In this document: positions 1-34,729 of the stretch, in pieces | How the letters are laid out: every line of letters starts with the position of its first letter | Numbering within the stretch: the stretch's first letter is position 1 | Translations under genes and position numbers: made by a program | From: a virus | DNA length: 34,729 bases | Virus record (IMG/VR): IMGVR_UViG_3300025759_000312 | Location: 1 to 34,729 of that record | Direction: 5' to 3' (one strand) | The notes under the pieces: generated by a model | What the model saw: the letters and a program-made list of their open reading frames with translations, nothing else | Databases searched by the model: none | What the model was told of the DNA's origin: nothing

Positions 1-534
1 AACTGATGTTGTAAGAACCGGTGCCGCAGTTATCTGTTCAAAGGTGATGTCACTTGAACCCGCTGTTGGGTTGTACACCGGCATGTTCTCTGTGAACGTG
101 CCCATCAGTGCCTCAGTGATCTTGTCCTTGATGTAGCCCACTTTTGTTGTGGTGGTTGTTGAGCCATCAACCGCTGTTCCCACGTTGGGAACGAATTCGT
201 CCGTGTCATACACTATGCCAAATGCCAGTGTAGATATCGCAGTGTCACCCGCGTCACTTGAATATGTTGTCACTAGGTTCACCAGGTTAAGGTTCGATCT
301 CACCTGTAGGATGTCCAACATCTTCTTGAATCTCAATACTCCCCTTGAAACCAATCTAGACTGAGCCAGTGTTGTAGGTTGTGTGGCGAAGTCCTCCGCA
401 ACACACGGTGATATCCTTCCACCGTTGTTGGTCTCCGTGTCTATGAAACCTGTGCAGTCGATTGATACTGTGTAGTAGGCACCTTGTGGTTGTGCTGTTA
501 CAACTTTGTTCGCTATGGGTAATACTGTTGCCAT
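1..534 (-). CDS. Partial virion-like structural protein (C-terminus beyond window)
   Basis: The reading frame opens with ATG at 534 (protein begins MATVLPIANKVV) and stays open for 178 codons to the window edge, so the C-terminus is missing. I do not recognise the family. The composition is rich in Thr, Val, Ser and Asn with few charges, as in phage structural or tail proteins, and resembles the style of the two genes at 26519-27508. A Shine-Dalgarno-like AAGGAATT lies about 8 nt before the start, and a late promoter motif TAAATA lies at 561-566 on the same strand, so a late, well expressed virion component is inferred. Confidence 0.7.
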   Translation of the reverse strand, partial: MATVLPIANKVVTAQPQGAYYTVSIDCTGFIDTETNNGGRISPCVAEDFATQPTTLAQSRLVSRGVLRFKKMLDILQVRSNLNLVNLVTTYSSDAGDTAISTLAFGIVYDTDEFVPNVGTAVDGSTTTTTKVGYIKDKITEALMGTFTENMPVYNPTAGSSDITFEQITAAPVLTTSV

Positions 535-560
535 CTTTTAAATTCCTTTGTTAGTGTACT

Positions 561-566
561 TATTTA
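561..566 (-). promoter_or_regulatory. Late-type promoter motif TAAATA for the gene starting at 534
   Basis: Reads ATAAATAA on the minus strand, 26 nt before the ATG at 534. It matches the T4-like late -10 core seen before several other late-type genes here. Unlike most of those it leaves room for a leader with a Shine-Dalgarno site. Confidence 0.5.
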
Positions 567-572
567 TGCTGA

Positions 573-1022
573 TTATTTATAAAATGACCAACTAGGCGAG
601 CCTATGTATTTGCAGGCGTTGTTTGTGGCATGCCTCTCCTTGCCATTTACTTTTATATACGCCTGATACGTACGGCAATAACCGCCTGATATTGGGTAGG
701 AGTGTATCACACGCACCTTGCCTGCGGCCAGACGTTCCTTGCTGTACCAACTGACTATCTTGCCGTTCTGTGTGCTTGTTAGGGCGAAGAACACCGCTGA
801 TTCGTGCATCTTCTTCTCTGCCCTGTTTAGGCTGAATCTCAGGAATTGTGTGTGTCTGAACAGGAACGCAGGCATGCTGTACTTGATGTCATCACCCAAC
901 CACATGGGTGCGGGCATGTCGCCAATGTGTCCCTTGTGCTCTCCGGGTGTATTCTTGTCCGCCAGTGCTGATGTGCTCAGCAACAGGCTAATCAATACTG
1001 TGATAACCCTGAACGATTTCAT
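573..1022 (-). CDS. Exported 17-kDa surface-antigen-like protein
   Basis: Starts MKSFRVITVLIS, a Sec signal peptide ending near ALA-DK; an ATG three codons upstream (1031) is possible but gives a poorer signal sequence. The C-terminal part (GYCRTYQAYIKVNGKERHA, then NNAC) resembles the C-terminal motif of the 17-kDa surface antigen family (RT0821/Lpp0805 type, PF16998-like), where a C-R-x-Y-Q segment and a second Cys flank a beta-strand repeat. That family is usually in the bacterial outer membrane, so here it may alter the envelope of the infected cell. It overlaps the upstream gene by about 35 nt, indicating an operon. Family assignment is by motif only. Confidence 0.65.
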   Translation of the reverse strand: MKSFRVITVLISLLLSTSALADKNTPGEHKGHIGDMPAPMWLGDDIKYSMPAFLFRHTQFLRFSLNRAEKKMHESAVFFALTSTQNGKIVSWYSKERLAAGKVRVIHSYPISGGYCRTYQAYIKVNGKERHATNNACKYIGSPSWSFYK

Positions 1023-1344
1023 ATTCTCCATTCATCTTGTGACAGGCTATCTGCCTCTGTGTTACCAGTTCCTCACCTATGGGCATTTGCCAGGTGTACA
1101 TGTTGCACGAGTCCGCTATGCCCATGTCGAACAGGAAGTCTGACGCTCCGTCATTACATACCACTTTTTCTTCGGTTCGGTTCTCTATGACATCACCTGC
1201 TTCGTTGACCACTCTGATCTGTGTTACCTCCACGTCGCAGTACTGGTCCGACCATGGACCACCCGCTTCTGACTTGGTCAACAGTGCTATCTTGATGGCG
1301 AACACGATCAGTCCCAGAGCTATAATTTTCACGAGTAATTTCAT
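988..1344 (-). CDS. Small exported or membrane-anchored Cys-containing protein, unknown
   Basis: 118 residues. An N-terminal hydrophobic segment (MKLLVKIIALGLIVFAIKIA) serves as signal peptide or anchor. The rest is acidic with five cysteines (YCDVEV, VVCNDG, DSCNMY, IACHKM pattern), suggesting periplasmic disulfides. No family recognised. It sits between the LPP20-like protein and the 17-kDa-antigen-like protein and overlaps the latter, so all three are probably one envelope-directed transcription unit. Confidence 0.7.
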   Translation of the reverse strand: MKLLVKIIALGLIVFAIKIALLTKSEAGGPWSDQYCDVEVTQIRVVNEAGDVIENRTEEKVVCNDGASDFLFDMGIADSCNMYTWQMPIGEELVTQRQIACHKMNGEYEIVQGYHSID

Positions 1345-1347
1345 ACT

Positions 1348-1821
1348 CTATATGTTCTCTATGTCTTTCTTGCTGACCTCGATCATCACGTAGGCCCTGT
1401 AGCTCTTGTTACGGGTCATGTAGATCTCACTTTTGGTCACCTTGTAGCCCTTGGCCACTGTGGCCTCTATCACGTTGTTGATCGTGTCGGTGGAATTTCC
1501 AGCCACTGACAGGTCCTCGTTGGTGCCGGTCTCCGTCTTGTTGATGATGGTGTTGTTGTTCATCTCACCATTCACCCTGTCCACGAGCTTGGCCTTGGCC
1601 AGTAGCACCGCTTTCTTGACCGCCAGTTCCATGTCTGGACTCACTGCCGTGCCTGACTCTTGGTATTTGAACAGGGTTTCCCTGTCATACTTCACATACC
1701 ATTTTGGAGTTTTATCTACCACTCCGCTCTTGTTCATGTCTGGCTTGACCTTGTAGGTCGAACACTGTGCCATCAACAATCCTGCGAAAAGTAATAGGAA
1801 TAGTTTCGTTATGTTTCTCAT
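1348..1821 (-). CDS. LPP20-like exported (lipo)protein
   Basis: 157 residues. An N-terminal signal (MRNITKLFLLLFAGLLMAQC) ends in Cys20, but the residue before it is Gln, so the lipobox is non-canonical and lipidation is uncertain. The region after residue 40 (KWYVKY, then ELAVKKAVLLAKAKLVDRV) has the alternating Ala/Lys helix typical of the LPP20 lipoprotein family (PF02169), ending in a strand-rich segment (SYRAYVMIEVSKKD). LPP20-like proteins are bacterial envelope proteins, so phage carriage is unusual. Start chosen at the ATG 8 nt after the stop of the small upstream gene, with GGACAAC before it. Confidence 0.65.
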   Translation of the reverse strand: MRNITKLFLLLFAGLLMAQCSTYKVKPDMNKSGVVDKTPKWYVKYDRETLFKYQESGTAVSPDMELAVKKAVLLAKAKLVDRVNGEMNNNTIINKTETGTNEDLSVAGNSTDTINNVIEATVAKGYKVTKSEIYMTRNKSYRAYVMIEVSKKDIENI

Positions 1822-1828
1822 GTTGTCC

Positions 1829-1972
1829 TTACTGTTTGAAGTTCGCCATCATCTCTGATATGAAAGTGGTCACTGCCGTGATGTTGAAGTCATCGCTGAA
1901 CTCGGCCCAACCCTCACCTATCATCGGATACACCGCTAGGAAGATTGCGAATAGTATTATTAGTCTAATCAT
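1829..1972 (-). CDS. 47-residue membrane-anchored miniprotein
   Basis: Short gene: MIRLIILFAIFLAVYPMIG, a single hydrophobic segment, followed by an amphipathic tail ending MMANFKQ. It begins 6 nt after a strong sigma70 -10 element and ends 7 nt before the LPP20-like gene, so it is the first gene of the 1972-573 operon. Function unknown; a small inner-membrane peptide is the simplest reading. Confidence 0.65.
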   Translation of the reverse strand: MIRLIILFAIFLAVYPMIGEGWAEFSDDFNITAVTTFISEMMANFKQ

Positions 1973-1978
1973 ACAACA

Positions 1979-2006
1979 ATTATAGCACATTTTCCAAATG
2001 CGTCAA
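1979..2006 (-). promoter_or_regulatory. Sigma70-like promoter, leaderless start
   Basis: TTGACG (2006-2001), 16-nt spacer, TATAAT (1984-1979), then only 6 nt to the ATG at 1972. Transcription would start at or next to the start codon. Confidence 0.75.
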
Positions 2007-2059
2007 CTGGAGTTGATCTCGCTATAATGGTTGATTTTATTGATGTTTTTAAATGTAAT

Positions 2060-2305
2060 TTAGACTAGCCAGTTCCAGATAGCCCTTAGTGCCAACAGCA
2101 GGTACATGCCTTCCATAAGTGCCCTGGGTGTGTCACCATCTTTGATGCCCATGTATATCCATATGGAACAACTCACTGTTGCTATCGCCCAACCCATCCA
2201 TTGTGTGTCTACGTTGGCGTTGCTGAGTATGAATGCTCCGATCATGGCCAGTATGAAACCCAACCATCTCCATCCGTCGATCTTCTTGTAATACCTGATC
2301 TTCAT
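2060..2305 (-). CDS. Small polytopic membrane protein
   Basis: 81 residues with about three hydrophobic segments (WLGFILAMIGAFILSN, QWMGWAIATVSCSIWIYMGI, MEGMYLLLALRAIWNWLV). The layout is loosely reminiscent of half-transporters of the SemiSWEET/PnuC type, but no diagnostic motif can be claimed. It overlaps the stop of the upstream gene by one base (TGATG), so it is translationally coupled to it. Confidence 0.7.
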   Translation of the reverse strand: MKIRYYKKIDGWRWLGFILAMIGAFILSNANVDTQWMGWAIATVSCSIWIYMGIKDGDTPRALMEGMYLLLALRAIWNWLV

Positions 2306-2661
2306 CAGTTCCTACGCATGGTAGAAATCTCTTTGGCACCTTCTTCGTCCCATATTGGCACTAGATTGGATTTGTGCATCATTCCGATTCCTAACAACTT
2401 ACGTTCTCCGGAATACCTCATCTCTTCCTTCTTGCCTGTGCCCACTGGTATCTGGTCCGAACACTTGGGATGGTCGGGGTCTGGCTTGTACTTGGGAATG
2501 TCATAGCCTTTGAATCTTTTGGTCTTCTGTTTGAGTGTGTAGGTGTCCAGTCCCTGGCTCTGTAGCCACTCCTCGTGTCGGGCCTGTGCCTCACGGTTCC
2601 GCTTTGAATTCTCTATCTTCTTCCTAATTCTCTTTGGTAGTTTCAACTGTATGAATCCCAT
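2305..2661 (-). CDS. Unknown basic early protein
   Basis: 118 residues, strongly basic N-terminal half (KLPKRIRKKIENSKRNREAQ) and a Pro/Lys-rich middle (GYDIPKYKPDPDHPKCSDQI). No family recognised. Its ATG lies 8 nt after a very good sigma70 -10 box, so it is likely an early gene with a leaderless or nearly leaderless mRNA. Confidence 0.7.
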   Translation of the reverse strand: MGFIQLKLPKRIRKKIENSKRNREAQARHEEWLQSQGLDTYTLKQKTKRFKGYDIPKYKPDPDHPKCSDQIPVGTGKKEEMRYSGERKLLGIGMMHKSNLVPIWDEEGAKEISTMRRN

Positions 2662-2669
2662 GGTCTAAG

Positions 2670-2698
2670 ATTATAGCACTAGGGCAGTTGGTTGTCAA
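2670..2698 (-). promoter_or_regulatory. Sigma70-like promoter, near-consensus, leaderless start
   Basis: TTGACA (2698-2693), 17-nt spacer, TATAAT (2675-2670), 8 nt to the ATG at 2661. This is the best match to sigma70 consensus in the window; it overlaps the 3' end of the lysin gene. Confidence 0.8.
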
Positions 2699-3329
2699 CT
2701 ATGGCCGCGAGTATGATATCTGTATAGGCCGAGTTGGTGCTCCAAGCGGTCATGCCCTCTAACAACTCTCGGTAATTCCATTTTCCGTCATCGATCTGCT
2801 GTTCCTTCCTCTCACGGAACAGTTCATATGCGGGGTGCGTGTTGAGTATCCGGATCATGTCCCTGACGGAATCACACTTGTTGCGATACTTCTTGACCCC
2901 GAACTCAGCGTCAGGCAGTTCCAGTGGCTTCATCTGTGGGGTGTTGTCGTCCCAGGTCCTCACACCGAACAGTGCGTTGCCCTCAGTGGCGAAACGTGAC
3001 GTGCCCCAGCCGGACTCTATGCCAGCCATCGATATTATAATTGATGTAGGAACACGGCTGATCTTGTCAGTGGTGTAGTTGATGTACTCCACGCATCTGC
3101 CCGTGGCCTCTATGAACGATTGCTTGTCGTTGTACTCGAACTCGGGTTCCTGTAGTCCCAGGTAGTACACCTGCTCCAGTTCCTGTTCATGGAAACGGTC
3201 CTCGATATTGTTGACAGTCCACTTGTTGGGGTGGAACGTACCGGCCAGGAACGCCACCGCCAGCACCGCTGTCACGGCCAACGCCGTGTAGGTTATAACC
3301 TTGATAGTGCTCTGTGTGTGTTTCAACAT
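2679..3329 (-). CDS. Bax/FlgJ-type glucosaminidase, probable lysin with membrane anchor
   Basis: 216 residues. Residues 11-30 form an N-terminal hydrophobic anchor (possibly a signal-anchor-release type). Residues 70-216 carry the glucosaminidase fold of the Bax family: the catalytic Glu105 in MAGIESGWGTSRFA, followed by GNALFGVRTW, as in Bax and FlgJ-type N-acetylglucosaminidases. It would cleave peptidoglycan glycan strands from the periplasmic side, for lysis or entry. The holin-like gene is far away at 25596. Domain call confident; the exact role (endolysin versus host-like Bax) is inferred. Confidence 0.85.
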   Translation of the reverse strand: MLKHTQSTIKVITYTALAVTAVLAVAFLAGTFHPNKWTVNNIEDRFHEQELEQVYYLGLQEPEFEYNDKQSFIEATGRCVEYINYTTDKISRVPTSIIISMAGIESGWGTSRFATEGNALFGVRTWDDNTPQMKPLELPDAEFGVKKYRNKCDSVRDMIRILNTHPAYELFRERKEQQIDDGKWNYRELLEGMTAWSTNSAYTDIILAAIVDNQLP

Positions 3330-3434
3330 ATCGTATGATCCTGTTATGACGCGGCGGGGCCGAGATTTTTTAGAATTGGCCTCTTCGGCACTACACTGTA
3401 CTCGAGCCCGCTTACTTGAGCCGCATCAATCAAT

Positions 3435-3791
3435 CTATACCGCAACTTTCTGCGTCGTTGCTGTGGTTTCTGTGGTGGCAGTCTCGTACTTGCTTTTGTA
3501 CTCGGCTTCCGCTGATCTCATAGCATTGTTCCAGTCCGCTTTAGACAGTCCTGTGAACCTCGTTATGATACCATCACTCATGATTTTGAATGAACCACAT
3601 AACTTGTGTGATCCGTCTTCAGCGATCTTGTGTACTACACCTGTTGCCTTACCATCGGCGTTCTCTCTGCCCATGATGTACATGTAGTTGCCTGATCTAC
3701 CTCTCCACTTGTTGTTTGTCTGTGTGTCTTCCTGGCATCTAGATCTTATCTGATCCATAACCAATTGTGCTTTTACTGAACATTTGTACAT
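3435..3791 (-). CDS. Small unknown phage protein
   Basis: 118 residues from the ATG at 3791 (MYKCSVKAQLVMDQIRSRC). This start is preferred over a longer frame from 3917 because AAGGAGAG lies just upstream and the extra segment would overlap the preceding gene. The middle (GNYMYIMGRENADGKATGVV, then ITRFTGLSKADWNNAM) is unfamiliar; the C-terminus is a Thr/Ala-rich tail (ATTETTATTQKVAV). No function assigned. Confidence 0.65.
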   Translation of the reverse strand: MYKCSVKAQLVMDQIRSRCQEDTQTNNKWRGRSGNYMYIMGRENADGKATGVVHKIAEDGSHKLCGSFKIMSDGIITRFTGLSKADWNNAMRSAEAEYKSKYETATTETTATTQKVAV

Positions 3792-3867
3792 GTCTTTCTC
3801 TCCTTTGTTACCAATATTGTACATGGTAATGGTATTTCCGTCAACCGGCATAAAAATCGCTATTTTA

Positions 3868-4989
3868 TTAGGTTTTTGTAAAGTAACATTTTGACGAGAG
3901 CATGCCACGCCAGTCATTTAGAATGTGATTGTCATTGAACCAATGGGGATTCCTCTTCTGCATGTCATTGAATTTGCCATGTAGGGCCATCAGTGTTTTG
4001 TGTCCCATGGTGGAGGAGATAGCATTGTTGAATCTCAGCAACGCTTTCGTCGTGCAACCTATTATGCCCCCGTTACTGGGCACACCTTTCCTTGCCTTTG
4101 ATCTAAAGTAGTCTGGTCCTGTGGTCCAAAATTCCAACATCTCTGCGTCGTTGAACCATAGGTCATAATTCTCAAATTGTTTGTCAGTTGCATTTGGTAT
4201 CGCTTTCTTCATTGTGTATAGGATTTTCAGTGTGAGGTCCTTGCTATCACTGTCACAGAAGAAAAAAGTTTGATAGGGAGCATTCAGTTGATCATTGTAC
4301 TCCCTGTCGTTGTGTCTGTAGTACCACCCGTAATCGTCCTTGCCTATCACCAAAGAAGGACCTCCCCATAGATTCGCTGTTTTGACAGATAGATCATGTT
4401 CCAGCATTTCGGGGTATATTTCATAGACCATCTGCCAGTTACAGGCGAAAGGTTCGAGTTCCGTGAAAGTGGACCAATGTTCGAGATGTTCATGCGCGTA
4501 ACTGTAATAGTGTTCTGGCAGAATGTCCCAGGCTGTAAATTTCACATCAGGCCACCATTTCCTGGCCTGTTGAAGGATCTCCCTGCTTCCAGTGTTGACC
4601 TCTATGTTTTGGCTGACGTCTATGATGCCTGGGTACTGCTTATAAGTGGCCACTTCGTTTGGTCTCACGCCCGCCTCTCTGAACGCATGTATCATGTGTG
4701 TGCTGTCTGTCCCGCCACTGGCCCAGATCCTGACGTATTGATTTTCCTCTCTGATCTGTCGTGCTCTCTCCTTATACAAATCTTGCAGGCTCTTTTCGGG
4801 TTCAGGTCCATGGTGATGATCGGACACAACAAATTTCATATGTCCCCAGACCTCGACGGGGTCTGGGGTAGCACACATCTTCTGTGCCCTATTCATCGCC
4901 ATGTACCTGCTGAACAACTTTTCTCCCCCGACCTCGTAATGGGGATCGTCGGATCGGTGGGTAAACTTTTTGTCCAGCGGAGTTATCAT
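3868..4989 (-). CDS. PP-loop ATP-pyrophosphatase-like enzyme
   Basis: 373 residues. The segment VRIWASGGTDSTHMIHAF holds a clear PP-loop (SGGTDS, residues 91-96), the AMP-forming ATP-binding signature of N-type ATP pyrophosphatases such as QueC, asparagine synthetase and NAD synthetase. The remainder is rich in Trp, His and Tyr and does not obviously match one subfamily; no N-terminal glutaminase Cys is seen. It probably activates a carboxylate or carbonyl by adenylation. The stop codon overlaps the region upstream of 3791, and it overlaps the TctC-like gene by 4 nt at its start, so it is coupled to the transport genes. Confidence 0.7.
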   Translation of the reverse strand: MITPLDKKFTHRSDDPHYEVGGEKLFSRYMAMNRAQKMCATPDPVEVWGHMKFVVSDHHHGPEPEKSLQDLYKERARQIREENQYVRIWASGGTDSTHMIHAFREAGVRPNEVATYKQYPGIIDVSQNIEVNTGSREILQQARKWWPDVKFTAWDILPEHYYSYAHEHLEHWSTFTELEPFACNWQMVYEIYPEMLEHDLSVKTANLWGGPSLVIGKDDYGWYYRHNDREYNDQLNAPYQTFFFCDSDSKDLTLKILYTMKKAIPNATDKQFENYDLWFNDAEMLEFWTTGPDYFRSKARKGVPSNGGIIGCTTKALLRFNNAISSTMGHKTLMALHGKFNDMQKRNPHWFNDNHILNDWRGMLSSKCYFTKT

Positions 4990-5888
4990 TGTAGGAAAGT
5001 CCTCAGATGGTCCATATTTTCGTCATACATGGCTTTGATCTCTGCCTGTGTGTATGGTTCAACGATCCACCCGTTCTTTATCACCAGAGGGGCGACTGCC
5101 GAATCATCTGATTCGAACAACATGTTGATCCTCTTGTACAACAATGCTACCTGCTCTTTTGTCATGTTCTTGACGTGACCTGTCATCATGTAACCAAAGC
5201 TGAACCCCGGATAGTCATCACTCAGTTTTGACTGTAGGCTTTGGGCCATGTTGACATCGTCAGGGTTGGTAGAATAGTTGCAGTTCAAGGTGCCCGATTC
5301 CATACCCCTAACTGCCTTGGCGTCATTTATGAGGGCAACATCCGCGTCCAACGTTTGTAGTGCGGCCAACTGCTTGCCACTACCAGAGTAGGGTATAATT
5401 TTATGTTCCGCACCTACTAGGCTGTTGAGCCTATCAAACATGTGTTTGCCCATTTTAGGTCCATCACTGATGGCCACCTTCAACGATCTGCCCTTGACAA
5501 ATAGATCATCTGGTGTGTTCTCACCGTCCTTGAGTGTACAAAAAGACTTGTAAAATTTGCCTCCCCAAACCAGTGTGTCGGCAGAAACATTTTTTACAAA
5601 AGGTTCTTTGCCTTTGATTTTGTGGACAACATTCCTTTTTGCTGTGTTGCTCATCATGAAAACTGCCCTGTCATCGATTGCCGTGAAAATTGTTCCACCT
5701 TTGGTGCTGGAGCCACCTGTGCTGATTTCCTCTATGTCATACCATTGGGATAGATCTTTCGCCAGAGCGGCATTAAACTTGTTGAAGCTTCCGCCCAGAC
5801 TTCCCGCGAACACAATAGCCAGTTTGTCTTTGGCGTTGGCGGACACGGTCAGCAAGGAAAGAAGCAGTATAATGATTAACTTCTTCAT
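4986..5888 (-). CDS. TctC-like periplasmic substrate-binding protein of a tripartite tricarboxylate transporter
   Basis: 300 residues. A classical Sec signal peptide (MKKLIIILLLSLLTVSANA, cleavage before KDK) leads into a two-lobed binding-protein pattern: VFAGSLGGSFNKF, then a Gly-rich TGGSSTKGG segment, as in the Bug/TctC family, where these loops bind a carboxylate. The neighbouring TctA-like permease supports the call more than the sequence alone. Likely role: capture of a small carboxylate in the host periplasm. Good ribosome binding site (AAGGAAAAAAA) and its own sigma70-like promoter. Confidence 0.7.
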   Translation of the reverse strand: MKKLIIILLLSLLTVSANAKDKLAIVFAGSLGGSFNKFNAALAKDLSQWYDIEEISTGGSSTKGGTIFTAIDDRAVFMMSNTAKRNVVHKIKGKEPFVKNVSADTLVWGGKFYKSFCTLKDGENTPDDLFVKGRSLKVAISDGPKMGKHMFDRLNSLVGAEHKIIPYSGSGKQLAALQTLDADVALINDAKAVRGMESGTLNCNYSTNPDDVNMAQSLQSKLSDDYPGFSFGYMMTGHVKNMTKEQVALLYKRINMLFESDDSAVAPLVIKNGWIVEPYTQAEIKAMYDENMDHLRTFLQ

Positions 5889-6060
5889 TTTTTTTCCTTA
5901 TGTTAGTAGTCTAAGTTTACAATCTTAAACTACTTGTTGTCAATGTGAAACTAGGTATGAACATACCATACGGGGGGCCTTTTATTGCTGTGCCTGGATT
6001 TCTTTCAATCCAGCAGGTCCGGATAGTCCGACGTCACTGATTGTGGCGCTGTGCTGATAT
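5889..6060 (-). promoter_or_regulatory. TctA-TctC intergenic region with hairpins and a sigma70-like promoter
   Basis: Between the permease stop and the binding-protein ATG: a perfect 7-bp hairpin (CTGGATT 5994-6000 with AATCCAG 6007-6013), a bulged hairpin near 6017-6032 (GTCGGA/TCCGGAC on the minus strand), then TTGACA (5943-5938), 18-nt spacer, TAAACT (5919-5914). The hairpins have no U-run, so they look more like processing or stability elements than a terminator. The promoter would drive tctC and the PP-loop gene separately from tctA. Confidence 0.5.
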
Positions 6061-7365
6061 TTATTGATGTAGACCCTGCATGTAACCAAATCTTATTATA
6101 TTTTCAAACACAAAGTCTGCGATTATGTAGAAGTAGACTATTTTAAGCACGTTGTACCCTTTGAAGCACAATCCAAACACAGTGCTCAGTGAGAACACCG
6201 TCACGTACATCCACACGCTCAGCTCTAGATGTGCGAACCAAAACATCAAAAACAGCAAGAACGCCATCAACAGGTAATTGATGTAATGGTAACAACGCGC
6301 GAATATGTTGGATATCACACTGCTCAACGGTCCTGCTATGAAGAACCCACTAATACTGGCGATGGCCACTGTGGGCAACATGACACCTATAAACTGATCA
6401 AAAGATACAGGGCCAAGCAAAAAACTTTTCTGCACTATCATCTCGTAGAGTATGGCCTGTGACGAGCTGGTGGGAAGACCAAACAACAGCAGGGGAAGTA
6501 CTATCGCGAAAGCGGCGGAGTTGTTGCTGGATTCCGCGGCCATCAGATTGAGTTCATTGTCATCATTAAATCTCTTCTGTAGATTGTGCGTGATGTTGCT
6601 GACCACGTCCACGCCCACGCCGGGTATGAAACCCAACACGAATCCGATCACACTGTGTACGACCGCCACAACGGTGTGCCGTATTCTTATACTGATACCT
6701 GACCAATCAAAGGCAGATACTGTGTTTAATTTGTGATCCTGCTGTCTGAGTTCCAATAGTAAAGGGAAGGTGTAGAGTCCCAACAGCAATGGTATGAGCG
6801 GCACACCATATTCCAACGACTGTATGCCAAAGGTGGCAAAGTGAGCGAAGCTATCATCAGGCATTGGTCCTATAATGCCGAGGAAGAGACCTATAGCGGG
6901 GAACCCAAATCTATCAAAGTTGTTCTTGGATCTGGTAAGCAACAGCAACAGTATCACCAAACTCATCAAAAGCAGATTGAAATAGGTGTTGAAGTTTCTA
7001 AATATCTCGTCAAGGTTCTTGCCCAACAGGAAAAGAAACATCAAACTAACAACGCCTCCGATGAAACTGCCATAGGCGCTGATCATGATTGCTTGGCTGG
7101 TTCTGCCTTTTTTGTGGAGCGCGTGGCCGTCCATGGTGGCCGGAATACTGCTAGGTTCCCCAGGTATGCCAAAGTATGTGGCCACCACACTGCCGGTGAA
7201 TTGTGTCGTTATCAAAGCGGCTGTATAAAACGAAACCAAATCAAATACGGTAAACATCGATGCCAGTGGCAGTAAAAGAATGGTGAGAGTCACCATCCCA
7301 ATTCCGGGCAACAGTCCAGCTATTACACCGGACAATATACCGAGTAGTATTACGTCAATGTACAT
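6061..7365 (-). CDS. TctA-like membrane permease of a tripartite tricarboxylate transporter
   Basis: 434 residues, polytopic with roughly 10-11 hydrophobic segments. It has the internal repeat signatures of the TctA family (PF01970): GLLPGIGMVTLTILLLP near the N-terminus and GFIPGVGVDVVSN in the second half, plus YFGIPGEPSSIPATMDGHAL and LLFGLPTSSSQAIL. TctA is usually about 500 residues, so this is shorter at the C-terminus. It would form the transport channel for the TctC-bound carboxylate in the host inner membrane. No TctB gene (small four-helix subunit) is visible in the window. Start at the ATG directly after the stop of the gene above (3 nt gap). Confidence 0.85.
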   Translation of the reverse strand: MYIDVILLGILSGVIAGLLPGIGMVTLTILLLPLASMFTVFDLVSFYTAALITTQFTGSVVATYFGIPGEPSSIPATMDGHALHKKGRTSQAIMISAYGSFIGGVVSLMFLFLLGKNLDEIFRNFNTYFNLLLMSLVILLLLLTRSKNNFDRFGFPAIGLFLGIIGPMPDDSFAHFATFGIQSLEYGVPLIPLLLGLYTFPLLLELRQQDHKLNTVSAFDWSGISIRIRHTVVAVVHSVIGFVLGFIPGVGVDVVSNITHNLQKRFNDDNELNLMAAESSNNSAAFAIVLPLLLFGLPTSSSQAILYEMIVQKSFLLGPVSFDQFIGVMLPTVAIASISGFFIAGPLSSVISNIFARCYHYINYLLMAFLLFLMFWFAHLELSVWMYVTVFSLSTVFGLCFKGYNVLKIVYFYIIADFVFENIIRFGYMQGLHQ

Positions 7366-7368
7366 AAA

Positions 7369-7881
7369 CTATTTTAGTTTAGCCAGTATCTCTGCCTCTT
7401 TGGCTTTGGCGTTTTCCGCCCTTCTTTTTTCTAATAGTTCCAGTTCTTCGGGGTCTGGTTTCTTTTCCGGTTCCAATTGCGTGGGAGCCTCTATGGGCAA
7501 TCCTTGATTGTCGAACCACCTTCCGTCCGCCGTGGATGTGCAGGCACTGTAGAAATTGCTCTTTTCACCTGTGATGGGATCCTTCCTAGTCAGCAATCGT
7601 CTCTTCCTGTACAGTTTACCTGAGTAGGTTGTGCCATCCTTCTGTTGTAGCCTGCCGGTGTTCCACAGGTCACCGTACACACGATCTATCATGATGTACT
7701 CCTCACCGTCCTCGTCCTTCTTCCTCCGGGCCTTGTCGTAGCTCTTGGGCAGTTGGTGTAACGAGTTTGGATAGAATCTGTTGGTGTAGGAATGGAATTT
7801 CTCTGTCTCACGCACTTTGGGTGCCGAGTCAGTTATCCGGCCCAGTCCTTCTAATAATTGTTTTGTTTTCTCGCTTGGCAT
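7369..7881 (-). CDS. Unknown soluble protein preceded by a structured leader
   Basis: 170 residues, charged, with an acidic-basic helical C-terminus (PDPEELELLEKRRAENAKAK) and a middle strand-rich part (YIMIDRVYGDLWNTGRLQQ). No family recognised. Its mRNA would start near 8015 and carry a roughly 135-nt leader folded by a 12-bp terminal stem that ends 12 nt before the ATG; no strong Shine-Dalgarno site is seen, so translation may be controlled by that structure. It is followed within 3 nt by tctA, so the leader may control the transporter too. Confidence 0.65.
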   Translation of the reverse strand: MPSEKTKQLLEGLGRITDSAPKVRETEKFHSYTNRFYPNSLHQLPKSYDKARRKKDEDGEEYIMIDRVYGDLWNTGRLQQKDGTTYSGKLYRKRRLLTRKDPITGEKSNFYSACTSTADGRWFDNQGLPIEAPTQLEPEKKPDPEELELLEKRRAENAKAKEAEILAKLK

Positions 7882-7892
7882 AATTCATGTTA

Positions 7893-8014
7893 AACATCGG
7901 ACGAACCCATGGTCGCGTCGCCCTTTGGTGCTACCCTGGGGGCTGAAATACATCATCGACCTAGAGGGTCTCTAATGTTACTGACGAATGACAACGACAC
8001 AATCGCCCGATGTT
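7893..8014 (-). ncRNA. Candidate structured leader RNA or small RNA
   Basis: The two ends pair over 12 bp: 8014-8003 (AACATCGGGCGA on the minus strand) with 7904-7893 (TCGTCCGATGTT). One pair is G-U on the minus strand but would be A-C on the plus strand, which argues for minus-strand transcription. The predicted transcription start of the promoter at 8022-8049 falls right at the stem base. Inside are GACC-CTCTA-GGTC and GCCC/GGGC pairing segments. It matches no RNA family I know. It could be a riboswitch-like leader of the 7881 gene or an independent RNA; no U-run terminator follows it. Confidence 0.5.
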
Positions 8015-8021
8015 TTGTTGT

Positions 8022-8049
8022 ATTATATATGTTTTTGGTCTAAGGTCAA
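8022..8049 (-). promoter_or_regulatory. Sigma70-like promoter for the leader RNA
   Basis: TTGACC (8049-8044), 16-nt spacer, TATAAT (8027-8022). It overlaps the stop codon of the aminotransferase gene. The expected start is about 8015, one base before the 12-bp terminal stem of the leader RNA. Confidence 0.7.
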
Positions 8050-9110
8050 CCTTTGTTGAAATATTGCTTGACCAGTTTGATTATTTTGCCAACCTCGGCA
8101 TCCTTCATAAAAGGCGACAAAGGAAGATTGCAGGTGTTGTTTGATAACCTTTTTGACATTGGCAGGACCTTGCCCGTGCCAAAAATCTCACTCCAATTGG
8201 TCACGTAGGTGAAGCGAGCTTCGACACCGTTGTCCTTCATGTATCTAATGAATTTTTCTCGTTTATCTACTTCTAATGGTATCTTGTGGTATGAGCTCTC
8301 GCAATAGGCTCTGTGTTTGATGAACCTGATGGGTAGGTGTTCTAGTTCAGCCCACACGCGTCTTATAATGGTTTGCCTGCGTTTCTGCCATTTACACAAA
8401 TGTTTAAAACCGGCATGGGCTAGTCCACACTGCAATTCTTGTCCTGCCCCTCTAAAACCCAGCATCTCAGACTTGCTGTATCTTGACCTTGCGGGTTTTC
8501 CTAGATTTATGGCACAGTCTATTCTGTGTGCCAGTTGTTTGTTGTCAGTGGCTATGATTCCTGCGAATCCTCTCGTGCCCATCGGTTTTCCACCACCGAA
8601 AGCGAATATCGACACATCACCGAAGAACCCGTCATTCCTGCCCTTGTATTTGGCACCAAGACTCTGACTGCAGTCCGCGATAATTTTGCCCTTGAATTTT
8701 GATCTGACTTTGTCATAGTCTACCACATTGCCGTTGTAGTTGACCAGCATCAAGGCTTCACAATTCTTTGGTATTTTATCAACGTCGATCAACATGTCTT
8801 CATCACAGTCAAAGAACACAGGTTTACACAAAGTAATGAATGGATTGGCACAGGCTTCGTAATTGTATCCTGCGATAGCAACCTTCTTTCCAATCAGGTC
8901 CAAGGCGTAGATGGCCGCCCAAATGGCGCCTGTCCCGCTTATAGTGGCGAAGGCATACTTCCTTCCTGTGATTTCCTTTATGCTATCTTCTAACTTTTTT
9001 GTGTATGGACCGTTGGTGTCCAGACCATTCCGCATTATGTCTTTGTAAACCGCGTCGTACTCTTTCTGTAAAGAAACATATTGTTCTTTATATTTTTTTT
9101 GTTGGATCAT
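8046..9110 (-). CDS. DegT/DnrJ/EryC1/StrS-family PLP aminotransferase
   Basis: 354 residues, normal length for the family. The PLP-binding region is visible: IIADCSQSLGAKYKG (Asp146 contacting the pyridine nitrogen) and SIFAFGGGKPMGTRG, with Lys175 in the place of the Schiff-base lysine; family members use such enzymes to aminate keto-sugars. In a phage this usually serves synthesis of an amino sugar for surface glycans or virion decoration, or nucleotide-sugar conversion. No partner dehydratase or epimerase is seen here, so the substrate would come from the host. Start at ATG 9110, eight bases after the stop codon of the gene above. Confidence 0.85.
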   Translation of the reverse strand: MIQQKKYKEQYVSLQKEYDAVYKDIMRNGLDTNGPYTKKLEDSIKEITGRKYAFATISGTGAIWAAIYALDLIGKKVAIAGYNYEACANPFITLCKPVFFDCDEDMLIDVDKIPKNCEALMLVNYNGNVVDYDKVRSKFKGKIIADCSQSLGAKYKGRNDGFFGDVSIFAFGGGKPMGTRGFAGIIATDNKQLAHRIDCAINLGKPARSRYSKSEMLGFRGAGQELQCGLAHAGFKHLCKWQKRRQTIIRRVWAELEHLPIRFIKHRAYCESSYHKIPLEVDKREKFIRYMKDNGVEARFTYVTNWSEIFGTGKVLPMSKRLSNNTCNLPLSPFMKDAEVGKIIKLVKQYFNKG

Positions 9111-9118
9111 TTTTTTAC

Positions 9119-9649
9119 CTACTTATTGATATCAACACCTAGCATTTGAAAATGTTGATCTAAGGTAAGTGACTCTAGATCGATTATGTTTCCGTTTACA
9201 CTCCTTATGCTCCTTGTGTAACCTGCCGACACGTATCTCCTGAACGGGTACTGCCAGTTACCTGACTGTTGCCAGTCGCCCTCCAGGGTGTGCTTGTCGG
9301 CATCACTGATCATGCACAGGGGCATCTGTAGTGCCTGCTCCGCCGTGATCAATCCCTGTAGGTATGCGTTGATGATCCTGTTCTGTGGTATCACATGTTC
9401 CAGGTGTTGCTTTCCCTCTATGCCGTCAGCCCTGTAGTGGTAGCCCATGGGTGCCAACTGCTTCTGCATGGATCTCACATATAAGACGAGTGAAGTCTTG
9501 ATGTGCTTCTTGGTGCCCTGGCTCCATCGGTCATCGAACAGGTCCTGCTTCATGTGGTCTATGTATTCCGCTAGTTCTGACAGCGCTGGTTTGGTCTTCG
9601 ACTTGAACGTTATCTCTGGTATGTTAGTGAGGTTTTGGTAGTCTATCAT
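9119..9649 (-). CDS. Unknown protein with a possible HNH-like motif
   Basis: 176 residues. QHLEHVIPQNRI (residues 81-92) followed by a later MPLCMISDADKHTLEG resembles the beta-beta-alpha core of HNH/His-Me nucleases, in which the first His-containing strand reads (D/E)H(I/V)xP and an Asn/His lies later. No zinc-binding cysteines are present and the match is by eye only, so this may be a coincidence. The protein overlaps the small upstream gene by 26 nt. Confidence 0.55.
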   Translation of the reverse strand: MIDYQNLTNIPEITFKSKTKPALSELAEYIDHMKQDLFDDRWSQGTKKHIKTSLVLYVRSMQKQLAPMGYHYRADGIEGKQHLEHVIPQNRIINAYLQGLITAEQALQMPLCMISDADKHTLEGDWQQSGNWQYPFRRYVSAGYTRSIRSVNGNIIDLESLTLDQHFQMLGVDINK

Positions 9650-9821
9650 GGAACTGCTCCCTTGTTATGTTTGGCATCCATTCCAGTTCGACCGCTTCCG
9701 CTCCCCAGTCGTGCTTCTCCTGGACTGATTCCAATATCATGTTGTATGGTAGGCACAGCCACCAAGTCTCGGTCTTGCCTGACTTGGTGACCAGCATCTT
9801 GTATACTTGCTCTTTGCCCAT
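9624..9821 (-). CDS. Small unknown protein
   Basis: 65 residues (MGKEQVYKMLVTKSGKTETW), Trp- and Glu-rich. Its ATG shares one base with the stop of the ParB-like gene (TAATG), so it is translationally coupled; this frame is preferred over an overlapping one starting at 9891 for that reason. Function unknown. Confidence 0.65.
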   Translation of the reverse strand: MGKEQVYKMLVTKSGKTETWWLCLPYNMILESVQEKHDWGAEAVELEWMPNITREQFHDRLPKPH

Positions 9822-10912
9822 TACTTCTTGTACTTGTTGAACGCGGTCTGTGCCTCAGACTCAGGCGAGATGTTGCCATCCTTGATGCCAACGTTTACCT
9901 GCTGAATGAAACTGGGCTCGAAACCCTCAGGCTGTTCGATCTCGTAGATCTCCTTCAGCACGTGGGCCATGGCCACCGGTGCGTCCCAACCAGTACCGTT
10001 GGCGTGTTGCCACTGCCTCTTGCTGGCTGTGTGTATCAGTGTGGCACTGGCACAGGCCTGCTTGGCCGCCGATAACAGGCACTTCATCCAGTCATTGGGC
10101 AACCTGTGTAACCTGCCCGCTGATAGTTCATACTGTTTCATCAGGCCTATGAAGAGGCCCTGGTTGATCTCTCCACCGTCCTCATTGGGGAATGTCTCTA
10201 GTATGGCCTGTAGGGCACTGATTAATCCGTCCCTGCCCGCCATGGTCAACCCCTTGTAGGCGTAGTCGAAGTGTGAGAAGTAGTGTTGGTTCGGTCCTCT
10301 CTTGTTTGCGGAGTTCCTCACCCTCTTGGGTTCAAGGTCAATACCCACAAGGTCGAACGCGTCCTGCACCTGTCGTGCCTTCCATGGTCTGCCCTCTGGG
10401 TCAGTCTCGCCCATCTTGTATCTGTGTAACAGCACACGGTGAATCTCTTCCGTGCCCGCTCTCAATATTCCTGTGTCGTTGACGATCTCGAATGCTATGG
10501 CGTCGAAAGCCGGTTCGTCCGTTTCAACTATGGTCACGGGTATTGTCGTGAATCCCAACAGGGCCAAAGATACTGCCCTGTGTTGTCCATCGAAAATGTA
10601 CAAGGTCTTACTTCCTGATCTCCTAACGGCAGAAACTGGAGTACAGACCCTTGGGTCAAACTTCCTCATGATGTTCATGACGTGAGCCGCCCTGACATCT
10701 CTCTGTACCGAATAGTTGAACGCGAAGTCCTCCAACGGATGTGCTTCAACGCCCATAGGCAGTGTGAATCCCTGATCCAGTTTGTTTTTTAAATTGATTT
10801 TTGCTTCATCGTACCTCTTTGACCAGTTTGGTACGTCCTCTGGTGCTTCTCTCTTGACTTCTTCAACAACGTCAAGGAGCATTCTTACTTTAGTGTTTTC
10901 TCTTGTAGTCAT
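9821..10912 (-). CDS. ParB/sulfiredoxin-fold protein
   Basis: 363 residues. Residues 70-135 hold the ParB-like nucleotide-binding domain: SVQRDVRAAHVMNIMRKFDP, then IFDGQHRAVSLALLGFTTIP, in which DGQHR (108-112) is the characteristic box of ParB/Srx folds (usually GxxR or DGxHR). The C-terminal part is helical and unassigned. Phage proteins with this fold have been linked to DNA binding, nuclease or CTP/ATP-dependent switching; which applies cannot be told here. Upstream is a sigma70-like promoter and an AGGAGAT ribosome binding site. Confidence 0.8.
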   Translation of the reverse strand: MTTRENTKVRMLLDVVEEVKREAPEDVPNWSKRYDEAKINLKNKLDQGFTLPMGVEAHPLEDFAFNYSVQRDVRAAHVMNIMRKFDPRVCTPVSAVRRSGSKTLYIFDGQHRAVSLALLGFTTIPVTIVETDEPAFDAIAFEIVNDTGILRAGTEEIHRVLLHRYKMGETDPEGRPWKARQVQDAFDLVGIDLEPKRVRNSANKRGPNQHYFSHFDYAYKGLTMAGRDGLISALQAILETFPNEDGGEINQGLFIGLMKQYELSAGRLHRLPNDWMKCLLSAAKQACASATLIHTASKRQWQHANGTGWDAPVAMAHVLKEIYEIEQPEGFEPSFIQQVNVGIKDGNISPESEAQTAFNKYKK

Positions 10913-10989
10913 ATTGATCTCCTATTGGTTAATATGATGTATCCATAGGCGATGTCCAACAATAGGACGATTCCTAAAAATACTCTATT

Positions 10990-11017
10990 ATTATAGCAGA
11001 TTTGTATGTAAAGTCAA
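10990..11017 (-). promoter_or_regulatory. Sigma70-like promoter for the ParB-like operon
   Basis: TTGACT (11017-11012), 16-nt spacer, TATAAT (10995-10990), followed by a leader of about 70 nt with AGGAGAT before the ATG at 10912. It drives the 10912-9119 genes. Confidence 0.75.
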
Positions 11018-11018
11018 C

Positions 11019-11231
11019 CTACGCAGAATTGACGTCTTGCTTGAGTTCGCAGGTGTGGCCGTTCTTCTCTATGATGTATCCCACATTCCGCATGCCGTCC
11101 AACAGGGCCCTTTCCTTCTGGGCCGCCACAGTCATGCACTCGTGCATGGTATCGTAGTATTTCATGGGATCTTGCTGGAAAACGGTACATGGGTTGCCCA
11201 GGGCACAGATTATGACGACTACCTTGAACAT
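11019..11231 (-). CDS. Small exported Cys-containing protein, paralogue of the 12355 gene
   Basis: 70 residues: MFKVVVIICALGNPCTVFQQ, a short hydrophobic N-terminus, then YYDTMHECMTVAAQ and GHTCEL. It shares layout with the protein at 12355-12564 (MFK start, hydrophobic segment, Cys, Y-x-T-x-x-E-C, C-terminal Cys-Glu). Both are likely periplasmic, disulfide-bonded. Function unknown. Confidence 0.65.
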   Translation of the reverse strand: MFKVVVIICALGNPCTVFQQDPMKYYDTMHECMTVAAQKERALLDGMRNVGYIIEKNGHTCELKQDVNSA

Positions 11232-11239
11232 ACTGATAG

Positions 11240-11524
11240 TTACCTCATACGCCGTTTGCCCAGTAGGTCCCGTACGGTGTCCTTGCAGGCGTCATGCCAG
11301 TATTTCCCTGATTCACGCAGTGTGTCGTTGGCTGTCCTCAACTTCTCCATGATCCTCTCCACCTGTCGGTGCTTGGCTCGGGTGAGTGGTCTGGATTGCT
11401 CCTGTGCCTTGTCGATGATGTCCAACACCTTGTCTATGTCGGGACAGGTGATGTCTGGAACTCGGGGGGCTTTCTTACGTATTCGCGACCAGTAGGTGGT
11501 TCGCTTCCTTGGTTTGATTGGCAA
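11240..11524 (-). CDS. Small basic unknown protein with TTG start
   Basis: 94 residues. The start is TTG at 11524, supported by AAGGGAG seven bases upstream; a late-type TAAATA lies 21 nt before it (11551-11546). Sequence is basic and helical (MPIKPRKRTTYWSRIRKKAP, then IMEKLRTANDTLRESGKYW). No family recognised. Confidence 0.65.
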   Translation of the reverse strand: MPIKPRKRTTYWSRIRKKAPRVPDITCPDIDKVLDIIDKAQEQSRPLTRAKHRQVERIMEKLRTANDTLRESGKYWHDACKDTVRDLLGKRRMR

Positions 11525-11583
11525 TAGCGTCTCCCTTGATGCAGTTATTTACTGACCATGGAGTGCTTAATGAAGTGCTAGTA

Positions 11584-11751
11584 TTACTTAATACCGTGAC
11601 GCTTCTCGTGTTTGCGATGTCCTTGGTGTCTGCCCATGTAGTACTCACCGGGCTCGTAGTCCCAGACCTTGCCGTGGTGTCCACGCCAATCCGCCCAGGC
11701 CATCCTCAGTCTCACCAGCATCTTCACTAATGGGTTGTGGCTAACTTTCAC
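11584..11751 (-). CDS. Small basic protein, probable GTG start
   Basis: 55 residues from a GTG at 11751, three bases past the stop of the upstream gene; an ATG 27 bases further in is an alternative. The segment MAWADWRGHHGKVWDYEPGE is rich in Trp, His and Gly, and the tail (GRHQGHRKHEKRHGIK) is very basic. Chosen over the Ser/Thr-rich alternative frame, which lacks natural composition. Confidence 0.5.
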   Translation of the reverse strand: MKVSHNPLVKMLVRLRMAWADWRGHHGKVWDYEPGEYYMGRHQGHRKHEKRHGIK

Positions 11752-11756
11752 TGTGC

Positions 11757-11963
11757 TTATTTCCCTAACTTCTTTTTTCTTCCCAATGGTAGATCTTGTA
11801 CCTTGGAGTAGTGTCCGCCCTTCTTGGCCTCCCATTCCACAGTGATCTGCCGACTCTTGGAGTTAGCCTGGTATGACTTCACTGCTTTCTTGAATGATGT
11901 TGCCTCGACGTCCTTGCTCTCACCGCCATCTATTATTGTGAATTTTCTCATTTTTGTTGTCAT
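11757..11963 (-). CDS. Small unknown early protein
   Basis: 68 residues (MTTKMRKFTIIDGGESKDVE), Lys-rich with a Gly/His segment (EWEAKKGGHYSKVQ). The start at 11963 is decided by the promoter: the -10 box ends 7 nt before it, so the longer frame from 12002 would lie upstream of the transcription start. Function unknown. Confidence 0.65.
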   Translation of the reverse strand: MTTKMRKFTIIDGGESKDVEATSFKKAVKSYQANSKSRQITVEWEAKKGGHYSKVQDLPLGRKKKLGK

Positions 11964-11970
11964 ACAAACT

Positions 11971-11998
11971 ATTTTATCTATTTCTGCGAAAAAGTCAA
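11971..11998 (-). promoter_or_regulatory. Sigma70-like promoter, leaderless start
   Basis: TTGACT (11998-11993), 16-nt spacer, TAAAAT (11976-11971), then 7 nt to the ATG at 11963. Confidence 0.65.
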
Positions 11999-12015
11999 CC
12001 AAATGGTGACGGGGT

Positions 12016-12045
12016 TTGACATTTTGTCAGAAGTGTGTTTAAATA
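12016..12045 (+). promoter_or_regulatory. Probable promoter of the tmRNA
   Basis: TTGACA (12016-12021), 18-nt spacer, TAAATA (12040-12045), on the plus strand. The -10 also fits the phage late motif, so both host and late polymerase might use it. Transcription would start near 12052, just before the first tmRNA helix strand. Confidence 0.5.
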
Positions 12046-12049
12046 CTGA

Positions 12050-12345
12050 TGTAAATGTTGATTGACACGGAATAAACATTTCGGACGTCGGGGCAGTACC
12101 GACCAGCTCCACCAATTATTACTAGGTGGCTTATGTAAACCCTTCCGGGGCTGACATAGTATCGACGGGTGTGTAAAGGTGTCAGGAGTTTGCCCTGTAG
12201 GCACGAGGTTACGTCCAGTTTTTAAATGCAAACAAAAAAGCATTAGGTTTTGCTGACCTAACAGTTGGCATGACTGAAATGAGATTAGCGGCGTAATAAC
12301 CGTTGATCACGGGGTCTGGCCCACCTGGCAACAGAACGGGCCATA
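12050..12345 (+). ncRNA. ssrA: Circularly permuted (two-piece) tmRNA
   Basis: The gene order is acceptor piece first, coding piece second. The acceptor piece ends at CAGCTCC-ACCA (12104-12114, CCA encoded); its T-stem is GTCGG/CCGAC (12087-12091/12099-12103). A 32-nt spacer follows (12115-12146) and would be removed. The coding piece starts GGGGCTG (12147-12153), which pairs with CAGCTCC over 7 bp including the third-position G-U that specifies alanine, then has the conserved ATCGACGGG. TGACAC (12063-12068) pairs with GTGTCA (12179-12184), joining the pieces as helix P2. The tag frame is at 12228-12299, and a TGGCCC/GGGCCA hairpin (12317-12322/12338-12343) closes the 3' end. Role: frees stalled ribosomes and tags nascent chains. 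End positions are approximate. Confidence 0.88.
12228..12299 (+). other. tmRNA tag reading frame
   Basis: Begins at resume codon GCA (12228-12230) and encodes 22 residues starting ANKKALGFADLT and ending MRLAA, followed by tandem TAA stops (12294-12299). The LAA end is the classic ClpXP/ClpAP degron. The tag is longer than the usual 10-16 residues. Confidence 0.85.
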
Positions 12346-12354
12346 ACTAATAGT

Positions 12355-12564
12355 ATGTTCAAATTGTTTGCAGTCATGTGTTTCCTGGTCAACGGCGCGG
12401 TGGAGTGCACCGGCTACGACGACAGCGAGGGCAAGATATACCAGACTTTATCGGAGTGCGAGCGGGACGCCCAGTACAGGTTCTACGGACTCACGGACAT
12501 ATTCACCCGTTATCAACAGCCTTACGAACAGATCGTCATAGGCTGTGAAGAGATCACTGATTAA
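12355..12564 (+). CDS. Small exported Cys-containing protein next to the tmRNA
   Basis: 69 residues: MFKLFAVMCFLVNGAVECTG, a short signal-like segment, then IYQTLSECERDAQYRF and VIGCEEITD. It is a paralogue of the 11019-11231 protein on the other strand. It begins about 10 nt after the tmRNA and has no own promoter that I can see, so it may be read from the tmRNA transcript. It overlaps the end of the convergent 12561 gene by 4 nt. Confidence 0.65.
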   Translation: MFKLFAVMCFLVNGAVECTGYDDSEGKIYQTLSECERDAQYRFYGLTDIFTRYQQPYEQIVIGCEEITD

Positions 12565-13796
12565 CTTAAAGTATTACTAGATTCGTTTAGATCCAGGGCC
12601 CTGGCTATACGGTCACGGTCCTCTTGATTCATGTTGTTCAGCAGGGTCTCACTCTGTGTGTAGATGGTCCTGTTGGCGGTCGTGATGCCCAACTGTTCAC
12701 AGGCTTTGGTTATGACCTGTTCCGCTGTCAACGGATCAAATCCTGTGGTGTCTATCCTCGCGTCACGCTTGGCCTTGTCGGCGACCGCTATAAGATCCAG
12801 AGAATCCCTCACGTCCGGCAGTCCGGAGTCTGTGTAAACCTGGTCGATGATCGCGCTACGGTCGGAATCCGTCTGCGTGGTGTAGATGGGGTTGAGGTTG
12901 CGGAAGTTCTGTTCGTAGTTCTCGTAGTATTCCTGCCACTCCGGGGTCTGGGCCACCTTGGCCAGCAGTGTGGCCATCTCTCGGTTGCTGGCCAGTCCGG
13001 TGTTTGACTGCACATCCAGAAGGTTCTGTAGATAAGTCCTGATGCCTGTTAAGTTGGTGTGCTCCAGTGATACCTGCGTGTTGACCTTCTCCCTGCCATC
13101 CAGCAGTTGTGTCCTCTTTGTGAGGTATGGTTCTGAAGCGAGGGCGTTGTTGAAGTTCGTGTGTGCGGTGGCCACCGCGGTGGCGAAGGTGTCCAAGGTC
13201 TGTTGGAAGTCCGTTGAGTCATCTCGAGTGCTTTGTATGAATGCTTTGAGGTCATCGTATGCTGTCTCCAGTGCGGTCTCTGTGGCGAGGTTGGCGTTGT
13301 TGATGAAGGTGATGGCGTCCTTAAGCATGGTGAACGCCGGCTGTGTGCTGTCCTCCGTGGTCAGCAGTATGTTGTTGATGGTGCCTAGGTGGTCATTGAT
13401 GCCCTTGTTTATGTCACTGGCGGGGACACCGTAGAACAATGGTACGATTCCCTGCACTGACTGCACACTGCCCAGTATCTCTGAGAATGTGCCCGCGGTC
13501 GGGTTTGGTACGCCCGTGTCCACTGGCAGTATGCTCCCGTCTATGATGCTGGCCGTGTGCCTGATGAGGTCTCCCAATGTCCTGCCCAGGTTGAGGTATG
13601 CGATGTTGTTGATTGTGTTCTTCAAGTCATTCTTCTGTGATGTGGTCAGCACGGTGTTTGAGGCGATAGTGGAATCCAGTTCGAAGCTCTTGGTGACCCA
13701 TCCCGTCTTTAGATCATTGACCGCGTTCTCTACGGCCTGGTTGGAGAAGTTGGGTGAGAGTCCCACCAGTGTCTTAAGTCCTTTGTTCACTGTCAT
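12561..13796 (-). CDS. Unknown probable virion protein
   Basis: 411 residues, no signal peptide or membrane segment, rich in Asn, Thr, Leu and Asp with long helical stretches (e.g. DLKAFIQSTRDDSTDFQQTL). It starts at ATG 13796 with GGGAGGA upstream, 2 nt after the PAAR stop, so it is co-translated with the tail-tip gene and is probably a tail or virion component. No family recognised. Confidence 0.75.
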   Translation of the reverse strand: MTVNKGLKTLVGLSPNFSNQAVENAVNDLKTGWVTKSFELDSTIASNTVLTTSQKNDLKNTINNIAYLNLGRTLGDLIRHTASIIDGSILPVDTGVPNPTAGTFSEILGSVQSVQGIVPLFYGVPASDINKGINDHLGTINNILLTTEDSTQPAFTMLKDAITFINNANLATETALETAYDDLKAFIQSTRDDSTDFQQTLDTFATAVATAHTNFNNALASEPYLTKRTQLLDGREKVNTQVSLEHTNLTGIRTYLQNLLDVQSNTGLASNREMATLLAKVAQTPEWQEYYENYEQNFRNLNPIYTTQTDSDRSAIIDQVYTDSGLPDVRDSLDLIAVADKAKRDARIDTTGFDPLTAEQVITKACEQLGITTANRTIYTQSETLLNNMNQEDRDRIARALDLNESSNTLS

Positions 13797-13798
13797 GG

Positions 13799-14095
13799 TT
13801 ATCCTCCCGCGAACACGTTGGGTGCGCCCTGTATCATGGCACCCGCATCCGTGCTGTCGCCCACACGGGCCACTGGCGTGCCCTCGGCGAACACTGTGCT
13901 TGAACCACGGTTAATATTTGCATCATGAAAAACACATATGGTTTCCCCGATCGTGTGTGGGGCGCACATGTCTCCGGGTCTGGCCACTGCGATGCCATTG
14001 GAGAACACAGTGAACTGTGACGCTATCACGGGCACTGTGGGTGTACAACCGTGTCCTGTCGCGGCTAGATCTTTGTTCCTTGAAATCTGTGGCAT
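13799..14095 (-). CDS. PAAR-domain tail-tip protein
   Basis: 98 residues, the whole being one PAAR domain: repeated P-A-A-R-like turns (VIASQFTVFSNGIAVARPGD and VFAEGTPVARVGD), with conserved His and Cys near the N-terminus (GHGCTP) and in CAPHTIGETICVFHDANI that bind the metal ion at the tip. PAAR proteins cap the central spike of contractile tails and puncture the outer membrane. A late-type TAAATA stands 7 nt before its ATG. Confidence 0.88.
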   Translation of the reverse strand: MPQISRNKDLAATGHGCTPTVPVIASQFTVFSNGIAVARPGDMCAPHTIGETICVFHDANINRGSSTVFAEGTPVARVGDSTDAGAMIQGAPNVFAGG

Positions 14096-14102
14096 TATGG
14101 AG

Positions 14103-14108
14103 TATTTA
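14103..14108 (-). promoter_or_regulatory. Late-type promoter TAAATA before PAAR, leaderless spacing
   Basis: TAAATA at 14108-14103 and 7 nt to the ATG at 14095; no Shine-Dalgarno site fits in between. Confidence 0.6.
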
Positions 14109-14129
14109 TTGCGACGGAAAACAGCCCTA

Positions 14130-15230
14130 TTATAACTTAAATTTACTGAACTGACCTTTTTTGACGTCTTGTTTTATACCACCAACGATATAAGACTCGA
14201 CTTCTGTCTCTTGTGGTGCCACCTGCATGCCTTTGCTTGACAGCCAGTGCTGTGTCCAGGGCAGTGGGTTGGTGCCCGCTGGTTGGTCATAAAGGGCGTC
14301 ATAGCCCAGTGCCTTCAGCCTCTTGTTGGCAGTCCACTCCACGTAGTTGGCCAGCAGTTTCTCGTTGAGTCCTATGATTGATCCGTCCCTGAATAGGTGC
14401 TGTGCCCATGCCTTCTCTTCCTCGACCACAGACTTGAACATCTTGATCACTTCTGAGTCACACTCTTTGATCACCTGCATCATCTCCTTGTCATCGCCCG
14501 CCATCCAGTTCTTGAGGATGTGCGTTGATATGGCCAAGTGCTGTGATTCGTCCCTTGCTATCAGTGAAAGTATCTTGGCTGAACCCTCCATCAGTTTCAG
14601 TTCACCGAATGCGAAAGTACATGCAAATGAAACATAGAACCTAAGTCCCTCCAACAAGTTGACATTGACCATCGCTAAAAATAATTTCTTCTTCAGCACC
14701 TTGGTCGATCCCTTGCCGTTGATGTCCCATTGCTTGGCGTACTCGATGAAATCATCGTAGTGCTTGGTCACACTCGTTGCCCTCTTTAATATCTGTTCAT
14801 CATCCACTATGGTGTCAAACACCTCTGACGGATTGGAGTAGATGTTCTTGATGATGTGCGTGTATGATCTGGAGTGTATGGTCTCGAAGAAGTCCCACGT
14901 GACTATACAGCTCTCTAACTCGGGTAGACTCACGTAAGGTAGGAAAGCAATCACTGGTCCCCTGCCCTGTACCGAATCCAGCAGAGTTTGATACTTTAAA
15001 TTACTTGTGAATATGTGTTTCTGTTCTGGTCTGAAGTTCTGGAAGTCCGCCCTGTCCTTCTGTAGTGAGACCTCCTCTGGTCTCCAGAAGTAGCCCAGTT
15101 GCGTCTGTGTCAGTTTGTCGAACACAGGGTACTTGTACACGTCAAACCTCTGCGTGTTCTGGTCCTCACCAAAGAACATGGGTTGTTTAGTGAAGTCAAC
15201 TTTGCTCTGGTTAAAAATTGTTTTGCTCAT
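14130..15230 (-). CDS. nrdB: Class Ia ribonucleotide reductase beta subunit
   Basis: 366 residues. The di-iron site and radical tyrosine are all present: Asp85, Glu116, His119 and Tyr123 (ETIHSRSYTH), Glu194 (NLLEGLRFY), Glu228 and His231 (RDESQHLA), matching E. coli D84, E115, H118, Y122, E204, E238, H241. The subunit makes the tyrosyl radical that the alpha subunit uses to reduce ribonucleoside diphosphates, supplying dNTPs for phage replication. The C-terminus KGQFSKFKL is the tail that docks to NrdA. It follows nrdA by 17 nt. Confidence 0.95.
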   Translation of the reverse strand: MSKTIFNQSKVDFTKQPMFFGEDQNTQRFDVYKYPVFDKLTQTQLGYFWRPEEVSLQKDRADFQNFRPEQKHIFTSNLKYQTLLDSVQGRGPVIAFLPYVSLPELESCIVTWDFFETIHSRSYTHIIKNIYSNPSEVFDTIVDDEQILKRATSVTKHYDDFIEYAKQWDINGKGSTKVLKKKLFLAMVNVNLLEGLRFYVSFACTFAFGELKLMEGSAKILSLIARDESQHLAISTHILKNWMAGDDKEMMQVIKECDSEVIKMFKSVVEEEKAWAQHLFRDGSIIGLNEKLLANYVEWTANKRLKALGYDALYDQPAGTNPLPWTQHWLSSKGMQVAPQETEVESYIVGGIKQDVKKGQFSKFKL

Positions 15231-15247
15231 CTGTCCTCGTTTCTATG

Positions 15248-17653
15248 TTAGATTGTGCAGGCTTCACACTCACCGTCGTCGTCCGCGGCAGTACTTATCT
15301 GTTCCACTTCATTTTCTGGTTCCAGTATCACGTCCTCGCCCTCGTCGTCTGCTGTCGAACCTATGCCCGCTGGTTGAACGTCCTCTTCTTCACCCTTGAA
15401 GTCATAGGTGTTCTGGTAGTAACTTGTCTTCCAACCGTACTTGTATGCGGTCAGCATGTCCTGTGCCATCGCTGACAGAGGTACCTCGTTGTTCTCGTAG
15501 TGTAGCGGGTTGTATGACCAGTTGCCTGATATGGCCTGGTCGAAGTATTTCTGCATCATGGCCACCACGTTGATGTAGCCCGTGTTGTCAGGCATGTCCC
15601 ACAACAGCGTGTAGTCGTTCTTCAGTTTAGGGAACCCTGGTGCTATCTGCTTCAGTGGACCTTTCTTGCTTTTCTTGATCTGTAGCATGGCCCTTGGTGG
15701 TTCGATACCATTGGTCTCGTTACTTACAACGGAACTACTTTCCGAAGGCATCTGTGCTGATAAAGTTGAATGTCTTAATCCATATTTTGCTATGTCTTTT
15801 CTAAGACTTTCCCATGCCATTCTCTGTTTGTGTGGCACTATCTCGTCGATCTCTTTCTTGTAGTGATCGATTGGTAGTAAACCATCCGCGTATTTGGTCC
15901 TCTCGAATCCCTCACACTTGCCCTTCTCCATCGCTATGTTGCAACTGGATCTTAGCAGGTAGTACTGGAATGCTTCTGAAAGTCTGTCCACTAACTCCCA
16001 TGCACCCTTTTCATTGTACTTGACTCCGTTCTTGGCTAGGTAGTGTGCCAGTCCGATGTATCCGATTCCAAGTGATCTCCTCTTCTTGGTTGATACTTCA
16101 GCGGCCTTCACAGGGTAATCCTGGTAGTCAATGATCTGTTCCAGTGCCCTAACACTTAGATCACATAGGTTCTCCAGTTCGCTGACATCTCCCAACTGTC
16201 CCACGTTGATCGCTGACAGTATGCAGAGCGCTATCTCACCTTGGTCGTCATGTATGTCCTGTATTGGGGTTGTTGGCAGTGTTATCTCTTGACAGAGGTT
16301 ACTCATCGATACCTTGTCTTTGAAACTCGAGTGTGAGTTACAGTGGTCTAGGTTCATGATGTAGATACGTCCTGTCTCTGCCCTCTCCTTCAATAGGTCA
16401 AAGAATAGGTCCTGTGCTGGCACCTTCTTCTTGGGGATGGTCTTGTCCTCTTCGTATTTCAGATAGAGATCATCAAACTCGGGAGTGCCGAATGCCTCGT
16501 ACAATCCAGGAGCCATGTGTGGAGAGATGAGTGTGATATCTTCCTCGTTCATGAATCTCTCATAGAACAATTTACTAATCTGTATCGAGTAATCCATTCT
16601 TCTCACTCTGTTGTCCTCTGTGCCTTTGTTGTTCTTTAGCACAAGGATGTCTTCGATCTCCGGATGCCATATTGGGAAGTGCACAGTTGCGTTTCCACCA
16701 CGCACTCCATTCTGTGTACAACATCTCACTGTGCTTTCGAATTTTTTAAGGAACGGGATCACTCCTGTGTGTTGGACCTCCCCTCCCCTTATCTTAGAGT
16801 TGATTCCCCTGATACGTCCTGCGTTGATTCCTATGCCTGCTCTCCTGGCGACGTACAATCCGATCGCCATGTCCGATGAGAATATCGAAGGCAGTGTGTC
16901 GTCACTGTCTACCAGCACACAACTCGCAAACTGTCTGATAGGAGTCCTCACCCCCGCCATCACTGGCGTTGGAATGTTGATCTTGTGTTGTGATATAGCG
17001 TCGTAGTATCTCTTCACGTAGCCCATCCTGGTCTTCTCTGGATACTCCGCGAACAAGGTGGCCGCGATCATCATGTACATGTCCTGTGGTGTCTCGTACA
17101 GTTGTCCTGTTGATCTGTCCTGCACCAGATATTTGTCACAGATCTGTCTCAGTCCCGCGTATGTGAATTTTAGATCCCTGTCTCTTCTTATCCAGGTGTT
17201 TAATTTTTTAATTTCTGTTTTGTTGTACTTGTCTAGGATGCCTTTGTCGTACACGCCTAATCTGATGTTACGCAGGATCAGTTTCAACAATGGAATGTAT
17301 TCGTACTGTCCGTGTGCTTCCTTCCTGACATCGTAGGAAAGTAATCTGGCCGCCGCGAACTGGTAGTTGGGTGCTTCCAAACTTATCAGGTCATTGGCAG
17401 AACGAACTAAGACGTTCTGAATGTCCTTGGTGCTCATGCCATCATAGAACTGTATGTTGGCGTTCATCTCGATCTGAGAACTTGACACGCCAGCGAGTCC
17501 CTCACAGGCCTCTTCGACCACGAAATGGATCTTGTTGATGTCCAGTGGTTCCAGCCTGCCGTCTCTTTTCTGTACTTGGATTGTAGAAGAATTCGTGTTC
17601 GGCATTAAGACTTTATAATTTTTTTTCTTGAGTTTCGTTTTAATTGTATCCAT
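15248..17653 (-). CDS. nrdA: Class Ia ribonucleotide reductase alpha subunit
   Basis: 801 residues from the ATG at 17653. An N-terminal ATP-cone (IQVQKRDGRLEPLDINKI, residues 25-42) gives allosteric control. Catalytic residues are seen: Cys245 (QFASCVLVD) and Cys477 (ALCILSAIN) as the reducing pair, Asn452, Cys454 and Glu456 (SNLCQEITLP) in the active site, the Tyr-Tyr radical relay (KTSYYQNTY), and the C-terminal CEACTI redox pair. An acidic insert precedes the C-terminus. The TAAATA motif at 17658-17653 overlaps this ATG, so the real start may be the in-frame ATG at 17605 (MPNTNSSTIQVQ), 6 nt after TATAAA. Confidence 0.95.
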   Translation of the reverse strand: MDTIKTKLKKKNYKVLMPNTNSSTIQVQKRDGRLEPLDINKIHFVVEEACEGLAGVSSSQIEMNANIQFYDGMSTKDIQNVLVRSANDLISLEAPNYQFAAARLLSYDVRKEAHGQYEYIPLLKLILRNIRLGVYDKGILDKYNKTEIKKLNTWIRRDRDLKFTYAGLRQICDKYLVQDRSTGQLYETPQDMYMMIAATLFAEYPEKTRMGYVKRYYDAISQHKINIPTPVMAGVRTPIRQFASCVLVDSDDTLPSIFSSDMAIGLYVARRAGIGINAGRIRGINSKIRGGEVQHTGVIPFLKKFESTVRCCTQNGVRGGNATVHFPIWHPEIEDILVLKNNKGTEDNRVRRMDYSIQISKLFYERFMNEEDITLISPHMAPGLYEAFGTPEFDDLYLKYEEDKTIPKKKVPAQDLFFDLLKERAETGRIYIMNLDHCNSHSSFKDKVSMSNLCQEITLPTTPIQDIHDDQGEIALCILSAINVGQLGDVSELENLCDLSVRALEQIIDYQDYPVKAAEVSTKKRRSLGIGYIGLAHYLAKNGVKYNEKGAWELVDRLSEAFQYYLLRSSCNIAMEKGKCEGFERTKYADGLLPIDHYKKEIDEIVPHKQRMAWESLRKDIAKYGLRHSTLSAQMPSESSSVVSNETNGIEPPRAMLQIKKSKKGPLKQIAPGFPKLKNDYTLLWDMPDNTGYINVVAMMQKYFDQAISGNWSYNPLHYENNEVPLSAMAQDMLTAYKYGWKTSYYQNTYDFKGEEEDVQPAGIGSTADDEGEDVILEPENEVEQISTAADDDGECEACTI

Positions 17654-17785
17654 ATTTATCCTAATCCGTTGTTATCTGAAATCGAAAAAAATTCCTAAAC
17701 CTGGAAAGGCGTAGTCTTTCTTTGATTTTCTTTATGTGCTTATATTACTACAGACGGATACGGATGTCTATCAGTTTGTGTGGTA
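17653..17785 (-). other. Intergenic region between fibre and nrdA
   Basis: 132 bases, AT-rich, with no open frame of note. On the minus strand it contains GATAAATATGG at its end (TAAATA overlapping the nrdA ATG) and ATCCGTATCCGT, a short tandem repeat of unknown role. No terminator hairpin is seen. Confidence 0.4.
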
Positions 17786-19390
17786 TTATGCGATGATGGT
17801 GGTCTGGTAATCTAAAGTGGCGTCACTACCTGTGCTTGTAGTCGTGTACTTTAAGGCGACTGTCTCCGAACCTGATGTGGAGTCCTTGTCATCCAGCACC
17901 GCCGTCAACTCAACGCCGATGTCCGTGCCGCTCTCCGTGAAGGTGTCGTCGTAACTGACACCATTGGTGCTGGCACTGACAACCAGTTCGCCTGTGCGGT
18001 CCAGTGTGCCCCTCACAATTTTATATTTTATCCTAAGTCCCTTGCCTGCCAACGCTGGATATTCATTGATCGTTGTGGCCGACGATGTGTTGTCAGCAAG
18101 TGTCTGAGATTTTATTGCTTTATCCTGTACGCCGATTCCCTGTAGTTCCGGTGCTGGGTTCATGTGTGAACTGCCATCCGACCTTCGCAGATCCGATCTC
18201 TCGAAGAAGTCCATCACGCTCGAACACTCATCGTTGTCGTACTGTATGATCGGTACCTCGTTCACTGAACCGATGCCCTCGAAGTTGTTACCTACCGTTG
18301 ATGCGTACCAGTTGCCTGAACTGATTACGTTCCTGGTTCCTGTTCCTGTCGTGCTACTAGACTGCTTGACATATATGGCCTGCTGTCCTATTGTGCTCCA
18401 ACTGTTGCCGGAAAACTGTATGTCCCTCGGTCCTATTGTGAGCCCGTTGGTGGAACCGTCCATAGTCTCTCCCAGCATGGCGCCATAATAGGCCGTGTTG
18501 AAATCACAATCATTGAACCTAACGTTAGTCACATCGTAACTCAGGTCCACCAGTCTCGCGAACTTGGTGAACTGGCACTGGTTGAATATGATCTGTGAGC
18601 AAGGCAGTGCTGTGGTTGATCTCACTGTCACCGCTTTTGAATTTGAATTGTCTGCTCCGCCACTGGCGTATGATCCTTGGAACTTGCAGTTGTTGAAGTA
18701 CACCTTTGTGGCGTTGTCTATCGACACGCCTCCATAGGCCACTGTGTTTCTGAACGTTATGTTTGAGATCTGTATCTGTGTTGGTGTGGTGGCACCTGAA
18801 TTGCCTATGCTTCCATACACCTGTCCGTCGTCGTCTTCCGTGACCGCGACTGGATTGTTGCCTGAATTCCTTATGATGGTCTTGTCTGGCCCTTCACCTA
18901 CTAGGTGTGCGTATGGTGGTATGGTGAGGCTGGAGTTGATCCTGTAGATGCCCGCTGGGAAGAAAAGTATCCTCCTTGCCCTGGTGTCATCTTGGTCTGT
19001 GTCTGAATAAAGTTCATCCAGTGCTCGCTGGATCGCGGCAGTGTCGTTGGTGCTGTCATCGCCCTTCGCGTCAAACGCCTTGACCGAGACGTGATCGTCT
19101 AGGACCTGTTGCAGTGTCCTCGTGACGTCACCTGATGTGCCCGTAGTGATTGGAGTTGAGTCACCCAGGTAGCCCTTGTAGACATGTGTCAATGCTGATG
19201 AGAATGCTGAACTGCCCGCGGTCACGATCTCCGTGTTGCCCACCGCTGGTGCACCGTCTGATACCGTGCCATTACCTATGAACAATCTCTGTTCGTCAAT
19301 GACCCAGCCCAGTTCTCCCGCGGCCAATTGCGGTAGATCTGTCCTTTTTCCACGTCTGTGCTGTATTCTAGATATCTGTACTATAGGCAT
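17786..19390 (-). CDS. Tail fibre or tail spike with pectate-lyase-like beta-helix
   Basis: 534 residues. Residues 1-45 (IQHRRGKRTDLPQLAAGELG, then RLFIGNG) form the short N-terminal module common to marine T4-like fibres, which attaches to the tail. Residues about 95-180 (VSVKAFDAKGDDSTNDTAAI, then ILFFPAGIYRI and AHLVGEGPDKTII) are the start of a Pectate_lyase_3-type right-handed beta-helix; the helix continues to about 400, ending in a beta-rich Ser/Thr tip. Expected role: recognising or cutting a surface polysaccharide. The late motif TAAATA is 7 nt before the ATG. Confidence 0.85.
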   Translation of the reverse strand: MPIVQISRIQHRRGKRTDLPQLAAGELGWVIDEQRLFIGNGTVSDGAPAVGNTEIVTAGSSAFSSALTHVYKGYLGDSTPITTGTSGDVTRTLQQVLDDHVSVKAFDAKGDDSTNDTAAIQRALDELYSDTDQDDTRARRILFFPAGIYRINSSLTIPPYAHLVGEGPDKTIIRNSGNNPVAVTEDDDGQVYGSIGNSGATTPTQIQISNITFRNTVAYGGVSIDNATKVYFNNCKFQGSYASGGADNSNSKAVTVRSTTALPCSQIIFNQCQFTKFARLVDLSYDVTNVRFNDCDFNTAYYGAMLGETMDGSTNGLTIGPRDIQFSGNSWSTIGQQAIYVKQSSSTTGTGTRNVISSGNWYASTVGNNFEGIGSVNEVPIIQYDNDECSSVMDFFERSDLRRSDGSSHMNPAPELQGIGVQDKAIKSQTLADNTSSATTINEYPALAGKGLRIKYKIVRGTLDRTGELVVSASTNGVSYDDTFTESGTDIGVELTAVLDDKDSTSGSETVALKYTTTSTGSDATLDYQTTIIA

Positions 19391-19393
19391 ATA
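19372..19393. repeat. Direct repeat copy 1 (fibre start)
   Basis: 22 bases identical to 20190-20211. On the minus strand it holds the fibre start codon and codons for MPIVQI. Upstream flanks of both copies also match imperfectly (late motif at the same position), so about 40 bp are duplicated. Confidence 0.85.
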
Positions 19394-19397
19394 CTGT

Positions 19398-19403
19398 TAT
19401 TTA
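19398..19403 (-). promoter_or_regulatory. Late-type promoter TAAATA before the fibre, leaderless spacing
   Basis: TAAATA at 19403-19398 with 7 nt to the ATG at 19390. Confidence 0.6.
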
Positions 19404-19422
19404 GTATATTTCAAGTGTGCGT

Positions 19423-20166
19423 CTATTGTAGTTTTTTTTTGATGATATGCGCCAACTCTTTGTGAGCTTCCGCGTTGGCATGCCCACCTACGCAGAAATA
19501 TGGGTGTTCAGTGTTGTCGAGTTGTGGGAAATTGATTATTTTTTCTTTGAGATTTTTCAGACTGTGCGTAATCATTTTACTAGACGTTTTTTCCTGTTTC
19601 AAAAGTGCTCCTATTTCATCGAAAGTTCCATTATTGATAATCCACCAGTCAGCAGTGTTATGGTGTGATTTCACATAGGCAAACAGTGTAAGTACACAAT
19701 TATACCATAAAAGTAAATTACTTTTTTGTGTGCTGTGGGATAATCGGAACTTATAGTACTGCTTATGTTCATCACGTACTTCGACATCAGATACAAAATC
19801 TACCCATTTGTTATTCACGTACTCACACCAACGTTCTATTCCTGTTGGCTGAATAAAAATGATGCTCTTATGATCAATATTTTCAAGGTGGTGTATCACA
19901 CGCCGTTGAATTGACTGCATACTAGATCCGCTGACGCCGTGATTGACCCCTCCCAGTAGACCCGCATAGGATTGCTGTCGCTCTTCTTCATAGAGAGTTT
20001 TTTTATCCACGTGATTTAATGTGGGTCGTTCACGTTCACGAGTGGGTAAGTTGTTCCACTCTTGAAAATTTTTGTAAGTTGGATAGTTATCAACATATTT
20101 CCAGTCAACTAATTCGTCCCCGGCTGTAAAACTATCGCCAAAAAAATGTAGAGGATGCTGGGTCAC
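19423..20166 (-). CDS. SGNH/GDSL-family hydrolase
   Basis: 247 residues. Block I is HFFGDSFTAGDEL with the nucleophile Ser in GDSF (residues 10-13), GVSGSSMQSIQRR supplies the oxyanion glycine region, and GGHANAEAHKELA near the C-terminus supplies the catalytic His. SGNH enzymes are esterases or acetyl-hydrolases; beside a fibre gene, removal of acetyl groups from host surface glycans is plausible, or modification of virion glycans. Start is GTG at 20166; no good Shine-Dalgarno. It is flanked by direct repeats of the fibre start, suggesting insertion or duplication. AT-richer than neighbours. Confidence 0.75.
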   Translation of the reverse strand: MTQHPLHFFGDSFTAGDELVDWKYVDNYPTYKNFQEWNNLPTRERERPTLNHVDKKTLYEEERQQSYAGLLGGVNHGVSGSSMQSIQRRVIHHLENIDHKSIIFIQPTGIERWCEYVNNKWVDFVSDVEVRDEHKQYYKFRLSHSTQKSNLLLWYNCVLTLFAYVKSHHNTADWWIINNGTFDEIGALLKQEKTSSKMITHSLKNLKEKIINFPQLDNTEHPYFCVGGHANAEAHKELAHIIKKKLQ

Positions 20167-20189
20167 AATATCTTTTTATAGTATTGTAT

Positions 20190-20211
20190 ATATCTGTACT
20201 ATAGGCATATA
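20190..20211. repeat. Direct repeat copy 2 (orphan fibre start)
   Basis: Identical to 19372-19393. On the minus strand the copied start codon (20208) leads to MPIVQIYTIL and then a stop, so this is an orphan 5' end of the fibre gene. TAAATA (20220-20215) sits 6 nt before this ATG. Confidence 0.85.
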
Positions 20212-20243
20212 ACATATTTATTATATTTCTAAAGGCCCAATAA

Positions 20244-21206
20244 TTAGGCTTTATTGATAAATCTGAGCATTGGTTCAATCACATCGTCGATCATCCTTTG
20301 AACCACTTGATTCCTATCCCAGAATAAATCAAAGTTGTGTGAAACCACTTCTCGACACTGGTCTTTGGGCACTCTTCGTATTTGAGCTGTAATTTTTTGC
20401 CGTCTTTCTACAGTATTTTCTATTTCGTCATAGGATTCGTCAAACAGAGTAGTATAGGTTTTAAAACCTAGATTTTTCAACATTTCAAGTGATTTTTGTT
20501 GTCCGTATAAAATGAAAGGGTGACCATACATAATTGGTTTAAATGTTTTTTCTGTTAGAAAGACGCTTCCTTGGTCTTGATGCGTTTCAACTACCACAGT
20601 GAAATGGGTATCATTGTACCACGCTGGCAGATAATGCCTTTGATGATGTACATAGCGACTTTCCATTTTATTCAATTTATTGAATCCCTCCAACCATATA
20701 CCACGTCCTAGGTAACTGTATTTGGCATTATCAAGCAATTTTTCTTGCATGAGATTGTCAAAAAAGTCATTGCGTAAATCTTTTGCTCTTCCGATCTGCA
20801 TCAAGAATGAATTCGCCTTATCAAATTCAAAAGGCATTGACAACGGCTTTTGATGGGCTTGACTAAAATGTTCTTCATACCAGAACCACGCAGGAACTTT
20901 ATGGATATTTTTTTTATTTTTGTGATAATTGCAGATTAGACCCAGGGTGTTTTCGTCGAATTCGTCGTCTACCAAAAAGAAATTCTCCCATAGGGAATCT
21001 ACGATGAATTTATGTCTACCGTTGTTGTAGTGTTTGATATCATCATACTTTTCTTTGGTGCTATAGACAAAGGTCGTTCCGTCTGGATAATTTACACAAT
21101 GATTATAGGACTCTAGTCTGAAATATTTTTCTAATAGGGGGGTGTGGTGTGGTGATGATGAGTTGAAACTGGTTTGTCCATGAAGGACTAAAAGGGGTTT
21201 GTTCAT
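20244..21206 (-). CDS. Glycosyltransferase-like protein
   Basis: 320 residues. The C-terminal part (FTVVVETHQDQGSVFLTEKT, then KPIMYGHPFILYGQQKSLEM and LGFKTYTTLFDESYD) has the S/T-E-K-x-x-K/R-x-I-x-x-x-H/P layout of fucosyltransferase (GT10)-like and related phage glycosyltransferases, where these residues bind the nucleotide sugar. A protein with the same C-terminal pattern is at 28890-29906 on the other strand. Lies between the SGNH hydrolase and the nuclease; AT-rich compared with neighbours, suggesting recent acquisition. Ribosome binding site AAGGGTGAT before ATG 21206. Confidence 0.65.
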   Translation of the reverse strand: MNKPLLVLHGQTSFNSSSPHHTPLLEKYFRLESYNHCVNYPDGTTFVYSTKEKYDDIKHYNNGRHKFIVDSLWENFFLVDDEFDENTLGLICNYHKNKKNIHKVPAWFWYEEHFSQAHQKPLSMPFEFDKANSFLMQIGRAKDLRNDFFDNLMQEKLLDNAKYSYLGRGIWLEGFNKLNKMESRYVHHQRHYLPAWYNDTHFTVVVETHQDQGSVFLTEKTFKPIMYGHPFILYGQQKSLEMLKNLGFKTYTTLFDESYDEIENTVERRQKITAQIRRVPKDQCREVVSHNFDLFWDRNQVVQRMIDDVIEPMLRFINKA

Positions 21207-21215
21207 AGATCACCC

Positions 21216-21920
21216 TTATAAAATTTTCTTATAATAGTCTTCAAGTTTTTTATACCATCTATCGGTCCACTTGCCGTAGTCATCTATCTCGAAGGTCTGG
21301 TATTCGTTGTTCTGTGTACATATAAAGATACGTCCCGTCTTGATGTCCGTGTCGTATGTTTTGTTGTGTGCTTCCGCATAGGCCACCAACTGTAGAAAGT
21401 AGTCTTCGACCCATTCCTTTTTCTTCAATCTTCGCGACTGCTTGAAGTCCATTATGGCTGGCGCACCATTGAACACTCCCACTAGGTCTGTGGTACCCGC
21501 GTACAGCTCGGGGTAATAGAGTGACACTTCCGATCCCCACACCTCTGTGACATCATTCAAACCGTTATCGATTATGACATTGGCCATCCGGTGTGCCTTC
21601 TGTTGTATGAGGTTGGAACCCGGTGTCCTGTCCTCGCCCTTCACGTGCCGCTCCAGGCTACGGTGCATCACGGTTCCTATGTTGGCAGATTCTGTGGATA
21701 TCCGCTGTGCCTCCTGCTCGCCCACCCTCTTGCGCCACTCCATCAGATGCGTCATGTCCTTGGTGGCACTCAGCACAGTGGTCACGCTTGGTACCTGACG
21801 GCCGTCTGGTGTCTCGTAGTGCCTCTTGCGATCCTTGGTGACCCTGGCCAGCTCTCCGTATGGATACTTCTGGTTGTAGGTAATACCTTTGCTTTTAAGC
21901 ACATCTTTTGATATTTTCAT
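21216..21920 (-). CDS. PD-(D/E)XK exonuclease, RecB/Cas4-like
   Basis: 234 residues. The motifs occur in order: IGTVMHRSLE (His86), EVWGSEVSLYYPEL (Glu131), AGTTDLVGVFNGAPAIMDFK (Asp145, then Asp158 and Lys160 as the D-x-K core), and FLQLVAYAEAHNKTY (the Q-x-x-x-Y motif). This is the RecB-family nuclease fold found in many T4-like marine phages, with a likely role in DNA processing or recombination. No iron-sulfur cysteines of the Cas4 type are present. Leaderless-type promoter just upstream. Confidence 0.88.
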   Translation of the reverse strand: MKISKDVLKSKGITYNQKYPYGELARVTKDRKRHYETPDGRQVPSVTTVLSATKDMTHLMEWRKRVGEQEAQRISTESANIGTVMHRSLERHVKGEDRTPGSNLIQQKAHRMANVIIDNGLNDVTEVWGSEVSLYYPELYAGTTDLVGVFNGAPAIMDFKQSRRLKKKEWVEDYFLQLVAYAEAHNKTYDTDIKTGRIFICTQNNEYQTFEIDDYGKWTDRWYKKLEDYYKKIL

Positions 21921-21926
21921 TGTACT

Positions 21927-21955
21927 ATTTTATATTATCCTATGGATCTAGTCAA
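21927..21955 (-). promoter_or_regulatory. Sigma70-like promoter, leaderless start
   Basis: TTGACT (21955-21950), 17-nt spacer, TAAAAT (21932-21927), then 6 nt to the ATG at 21920. It overlaps the 3' end of the radical SAM gene. Confidence 0.7.
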
Positions 21956-23593
21956 TGTTCTTTCCAGATCAGGTAAAAGTTGTCGCCACGTGTGTGGCAC
22001 CTGTCGGAATTGGTCCTGTCGGTCATTGTACTTGATGAATGATTTCTGGAGTTCTCTGTACTGCTCTTCGGTGTGCTTGTCTTCTCGGAGGTTCGTGATT
22101 ATGTTTTCATAGAAATCGTCGAACTGGTAGTTGGACAGTTTGTCTGCCACCCGCAGTCTCCATTCACGGGGAGCGATGCTGGGATTACAGATCAAGGGAT
22201 ACCATACAGTGGCCAACCATGTCCAACCGAACTGGTCATTGAGTTCACCGCCGCACCAATCAATCCACCACTTGATGATGTCATCCAGTTGGTCTATGTT
22301 CAGCAACTGGACGGCAGGACTGAGGACAATCTTACCATTAGTGCCCAGGTTCTGCTTGTAGAAGTCAAGGCTCTCCAACACTTTGTCCCACCTGCTGGGA
22401 TAACGTATGTATTCGGTCCTCTCTTTAATGCCATCTACGCTGGCCCATATCTTCCAGTGTTCCAACTTAGGCAACCACTGCGTCATTTTTGGATTCGTGT
22501 TGGTCAGGTTAGTCACCAAGGTTACATGTTTGTCGCCTAGGGTTCCGTGACGTTCACAATGTTCGAACAGTTCATAGAACTCCGGGATCAGGGTAGGTTC
22601 GCCTCCGATCACCACAAGTTCCTTAATATTTTTACTGATATGCTCGAAAATCTTTTCCTTTGTTGCTGGGTTTTTATACCATTCTTCCTTTTGTCCTAGG
22701 TCATTGGTCCAGTTATTGACGTTTGCTCCTTGCTCTTTGACCCAATGGAACCATTCTGGATCCTGCTTGCCTATCTCTAGGGTCTCTAGTCCGTGCATGT
22801 GGCTGTACATCTGACTACACATCTTGCACTTGAGATTGCAGATGTTCCCCATTTGAATCTGCATTGTTGTCGCAGGTTTCGTGTACGTGCCATCGGGCAA
22901 GGTACCTCTGATGTACTCTTCCATTTCACCTGTGGTCCTTAGACTCTGTACACCCTGTTGCTCTTGTTGATAACAGCGTTCGCAGTCCTTGATCTTGTCA
23001 CCCGCGATCATACGCCTGCGTATTTCTTTCATTCTAGCACTGTTCCAGTAGTCATCGATGCTATGTGTGCCTGCGTTGAATAGGTTGTACTGGTTATCGG
23101 TGTATAGGTTTTGTTTAGTGGTGCAACATAATCTAATTCTGCCGTCTGGATGAATGTAGTTGTGATTGAATGGTTTGTCGCAGAAAACTTTACTTTTACC
23201 AAATCCTGATTCACATTTGCGTCCTGTAAATTTTGTGTTTTCGTCAAAATGATACTCCGTGAAGTTGTCCATAGGCTTGCCAAAGTCCTTGAAAAAAACA
23301 TGGTCAGGGGGAATTTTTTCAGTGAGGTAGAAATCAACACCTAGTTGGTTTTCGTAGTAGGTGTATATGTCATGATTGTCTCCGGACTCTGTTCCTTCAA
23401 AGTCATGAGGCAGGATTATTATGTTGTGGGTGCCCGCCCGGTGGAGGTCAATGTACTTTTTTATCCTGTGCTTGGTTTCTAACGCCTGCGATCCAACGGT
23501 GATAAAAATAGTAGGTTTGTTTCGTATGTTGTCTTCGTGTATCAATCCCAGCCGCATGGAGTTCAACTGATGAATCTTGCTGTCATAGTGCAT
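21935..23593 (-). CDS. Radical SAM enzyme with N-terminal SPASM/twitch-like cysteine cluster
   Basis: 552 residues. The SAM-binding cluster motif is CNLKCKMC (Cys252, Cys256, Cys259), followed by VVIGGEPTLIPEFYEL, the GGE motif that binds the SAM amino group. Before it lies a cysteine-rich segment (IHPDGRIRLCCTTK, then DCERCYQQ with Cys204 and Cys207) typical of SPASM or twitch domains, which hold auxiliary 4Fe-4S clusters and normally follow the radical SAM domain. Residues 1-110 are an extra N-terminal domain. Substrate unknown; relatives modify peptides or other molecules. No small precursor peptide gene is obvious next to it. Confidence 0.8.
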   Translation of the reverse strand: MHYDSKIHQLNSMRLGLIHEDNIRNKPTIFITVGSQALETKHRIKKYIDLHRAGTHNIIILPHDFEGTESGDNHDIYTYYENQLGVDFYLTEKIPPDHVFFKDFGKPMDNFTEYHFDENTKFTGRKCESGFGKSKVFCDKPFNHNYIHPDGRIRLCCTTKQNLYTDNQYNLFNAGTHSIDDYWNSARMKEIRRRMIAGDKIKDCERCYQQEQQGVQSLRTTGEMEEYIRGTLPDGTYTKPATTMQIQMGNICNLKCKMCSQMYSHMHGLETLEIGKQDPEWFHWVKEQGANVNNWTNDLGQKEEWYKNPATKEKIFEHISKNIKELVVIGGEPTLIPEFYELFEHCERHGTLGDKHVTLVTNLTNTNPKMTQWLPKLEHWKIWASVDGIKERTEYIRYPSRWDKVLESLDFYKQNLGTNGKIVLSPAVQLLNIDQLDDIIKWWIDWCGGELNDQFGWTWLATVWYPLICNPSIAPREWRLRVADKLSNYQFDDFYENIITNLREDKHTEEQYRELQKSFIKYNDRQDQFRQVPHTWRQLLPDLERTLTRSIG

Positions 23594-23607
23594 GTTAGTA
23601 ATTATTG

Positions 23608-23964
23608 CTACTGCCTACGCTTCATGGCCGACCTGGCCATCTTCTTCACTGTGTCCGTGCTACCCTGATCGTCGTAGTCCATGGCGGGATCCTTATCAGC
23701 CTCGGCGTCCGTCTTGATTATGATCTTCTCGTTGTCGAAGTCCGCCACAACATTCTTCAGGTCACCGTCTGCGTCATAGATCCTCTTGAACACGTCGTAG
23801 TTGAATGCTGGGTAACCGGTGTTGCTCATGATCTGCTTGACCGCGTCCATGCTGATCTCACTTGACTCATCTCGCTCGTCCGCGTCGCCCTTCATGTTCA
23901 TGAGGACGTTGATAATCGCTGACTCCAGGTCAGTGTCGCTCTTGTTGAATTCGAAAAATCTCAC
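23608..23964 (-). CDS. Unknown T4-like phage protein
   Basis: 118 residues, acidic (ADFDNEKIIIKTDAEADKDP) with a basic C-terminus (KKMARSAMKRRQ). No family recognised. Its ATG lies 4 nt past the stop of the 288-residue gene, so they form an operon. Confidence 0.7.
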   Translation of the reverse strand: MRFFEFNKSDTDLESAIINVLMNMKGDADERDESSEISMDAVKQIMSNTGYPAFNYDVFKRIYDADGDLKNVVADFDNEKIIIKTDAEADKDPAMDYDDQGSTDTVKKMARSAMKRRQ

Positions 23965-23968
23965 GGGA

Positions 23969-24835
23969 CTACTTCCCGGCTAGTTTGGAGTAAAGCCTGT
24001 TTGATGCTTCAAACACTTCTCGTGATTCTCTCTGCTCACGGCCTTCTGGTTCCGTGCCACCCGCTTCTGCGTCAGAGGCCCCAAACTCGTCTGTCTCTTC
24101 TCCACCTTCGGAGTCCAGTGAGTCTAGGTCTGTGTCCATGTCCGTTGCCATCGTGTCATCTGCGCCCATTGGGTCTGAAACCTCTTCTTCTCCGGTCAAT
24201 ATTCTTACACCGTTGTCTAGCTCTTGTCGAGTAGTCGTCAAAGTGGCCTCCGCCTGTTCAATCGCTGGTTGGATCTTCTGTAGAAATGCGTCCGCCTTGT
24301 CGGCGCCCATCTCGTCTCTGATTCTGTCCGCCAACTCCAGCATGCCTTCTGTCTTCATGGATGCTAGGTCTTCCAGGAATGATGTGACCTTGTCCATCAT
24401 GTCCTTCGCGGCCAATATTAATTCTGATTGCTCTTCAACACCTTCTTTGGTCATTATCTTGCTGACTATCTTCTTCTCTTCTTGATCCAGCGCCTGACCT
24501 TTGTCCAGTTTGGATTTGGCTGATAGTGTTGTTGTGGCCACCTTGGTCATTGGGTCGTTCATGTTGCCACCATACTCGGCCAGTTTGCGTTCATTGATGG
24601 CCTGGTTGATGATGTCCAGCATCATCTGGTTCTTCTGGTACTTGTCGTCTTTCAGTTCTCTGCCGAAATGCGTGTTCTGTGTGATCTCGTGTATCTTGGT
24701 CCTCACGTGGTTCGCGTAGTCCTCCAGTTCCTCCTTGGTGAACTGTGAGAGATCCATGGTCTGGTTGAATCTTGATTCGAATTCTTTAAGCAGTGATTCT
24801 GTTGTTATGGGTTTTGTAAGTTCTAAGCTCTTCAT
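23969..24835 (-). CDS. Unknown coiled-coil phage protein with acidic tail
   Basis: 288 residues. Helical throughout (TKEELEDYANHVRTKIHEIT, then MMDKVTSFLEDLASMKTEGM), with a very acidic low-complexity region at about 220-265 (DTMATDMDTDLDSLDSEGGE). Its size, coiled coil and acidity would suit a scaffold or prohead core protein, but this is a guess. Late motif TAAATA 7 nt before the ATG. Confidence 0.7.
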   Translation of the reverse strand: MKSLELTKPITTESLLKEFESRFNQTMDLSQFTKEELEDYANHVRTKIHEITQNTHFGRELKDDKYQKNQMMLDIINQAINERKLAEYGGNMNDPMTKVATTTLSAKSKLDKGQALDQEEKKIVSKIMTKEGVEEQSELILAAKDMMDKVTSFLEDLASMKTEGMLELADRIRDEMGADKADAFLQKIQPAIEQAEATLTTTRQELDNGVRILTGEEEVSDPMGADDTMATDMDTDLDSLDSEGGEETDEFGASDAEAGGTEPEGREQRESREVFEASNRLYSKLAGK

Positions 24836-24842
24836 ACGTGTT

Positions 24843-24848
24843 TATTTA
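24843..24848 (-). promoter_or_regulatory. Late-type promoter TAAATA, leaderless spacing
   Basis: TAAATA at 24848-24843, 7 nt before the ATG at 24835. Confidence 0.6.
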
Positions 24849-24852
24849 TTAT

Positions 24853-25356
24853 CTATGCGCCGAACGTGTCATTGAAAATCATCTGTATCCTCGACTTACA
24901 CTCGTCCGCTAGGCGGTTTGCGACGTCCAATCTGTCCCAGTAGATGTCCTCCATCGCCTCGTCCTTGTTCTTCTGTGCTTCCTTGATCATCCTCTTGGCG
25001 TTCTGTATGTCGAACAGTTGGCTCGCGAACTTGGTGTCCAGTTCCATGAGGTTGGTGGGCACGTTCTTGCCGTCCGCCAGGTGGTGTGCCACCAGTATCG
25101 CGGTCTGTTTGAGATTGATGTCCTCGTGTATGATGCTGGCCTCCAGCATGTCCGCTATCACGTAGGCGTATCGGGTGCCGGTCAACTTCTTGGGCACGAT
25201 GGCTATGTTGCCGATCAGGATGCCCTTGCTGAACTGCTTGGGCAGGTGTCGGAACGGTCTCCGTGCCTCTTCCCGTCGTGCGAGCTCTGCCAACTTGTTC
25301 TTGAGGCCGTATGCCTCTATCTGTTTTACCAGTTCTGATCTATTTTTTTGTGTCAT
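24853..25356 (-). CDS. Unknown phage protein
   Basis: 167 residues, helical and Lys/Arg-rich at the N-terminus (ELARREEARRPFRHLPKQFS), with a small hydrophobic strand (GILIGNIAIVPKK). No family recognised. It overlaps the next gene upstream by 17 nt; a TAAATA element at 25383-25378 could give an internal late transcript with a 21-nt leader. Confidence 0.7.
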   Translation of the reverse strand: MTQKNRSELVKQIEAYGLKNKLAELARREEARRPFRHLPKQFSKGILIGNIAIVPKKLTGTRYAYVIADMLEASIIHEDINLKQTAILVAHHLADGKNVPTNLMELDTKFASQLFDIQNAKRMIKEAQKNKDEAMEDIYWDRLDVANRLADECKSRIQMIFNDTFGA

Positions 25357-25573
25357 TCCGAACGATCCTAATCTGTCTATTTAAAGCGTATTGGACGTCG
25401 GTGTCAAGTTTCTTCCTGACGAATATGGCCTTGTCGGCCAGGCGCTTGGCCCTGTCTTGTTGTTCCGGTGGTAACTCACTGCCTCGAAATGATTCCGATC
25501 GGTGTTGCATTATGAATGACATGTCTTCCTCTGTCACGAAGACCTTTACCCGGGGTGCTATCTGTATGAACAT
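25340..25573 (-). CDS. Small unknown phage protein
   Basis: 77 residues (MFIQIAPRVKVFVTEEDMSF), ending in a basic helix (LNRQIRIVRNDTKK). No family recognised. Overlap with the following gene suggests translational coupling. Confidence 0.65.
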   Translation of the reverse strand: MFIQIAPRVKVFVTEEDMSFIMQHRSESFRGSELPPEQQDRAKRLADKAIFVRKKLDTDVQYALNRQIRIVRNDTKK

Positions 25574-25595
25574 GTGTGTTTGCTGGATATGGCTG

Positions 25596-25910
25596 TTAGC
25601 CTGGCATCTTCATCAGGATCACCACCACTGTTGATAGTAGTCCCGCCACCACTGTGCCCGCTGTTGCTATGATGGTCTTGGTCTGTGACTTGTGACTGGT
25701 CGACATATCGTCATTCATCTTGGCCAGTCTCAGTTCGATCGCACTCAGCCTGTCGTGTAGGCCCTTGTACCTCTCCGAACAGAGGTCCACGTGTGCTTCT
25801 AGGTTTGTCTTTTCTAAATCTGTTGTACTCATTAATCTTATATACTCTCTCAACTCCTGTTTGATCTCTCTGATCTCCGCTCCTAAAGCCTGGAATTGTG
25901 CCTGTGTCAT
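25596..25910 (-). CDS. XhlA/holin-like membrane protein
   Basis: 104 residues: an N-terminal coiled coil (IREIKQELREYIRLMSTTDL, then LHDRLSAIELRLAKMNDDMS), a basic linker, and one C-terminal transmembrane helix (TIIATAGTVVAGLLSTVVVI, about residues 81-100). This layout is that of XhlA-type (PF10779) haemolysin/holin accessory proteins and of other class III-like holins. It is the only holin candidate here; it would let the Bax-type lysin reach the wall. The lysin lies far away, so the link is inferred. Confidence 0.6.
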   Translation of the reverse strand: MTQAQFQALGAEIREIKQELREYIRLMSTTDLEKTNLEAHVDLCSERYKGLHDRLSAIELRLAKMNDDMSTSHKSQTKTIIATAGTVVAGLLSTVVVILMKMPG

Positions 25911-25959
25911 CGCCTGTGCTAGCCTTAATAAGTTTTGTAGTGTGTGCCTTAATCAAGTA

Positions 25960-26433
25960 TTATTTATCTATGGGACCAGCGTATGAAAAGTAGGTGTTTT
26001 TACTGACAGGCATCATGGTGTCGAAAGTGCTCAGGGGGAATGTGACAGTCTCCTTGCAGAAGGAGAGTATGGGCACCTGGTGGAAGTCCTCCACTAGTTG
26101 TGCCACGGGATCCGTGTCGTCACCGTACACACCGGTCTGTTCCGTGAAGAACTGGAAGTGCCACGTGGTCTGCCGGCCCTCGTAGAACGATCCGAATATG
26201 TGGTTCTTGAGGCTCTGTATCTCGATCCGCTGTGGTGGCAGTTCCCAAGTGATGTTGCCCCTCATCTGTAGGAGTTGTAGCATAGTGTTGAAGTTCGAGT
26301 TCTGGTTGCGGGCTATGGCCAACGAGTGCTTGTCGTGTATGACCTCCCCGGCTTTAGTCTTGAACGGGAACGCCTGCTTCAGGTTGCCGTTGTCTGTTAT
26401 GTCCACCAAGGTGTGAATCCTGTACTCGTGCAT
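25960..26433 (-). CDS. Unknown virion-associated protein
   Basis: 157 residues from ATG 26433 (MHEYRIHTLVDITDNGNLKQ). This start is preferred over 26469 because TAAATA lies 5 nt upstream of it and a terminator hairpin overlaps the extra codons. The protein is strand-rich, with aromatic segments (TWHFQFFTEQTGVYGDD). Proteins of this kind are common in T4-like marine phages, but I know no function. Confidence 0.7.
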   Translation of the reverse strand: MHEYRIHTLVDITDNGNLKQAFPFKTKAGEVIHDKHSLAIARNQNSNFNTMLQLLQMRGNITWELPPQRIEIQSLKNHIFGSFYEGRQTTWHFQFFTEQTGVYGDDTDPVAQLVEDFHQVPILSFCKETVTFPLSTFDTMMPVSKNTYFSYAGPIDK

Positions 26434-26438
26434 AGCGA

Positions 26439-26444
26439 TATTTA
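26439..26444 (-). promoter_or_regulatory. Late-type promoter TAAATA, leaderless spacing
   Basis: TAAATA at 26444-26439, 5 nt before the ATG at 26433 and directly behind the terminator. Confidence 0.6.
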
Positions 26445-26450
26445 AGTCAT

Positions 26451-26487
26451 AAAAAAAGGGCGGAGCCAATTAAGGACCCGCCCTTTT
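26451..26487 (-). terminator. Rho-independent terminator ending the 27508-26519 transcript
   Basis: A 10-bp stem AAAAGGGCGG/CCGCCCTTTT (26487-26478 with 26463-26454) and 14-nt loop, followed on the minus strand by a T-run (26457-26451). It separates the two structural-type genes from the next late promoter. Confidence 0.9.
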
Positions 26488-26518
26488 GTTGATCCAGTCT
26501 GTTGACTAGTGGTTATGC

Positions 26519-27043
26519 TTACGCATCACCCCTTTGGTCGAACATTCCGTAGATGGCATCATCACCTGTTGAGCCTACGCCCTCTGGTAATAATGTTCTG
26601 ATTTTAACGTGAACGTTACCTGCTGAGTCACTAACCGCTAGGCTGGCTAGGATGTCAGACTCAAGGTCAGCTTCAGCGTCCGCTATCACCGTCGTGTCAA
26701 CATCCATGTTGATGTCGCCGGCTGAGTCCGCGTTGTTGAATTGACCCGGTGTGCCTTCAACGATGAACTGGTATGAGTCGATTGAATCATCCGCGTCTAT
26801 CGCCGCCACTTCAGCCGCATCGTTGTCAGTGGCTTTCGCCGCTGTTCTGTATGATGCCGCAAGTAGTGTACCGTTCTTGTTCACGACCTTGGCTGTCTTG
26901 TCAAACACAGAGTCAAGTGACTCAAGGTTTGTGGCAGAAGCCGTGATCGCGTCATCGAAGATGACTTCAATGAAAGTTAAACCCTTACCATTGAACGCCT
27001 GTCTTCTTGTTAGATCAGTTGATCTGTTTTGTGTTATTGGCAT
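26519..27043 (-). CDS. Virion-like structural protein
   Basis: 174 residues, acidic, rich in Ala, Asp, Thr and Ser (e.g. DADDSIDSYQFIVEGTPGQF) with an N-terminal FIEVIFDDAITASATN strand pattern. No family recognised; composition, strong AAGGAG ribosome binding site and a terminator suggest an abundant virion protein. Similar in style to its neighbour at 27071 and to the partial gene at 1-534. Confidence 0.75.
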   Translation of the reverse strand: MPITQNRSTDLTRRQAFNGKGLTFIEVIFDDAITASATNLESLDSVFDKTAKVVNKNGTLLAASYRTAAKATDNDAAEVAAIDADDSIDSYQFIVEGTPGQFNNADSAGDINMDVDTTVIADAEADLESDILASLAVSDSAGNVHVKIRTLLPEGVGSTGDDAIYGMFDQRGDA

Positions 27044-27070
27044 TGTGTTTCTCCTTTTATGCTATTGCGA

Positions 27071-27508
27071 TTACGCTAGTACCATTTCAGAAGCCGCAAC
27101 AGTTGAAAGACTCACATCGTAAGTCGTGTCATCTGAAGTTGCTGTTCTAGTACCTCTGGCCGCTAGTGCTGTACCTAAACTTCTGATGTAGGTCTGCATG
27201 TTGGCCGCCGCTGTCGCTGTTGGAGAAGCAACGTTACCGTCTGAGTCACCCCAAGTGTCTTCACCCTCAACACCCACAGTGATAACACCGTTGGTTGTTG
27301 TTACGTTGAAGTACTTGATTGTTCCTCTGGTTTGGATCGCTTGCATGATCTTGTCCACGATTCCACCGTTGTGTGTTAATCCATCGATGTCAAGAGCAGT
27401 GTTAGTTGCATCCTTCACTGTTACCGTGAAAAATTCAATGTCCTTACCTGAACCGATTGATACTTTGTCTGCTGTGTAGAAAGCAGTACTGTTTGAGTTA
27501 ATTGCCAT
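27071..27508 (-). CDS. Virion-like structural protein
   Basis: 145 residues (MAINSNSTAFYTADKVSIGS), Thr/Ala/Gly-rich beta-type sequence ending ASEMVLA. Strong AAGGAGG ribosome binding site, long leader with a hairpin and a late promoter at 27571. Probably an abundant structural protein expressed with the 26519 gene. No family recognised. Confidence 0.75.
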   Translation of the reverse strand: MAINSNSTAFYTADKVSIGSGKDIEFFTVTVKDATNTALDIDGLTHNGGIVDKIMQAIQTRGTIKYFNVTTTNGVITVGVEGEDTWGDSDGNVASPTATAAANMQTYIRSLGTALAARGTRTATSDDTTYDVSLSTVAASEMVLA

Positions 27509-27543
27509 TGTTAATCCTCCTTTTTATCTGATTAAATGACTGC

Positions 27544-27560
27544 GATGCCGCTCAGGCATC
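27544..27560 (-). promoter_or_regulatory. Leader hairpin in the structural-gene mRNA
   Basis: GATGCC/GGCATC 6-bp stem with a 5-nt loop, in the leader of the 27508 gene between the promoter and the Shine-Dalgarno site. No T-run follows, so it may protect the mRNA 5' end rather than terminate. Confidence 0.45.
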
Positions 27561-27570
27561 ACGTTAAATG

Positions 27571-27576
27571 TATTTA
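27571..27576 (-). promoter_or_regulatory. Late-type promoter TAAATA for the structural gene pair
   Basis: CATAAATACA on the minus strand, about 60 nt before the ATG at 27508, giving a leader with hairpin and AAGGAGG. The strongest-looking late promoter plus ribosome binding site pair in the window. Confidence 0.6.
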
Positions 27577-27606
27577 TGGGTGTGTTTGGTAAATTATGCT
27601 GTATTA

Positions 27607-28207
27607 TTACGTTTTCAGCCAGACTTCGTCACTTTTGGTGCGTTTTTTGAACTGATAGCCCAGATCTCGCAATATGTCCTCGGCAACGTTTCACTGTGTC
27701 TGCCCTCTTGTCACGCTTCATCTCGATGTTGATCACGGCGTTGTTCTTGGTCAGTGTGTCGCGGGCTCCCTCCAGCAGGGGCACCTCGAATCCGTCCACG
27801 TCTATCTTGACGAAGTCCACGTTGGTCAGTCCAAAACTGTCCAAGGTCCTGCACTGGATGTCACCTGCACCCTCGTTCAAGATCGTCGAGTTGAAATCCT
27901 GTTGGGCCTGGTGTTCCTTGTTGGATAAACCATAGGGCCATAGTACCACGTTGGTTTCCGCGATGTTCTTCTTGAAGCACTGCCTAAAGTTGGGATTGGG
28001 CTCGAAGCATATCACACTGTGGAATCTTTTTGCCAGTGGTCTGGTCCACTGACCTACGTTGCTACCTATGTCCAGGCACACGCGCCATTGGTTCACGTAA
28101 CCCAGTGCGGCGTCCCTCTGTGGCTGTTGGCCATGTCCGGCGTCCTCCAGGTATGTGGGTTCGGTGTGCTGTCCATACAGCACCCAGAAACTATTCTCGC
28201 TTGGCAT
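27607..28207 (-). pseudogene. FkbM-family methyltransferase, frameshifted near the C-terminus
   Basis: The frame from ATG 28207 (MPSENSFWVLYGQHTEPTYL) covers the SAM-binding core: VCLDIGSNVGQWTRPLAKRF, VICFEPNPNFRQCF, and FVKIDVDGFEVPLLEGARDT, the FkbM signature, where the DGFE loop acts in catalysis. FkbM enzymes O-methylate sugars or polyketides. After VKR the frame turns into CRGHIARSG and stops at 27629, while the next frame continues AEDILRDLGYQFKK to VWLKT and a stop at 27607. One extra T on the minus strand (the plus-strand AA at 27685-27686) explains this. The active-site core is intact, so the product may still work. A longer start at 28291 is rejected because it overlaps the Cys-rich gene. 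Confidence 0.8.
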
Positions 28208-28307
28208 CACACTCTTGACAGCCGCAGTCCGGACAGTCAAGACACTCGGTGCATGATTTACCACAGTGCTGTTCACAGCCACACCGCTCACAGATGTACT
28301 TGATCAT
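28191..28307 (-). CDS. 38-residue Cys-rich metal-binding miniprotein
   Basis: Sequence starts MIKYICERCGCEQHCGKSC and continues TECLDCPDCGCQEC; ten of 38 residues are cysteine, in C-x-x-C and C-x-C pairs, as in metallothioneins or zinc ribbons. Its ATG shares a base with the stop of the 28307-28870 gene (TGATG), and it overlaps the start of the FkbM gene. Likely binds Zn or Cu ions; purpose unknown. Confidence 0.75.
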   Translation of the reverse strand: MIKYICERCGCEQHCGKSCTECLDCPDCGCQECDAKRE

Positions 28308-28870
28308 CACACGGCCCCCTTCATGGCCCTGTGTAGGTCCGTGCCCGCCAGTTTGGCGGCTAGATGCTGGAGCAGTTTCTTCCTTGTGACCTGCTTGTTC
28401 TTGTCATCCAACCCATTGTAGTTGGCGATATTTCTTCTGAGGTTCTTGTAGTTGGCGTCAGTTATGTTGAGAGCCCTCTCCAGTTGCGTCAGATTCCGGT
28501 AGTGGTCTTCCCAGGTCCTTAGGTATCTCCTCACGGCCATCACGGGCACCGGTTGCCTCTGCCTCATGGCCTGTGCTTGGTTCTTGTTCTTTAATTTTTT
28601 TGTTATCTCCGGATCACCGGTCACTATGGCCAGCATGTTGGCTAGATCATTGTTGATCATCCTGACCTGGTCAAACGTGCCCTTGGCCATGGTCTGGTCT
28701 GCGTATGATTTAGCAAAGTCCCTCATCTCCCTGATCTGGCTGAACAATGAAAGCGCGAGGAAACTGAGGTATATCCTCTCGGTGACTTCTGGAAACGTGT
28801 ATCTCTGCAAGTCACTCTGTCGCCTTATGACCTTGCCCTCAGATACATACTTTAAGAATGGTGTAAGCAT
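28307..28870 (-). CDS. Unknown T4-like phage protein
   Basis: 187 residues from ATG 28870 (MLTPFLKYVSEGKVIRRQSD). This start fits the late promoter 5 nt upstream; the ATG at 28876 overlaps that motif. Basic, helical, with PVMAVRRYLRTWEDHYRNLT; no family recognised. Confidence 0.7.
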   Translation of the reverse strand: MLTPFLKYVSEGKVIRRQSDLQRYTFPEVTERIYLSFLALSLFSQIREMRDFAKSYADQTMAKGTFDQVRMINNDLANMLAIVTGDPEITKKLKNKNQAQAMRQRQPVPVMAVRRYLRTWEDHYRNLTQLERALNITDANYKNLRRNIANYNGLDDKNKQVTRKKLLQHLAAKLAGTDLHRAMKGAV

Positions 28871-28875
28871 ACCCA

Positions 28876-28881
28876 TATTTA
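28876..28881 (-). promoter_or_regulatory. Late-type promoter TAAATA, leaderless spacing
   Basis: TATAAATATGGG on the minus strand; the TAAATA core (28881-28876) ends 5 nt before the ATG at 28870. Confidence 0.6.
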
Positions 28882-28889
28882 TAGATACT

Positions 28890-29906
28890 ATGCAACGTAA
28901 TTTTATATTGACCGACGTGATGAAGACCGGCAACCACCTAGAGCTGGAGGACTACATCAACATGAATTCCATGCCGCACCAGGATTTCCACATGACCGGG
29001 GAGTACTACACACTGCATGACTACAACCTCGACGCCTATGATCGGAGGTTCGCCATGATAGACACCCGTGTGGAAAATCAACGGTTGAAAGACAATCCAG
29101 AGTTCATGGCAGAGATAGATCGCAGGATACAGCTCTTGAAGAGCCAGAACTTCGTGTTCATAAAAACCACGCCATGGGAGAGTCCCTCCACGCTGGAATC
29201 AGAGGACACATGGCCCATGGTGGACGTGCCGCACGTCAGGTGGACCGGCGACACCAGCTGGTTTTGGTGGCTGATGTACAAAAAGTACAAAGATCATGAT
29301 TTGGAATTCAAACACACAGAGAAGAAGTTTGACTTCCTTTACCTCAACAAGACACCAAAAAAGCACAGGAAGAAATTATACGATCAACTGCACACCGACA
29401 TCAACACGGGTAGTCTGGTGTCATATTGGCCTACCCTTAAGCTAGCGCCGGAATATGAAATTGTGCATCCTTATCCAGAACGGGGGTTGGACCAAACGAT
29501 CATGCCCAGGCAGTATGAAGACACCAAGTACTCCCTGCTGTCCGAATCTACGGACGTCAACACAGAAGTTTTCATGACCGAACGCATCTGGAAATCTATA
29601 ATCGCTGAGCACGTGTTCGTCGTCCATGGCAACTACCTTTACCTGCAGAAACTCAGGGAGATGGGTTTCAAGACATTTTCGAAGTATTTTGATGAGGGCT
29701 ATGACCTTGCGCGAGATCAAAACGAACGGGCGGAAAAGATAGCCAACACCTGTAGGGATCTACTCACCAAGAACTGGCAAGACATTTACCTGCAAACGAA
29801 ATATTTAAGACAGCACAATAAGAATAACTTCTTTGATGAGGGCAGACTAAGTGCTGAGATCAATAAACAGTTATCAATTTTTCTTGAATTTGCTGATCGC
29901 AGTTAG
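28890..29906 (+). CDS. Glycosyltransferase-like protein (second paralogue)
   Basis: 338 residues from ATG 28890 (MQRNFILTDVMKTGNHLELE). The C-terminal part (TKYSLLSESTDVNTEVFMTE, then RIWKSIIAEHVFVVHGNYLYL and MGFKTFSKYFDEGYD) parallels the 20244-21206 protein (VVETH, FLTEKTFKPIMYGHPFILYG, GFKTYTTLFDESYD), so the two share a fold, probably GT10-like. N-terminal halves differ, as expected for different acceptors. Possibly glycosylates virion or host components. It converges with the 31091 gene and overlaps it by 33 nt. Confidence 0.65.
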   Translation: MQRNFILTDVMKTGNHLELEDYINMNSMPHQDFHMTGEYYTLHDYNLDAYDRRFAMIDTRVENQRLKDNPEFMAEIDRRIQLLKSQNFVFIKTTPWESPSTLESEDTWPMVDVPHVRWTGDTSWFWWLMYKKYKDHDLEFKHTEKKFDFLYLNKTPKKHRKKLYDQLHTDINTGSLVSYWPTLKLAPEYEIVHPYPERGLDQTIMPRQYEDTKYSLLSESTDVNTEVFMTERIWKSIIAEHVFVVHGNYLYLQKLREMGFKTFSKYFDEGYDLARDQNERAEKIANTCRDLLTKNWQDIYLQTKYLRQHNKNNFFDEGRLSAEINKQLSIFLEFADRS

Positions 29907-31091
29907 ATTCCTCCTGGAGAATCCCAACCTATCAACCAATTTGACCGCACTGCCCGACCGGTCCACTGCCACGAAACCCTCTGGCTCAGTGACCTCCAAG
30001 CCACTGTCGGTTTGCTGGAATGAACCTATGGCCTGGGCCTGGTTCATCTTCTTCAGCACGAACGCCTTCATGGTCTGTACAGCACGATAGAAAGTCAGCA
30101 TGGCCTGTAATGGCTTCTTGGCCCTGTTGAGGAAGATGGGCATCTGTTTTATCTTCTCTTGTCTTAAGTTGAGAGCCTTCTGTGCTTTCAGGCCTGACAT
30201 CTGCTGTGTCATCCTGTCGTTGTAGAACCTCTTGAATCCCAGTAGGAACCGGTTGGCATCGTTTGGAAGTTTGCCTTCCCTGACCATGGCGTTGATGTAC
30301 ATCTGGAACATGGGCACGAAGTCCTGATTCTGTCCCAACACGCTGGCGAGGTTCCTCGGCACGTTGTTTAACAATGATTCCAGTTTCTCGATACCATTGT
30401 AGAACTGTTTTGTTTCCACGTCTGTGAACTTGGCCGACCCTGACACGTCTTTATATGTTGCGTTGTCAAAGAACACGTCTGGTGACTGGGTAAACGCATC
30501 AACATCCGCTCCCGCCTGGGCGTTCATGTCCGCCAGTGAGTCCCCCACGTATGTGGTGTGGAATATGATGCCCACCTTGGCCCTGTCAATCCGCCGTCCT
30601 AGGTCTGACTGTTCTGGCACAGCATAGGTGATGGTGTTGGGTGTGAACGTGAGGTTGGGCTTGCCGTCGATGTTCTTACGAGTTATGTCCTCGTCGGTGA
30701 ACAACAGGTCACCCTGGTACACTCCAGTCATGTCCAGTTTCTTGAGATGCACAAGACACTTGAGTAATTTCTGTCCCAGGTCGTCCGTGCCATGGTTGTT
30801 TGCTATATCTCGCTTGGTGTAATTTACTTTTGCCGCCTTGGCGAAAACTGACTTGGTGCCCACGAAGAACCGGCCGTTGTCGGGGTTGATCCCACACACC
30901 ACCGCGGGTGCGCCATCCCATTTAACTGACACCTTCACGGCCTCTGAGCTAGTTCCTTTCAGTGTTAGTAGCAGGCCCCTGAAATAATCCAATACGGCCC
31001 GACCACCCTCGTAGCCGTCGGTGATCACGATGTCCTCGATGTGCTCCAGGTGTGTCCTCTTGAATTCTGTAAGGACGTCTTCTATCAGCAT
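29874..31091 (-). CDS. Nucleotidyltransferase/ligase-like phage protein (DUF6267-like)
   Basis: 405 residues. VSVKWDGAPAVV holds K57-W-D-G, the form of motif I (KxDG) of covalent nucleotidyltransferases (DNA/RNA ligases, capping enzymes), where the Lys carries AMP. GVYQGDLLFT (about 123-132) could be motif III, EGFVAVDRSGSAVKLVDR (371-388) fits motifs IV (EGFV) and V (KLV). The spacing between motif III and IV is long, filled by helical segments. T4-like marine phages carry related proteins, usually unannotated. A ligase-like activity is inferred, not shown. Confidence 0.6.
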   Translation of the reverse strand: MLIEDVLTEFKRTHLEHIEDIVITDGYEGGRAVLDYFRGLLLTLKGTSSEAVKVSVKWDGAPAVVCGINPDNGRFFVGTKSVFAKAAKVNYTKRDIANNHGTDDLGQKLLKCLVHLKKLDMTGVYQGDLLFTDEDITRKNIDGKPNLTFTPNTITYAVPEQSDLGRRIDRAKVGIIFHTTYVGDSLADMNAQAGADVDAFTQSPDVFFDNATYKDVSGSAKFTDVETKQFYNGIEKLESLLNNVPRNLASVLGQNQDFVPMFQMYINAMVREGKLPNDANRFLLGFKRFYNDRMTQQMSGLKAQKALNLRQEKIKQMPIFLNRAKKPLQAMLTFYRAVQTMKAFVLKKMNQAQAIGSFQQTDSGLEVTEPEGFVAVDRSGSAVKLVDRLGFSRRNLTAISKFKKN

Positions 31092-31095
31092 GTGA

Positions 31096-31395
31096 TTAGT
31101 CCTCTTGGTAGTCGCCGTCTATGGTCTTCAGCACGTTCTGTTTGATGTCTCTGTTTTCTTTTATCCTAGCAACGCCTTTGCTGAACTTGGATGCATCCAT
31201 GTTCTTAAGTGCTGAGTTGAATTTCTTTTCAAGTTTGTATGCGGTGTCCTGGTCGAAGTTCTCCCTGATGTAGTGCATCAGTCTTATCGCACTTTCCAGG
31301 ATGTGTGATGCCCTGCTCTCGACCACCTCCTCCTTGTCCCTTTTCAGGGGCATTGAGCTGAGTTCTTCCAGTAGACTTCGCGTGTGTTTTTGCAT
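31096..31395 (-). CDS. Unknown T4-like phage protein
   Basis: 99 residues, helical and charged (MQKHTRSLLEELSSMPLKRD; YIRENFDQDTAYKLEKKFNS). No family recognised. It precedes the ligase-like gene by 4 nt, so they share an operon; late motif TAAATA lies 8 nt before its ATG. Confidence 0.7.
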   Translation of the reverse strand: MQKHTRSLLEELSSMPLKRDKEEVVESRASHILESAIRLMHYIRENFDQDTAYKLEKKFNSALKNMDASKFSKGVARIKENRDIKQNVLKTIDGDYQED

Positions 31396-31403
31396 ATCTA
31401 AGG

Positions 31404-31409
31404 TATTTA
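31404..31409 (-). promoter_or_regulatory. Late-type promoter TAAATA, leaderless spacing
   Basis: TAAATA at 31409-31404, 8 nt before the ATG at 31395. Confidence 0.6.
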
Positions 31410-31440
31410 CTCTTTATTGTAGCATAATAAAAGCAAAAGT

Positions 31441-32133
31441 CTACTTCAAATGTTGTCGTAGATAGTTCGAAAGGTAGTTTTCCAGCGTTCTGTACTGTGC
31501 GGGAGCGTGATGTATGTTATAATCTGTATGGTCATTGTCTGGCATGTTCTGCCACATGTATTGGTTACCACAAAACGAAAACAGATCTATAATATTTTTG
31601 TTTGACTCTATAAGATCAGTTTTAGTAAATCCTTTGTAACCTTTGATGTGTTTCCTGTCAAACTTGTTGCACATGTCAAACATGATATGATTTATATTCC
31701 TGCTTTCCAAGAAGGCAGACAGTAAAACCACTTCTGTAAAGACCTTGTCCCAGTAAGTCTTTATGTTTGGTATATTACCATAATACAGATCTATCATTAA
31801 TGCCAACTTTTTCTTGTCCACCTCCGTGGCCAGCGTGTGTCTAGTGGAATCCAAAAGCTCTTTTCTCTGTAGGGGGAACCATGCTCCGTCGATGGGATCT
31901 TCGTTTTGTGCGATGGCTAACTCCCATCTGTGAGCGAAGGTGATCGGTATGATGACAAAGTGCGGATTACCATTCTGTGCTATCCATTCAACTGTTGTCC
32001 TACAGGTCCGTTGGAAACTGGTCGCCGCTTTTGATATGTTCTCCACGCTATCGCACCCAAGAGCCGAAACAAATTGGTTAGATGGGTTCCAACACTCCCC
32101 AAAACTACAACCATTTATTAATAAAGTGTTCAT
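31441..32133 (-). CDS. SGNH-like hydrolase-fold protein
   Basis: 230 residues. TLLINGCSFGECW is a block I-like motif (GCSF in place of GDSF), AATSFQRTCRTTVEWI fits the second conserved region, and HHAPAQYRTLENYL near the C-terminus supplies a possible catalytic His. It is distantly related to the SGNH protein at 19423-20166. Catalysis is uncertain because the Asp of block I is replaced by Cys. AT-richer than its neighbours. Confidence 0.6.
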   Translation of the reverse strand: MNTLLINGCSFGECWNPSNQFVSALGCDSVENISKAATSFQRTCRTTVEWIAQNGNPHFVIIPITFAHRWELAIAQNEDPIDGAWFPLQRKELLDSTRHTLATEVDKKKLALMIDLYYGNIPNIKTYWDKVFTEVVLLSAFLESRNINHIMFDMCNKFDRKHIKGYKGFTKTDLIESNKNIIDLFSFCGNQYMWQNMPDNDHTDYNIHHAPAQYRTLENYLSNYLRQHLK

Positions 32134-32182
32134 TTATTGTTTTTAATTAGTGCTCTTGAGCAAATCAACATATATATTTTAC

Positions 32183-32626
32183 ATGAGAATGAATCCACAA
32201 CAGTTGCGCAGAATGTACTCTCACCCGGATCCGGACCTCGATCTAGAGGACGAGTTCTGGCCCTTGATGGGTGTGTTCGTCACCATACTGTTGGGTTGGA
32301 CAGGACTTATACATCTGATCGACTGGCTGACCTTTAATGCCATACCGCTCTGGATGGAACCATTCACCATCACACCCTTGATATTCCTCGTGGTCATGAA
32401 GGAGCGATACGATAGCATCAATCCCTTACACTGGTGGCCCATGTTCTGGGGTTACCGTTGTCCATTGCCGGAGGAGGATCACATAACCATAAGGCCACTG
32501 GAAGCCGAGGATGTGTTGAAGAAATACGGTGGCAGGATGAATGTGTTCATCGTGGATCACGAGCACATCAAGTTCCGCAAGCGGAAGGATGCCGTGATGT
32601 TTGGATTGACTAACCTTATTTCCTAG
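32183..32626 (+). CDS. Small membrane protein with two helices
   Basis: 147 residues from ATG 32183 (MRMNPQQLRRMYSHPDPDLD); ATG 32189 is an alternative. Two transmembrane segments (LMGVFVTILLGWTGLIHLID and ITPLIFLVVMKE region) are followed by a soluble C-terminal domain (EDHITIRPLEAEDVLKKYGG). Unknown function. Its 3' end overlaps that of the minus-strand gene at 32616. Confidence 0.65.
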   Translation: MRMNPQQLRRMYSHPDPDLDLEDEFWPLMGVFVTILLGWTGLIHLIDWLTFNAIPLWMEPFTITPLIFLVVMKERYDSINPLHWWPMFWGYRCPLPEEDHITIRPLEAEDVLKKYGGRMNVFIVDHEHIKFRKRKDAVMFGLTNLIS

Positions 32627-32792
32627 CGGGTCGGAACACTGAGCCGTTGATCTCTTCGTACAGTCGCAACTTGTCAGACAGCTCTTTGATTATCTGTTGG
32701 TAGTCCGCTATCTGCACCTCGAGGTTGCCCAGTTGCAGTCTCAAGATCCTTATCTCGTCTTTGAGGTCTACCTTATTTTCCTTGTCCTGCAT
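32616..32792 (-). CDS. 58-residue coiled-coil miniprotein
   Basis: MQDKENKVDLKDEIRILRLQ and onwards (LGNLEVQIADYQQIIKELSD) is a heptad-rich helix. Its ATG overlaps the end of the small basic gene by 20 nt in another frame, so both are probably co-translated. Function unknown. Confidence 0.65.
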   Translation of the reverse strand: MQDKENKVDLKDEIRILRLQLGNLEVQIADYQQIIKELSDKLRLYEEINGSVFRPARK

Positions 32793-32916
32793 ACGCCTTG
32801 TAACTTCTCTTCTTGTGCTTGTTCATTGAGCTCTTCTTGATCCTGCTCTTGTTCCTGCCTTGAGAGGTCTTCTTGGCCGCGCCTGGTGTGTATCCTGATG
32901 TGTTGTGTAATGCCAT
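32773..32916 (-). CDS. 47-residue very basic miniprotein
   Basis: MALHNTSGYTPGAAKKTSQG followed by RNKSRIKKSSMNKHKKRSYK; about a third of residues are Lys or Arg. It could bind nucleic acid. It starts 6 nt after a TATAAT box, so it is an early leaderless gene. Confidence 0.7.
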   Translation of the reverse strand: MALHNTSGYTPGAAKKTSQGRNKSRIKKSSMNKHKKRSYKAYAGQGK

Positions 32917-32922
32917 GTCTTG

Positions 32923-32951
32923 ATTATATAGTAGACACGATCTCAAGTCAA
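32923..32951 (-). promoter_or_regulatory. Sigma70-like promoter (minus), leaderless start
   Basis: TTGACT (32951-32946), 17-nt spacer, TATAAT (32928-32923), 6 nt to the ATG at 32916. It overlaps the plus-strand promoter at 32932-32960. Confidence 0.75.
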
Positions 32952-32960
32952 GTATATAAT
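32932..32960 (+). promoter_or_regulatory. Sigma70-like promoter (plus) for DUF1178
   Basis: TAGACA (32932-32937), 17-nt spacer, TATAAT (32955-32960), 12 nt to the ATG at 32973. Interleaved with the opposing promoter, so the two cannot be occupied at once. Confidence 0.65.
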
Positions 32961-32972
32961 GTAAATAGTTTT

Positions 32973-33413
32973 ATGATAAAGTTCTCCCTAAAGTGTGAGT
33001 GTTCGGCCAAGTTCGAGGGCTGGTTCCCCAGCAACGAGGACTACGAGAACCAACTGGCACAGGGACAGTTATTGTGTCCAATGTGTGACAGCACACAGGT
33101 CAGGAAGGACATCATGGCACCAGCGGTGCCAAAGAAGAGCAACGCTCGGAAGCGTGGTAAGGCGAAAGTCAAAGAGATGGCGGGTGACCAGATGGTGATG
33201 GGTGGACAGGCCCGAACACTGTTGAAGCAGATACAGAACCACGTGGAACAGAACTTCGAGAACGTGGGCAAGAACTTCGCTCGAGAGGCCAGGAAGGCAC
33301 ACCGGGGCAAGAGAGATCTGGAGTTCTATGGAAATCCCTCCAAGAAACAGGTGGATGATCTCATCAAGGACGGCATAGACCTGTTCCAGGTGCCCAAGGT
33401 AAAGGACAACTAA
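32973..33413 (+). CDS. DUF1178-family protein
   Basis: 146 residues from ATG 32973 (MIKFSLKCECSAKFEGWFPS). It follows the DUF1178 pattern closely: K-C-E-C then F-E-G-W-F, LLCPMCDSTQVRKDIMAPAV with a CxxC zinc pair, a variable linker, then the C-terminal EFYGNPSKKQVDDLIKDGID. The family is small, zinc-ribbon-like, and best known from proteobacterial chromosomes; function unknown. Longer in-frame starts upstream are rejected because they precede the promoter. Confidence 0.85.
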   Translation: MIKFSLKCECSAKFEGWFPSNEDYENQLAQGQLLCPMCDSTQVRKDIMAPAVPKKSNARKRGKAKVKEMAGDQMVMGGQARTLLKQIQNHVEQNFENVGKNFAREARKAHRGKRDLEFYGNPSKKQVDDLIKDGIDLFQVPKVKDN

Positions 33414-34067
33414 GTGAAGATACAAAATAGAGGGGAAATCATAGAATGGTTGAAACTTCTATATGCCGCCGGCAAATGCATCAAACGTTTCAACGACTTT
33501 CCGTTGTCGGAAGTGAAACAGATCGATATTGACCAGGAACTTTCCACACTATACTCGAAGTTCAAGAATGATCCAAATGATCACAACTCTTATATGTTCC
33601 ATAAGACGAGACACCTCATAAAGAACCTTGGACGAAACAAAATGCTGTGTCCCATGGTCTCAATCGTTGAGAATGACAGAGTTGATACTCCCCATCCTGG
33701 ATTCAGTAGAATGTTGGCGTGTCAGTTCCTTGAGATGTCACACGCCCCTGTTGATATTATATGTGATAAAAGTTTTGTGGTTCATGATAAATTGGAACAC
33801 GTCATAGTCGACGACATAGTAAAATTTGAATCCGCCTTTGAAGTAATAGACACCACCGCCTACGTCCAGACCTGTTTCGATGCCCCACCTTACGTGTTAT
33901 GCACCAGAAGTCCGTATTGGAAGGGTGAATGGTGGTACATGGTAAACATGGAAAACCCAACGTTTTGGTTTGAAGATGACTCTGAGGAATGGGAATCTAT
34001 GTTTGGTCACCGAACATTTGAAGATGTCAGAGACTACTACCAAGTGACCGAGGTCAAGGACAACTAA
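33414..34067 (+). CDS. Unknown phage protein, GTG start
   Basis: 217 residues from GTG 33414, immediately after the DUF1178 stop. Aromatic- and acid-rich C-terminus (YWKGEWWYMVNMENPTFWFE). No family recognised. Both this protein and DUF1178 end in VKDN, from nearly the same codons. Confidence 0.65.
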   Translation: MKIQNRGEIIEWLKLLYAAGKCIKRFNDFPLSEVKQIDIDQELSTLYSKFKNDPNDHNSYMFHKTRHLIKNLGRNKMLCPMVSIVENDRVDTPHPGFSRMLACQFLEMSHAPVDIICDKSFVVHDKLEHVIVDDIVKFESAFEVIDTTAYVQTCFDAPPYVLCTRSPYWKGEWWYMVNMENPTFWFEDDSEEWESMFGHRTFEDVRDYYQVTEVKDN

Positions 34068-34095
34068 TCGCATAGATACTGACTTTTCTCACCGG

Positions 34096-34124
34096 TTGAC
34101 CTTTCACTCGTCTTAGTATATAAT
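34096..34124 (+). promoter_or_regulatory. Sigma70-like promoter for the 34202 gene
   Basis: TTGACC (34096-34101), 17-nt spacer, TATAAT (34119-34124), then a leader of about 70 nt with AAGGAAAAGGAAAC before the ATG at 34202. Confidence 0.8.
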
Positions 34125-34201
34125 AGTTGTTGATGCGTAGGATAACAGAGATTGAAACTCCGGCGAATCGTAAATTAACAAACTAAGGAAAAGGAAACAA
34201 T

Positions 34202-34570
34202 ATGCTAACAGGTATGTTTAATACACTTTTTCCATCTACTAAAAAGGAAAAGACCATGGCAAACTCAACACAATACGTTGTATACACTAGAAACTTCAAA
34301 TCAAGAGCGAAACAGATCGGTGTATTTGCGGAACCGGCTTCTTCATACAAAGTGAATGGTGAAGTACACGGTGGTAAAATCAAGTTCAAAAACATGGCAG
34401 TGAAAAACACTGCTAGAAAAACAGCGACTAACAAGTTGTTATCTAAAGGTATTGATTTTACAGTTGAAGTGTTAGGTACAGCACCTAAGGCTTCTGCTTT
34501 GACAATGAAAGCAAACATCATTTCATTATTAAAGAAATCAGGCAGAAAAGTAATCAACTACTCTGCTTAA
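34202..34570 (+). CDS. Small basic, probably highly expressed early protein
   Basis: 122 residues from ATG 34202 (MLTGMFNTLFPSTKKEKTMA); ATG 34256 (MANSTQYVVYTRNFKSRAKQ) also has a Shine-Dalgarno-like AAAAAGGAAAAG and could be the real start. Lys-rich and beta-type (NGEVHGGKIKFKNMAVKNTA). A strong promoter, strong ribosome binding site and terminator form a single-gene unit, typical of abundant phage products. Base use is AT-richer than neighbours. Function unknown; possibly nucleic-acid binding. Confidence 0.8.
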   Translation: MLTGMFNTLFPSTKKEKTMANSTQYVVYTRNFKSRAKQIGVFAEPASSYKVNGEVHGGKIKFKNMAVKNTARKTATNKLLSKGIDFTVEVLGTAPKASALTMKANIISLLKKSGRKVINYSA

Positions 34571-34590
34571 TTCCCAATAGTTAAGTTGTT

Positions 34591-34623
34591 AAAGGGGCGG
34601 GAGGCGACTATCGCCCCTTTTTT
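34591..34623 (+). terminator. Rho-independent terminator of the 34202 gene
   Basis: AAAGGGGCG (34591-34599) pairs with CGCCCCTTT (34612-34620) and is followed by Ts to 34623. Confidence 0.9.
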
Positions 34624-34729
34624 AAGTATAAGTAAAGATGAGACAAGAGTAACAAGACAAGACGCAGAAGACATAACAAACCTCCCGCCCTATTTTAGAT
34701 ACAGACTACCTCACAAAAAATAACCAATA
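34624..34729 (+). other. Region after the last terminator, no supported gene
   Basis: 106 bases. A short open frame (reading DITNLPPYFRYRLPHKK before a stop) has no ATG, GTG or TTG start, so it is not called. CCTCCCGCCC (34681-34690) is complementary to GGGCGGGAGG inside the terminator. Confidence 0.4.

Follow-up and report, generated by a model that had tools for sequence, protein, structure and literature searches.

An uncultured marine phage carries a complete circularly permuted (two-piece) tmRNA gene of the alphaproteobacterial type, with an extended tag peptide whose core is held almost constant by selection on its amino acids. The gene lies on the plus strand at positions 12050-12345 of the window, by which we mean the whole stretch of DNA analysed, a linear virus record of 34,729 bases from IMG/VR (GC content 47%). 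It is recognized by the Rfam covariance models alpha_tmRNA (RF01849; 113.6 bits, E 1.8e-30) and tmRNA_permuted (RF04321; 103.4 bits), the alpha model being among those that the first-pass annotation had named as the check on its proposal, and both scores lie above the curated cut-offs (50 and 47 bits, respectively). The same gene is called by ARAGORN as tmRNA*, with the tag ANKKALGFADLTVGMTEMRLAA and two stops. The outer ends of the gene are uncertain, with spans of 11993-12345 for alpha_tmRNA and 12019-12387 for ARAGORN. The features are as follows:

12016..12044, plus strand: promoter-like element (TTGACA, 16 nt, TTTAAAT), found at the same place in 42 of 42 family members
12050..12114 (5' end approximate), plus strand: acceptor piece with the P2 5' arm, T arm, acceptor 3' strand and encoded CCA, from Rfam alignments, coordinates and covariation
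12083-12103, plus strand: T arm within the acceptor piece, from the Rfam alignment and coordinates
12063-12068 and 12179-12184, plus strand: P2 arms TGACAC and GTGTCA, from perfect complementarity
12115..12146, plus strand: intervening sequence, expected to be excised, between the CCA and GGGGCTG
12147..12345 (3' end approximate), plus strand: coding piece with the GGGGCTG acceptor 5' strand, D region, P2 3' arm, pseudoknot region, tag and 3' structures, from ARAGORN, Rfam and coordinates
12228..12293, plus strand: tag reading frame ANKKALGFADLTVGMTEMRLAA, 22 residues, from ARAGORN, family conservation and selection on codons 5-13
12294..12299, plus strand: stop codons TAA TAA, from the sequence

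This arrangement agrees with what had been proposed at first pass. An acceptor piece with an encoded CCA (ending at 12114) precedes the GGGGCTG coding piece (starting at 12147), the seven-pair acceptor stem includes the alanine G-U wobble (G3-U70), the P2 arms match exactly across the two pieces, and the tag frame, which opens at the alanine resume codon GCA, closes with LAA and two stops. By analogy with known permuted tmRNAs, 12115..12146 would be removed by processing. The region ahead of the tag (12186-12227, the pseudoknot region) is conserved. Upstream of the gene, the promoter-like element takes the form TTGACA, 15-18 nt, and then TTTAAAT, CTTAAAT or TATAATT in all 42 family members, and that of the window is missing from the list returned by a strict promoter scan.

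Pairing was compared across the family. No non-pair was found in the 480 cells formed by seven acceptor and five T-stem pairs in 40 family members, pair changes are seen at six positions of these stems, and acceptor pair 3 is G-U in 40/40. P2 arms taken from the same gene pair over a mean of 6.05 bp, compared with 5.23 when arms are swapped between genes (maximum 5.58 bp in 200 shuffles). Minimum-free-energy folding of the tmRNA yields a weak z-score (-1.40) and no clear answer for the pseudoknot region, so it is the covariance models and covariation that carry the structural argument. The tmRNA is a conserved RNA, far beyond a chance match.

The tRNA-like elbow differs among carriers of the same tag, while the stems and G3-U70 are always intact. 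The T-loop GGCAGTA occurs with one kind of D region, other carriers have TTC-type or TGC-type T-loops, and the D region is one base longer in most carriers with a TTC-type T-loop. T-loop and D region were also seen to vary together among same-tag carriers (locus L123 against window positions 12083-12175; L002, L057, L032 and others). Between the window and L123, identity is 93-98% in the promoter region, P2 5' arm, pseudoknot region, tag and 3' end, and 71% in the T arm. These differences suggest that either the gene recombined internally or the parts of the elbow changed in concert, the tag being retained.

The tag had been described as longer than usual, and its 22 residues do exceed those of most tags sampled here. 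SAR11-type tags have nine residues in all 115 ARAGORN-recognised genes from genome loci fetched by the acceptor piece (80 records listed, all Pelagibacterales), those of 30 other Alphaproteobacteria have 10-15 residues and begin with ANDN in every case, and tags on viral contigs sampled via the acceptor piece, regardless of tag, mostly have 9-15. Since known tags range from 8 to 35 residues (PMC8012679), length alone is not new. In contrast to the short, SspB-binding ANDN type of Alphaproteobacteria, ANKKALGFADLTVGMTEMRLAA is long and has no ANDN-like start.

The long tag defines a family with at least 49 distinct sequence contexts, 35 tag DNAs and 29 peptides, in which tag length is 22-25 residues, RLAA is invariant and the consensus is ANK(K/R)ALGFADLTVxxxx(L/M)RLAA; membership is set by the core, so that relatives having lost it fall outside the set. 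Selection was estimated from 13 members reached via the NrdB gene rather than via the tag. For the core ALGFADLTV (codons 5-13), pN is 0.008 and pS 0.29 (pN/pS 0.027), compared with pN/pS values of 0.67 for the linker (codons 14-17) and 0.18 for the LRLAA end. Within the core, third positions are variable at 7 of 9 sites and first and second positions at 1 of 18 (Fisher p 0.0003), chiefly as synonymous CTA/TTA. Since the third positions vary, the core is not constrained chiefly by RNA structure, and the pattern indicates purifying selection on the core's amino acids. No intermediate tags were seen among the NrdB-linked tmRNAs. Such selection indicates that the core matters without telling its purpose. 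The near-unchanged nine-residue core suggests a protein label of the phage's own, used rather than that of the host.

A host origin of the tag was assessed by comparison with host ssrA tags, as the first-pass annotation had recommended; the host tags sampled have 9-15 residues and none contains the core. A pattern search found the long tag in none of 385 class-level and 397 family-level alphaproteobacterial genomes (about 780, few being shared), and tblastn with the 22-residue tag, a short query that detects close matches only, gave no match in isolated phages. A marine MAG, with the label Rickettsiales bacterium isolate MED6, contains two copies. The contigs on which these occur have phage genes in common with the window, and the MAG's own tag is ANDNEMALAA; we therefore rejected a host gene and regard these contigs as phage sequence binned with the MAG, which is a weak pointer to the host. 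On L403, a phage contig in this MAG, an ORF at 730-2184 on the minus strand resembles SufB (Fe-S assembly) by eye. Many SAR11 genomes have exactly the acceptor piece seen in the window's siblings, which is consistent with an alphaproteobacterial source. Thus, of the earlier suggestion that the tmRNA was taken from, or adapted to, such a host, the alphaproteobacterial type and the siblings' acceptor piece speak in favor, but the tag is not a simple host acquisition, since the searched hosts' tags are short and lack the core. The long tag instead looks like a trait of the phage lineage, kept by amino-acid selection.

The source of this contig is an uncultured marine phage of the T4-like kind, of which the 34.7 kb represent a fragment. 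The encoded ribonucleotide reductase belongs to the T4-like type, and NrdB is 66-68% identical to those of its nearest isolates (Pelagibacter phage HTVC008M and marine cyanophages) and 74-96% identical to those of 80 IMG/VR loci. No isolated phage matched the window by megablast or the tmRNA by blastn. The phage belongs to a widespread group of uncultured marine viruses that share the long-tag tmRNA. Elsewhere in the window, a TctA-family membrane protein of a tripartite tricarboxylate transporter (PF01970, 206 bits) is encoded at 6061-7365 on the minus strand, with distant relatives (31-38% identity) in other carrier loci; the gene encodes a host-like nutrient transporter, here carried by a T4-like phage. 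A 69-aa ORF with a signal-peptide-like start (MFKLFAVMCFLVNG) immediately follows the tmRNA on the same strand (12355-12564, plus strand). Relatives of this ORF are found in 34 loci, and it is perhaps co-transcribed with the tmRNA.

Starting from the architecture, pairing, covariation, conserved tag, core selection and absence of SmpB from the contigs, all read directly from the DNA, we consider it probable that the gene yields a functional two-piece tmRNA that has its own promoter, performs ordinary trans-translation and adds a phage-specific degradation signal with a docking core. A precursor would be transcribed from the gene's own promoter and cut by host tRNA-processing enzymes into acceptor and coding pieces, which the acceptor stem and P2 would hold together. 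Host alanyl-tRNA synthetase would charge the RNA via G3-U70, and host SmpB would deliver it to ribosomes that had stalled on broken mRNA. The ribosome would then resume on the tag frame and be freed at the stop codons, giving a product that ends in A-ANKKALGFADLTVGMTEMRLAA. The LAA end would serve ClpXP, and the ALGFADLTV core, at the place of the host's SspB-binding ANDN motif, would dock on another adaptor, an unfoldase or a protease. Transcription, cleavage, charging and ribosome rescue during infection are proposed here from known permuted tmRNAs; the role of the tag as a phage-specific degradation signal with a docking core is put forward with less certainty.

The selection on the core could also be explained if the core were itself a working peptide, delivered by the tmRNA to block a host protease, adaptor or defence factor, or to mark proteins for another fate, rather than mainly for degradation. 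The core is indeed under tighter constraint than the LRLAA end (pN/pS 0.027 vs 0.18), and it has no match elsewhere in the carrier loci, as the tag has none among solved structures. However, the LAA end, of the ClpX type found on ordinary degradation tags, does not vary, and we regard a working peptide as unlikely.

Trans-translation also requires partners, which were sought on the carrier contigs. A search that detects SmpB in a SAR11 genome found none on 14 of these; since all carrier contigs are fragments, the phages may encode an SmpB or adaptor elsewhere. Host SmpB presumably serves the phage tmRNA. No SspB was found on the carrier contigs, and ClpP is present on one only (L410, the IMG/VR contig of L155; 251 bits), where it adjoins ORFs that resemble, by eye, a transporter solute receptor. 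SspB was found in the MED6 MAG, whose tag is of the ANDN type, but in none of 12 SAR11-family genomes (G014, G400-G413), which are possibly incomplete; the same search was positive for 4 of 6 other genomes. The ANDN type is not seen among SAR11 tags. Because ANDN is absent from the phage tag and SspB accompanies the ANDN tag in the MAG but not the tags of the SAR11 family, the phage tag is probably independent of SspB, with the core making another contact. The LAA end fits ClpXP (PMC9382460). A different protease such as Lon might instead read the tag, as for the longer Mollicutes tags, and the longer, Lon-read tag of Mesoplasma florum, ending in NYAFA, provides a precedent (PMC9382460). Mollicute tags lack LAA, however, which is invariant in the phage family, and a SAR11 genome does encode ClpP, making a Lon-type reader less probable still than a working peptide.

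Far less credible is a role mainly as competitor of the host tmRNA, in which the RNA would titrate SmpB like the tRNA-like-domain-only RNA of mycobacteriophage DS6A. That form does inhibit the host tmRNA (PMC4131195, PMC11915505), but the gene described here contains a full tag frame under selection, which would be superfluous in a mere competitor. Least plausible of all is a non-functional relic of a host chromosome, for example from imprecise excision at an ssrA integration site: ssrA is a common integration site and the siblings' acceptor piece equals that of SAR11, yet the gene is complete with intact stems and a conserved promoter-like element, and its tag is under purifying selection across many contigs. 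The complete gene and selected tag led us to judge both of these candidates unlikely.

Extending the probable reading, a functional tmRNA with a phage-specific degradation signal, we suggest with some hesitation that a marine phage lineage evolved its own trans-translation signal, with a core that binds a specific partner (an adaptor of phage or host, a protease, or a host factor that would be disarmed), and that a second group, with the tag ANAFKPEVTVPVSIFADAELVAA, perhaps did so independently. If true, the phage would decide the fate of stalled-ribosome products during infection. The tag would then be a new type of natural degron; it also serves as a marker for a group of marine viruses that are common but uncultured. 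A phage-only, peptide-selected tag makes testable the question of why phages keep tmRNA genes.

The ANAFKPEVTVPVSIFADAELVAA tag resembles that of the window in being long (23 residues), conserved and present in related phages (40 contexts), but it has a different core, and the family has too little synonymous variation to separate RNA from peptide selection. Its carriers include L008, L012, L016, L020, L023 and relatives, and ARAGORN often reports only the last eight residues of the tag, ADAELVAA. Other long tags were also observed: ANENFAPEAFTSLDMSMDRELLAA (24 residues; L028, L030, L045, L053 and L073) resembles a host-type start interrupted by an insertion, and still longer tags, of 29 and 31 residues and ending in NEDFALAA, are predicted on two viral contigs (L207 and L251).

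Two-piece phage tmRNAs are not new as a kind. They were catalogued in 2022, with 53 known in isolated phages by 2021, of which 50 were marine or aquatic (PMC9004378), and a 2025 tmRNA database holds 79 bacteriophage sequences (PMC11915505). No description of this tag family was found in the open-access literature. The ssrA of SAR11 (Pelagibacterales) is permuted and its acceptor-piece sequence recurs unchanged in the window's siblings, but its tags have nine residues (for example ANESYALAA). Pelagibacter phage HTVC008M (KC465899, 145161-145370), the isolate with the closest NrdB, also has a permuted tmRNA (covariance model, 90.6 bits), with a 10-residue tag, ANFNEYALAA. Methylophilales phage Melnitz (MZ577097; PMC9004378) is likewise a marine T4-like phage with an alphaproteobacterial-type permuted tmRNA (113.4 bits), but its tag, ANDNYVPVDYALAA, has 14 residues, is host-like and lacks the core; Melnitz is also reported to have a glutamine riboswitch (PMC9004378). 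The extended ssrA tags of Mollicutes (PMC9382460) share with the phage tag a greater length and have an altered protease specificity, but they are bacterial, end in NYAFA rather than LAA and are unrelated in sequence. The RNA described here therefore belongs to the permuted tmRNA family, and what is new is its extended tag, which is under selection.
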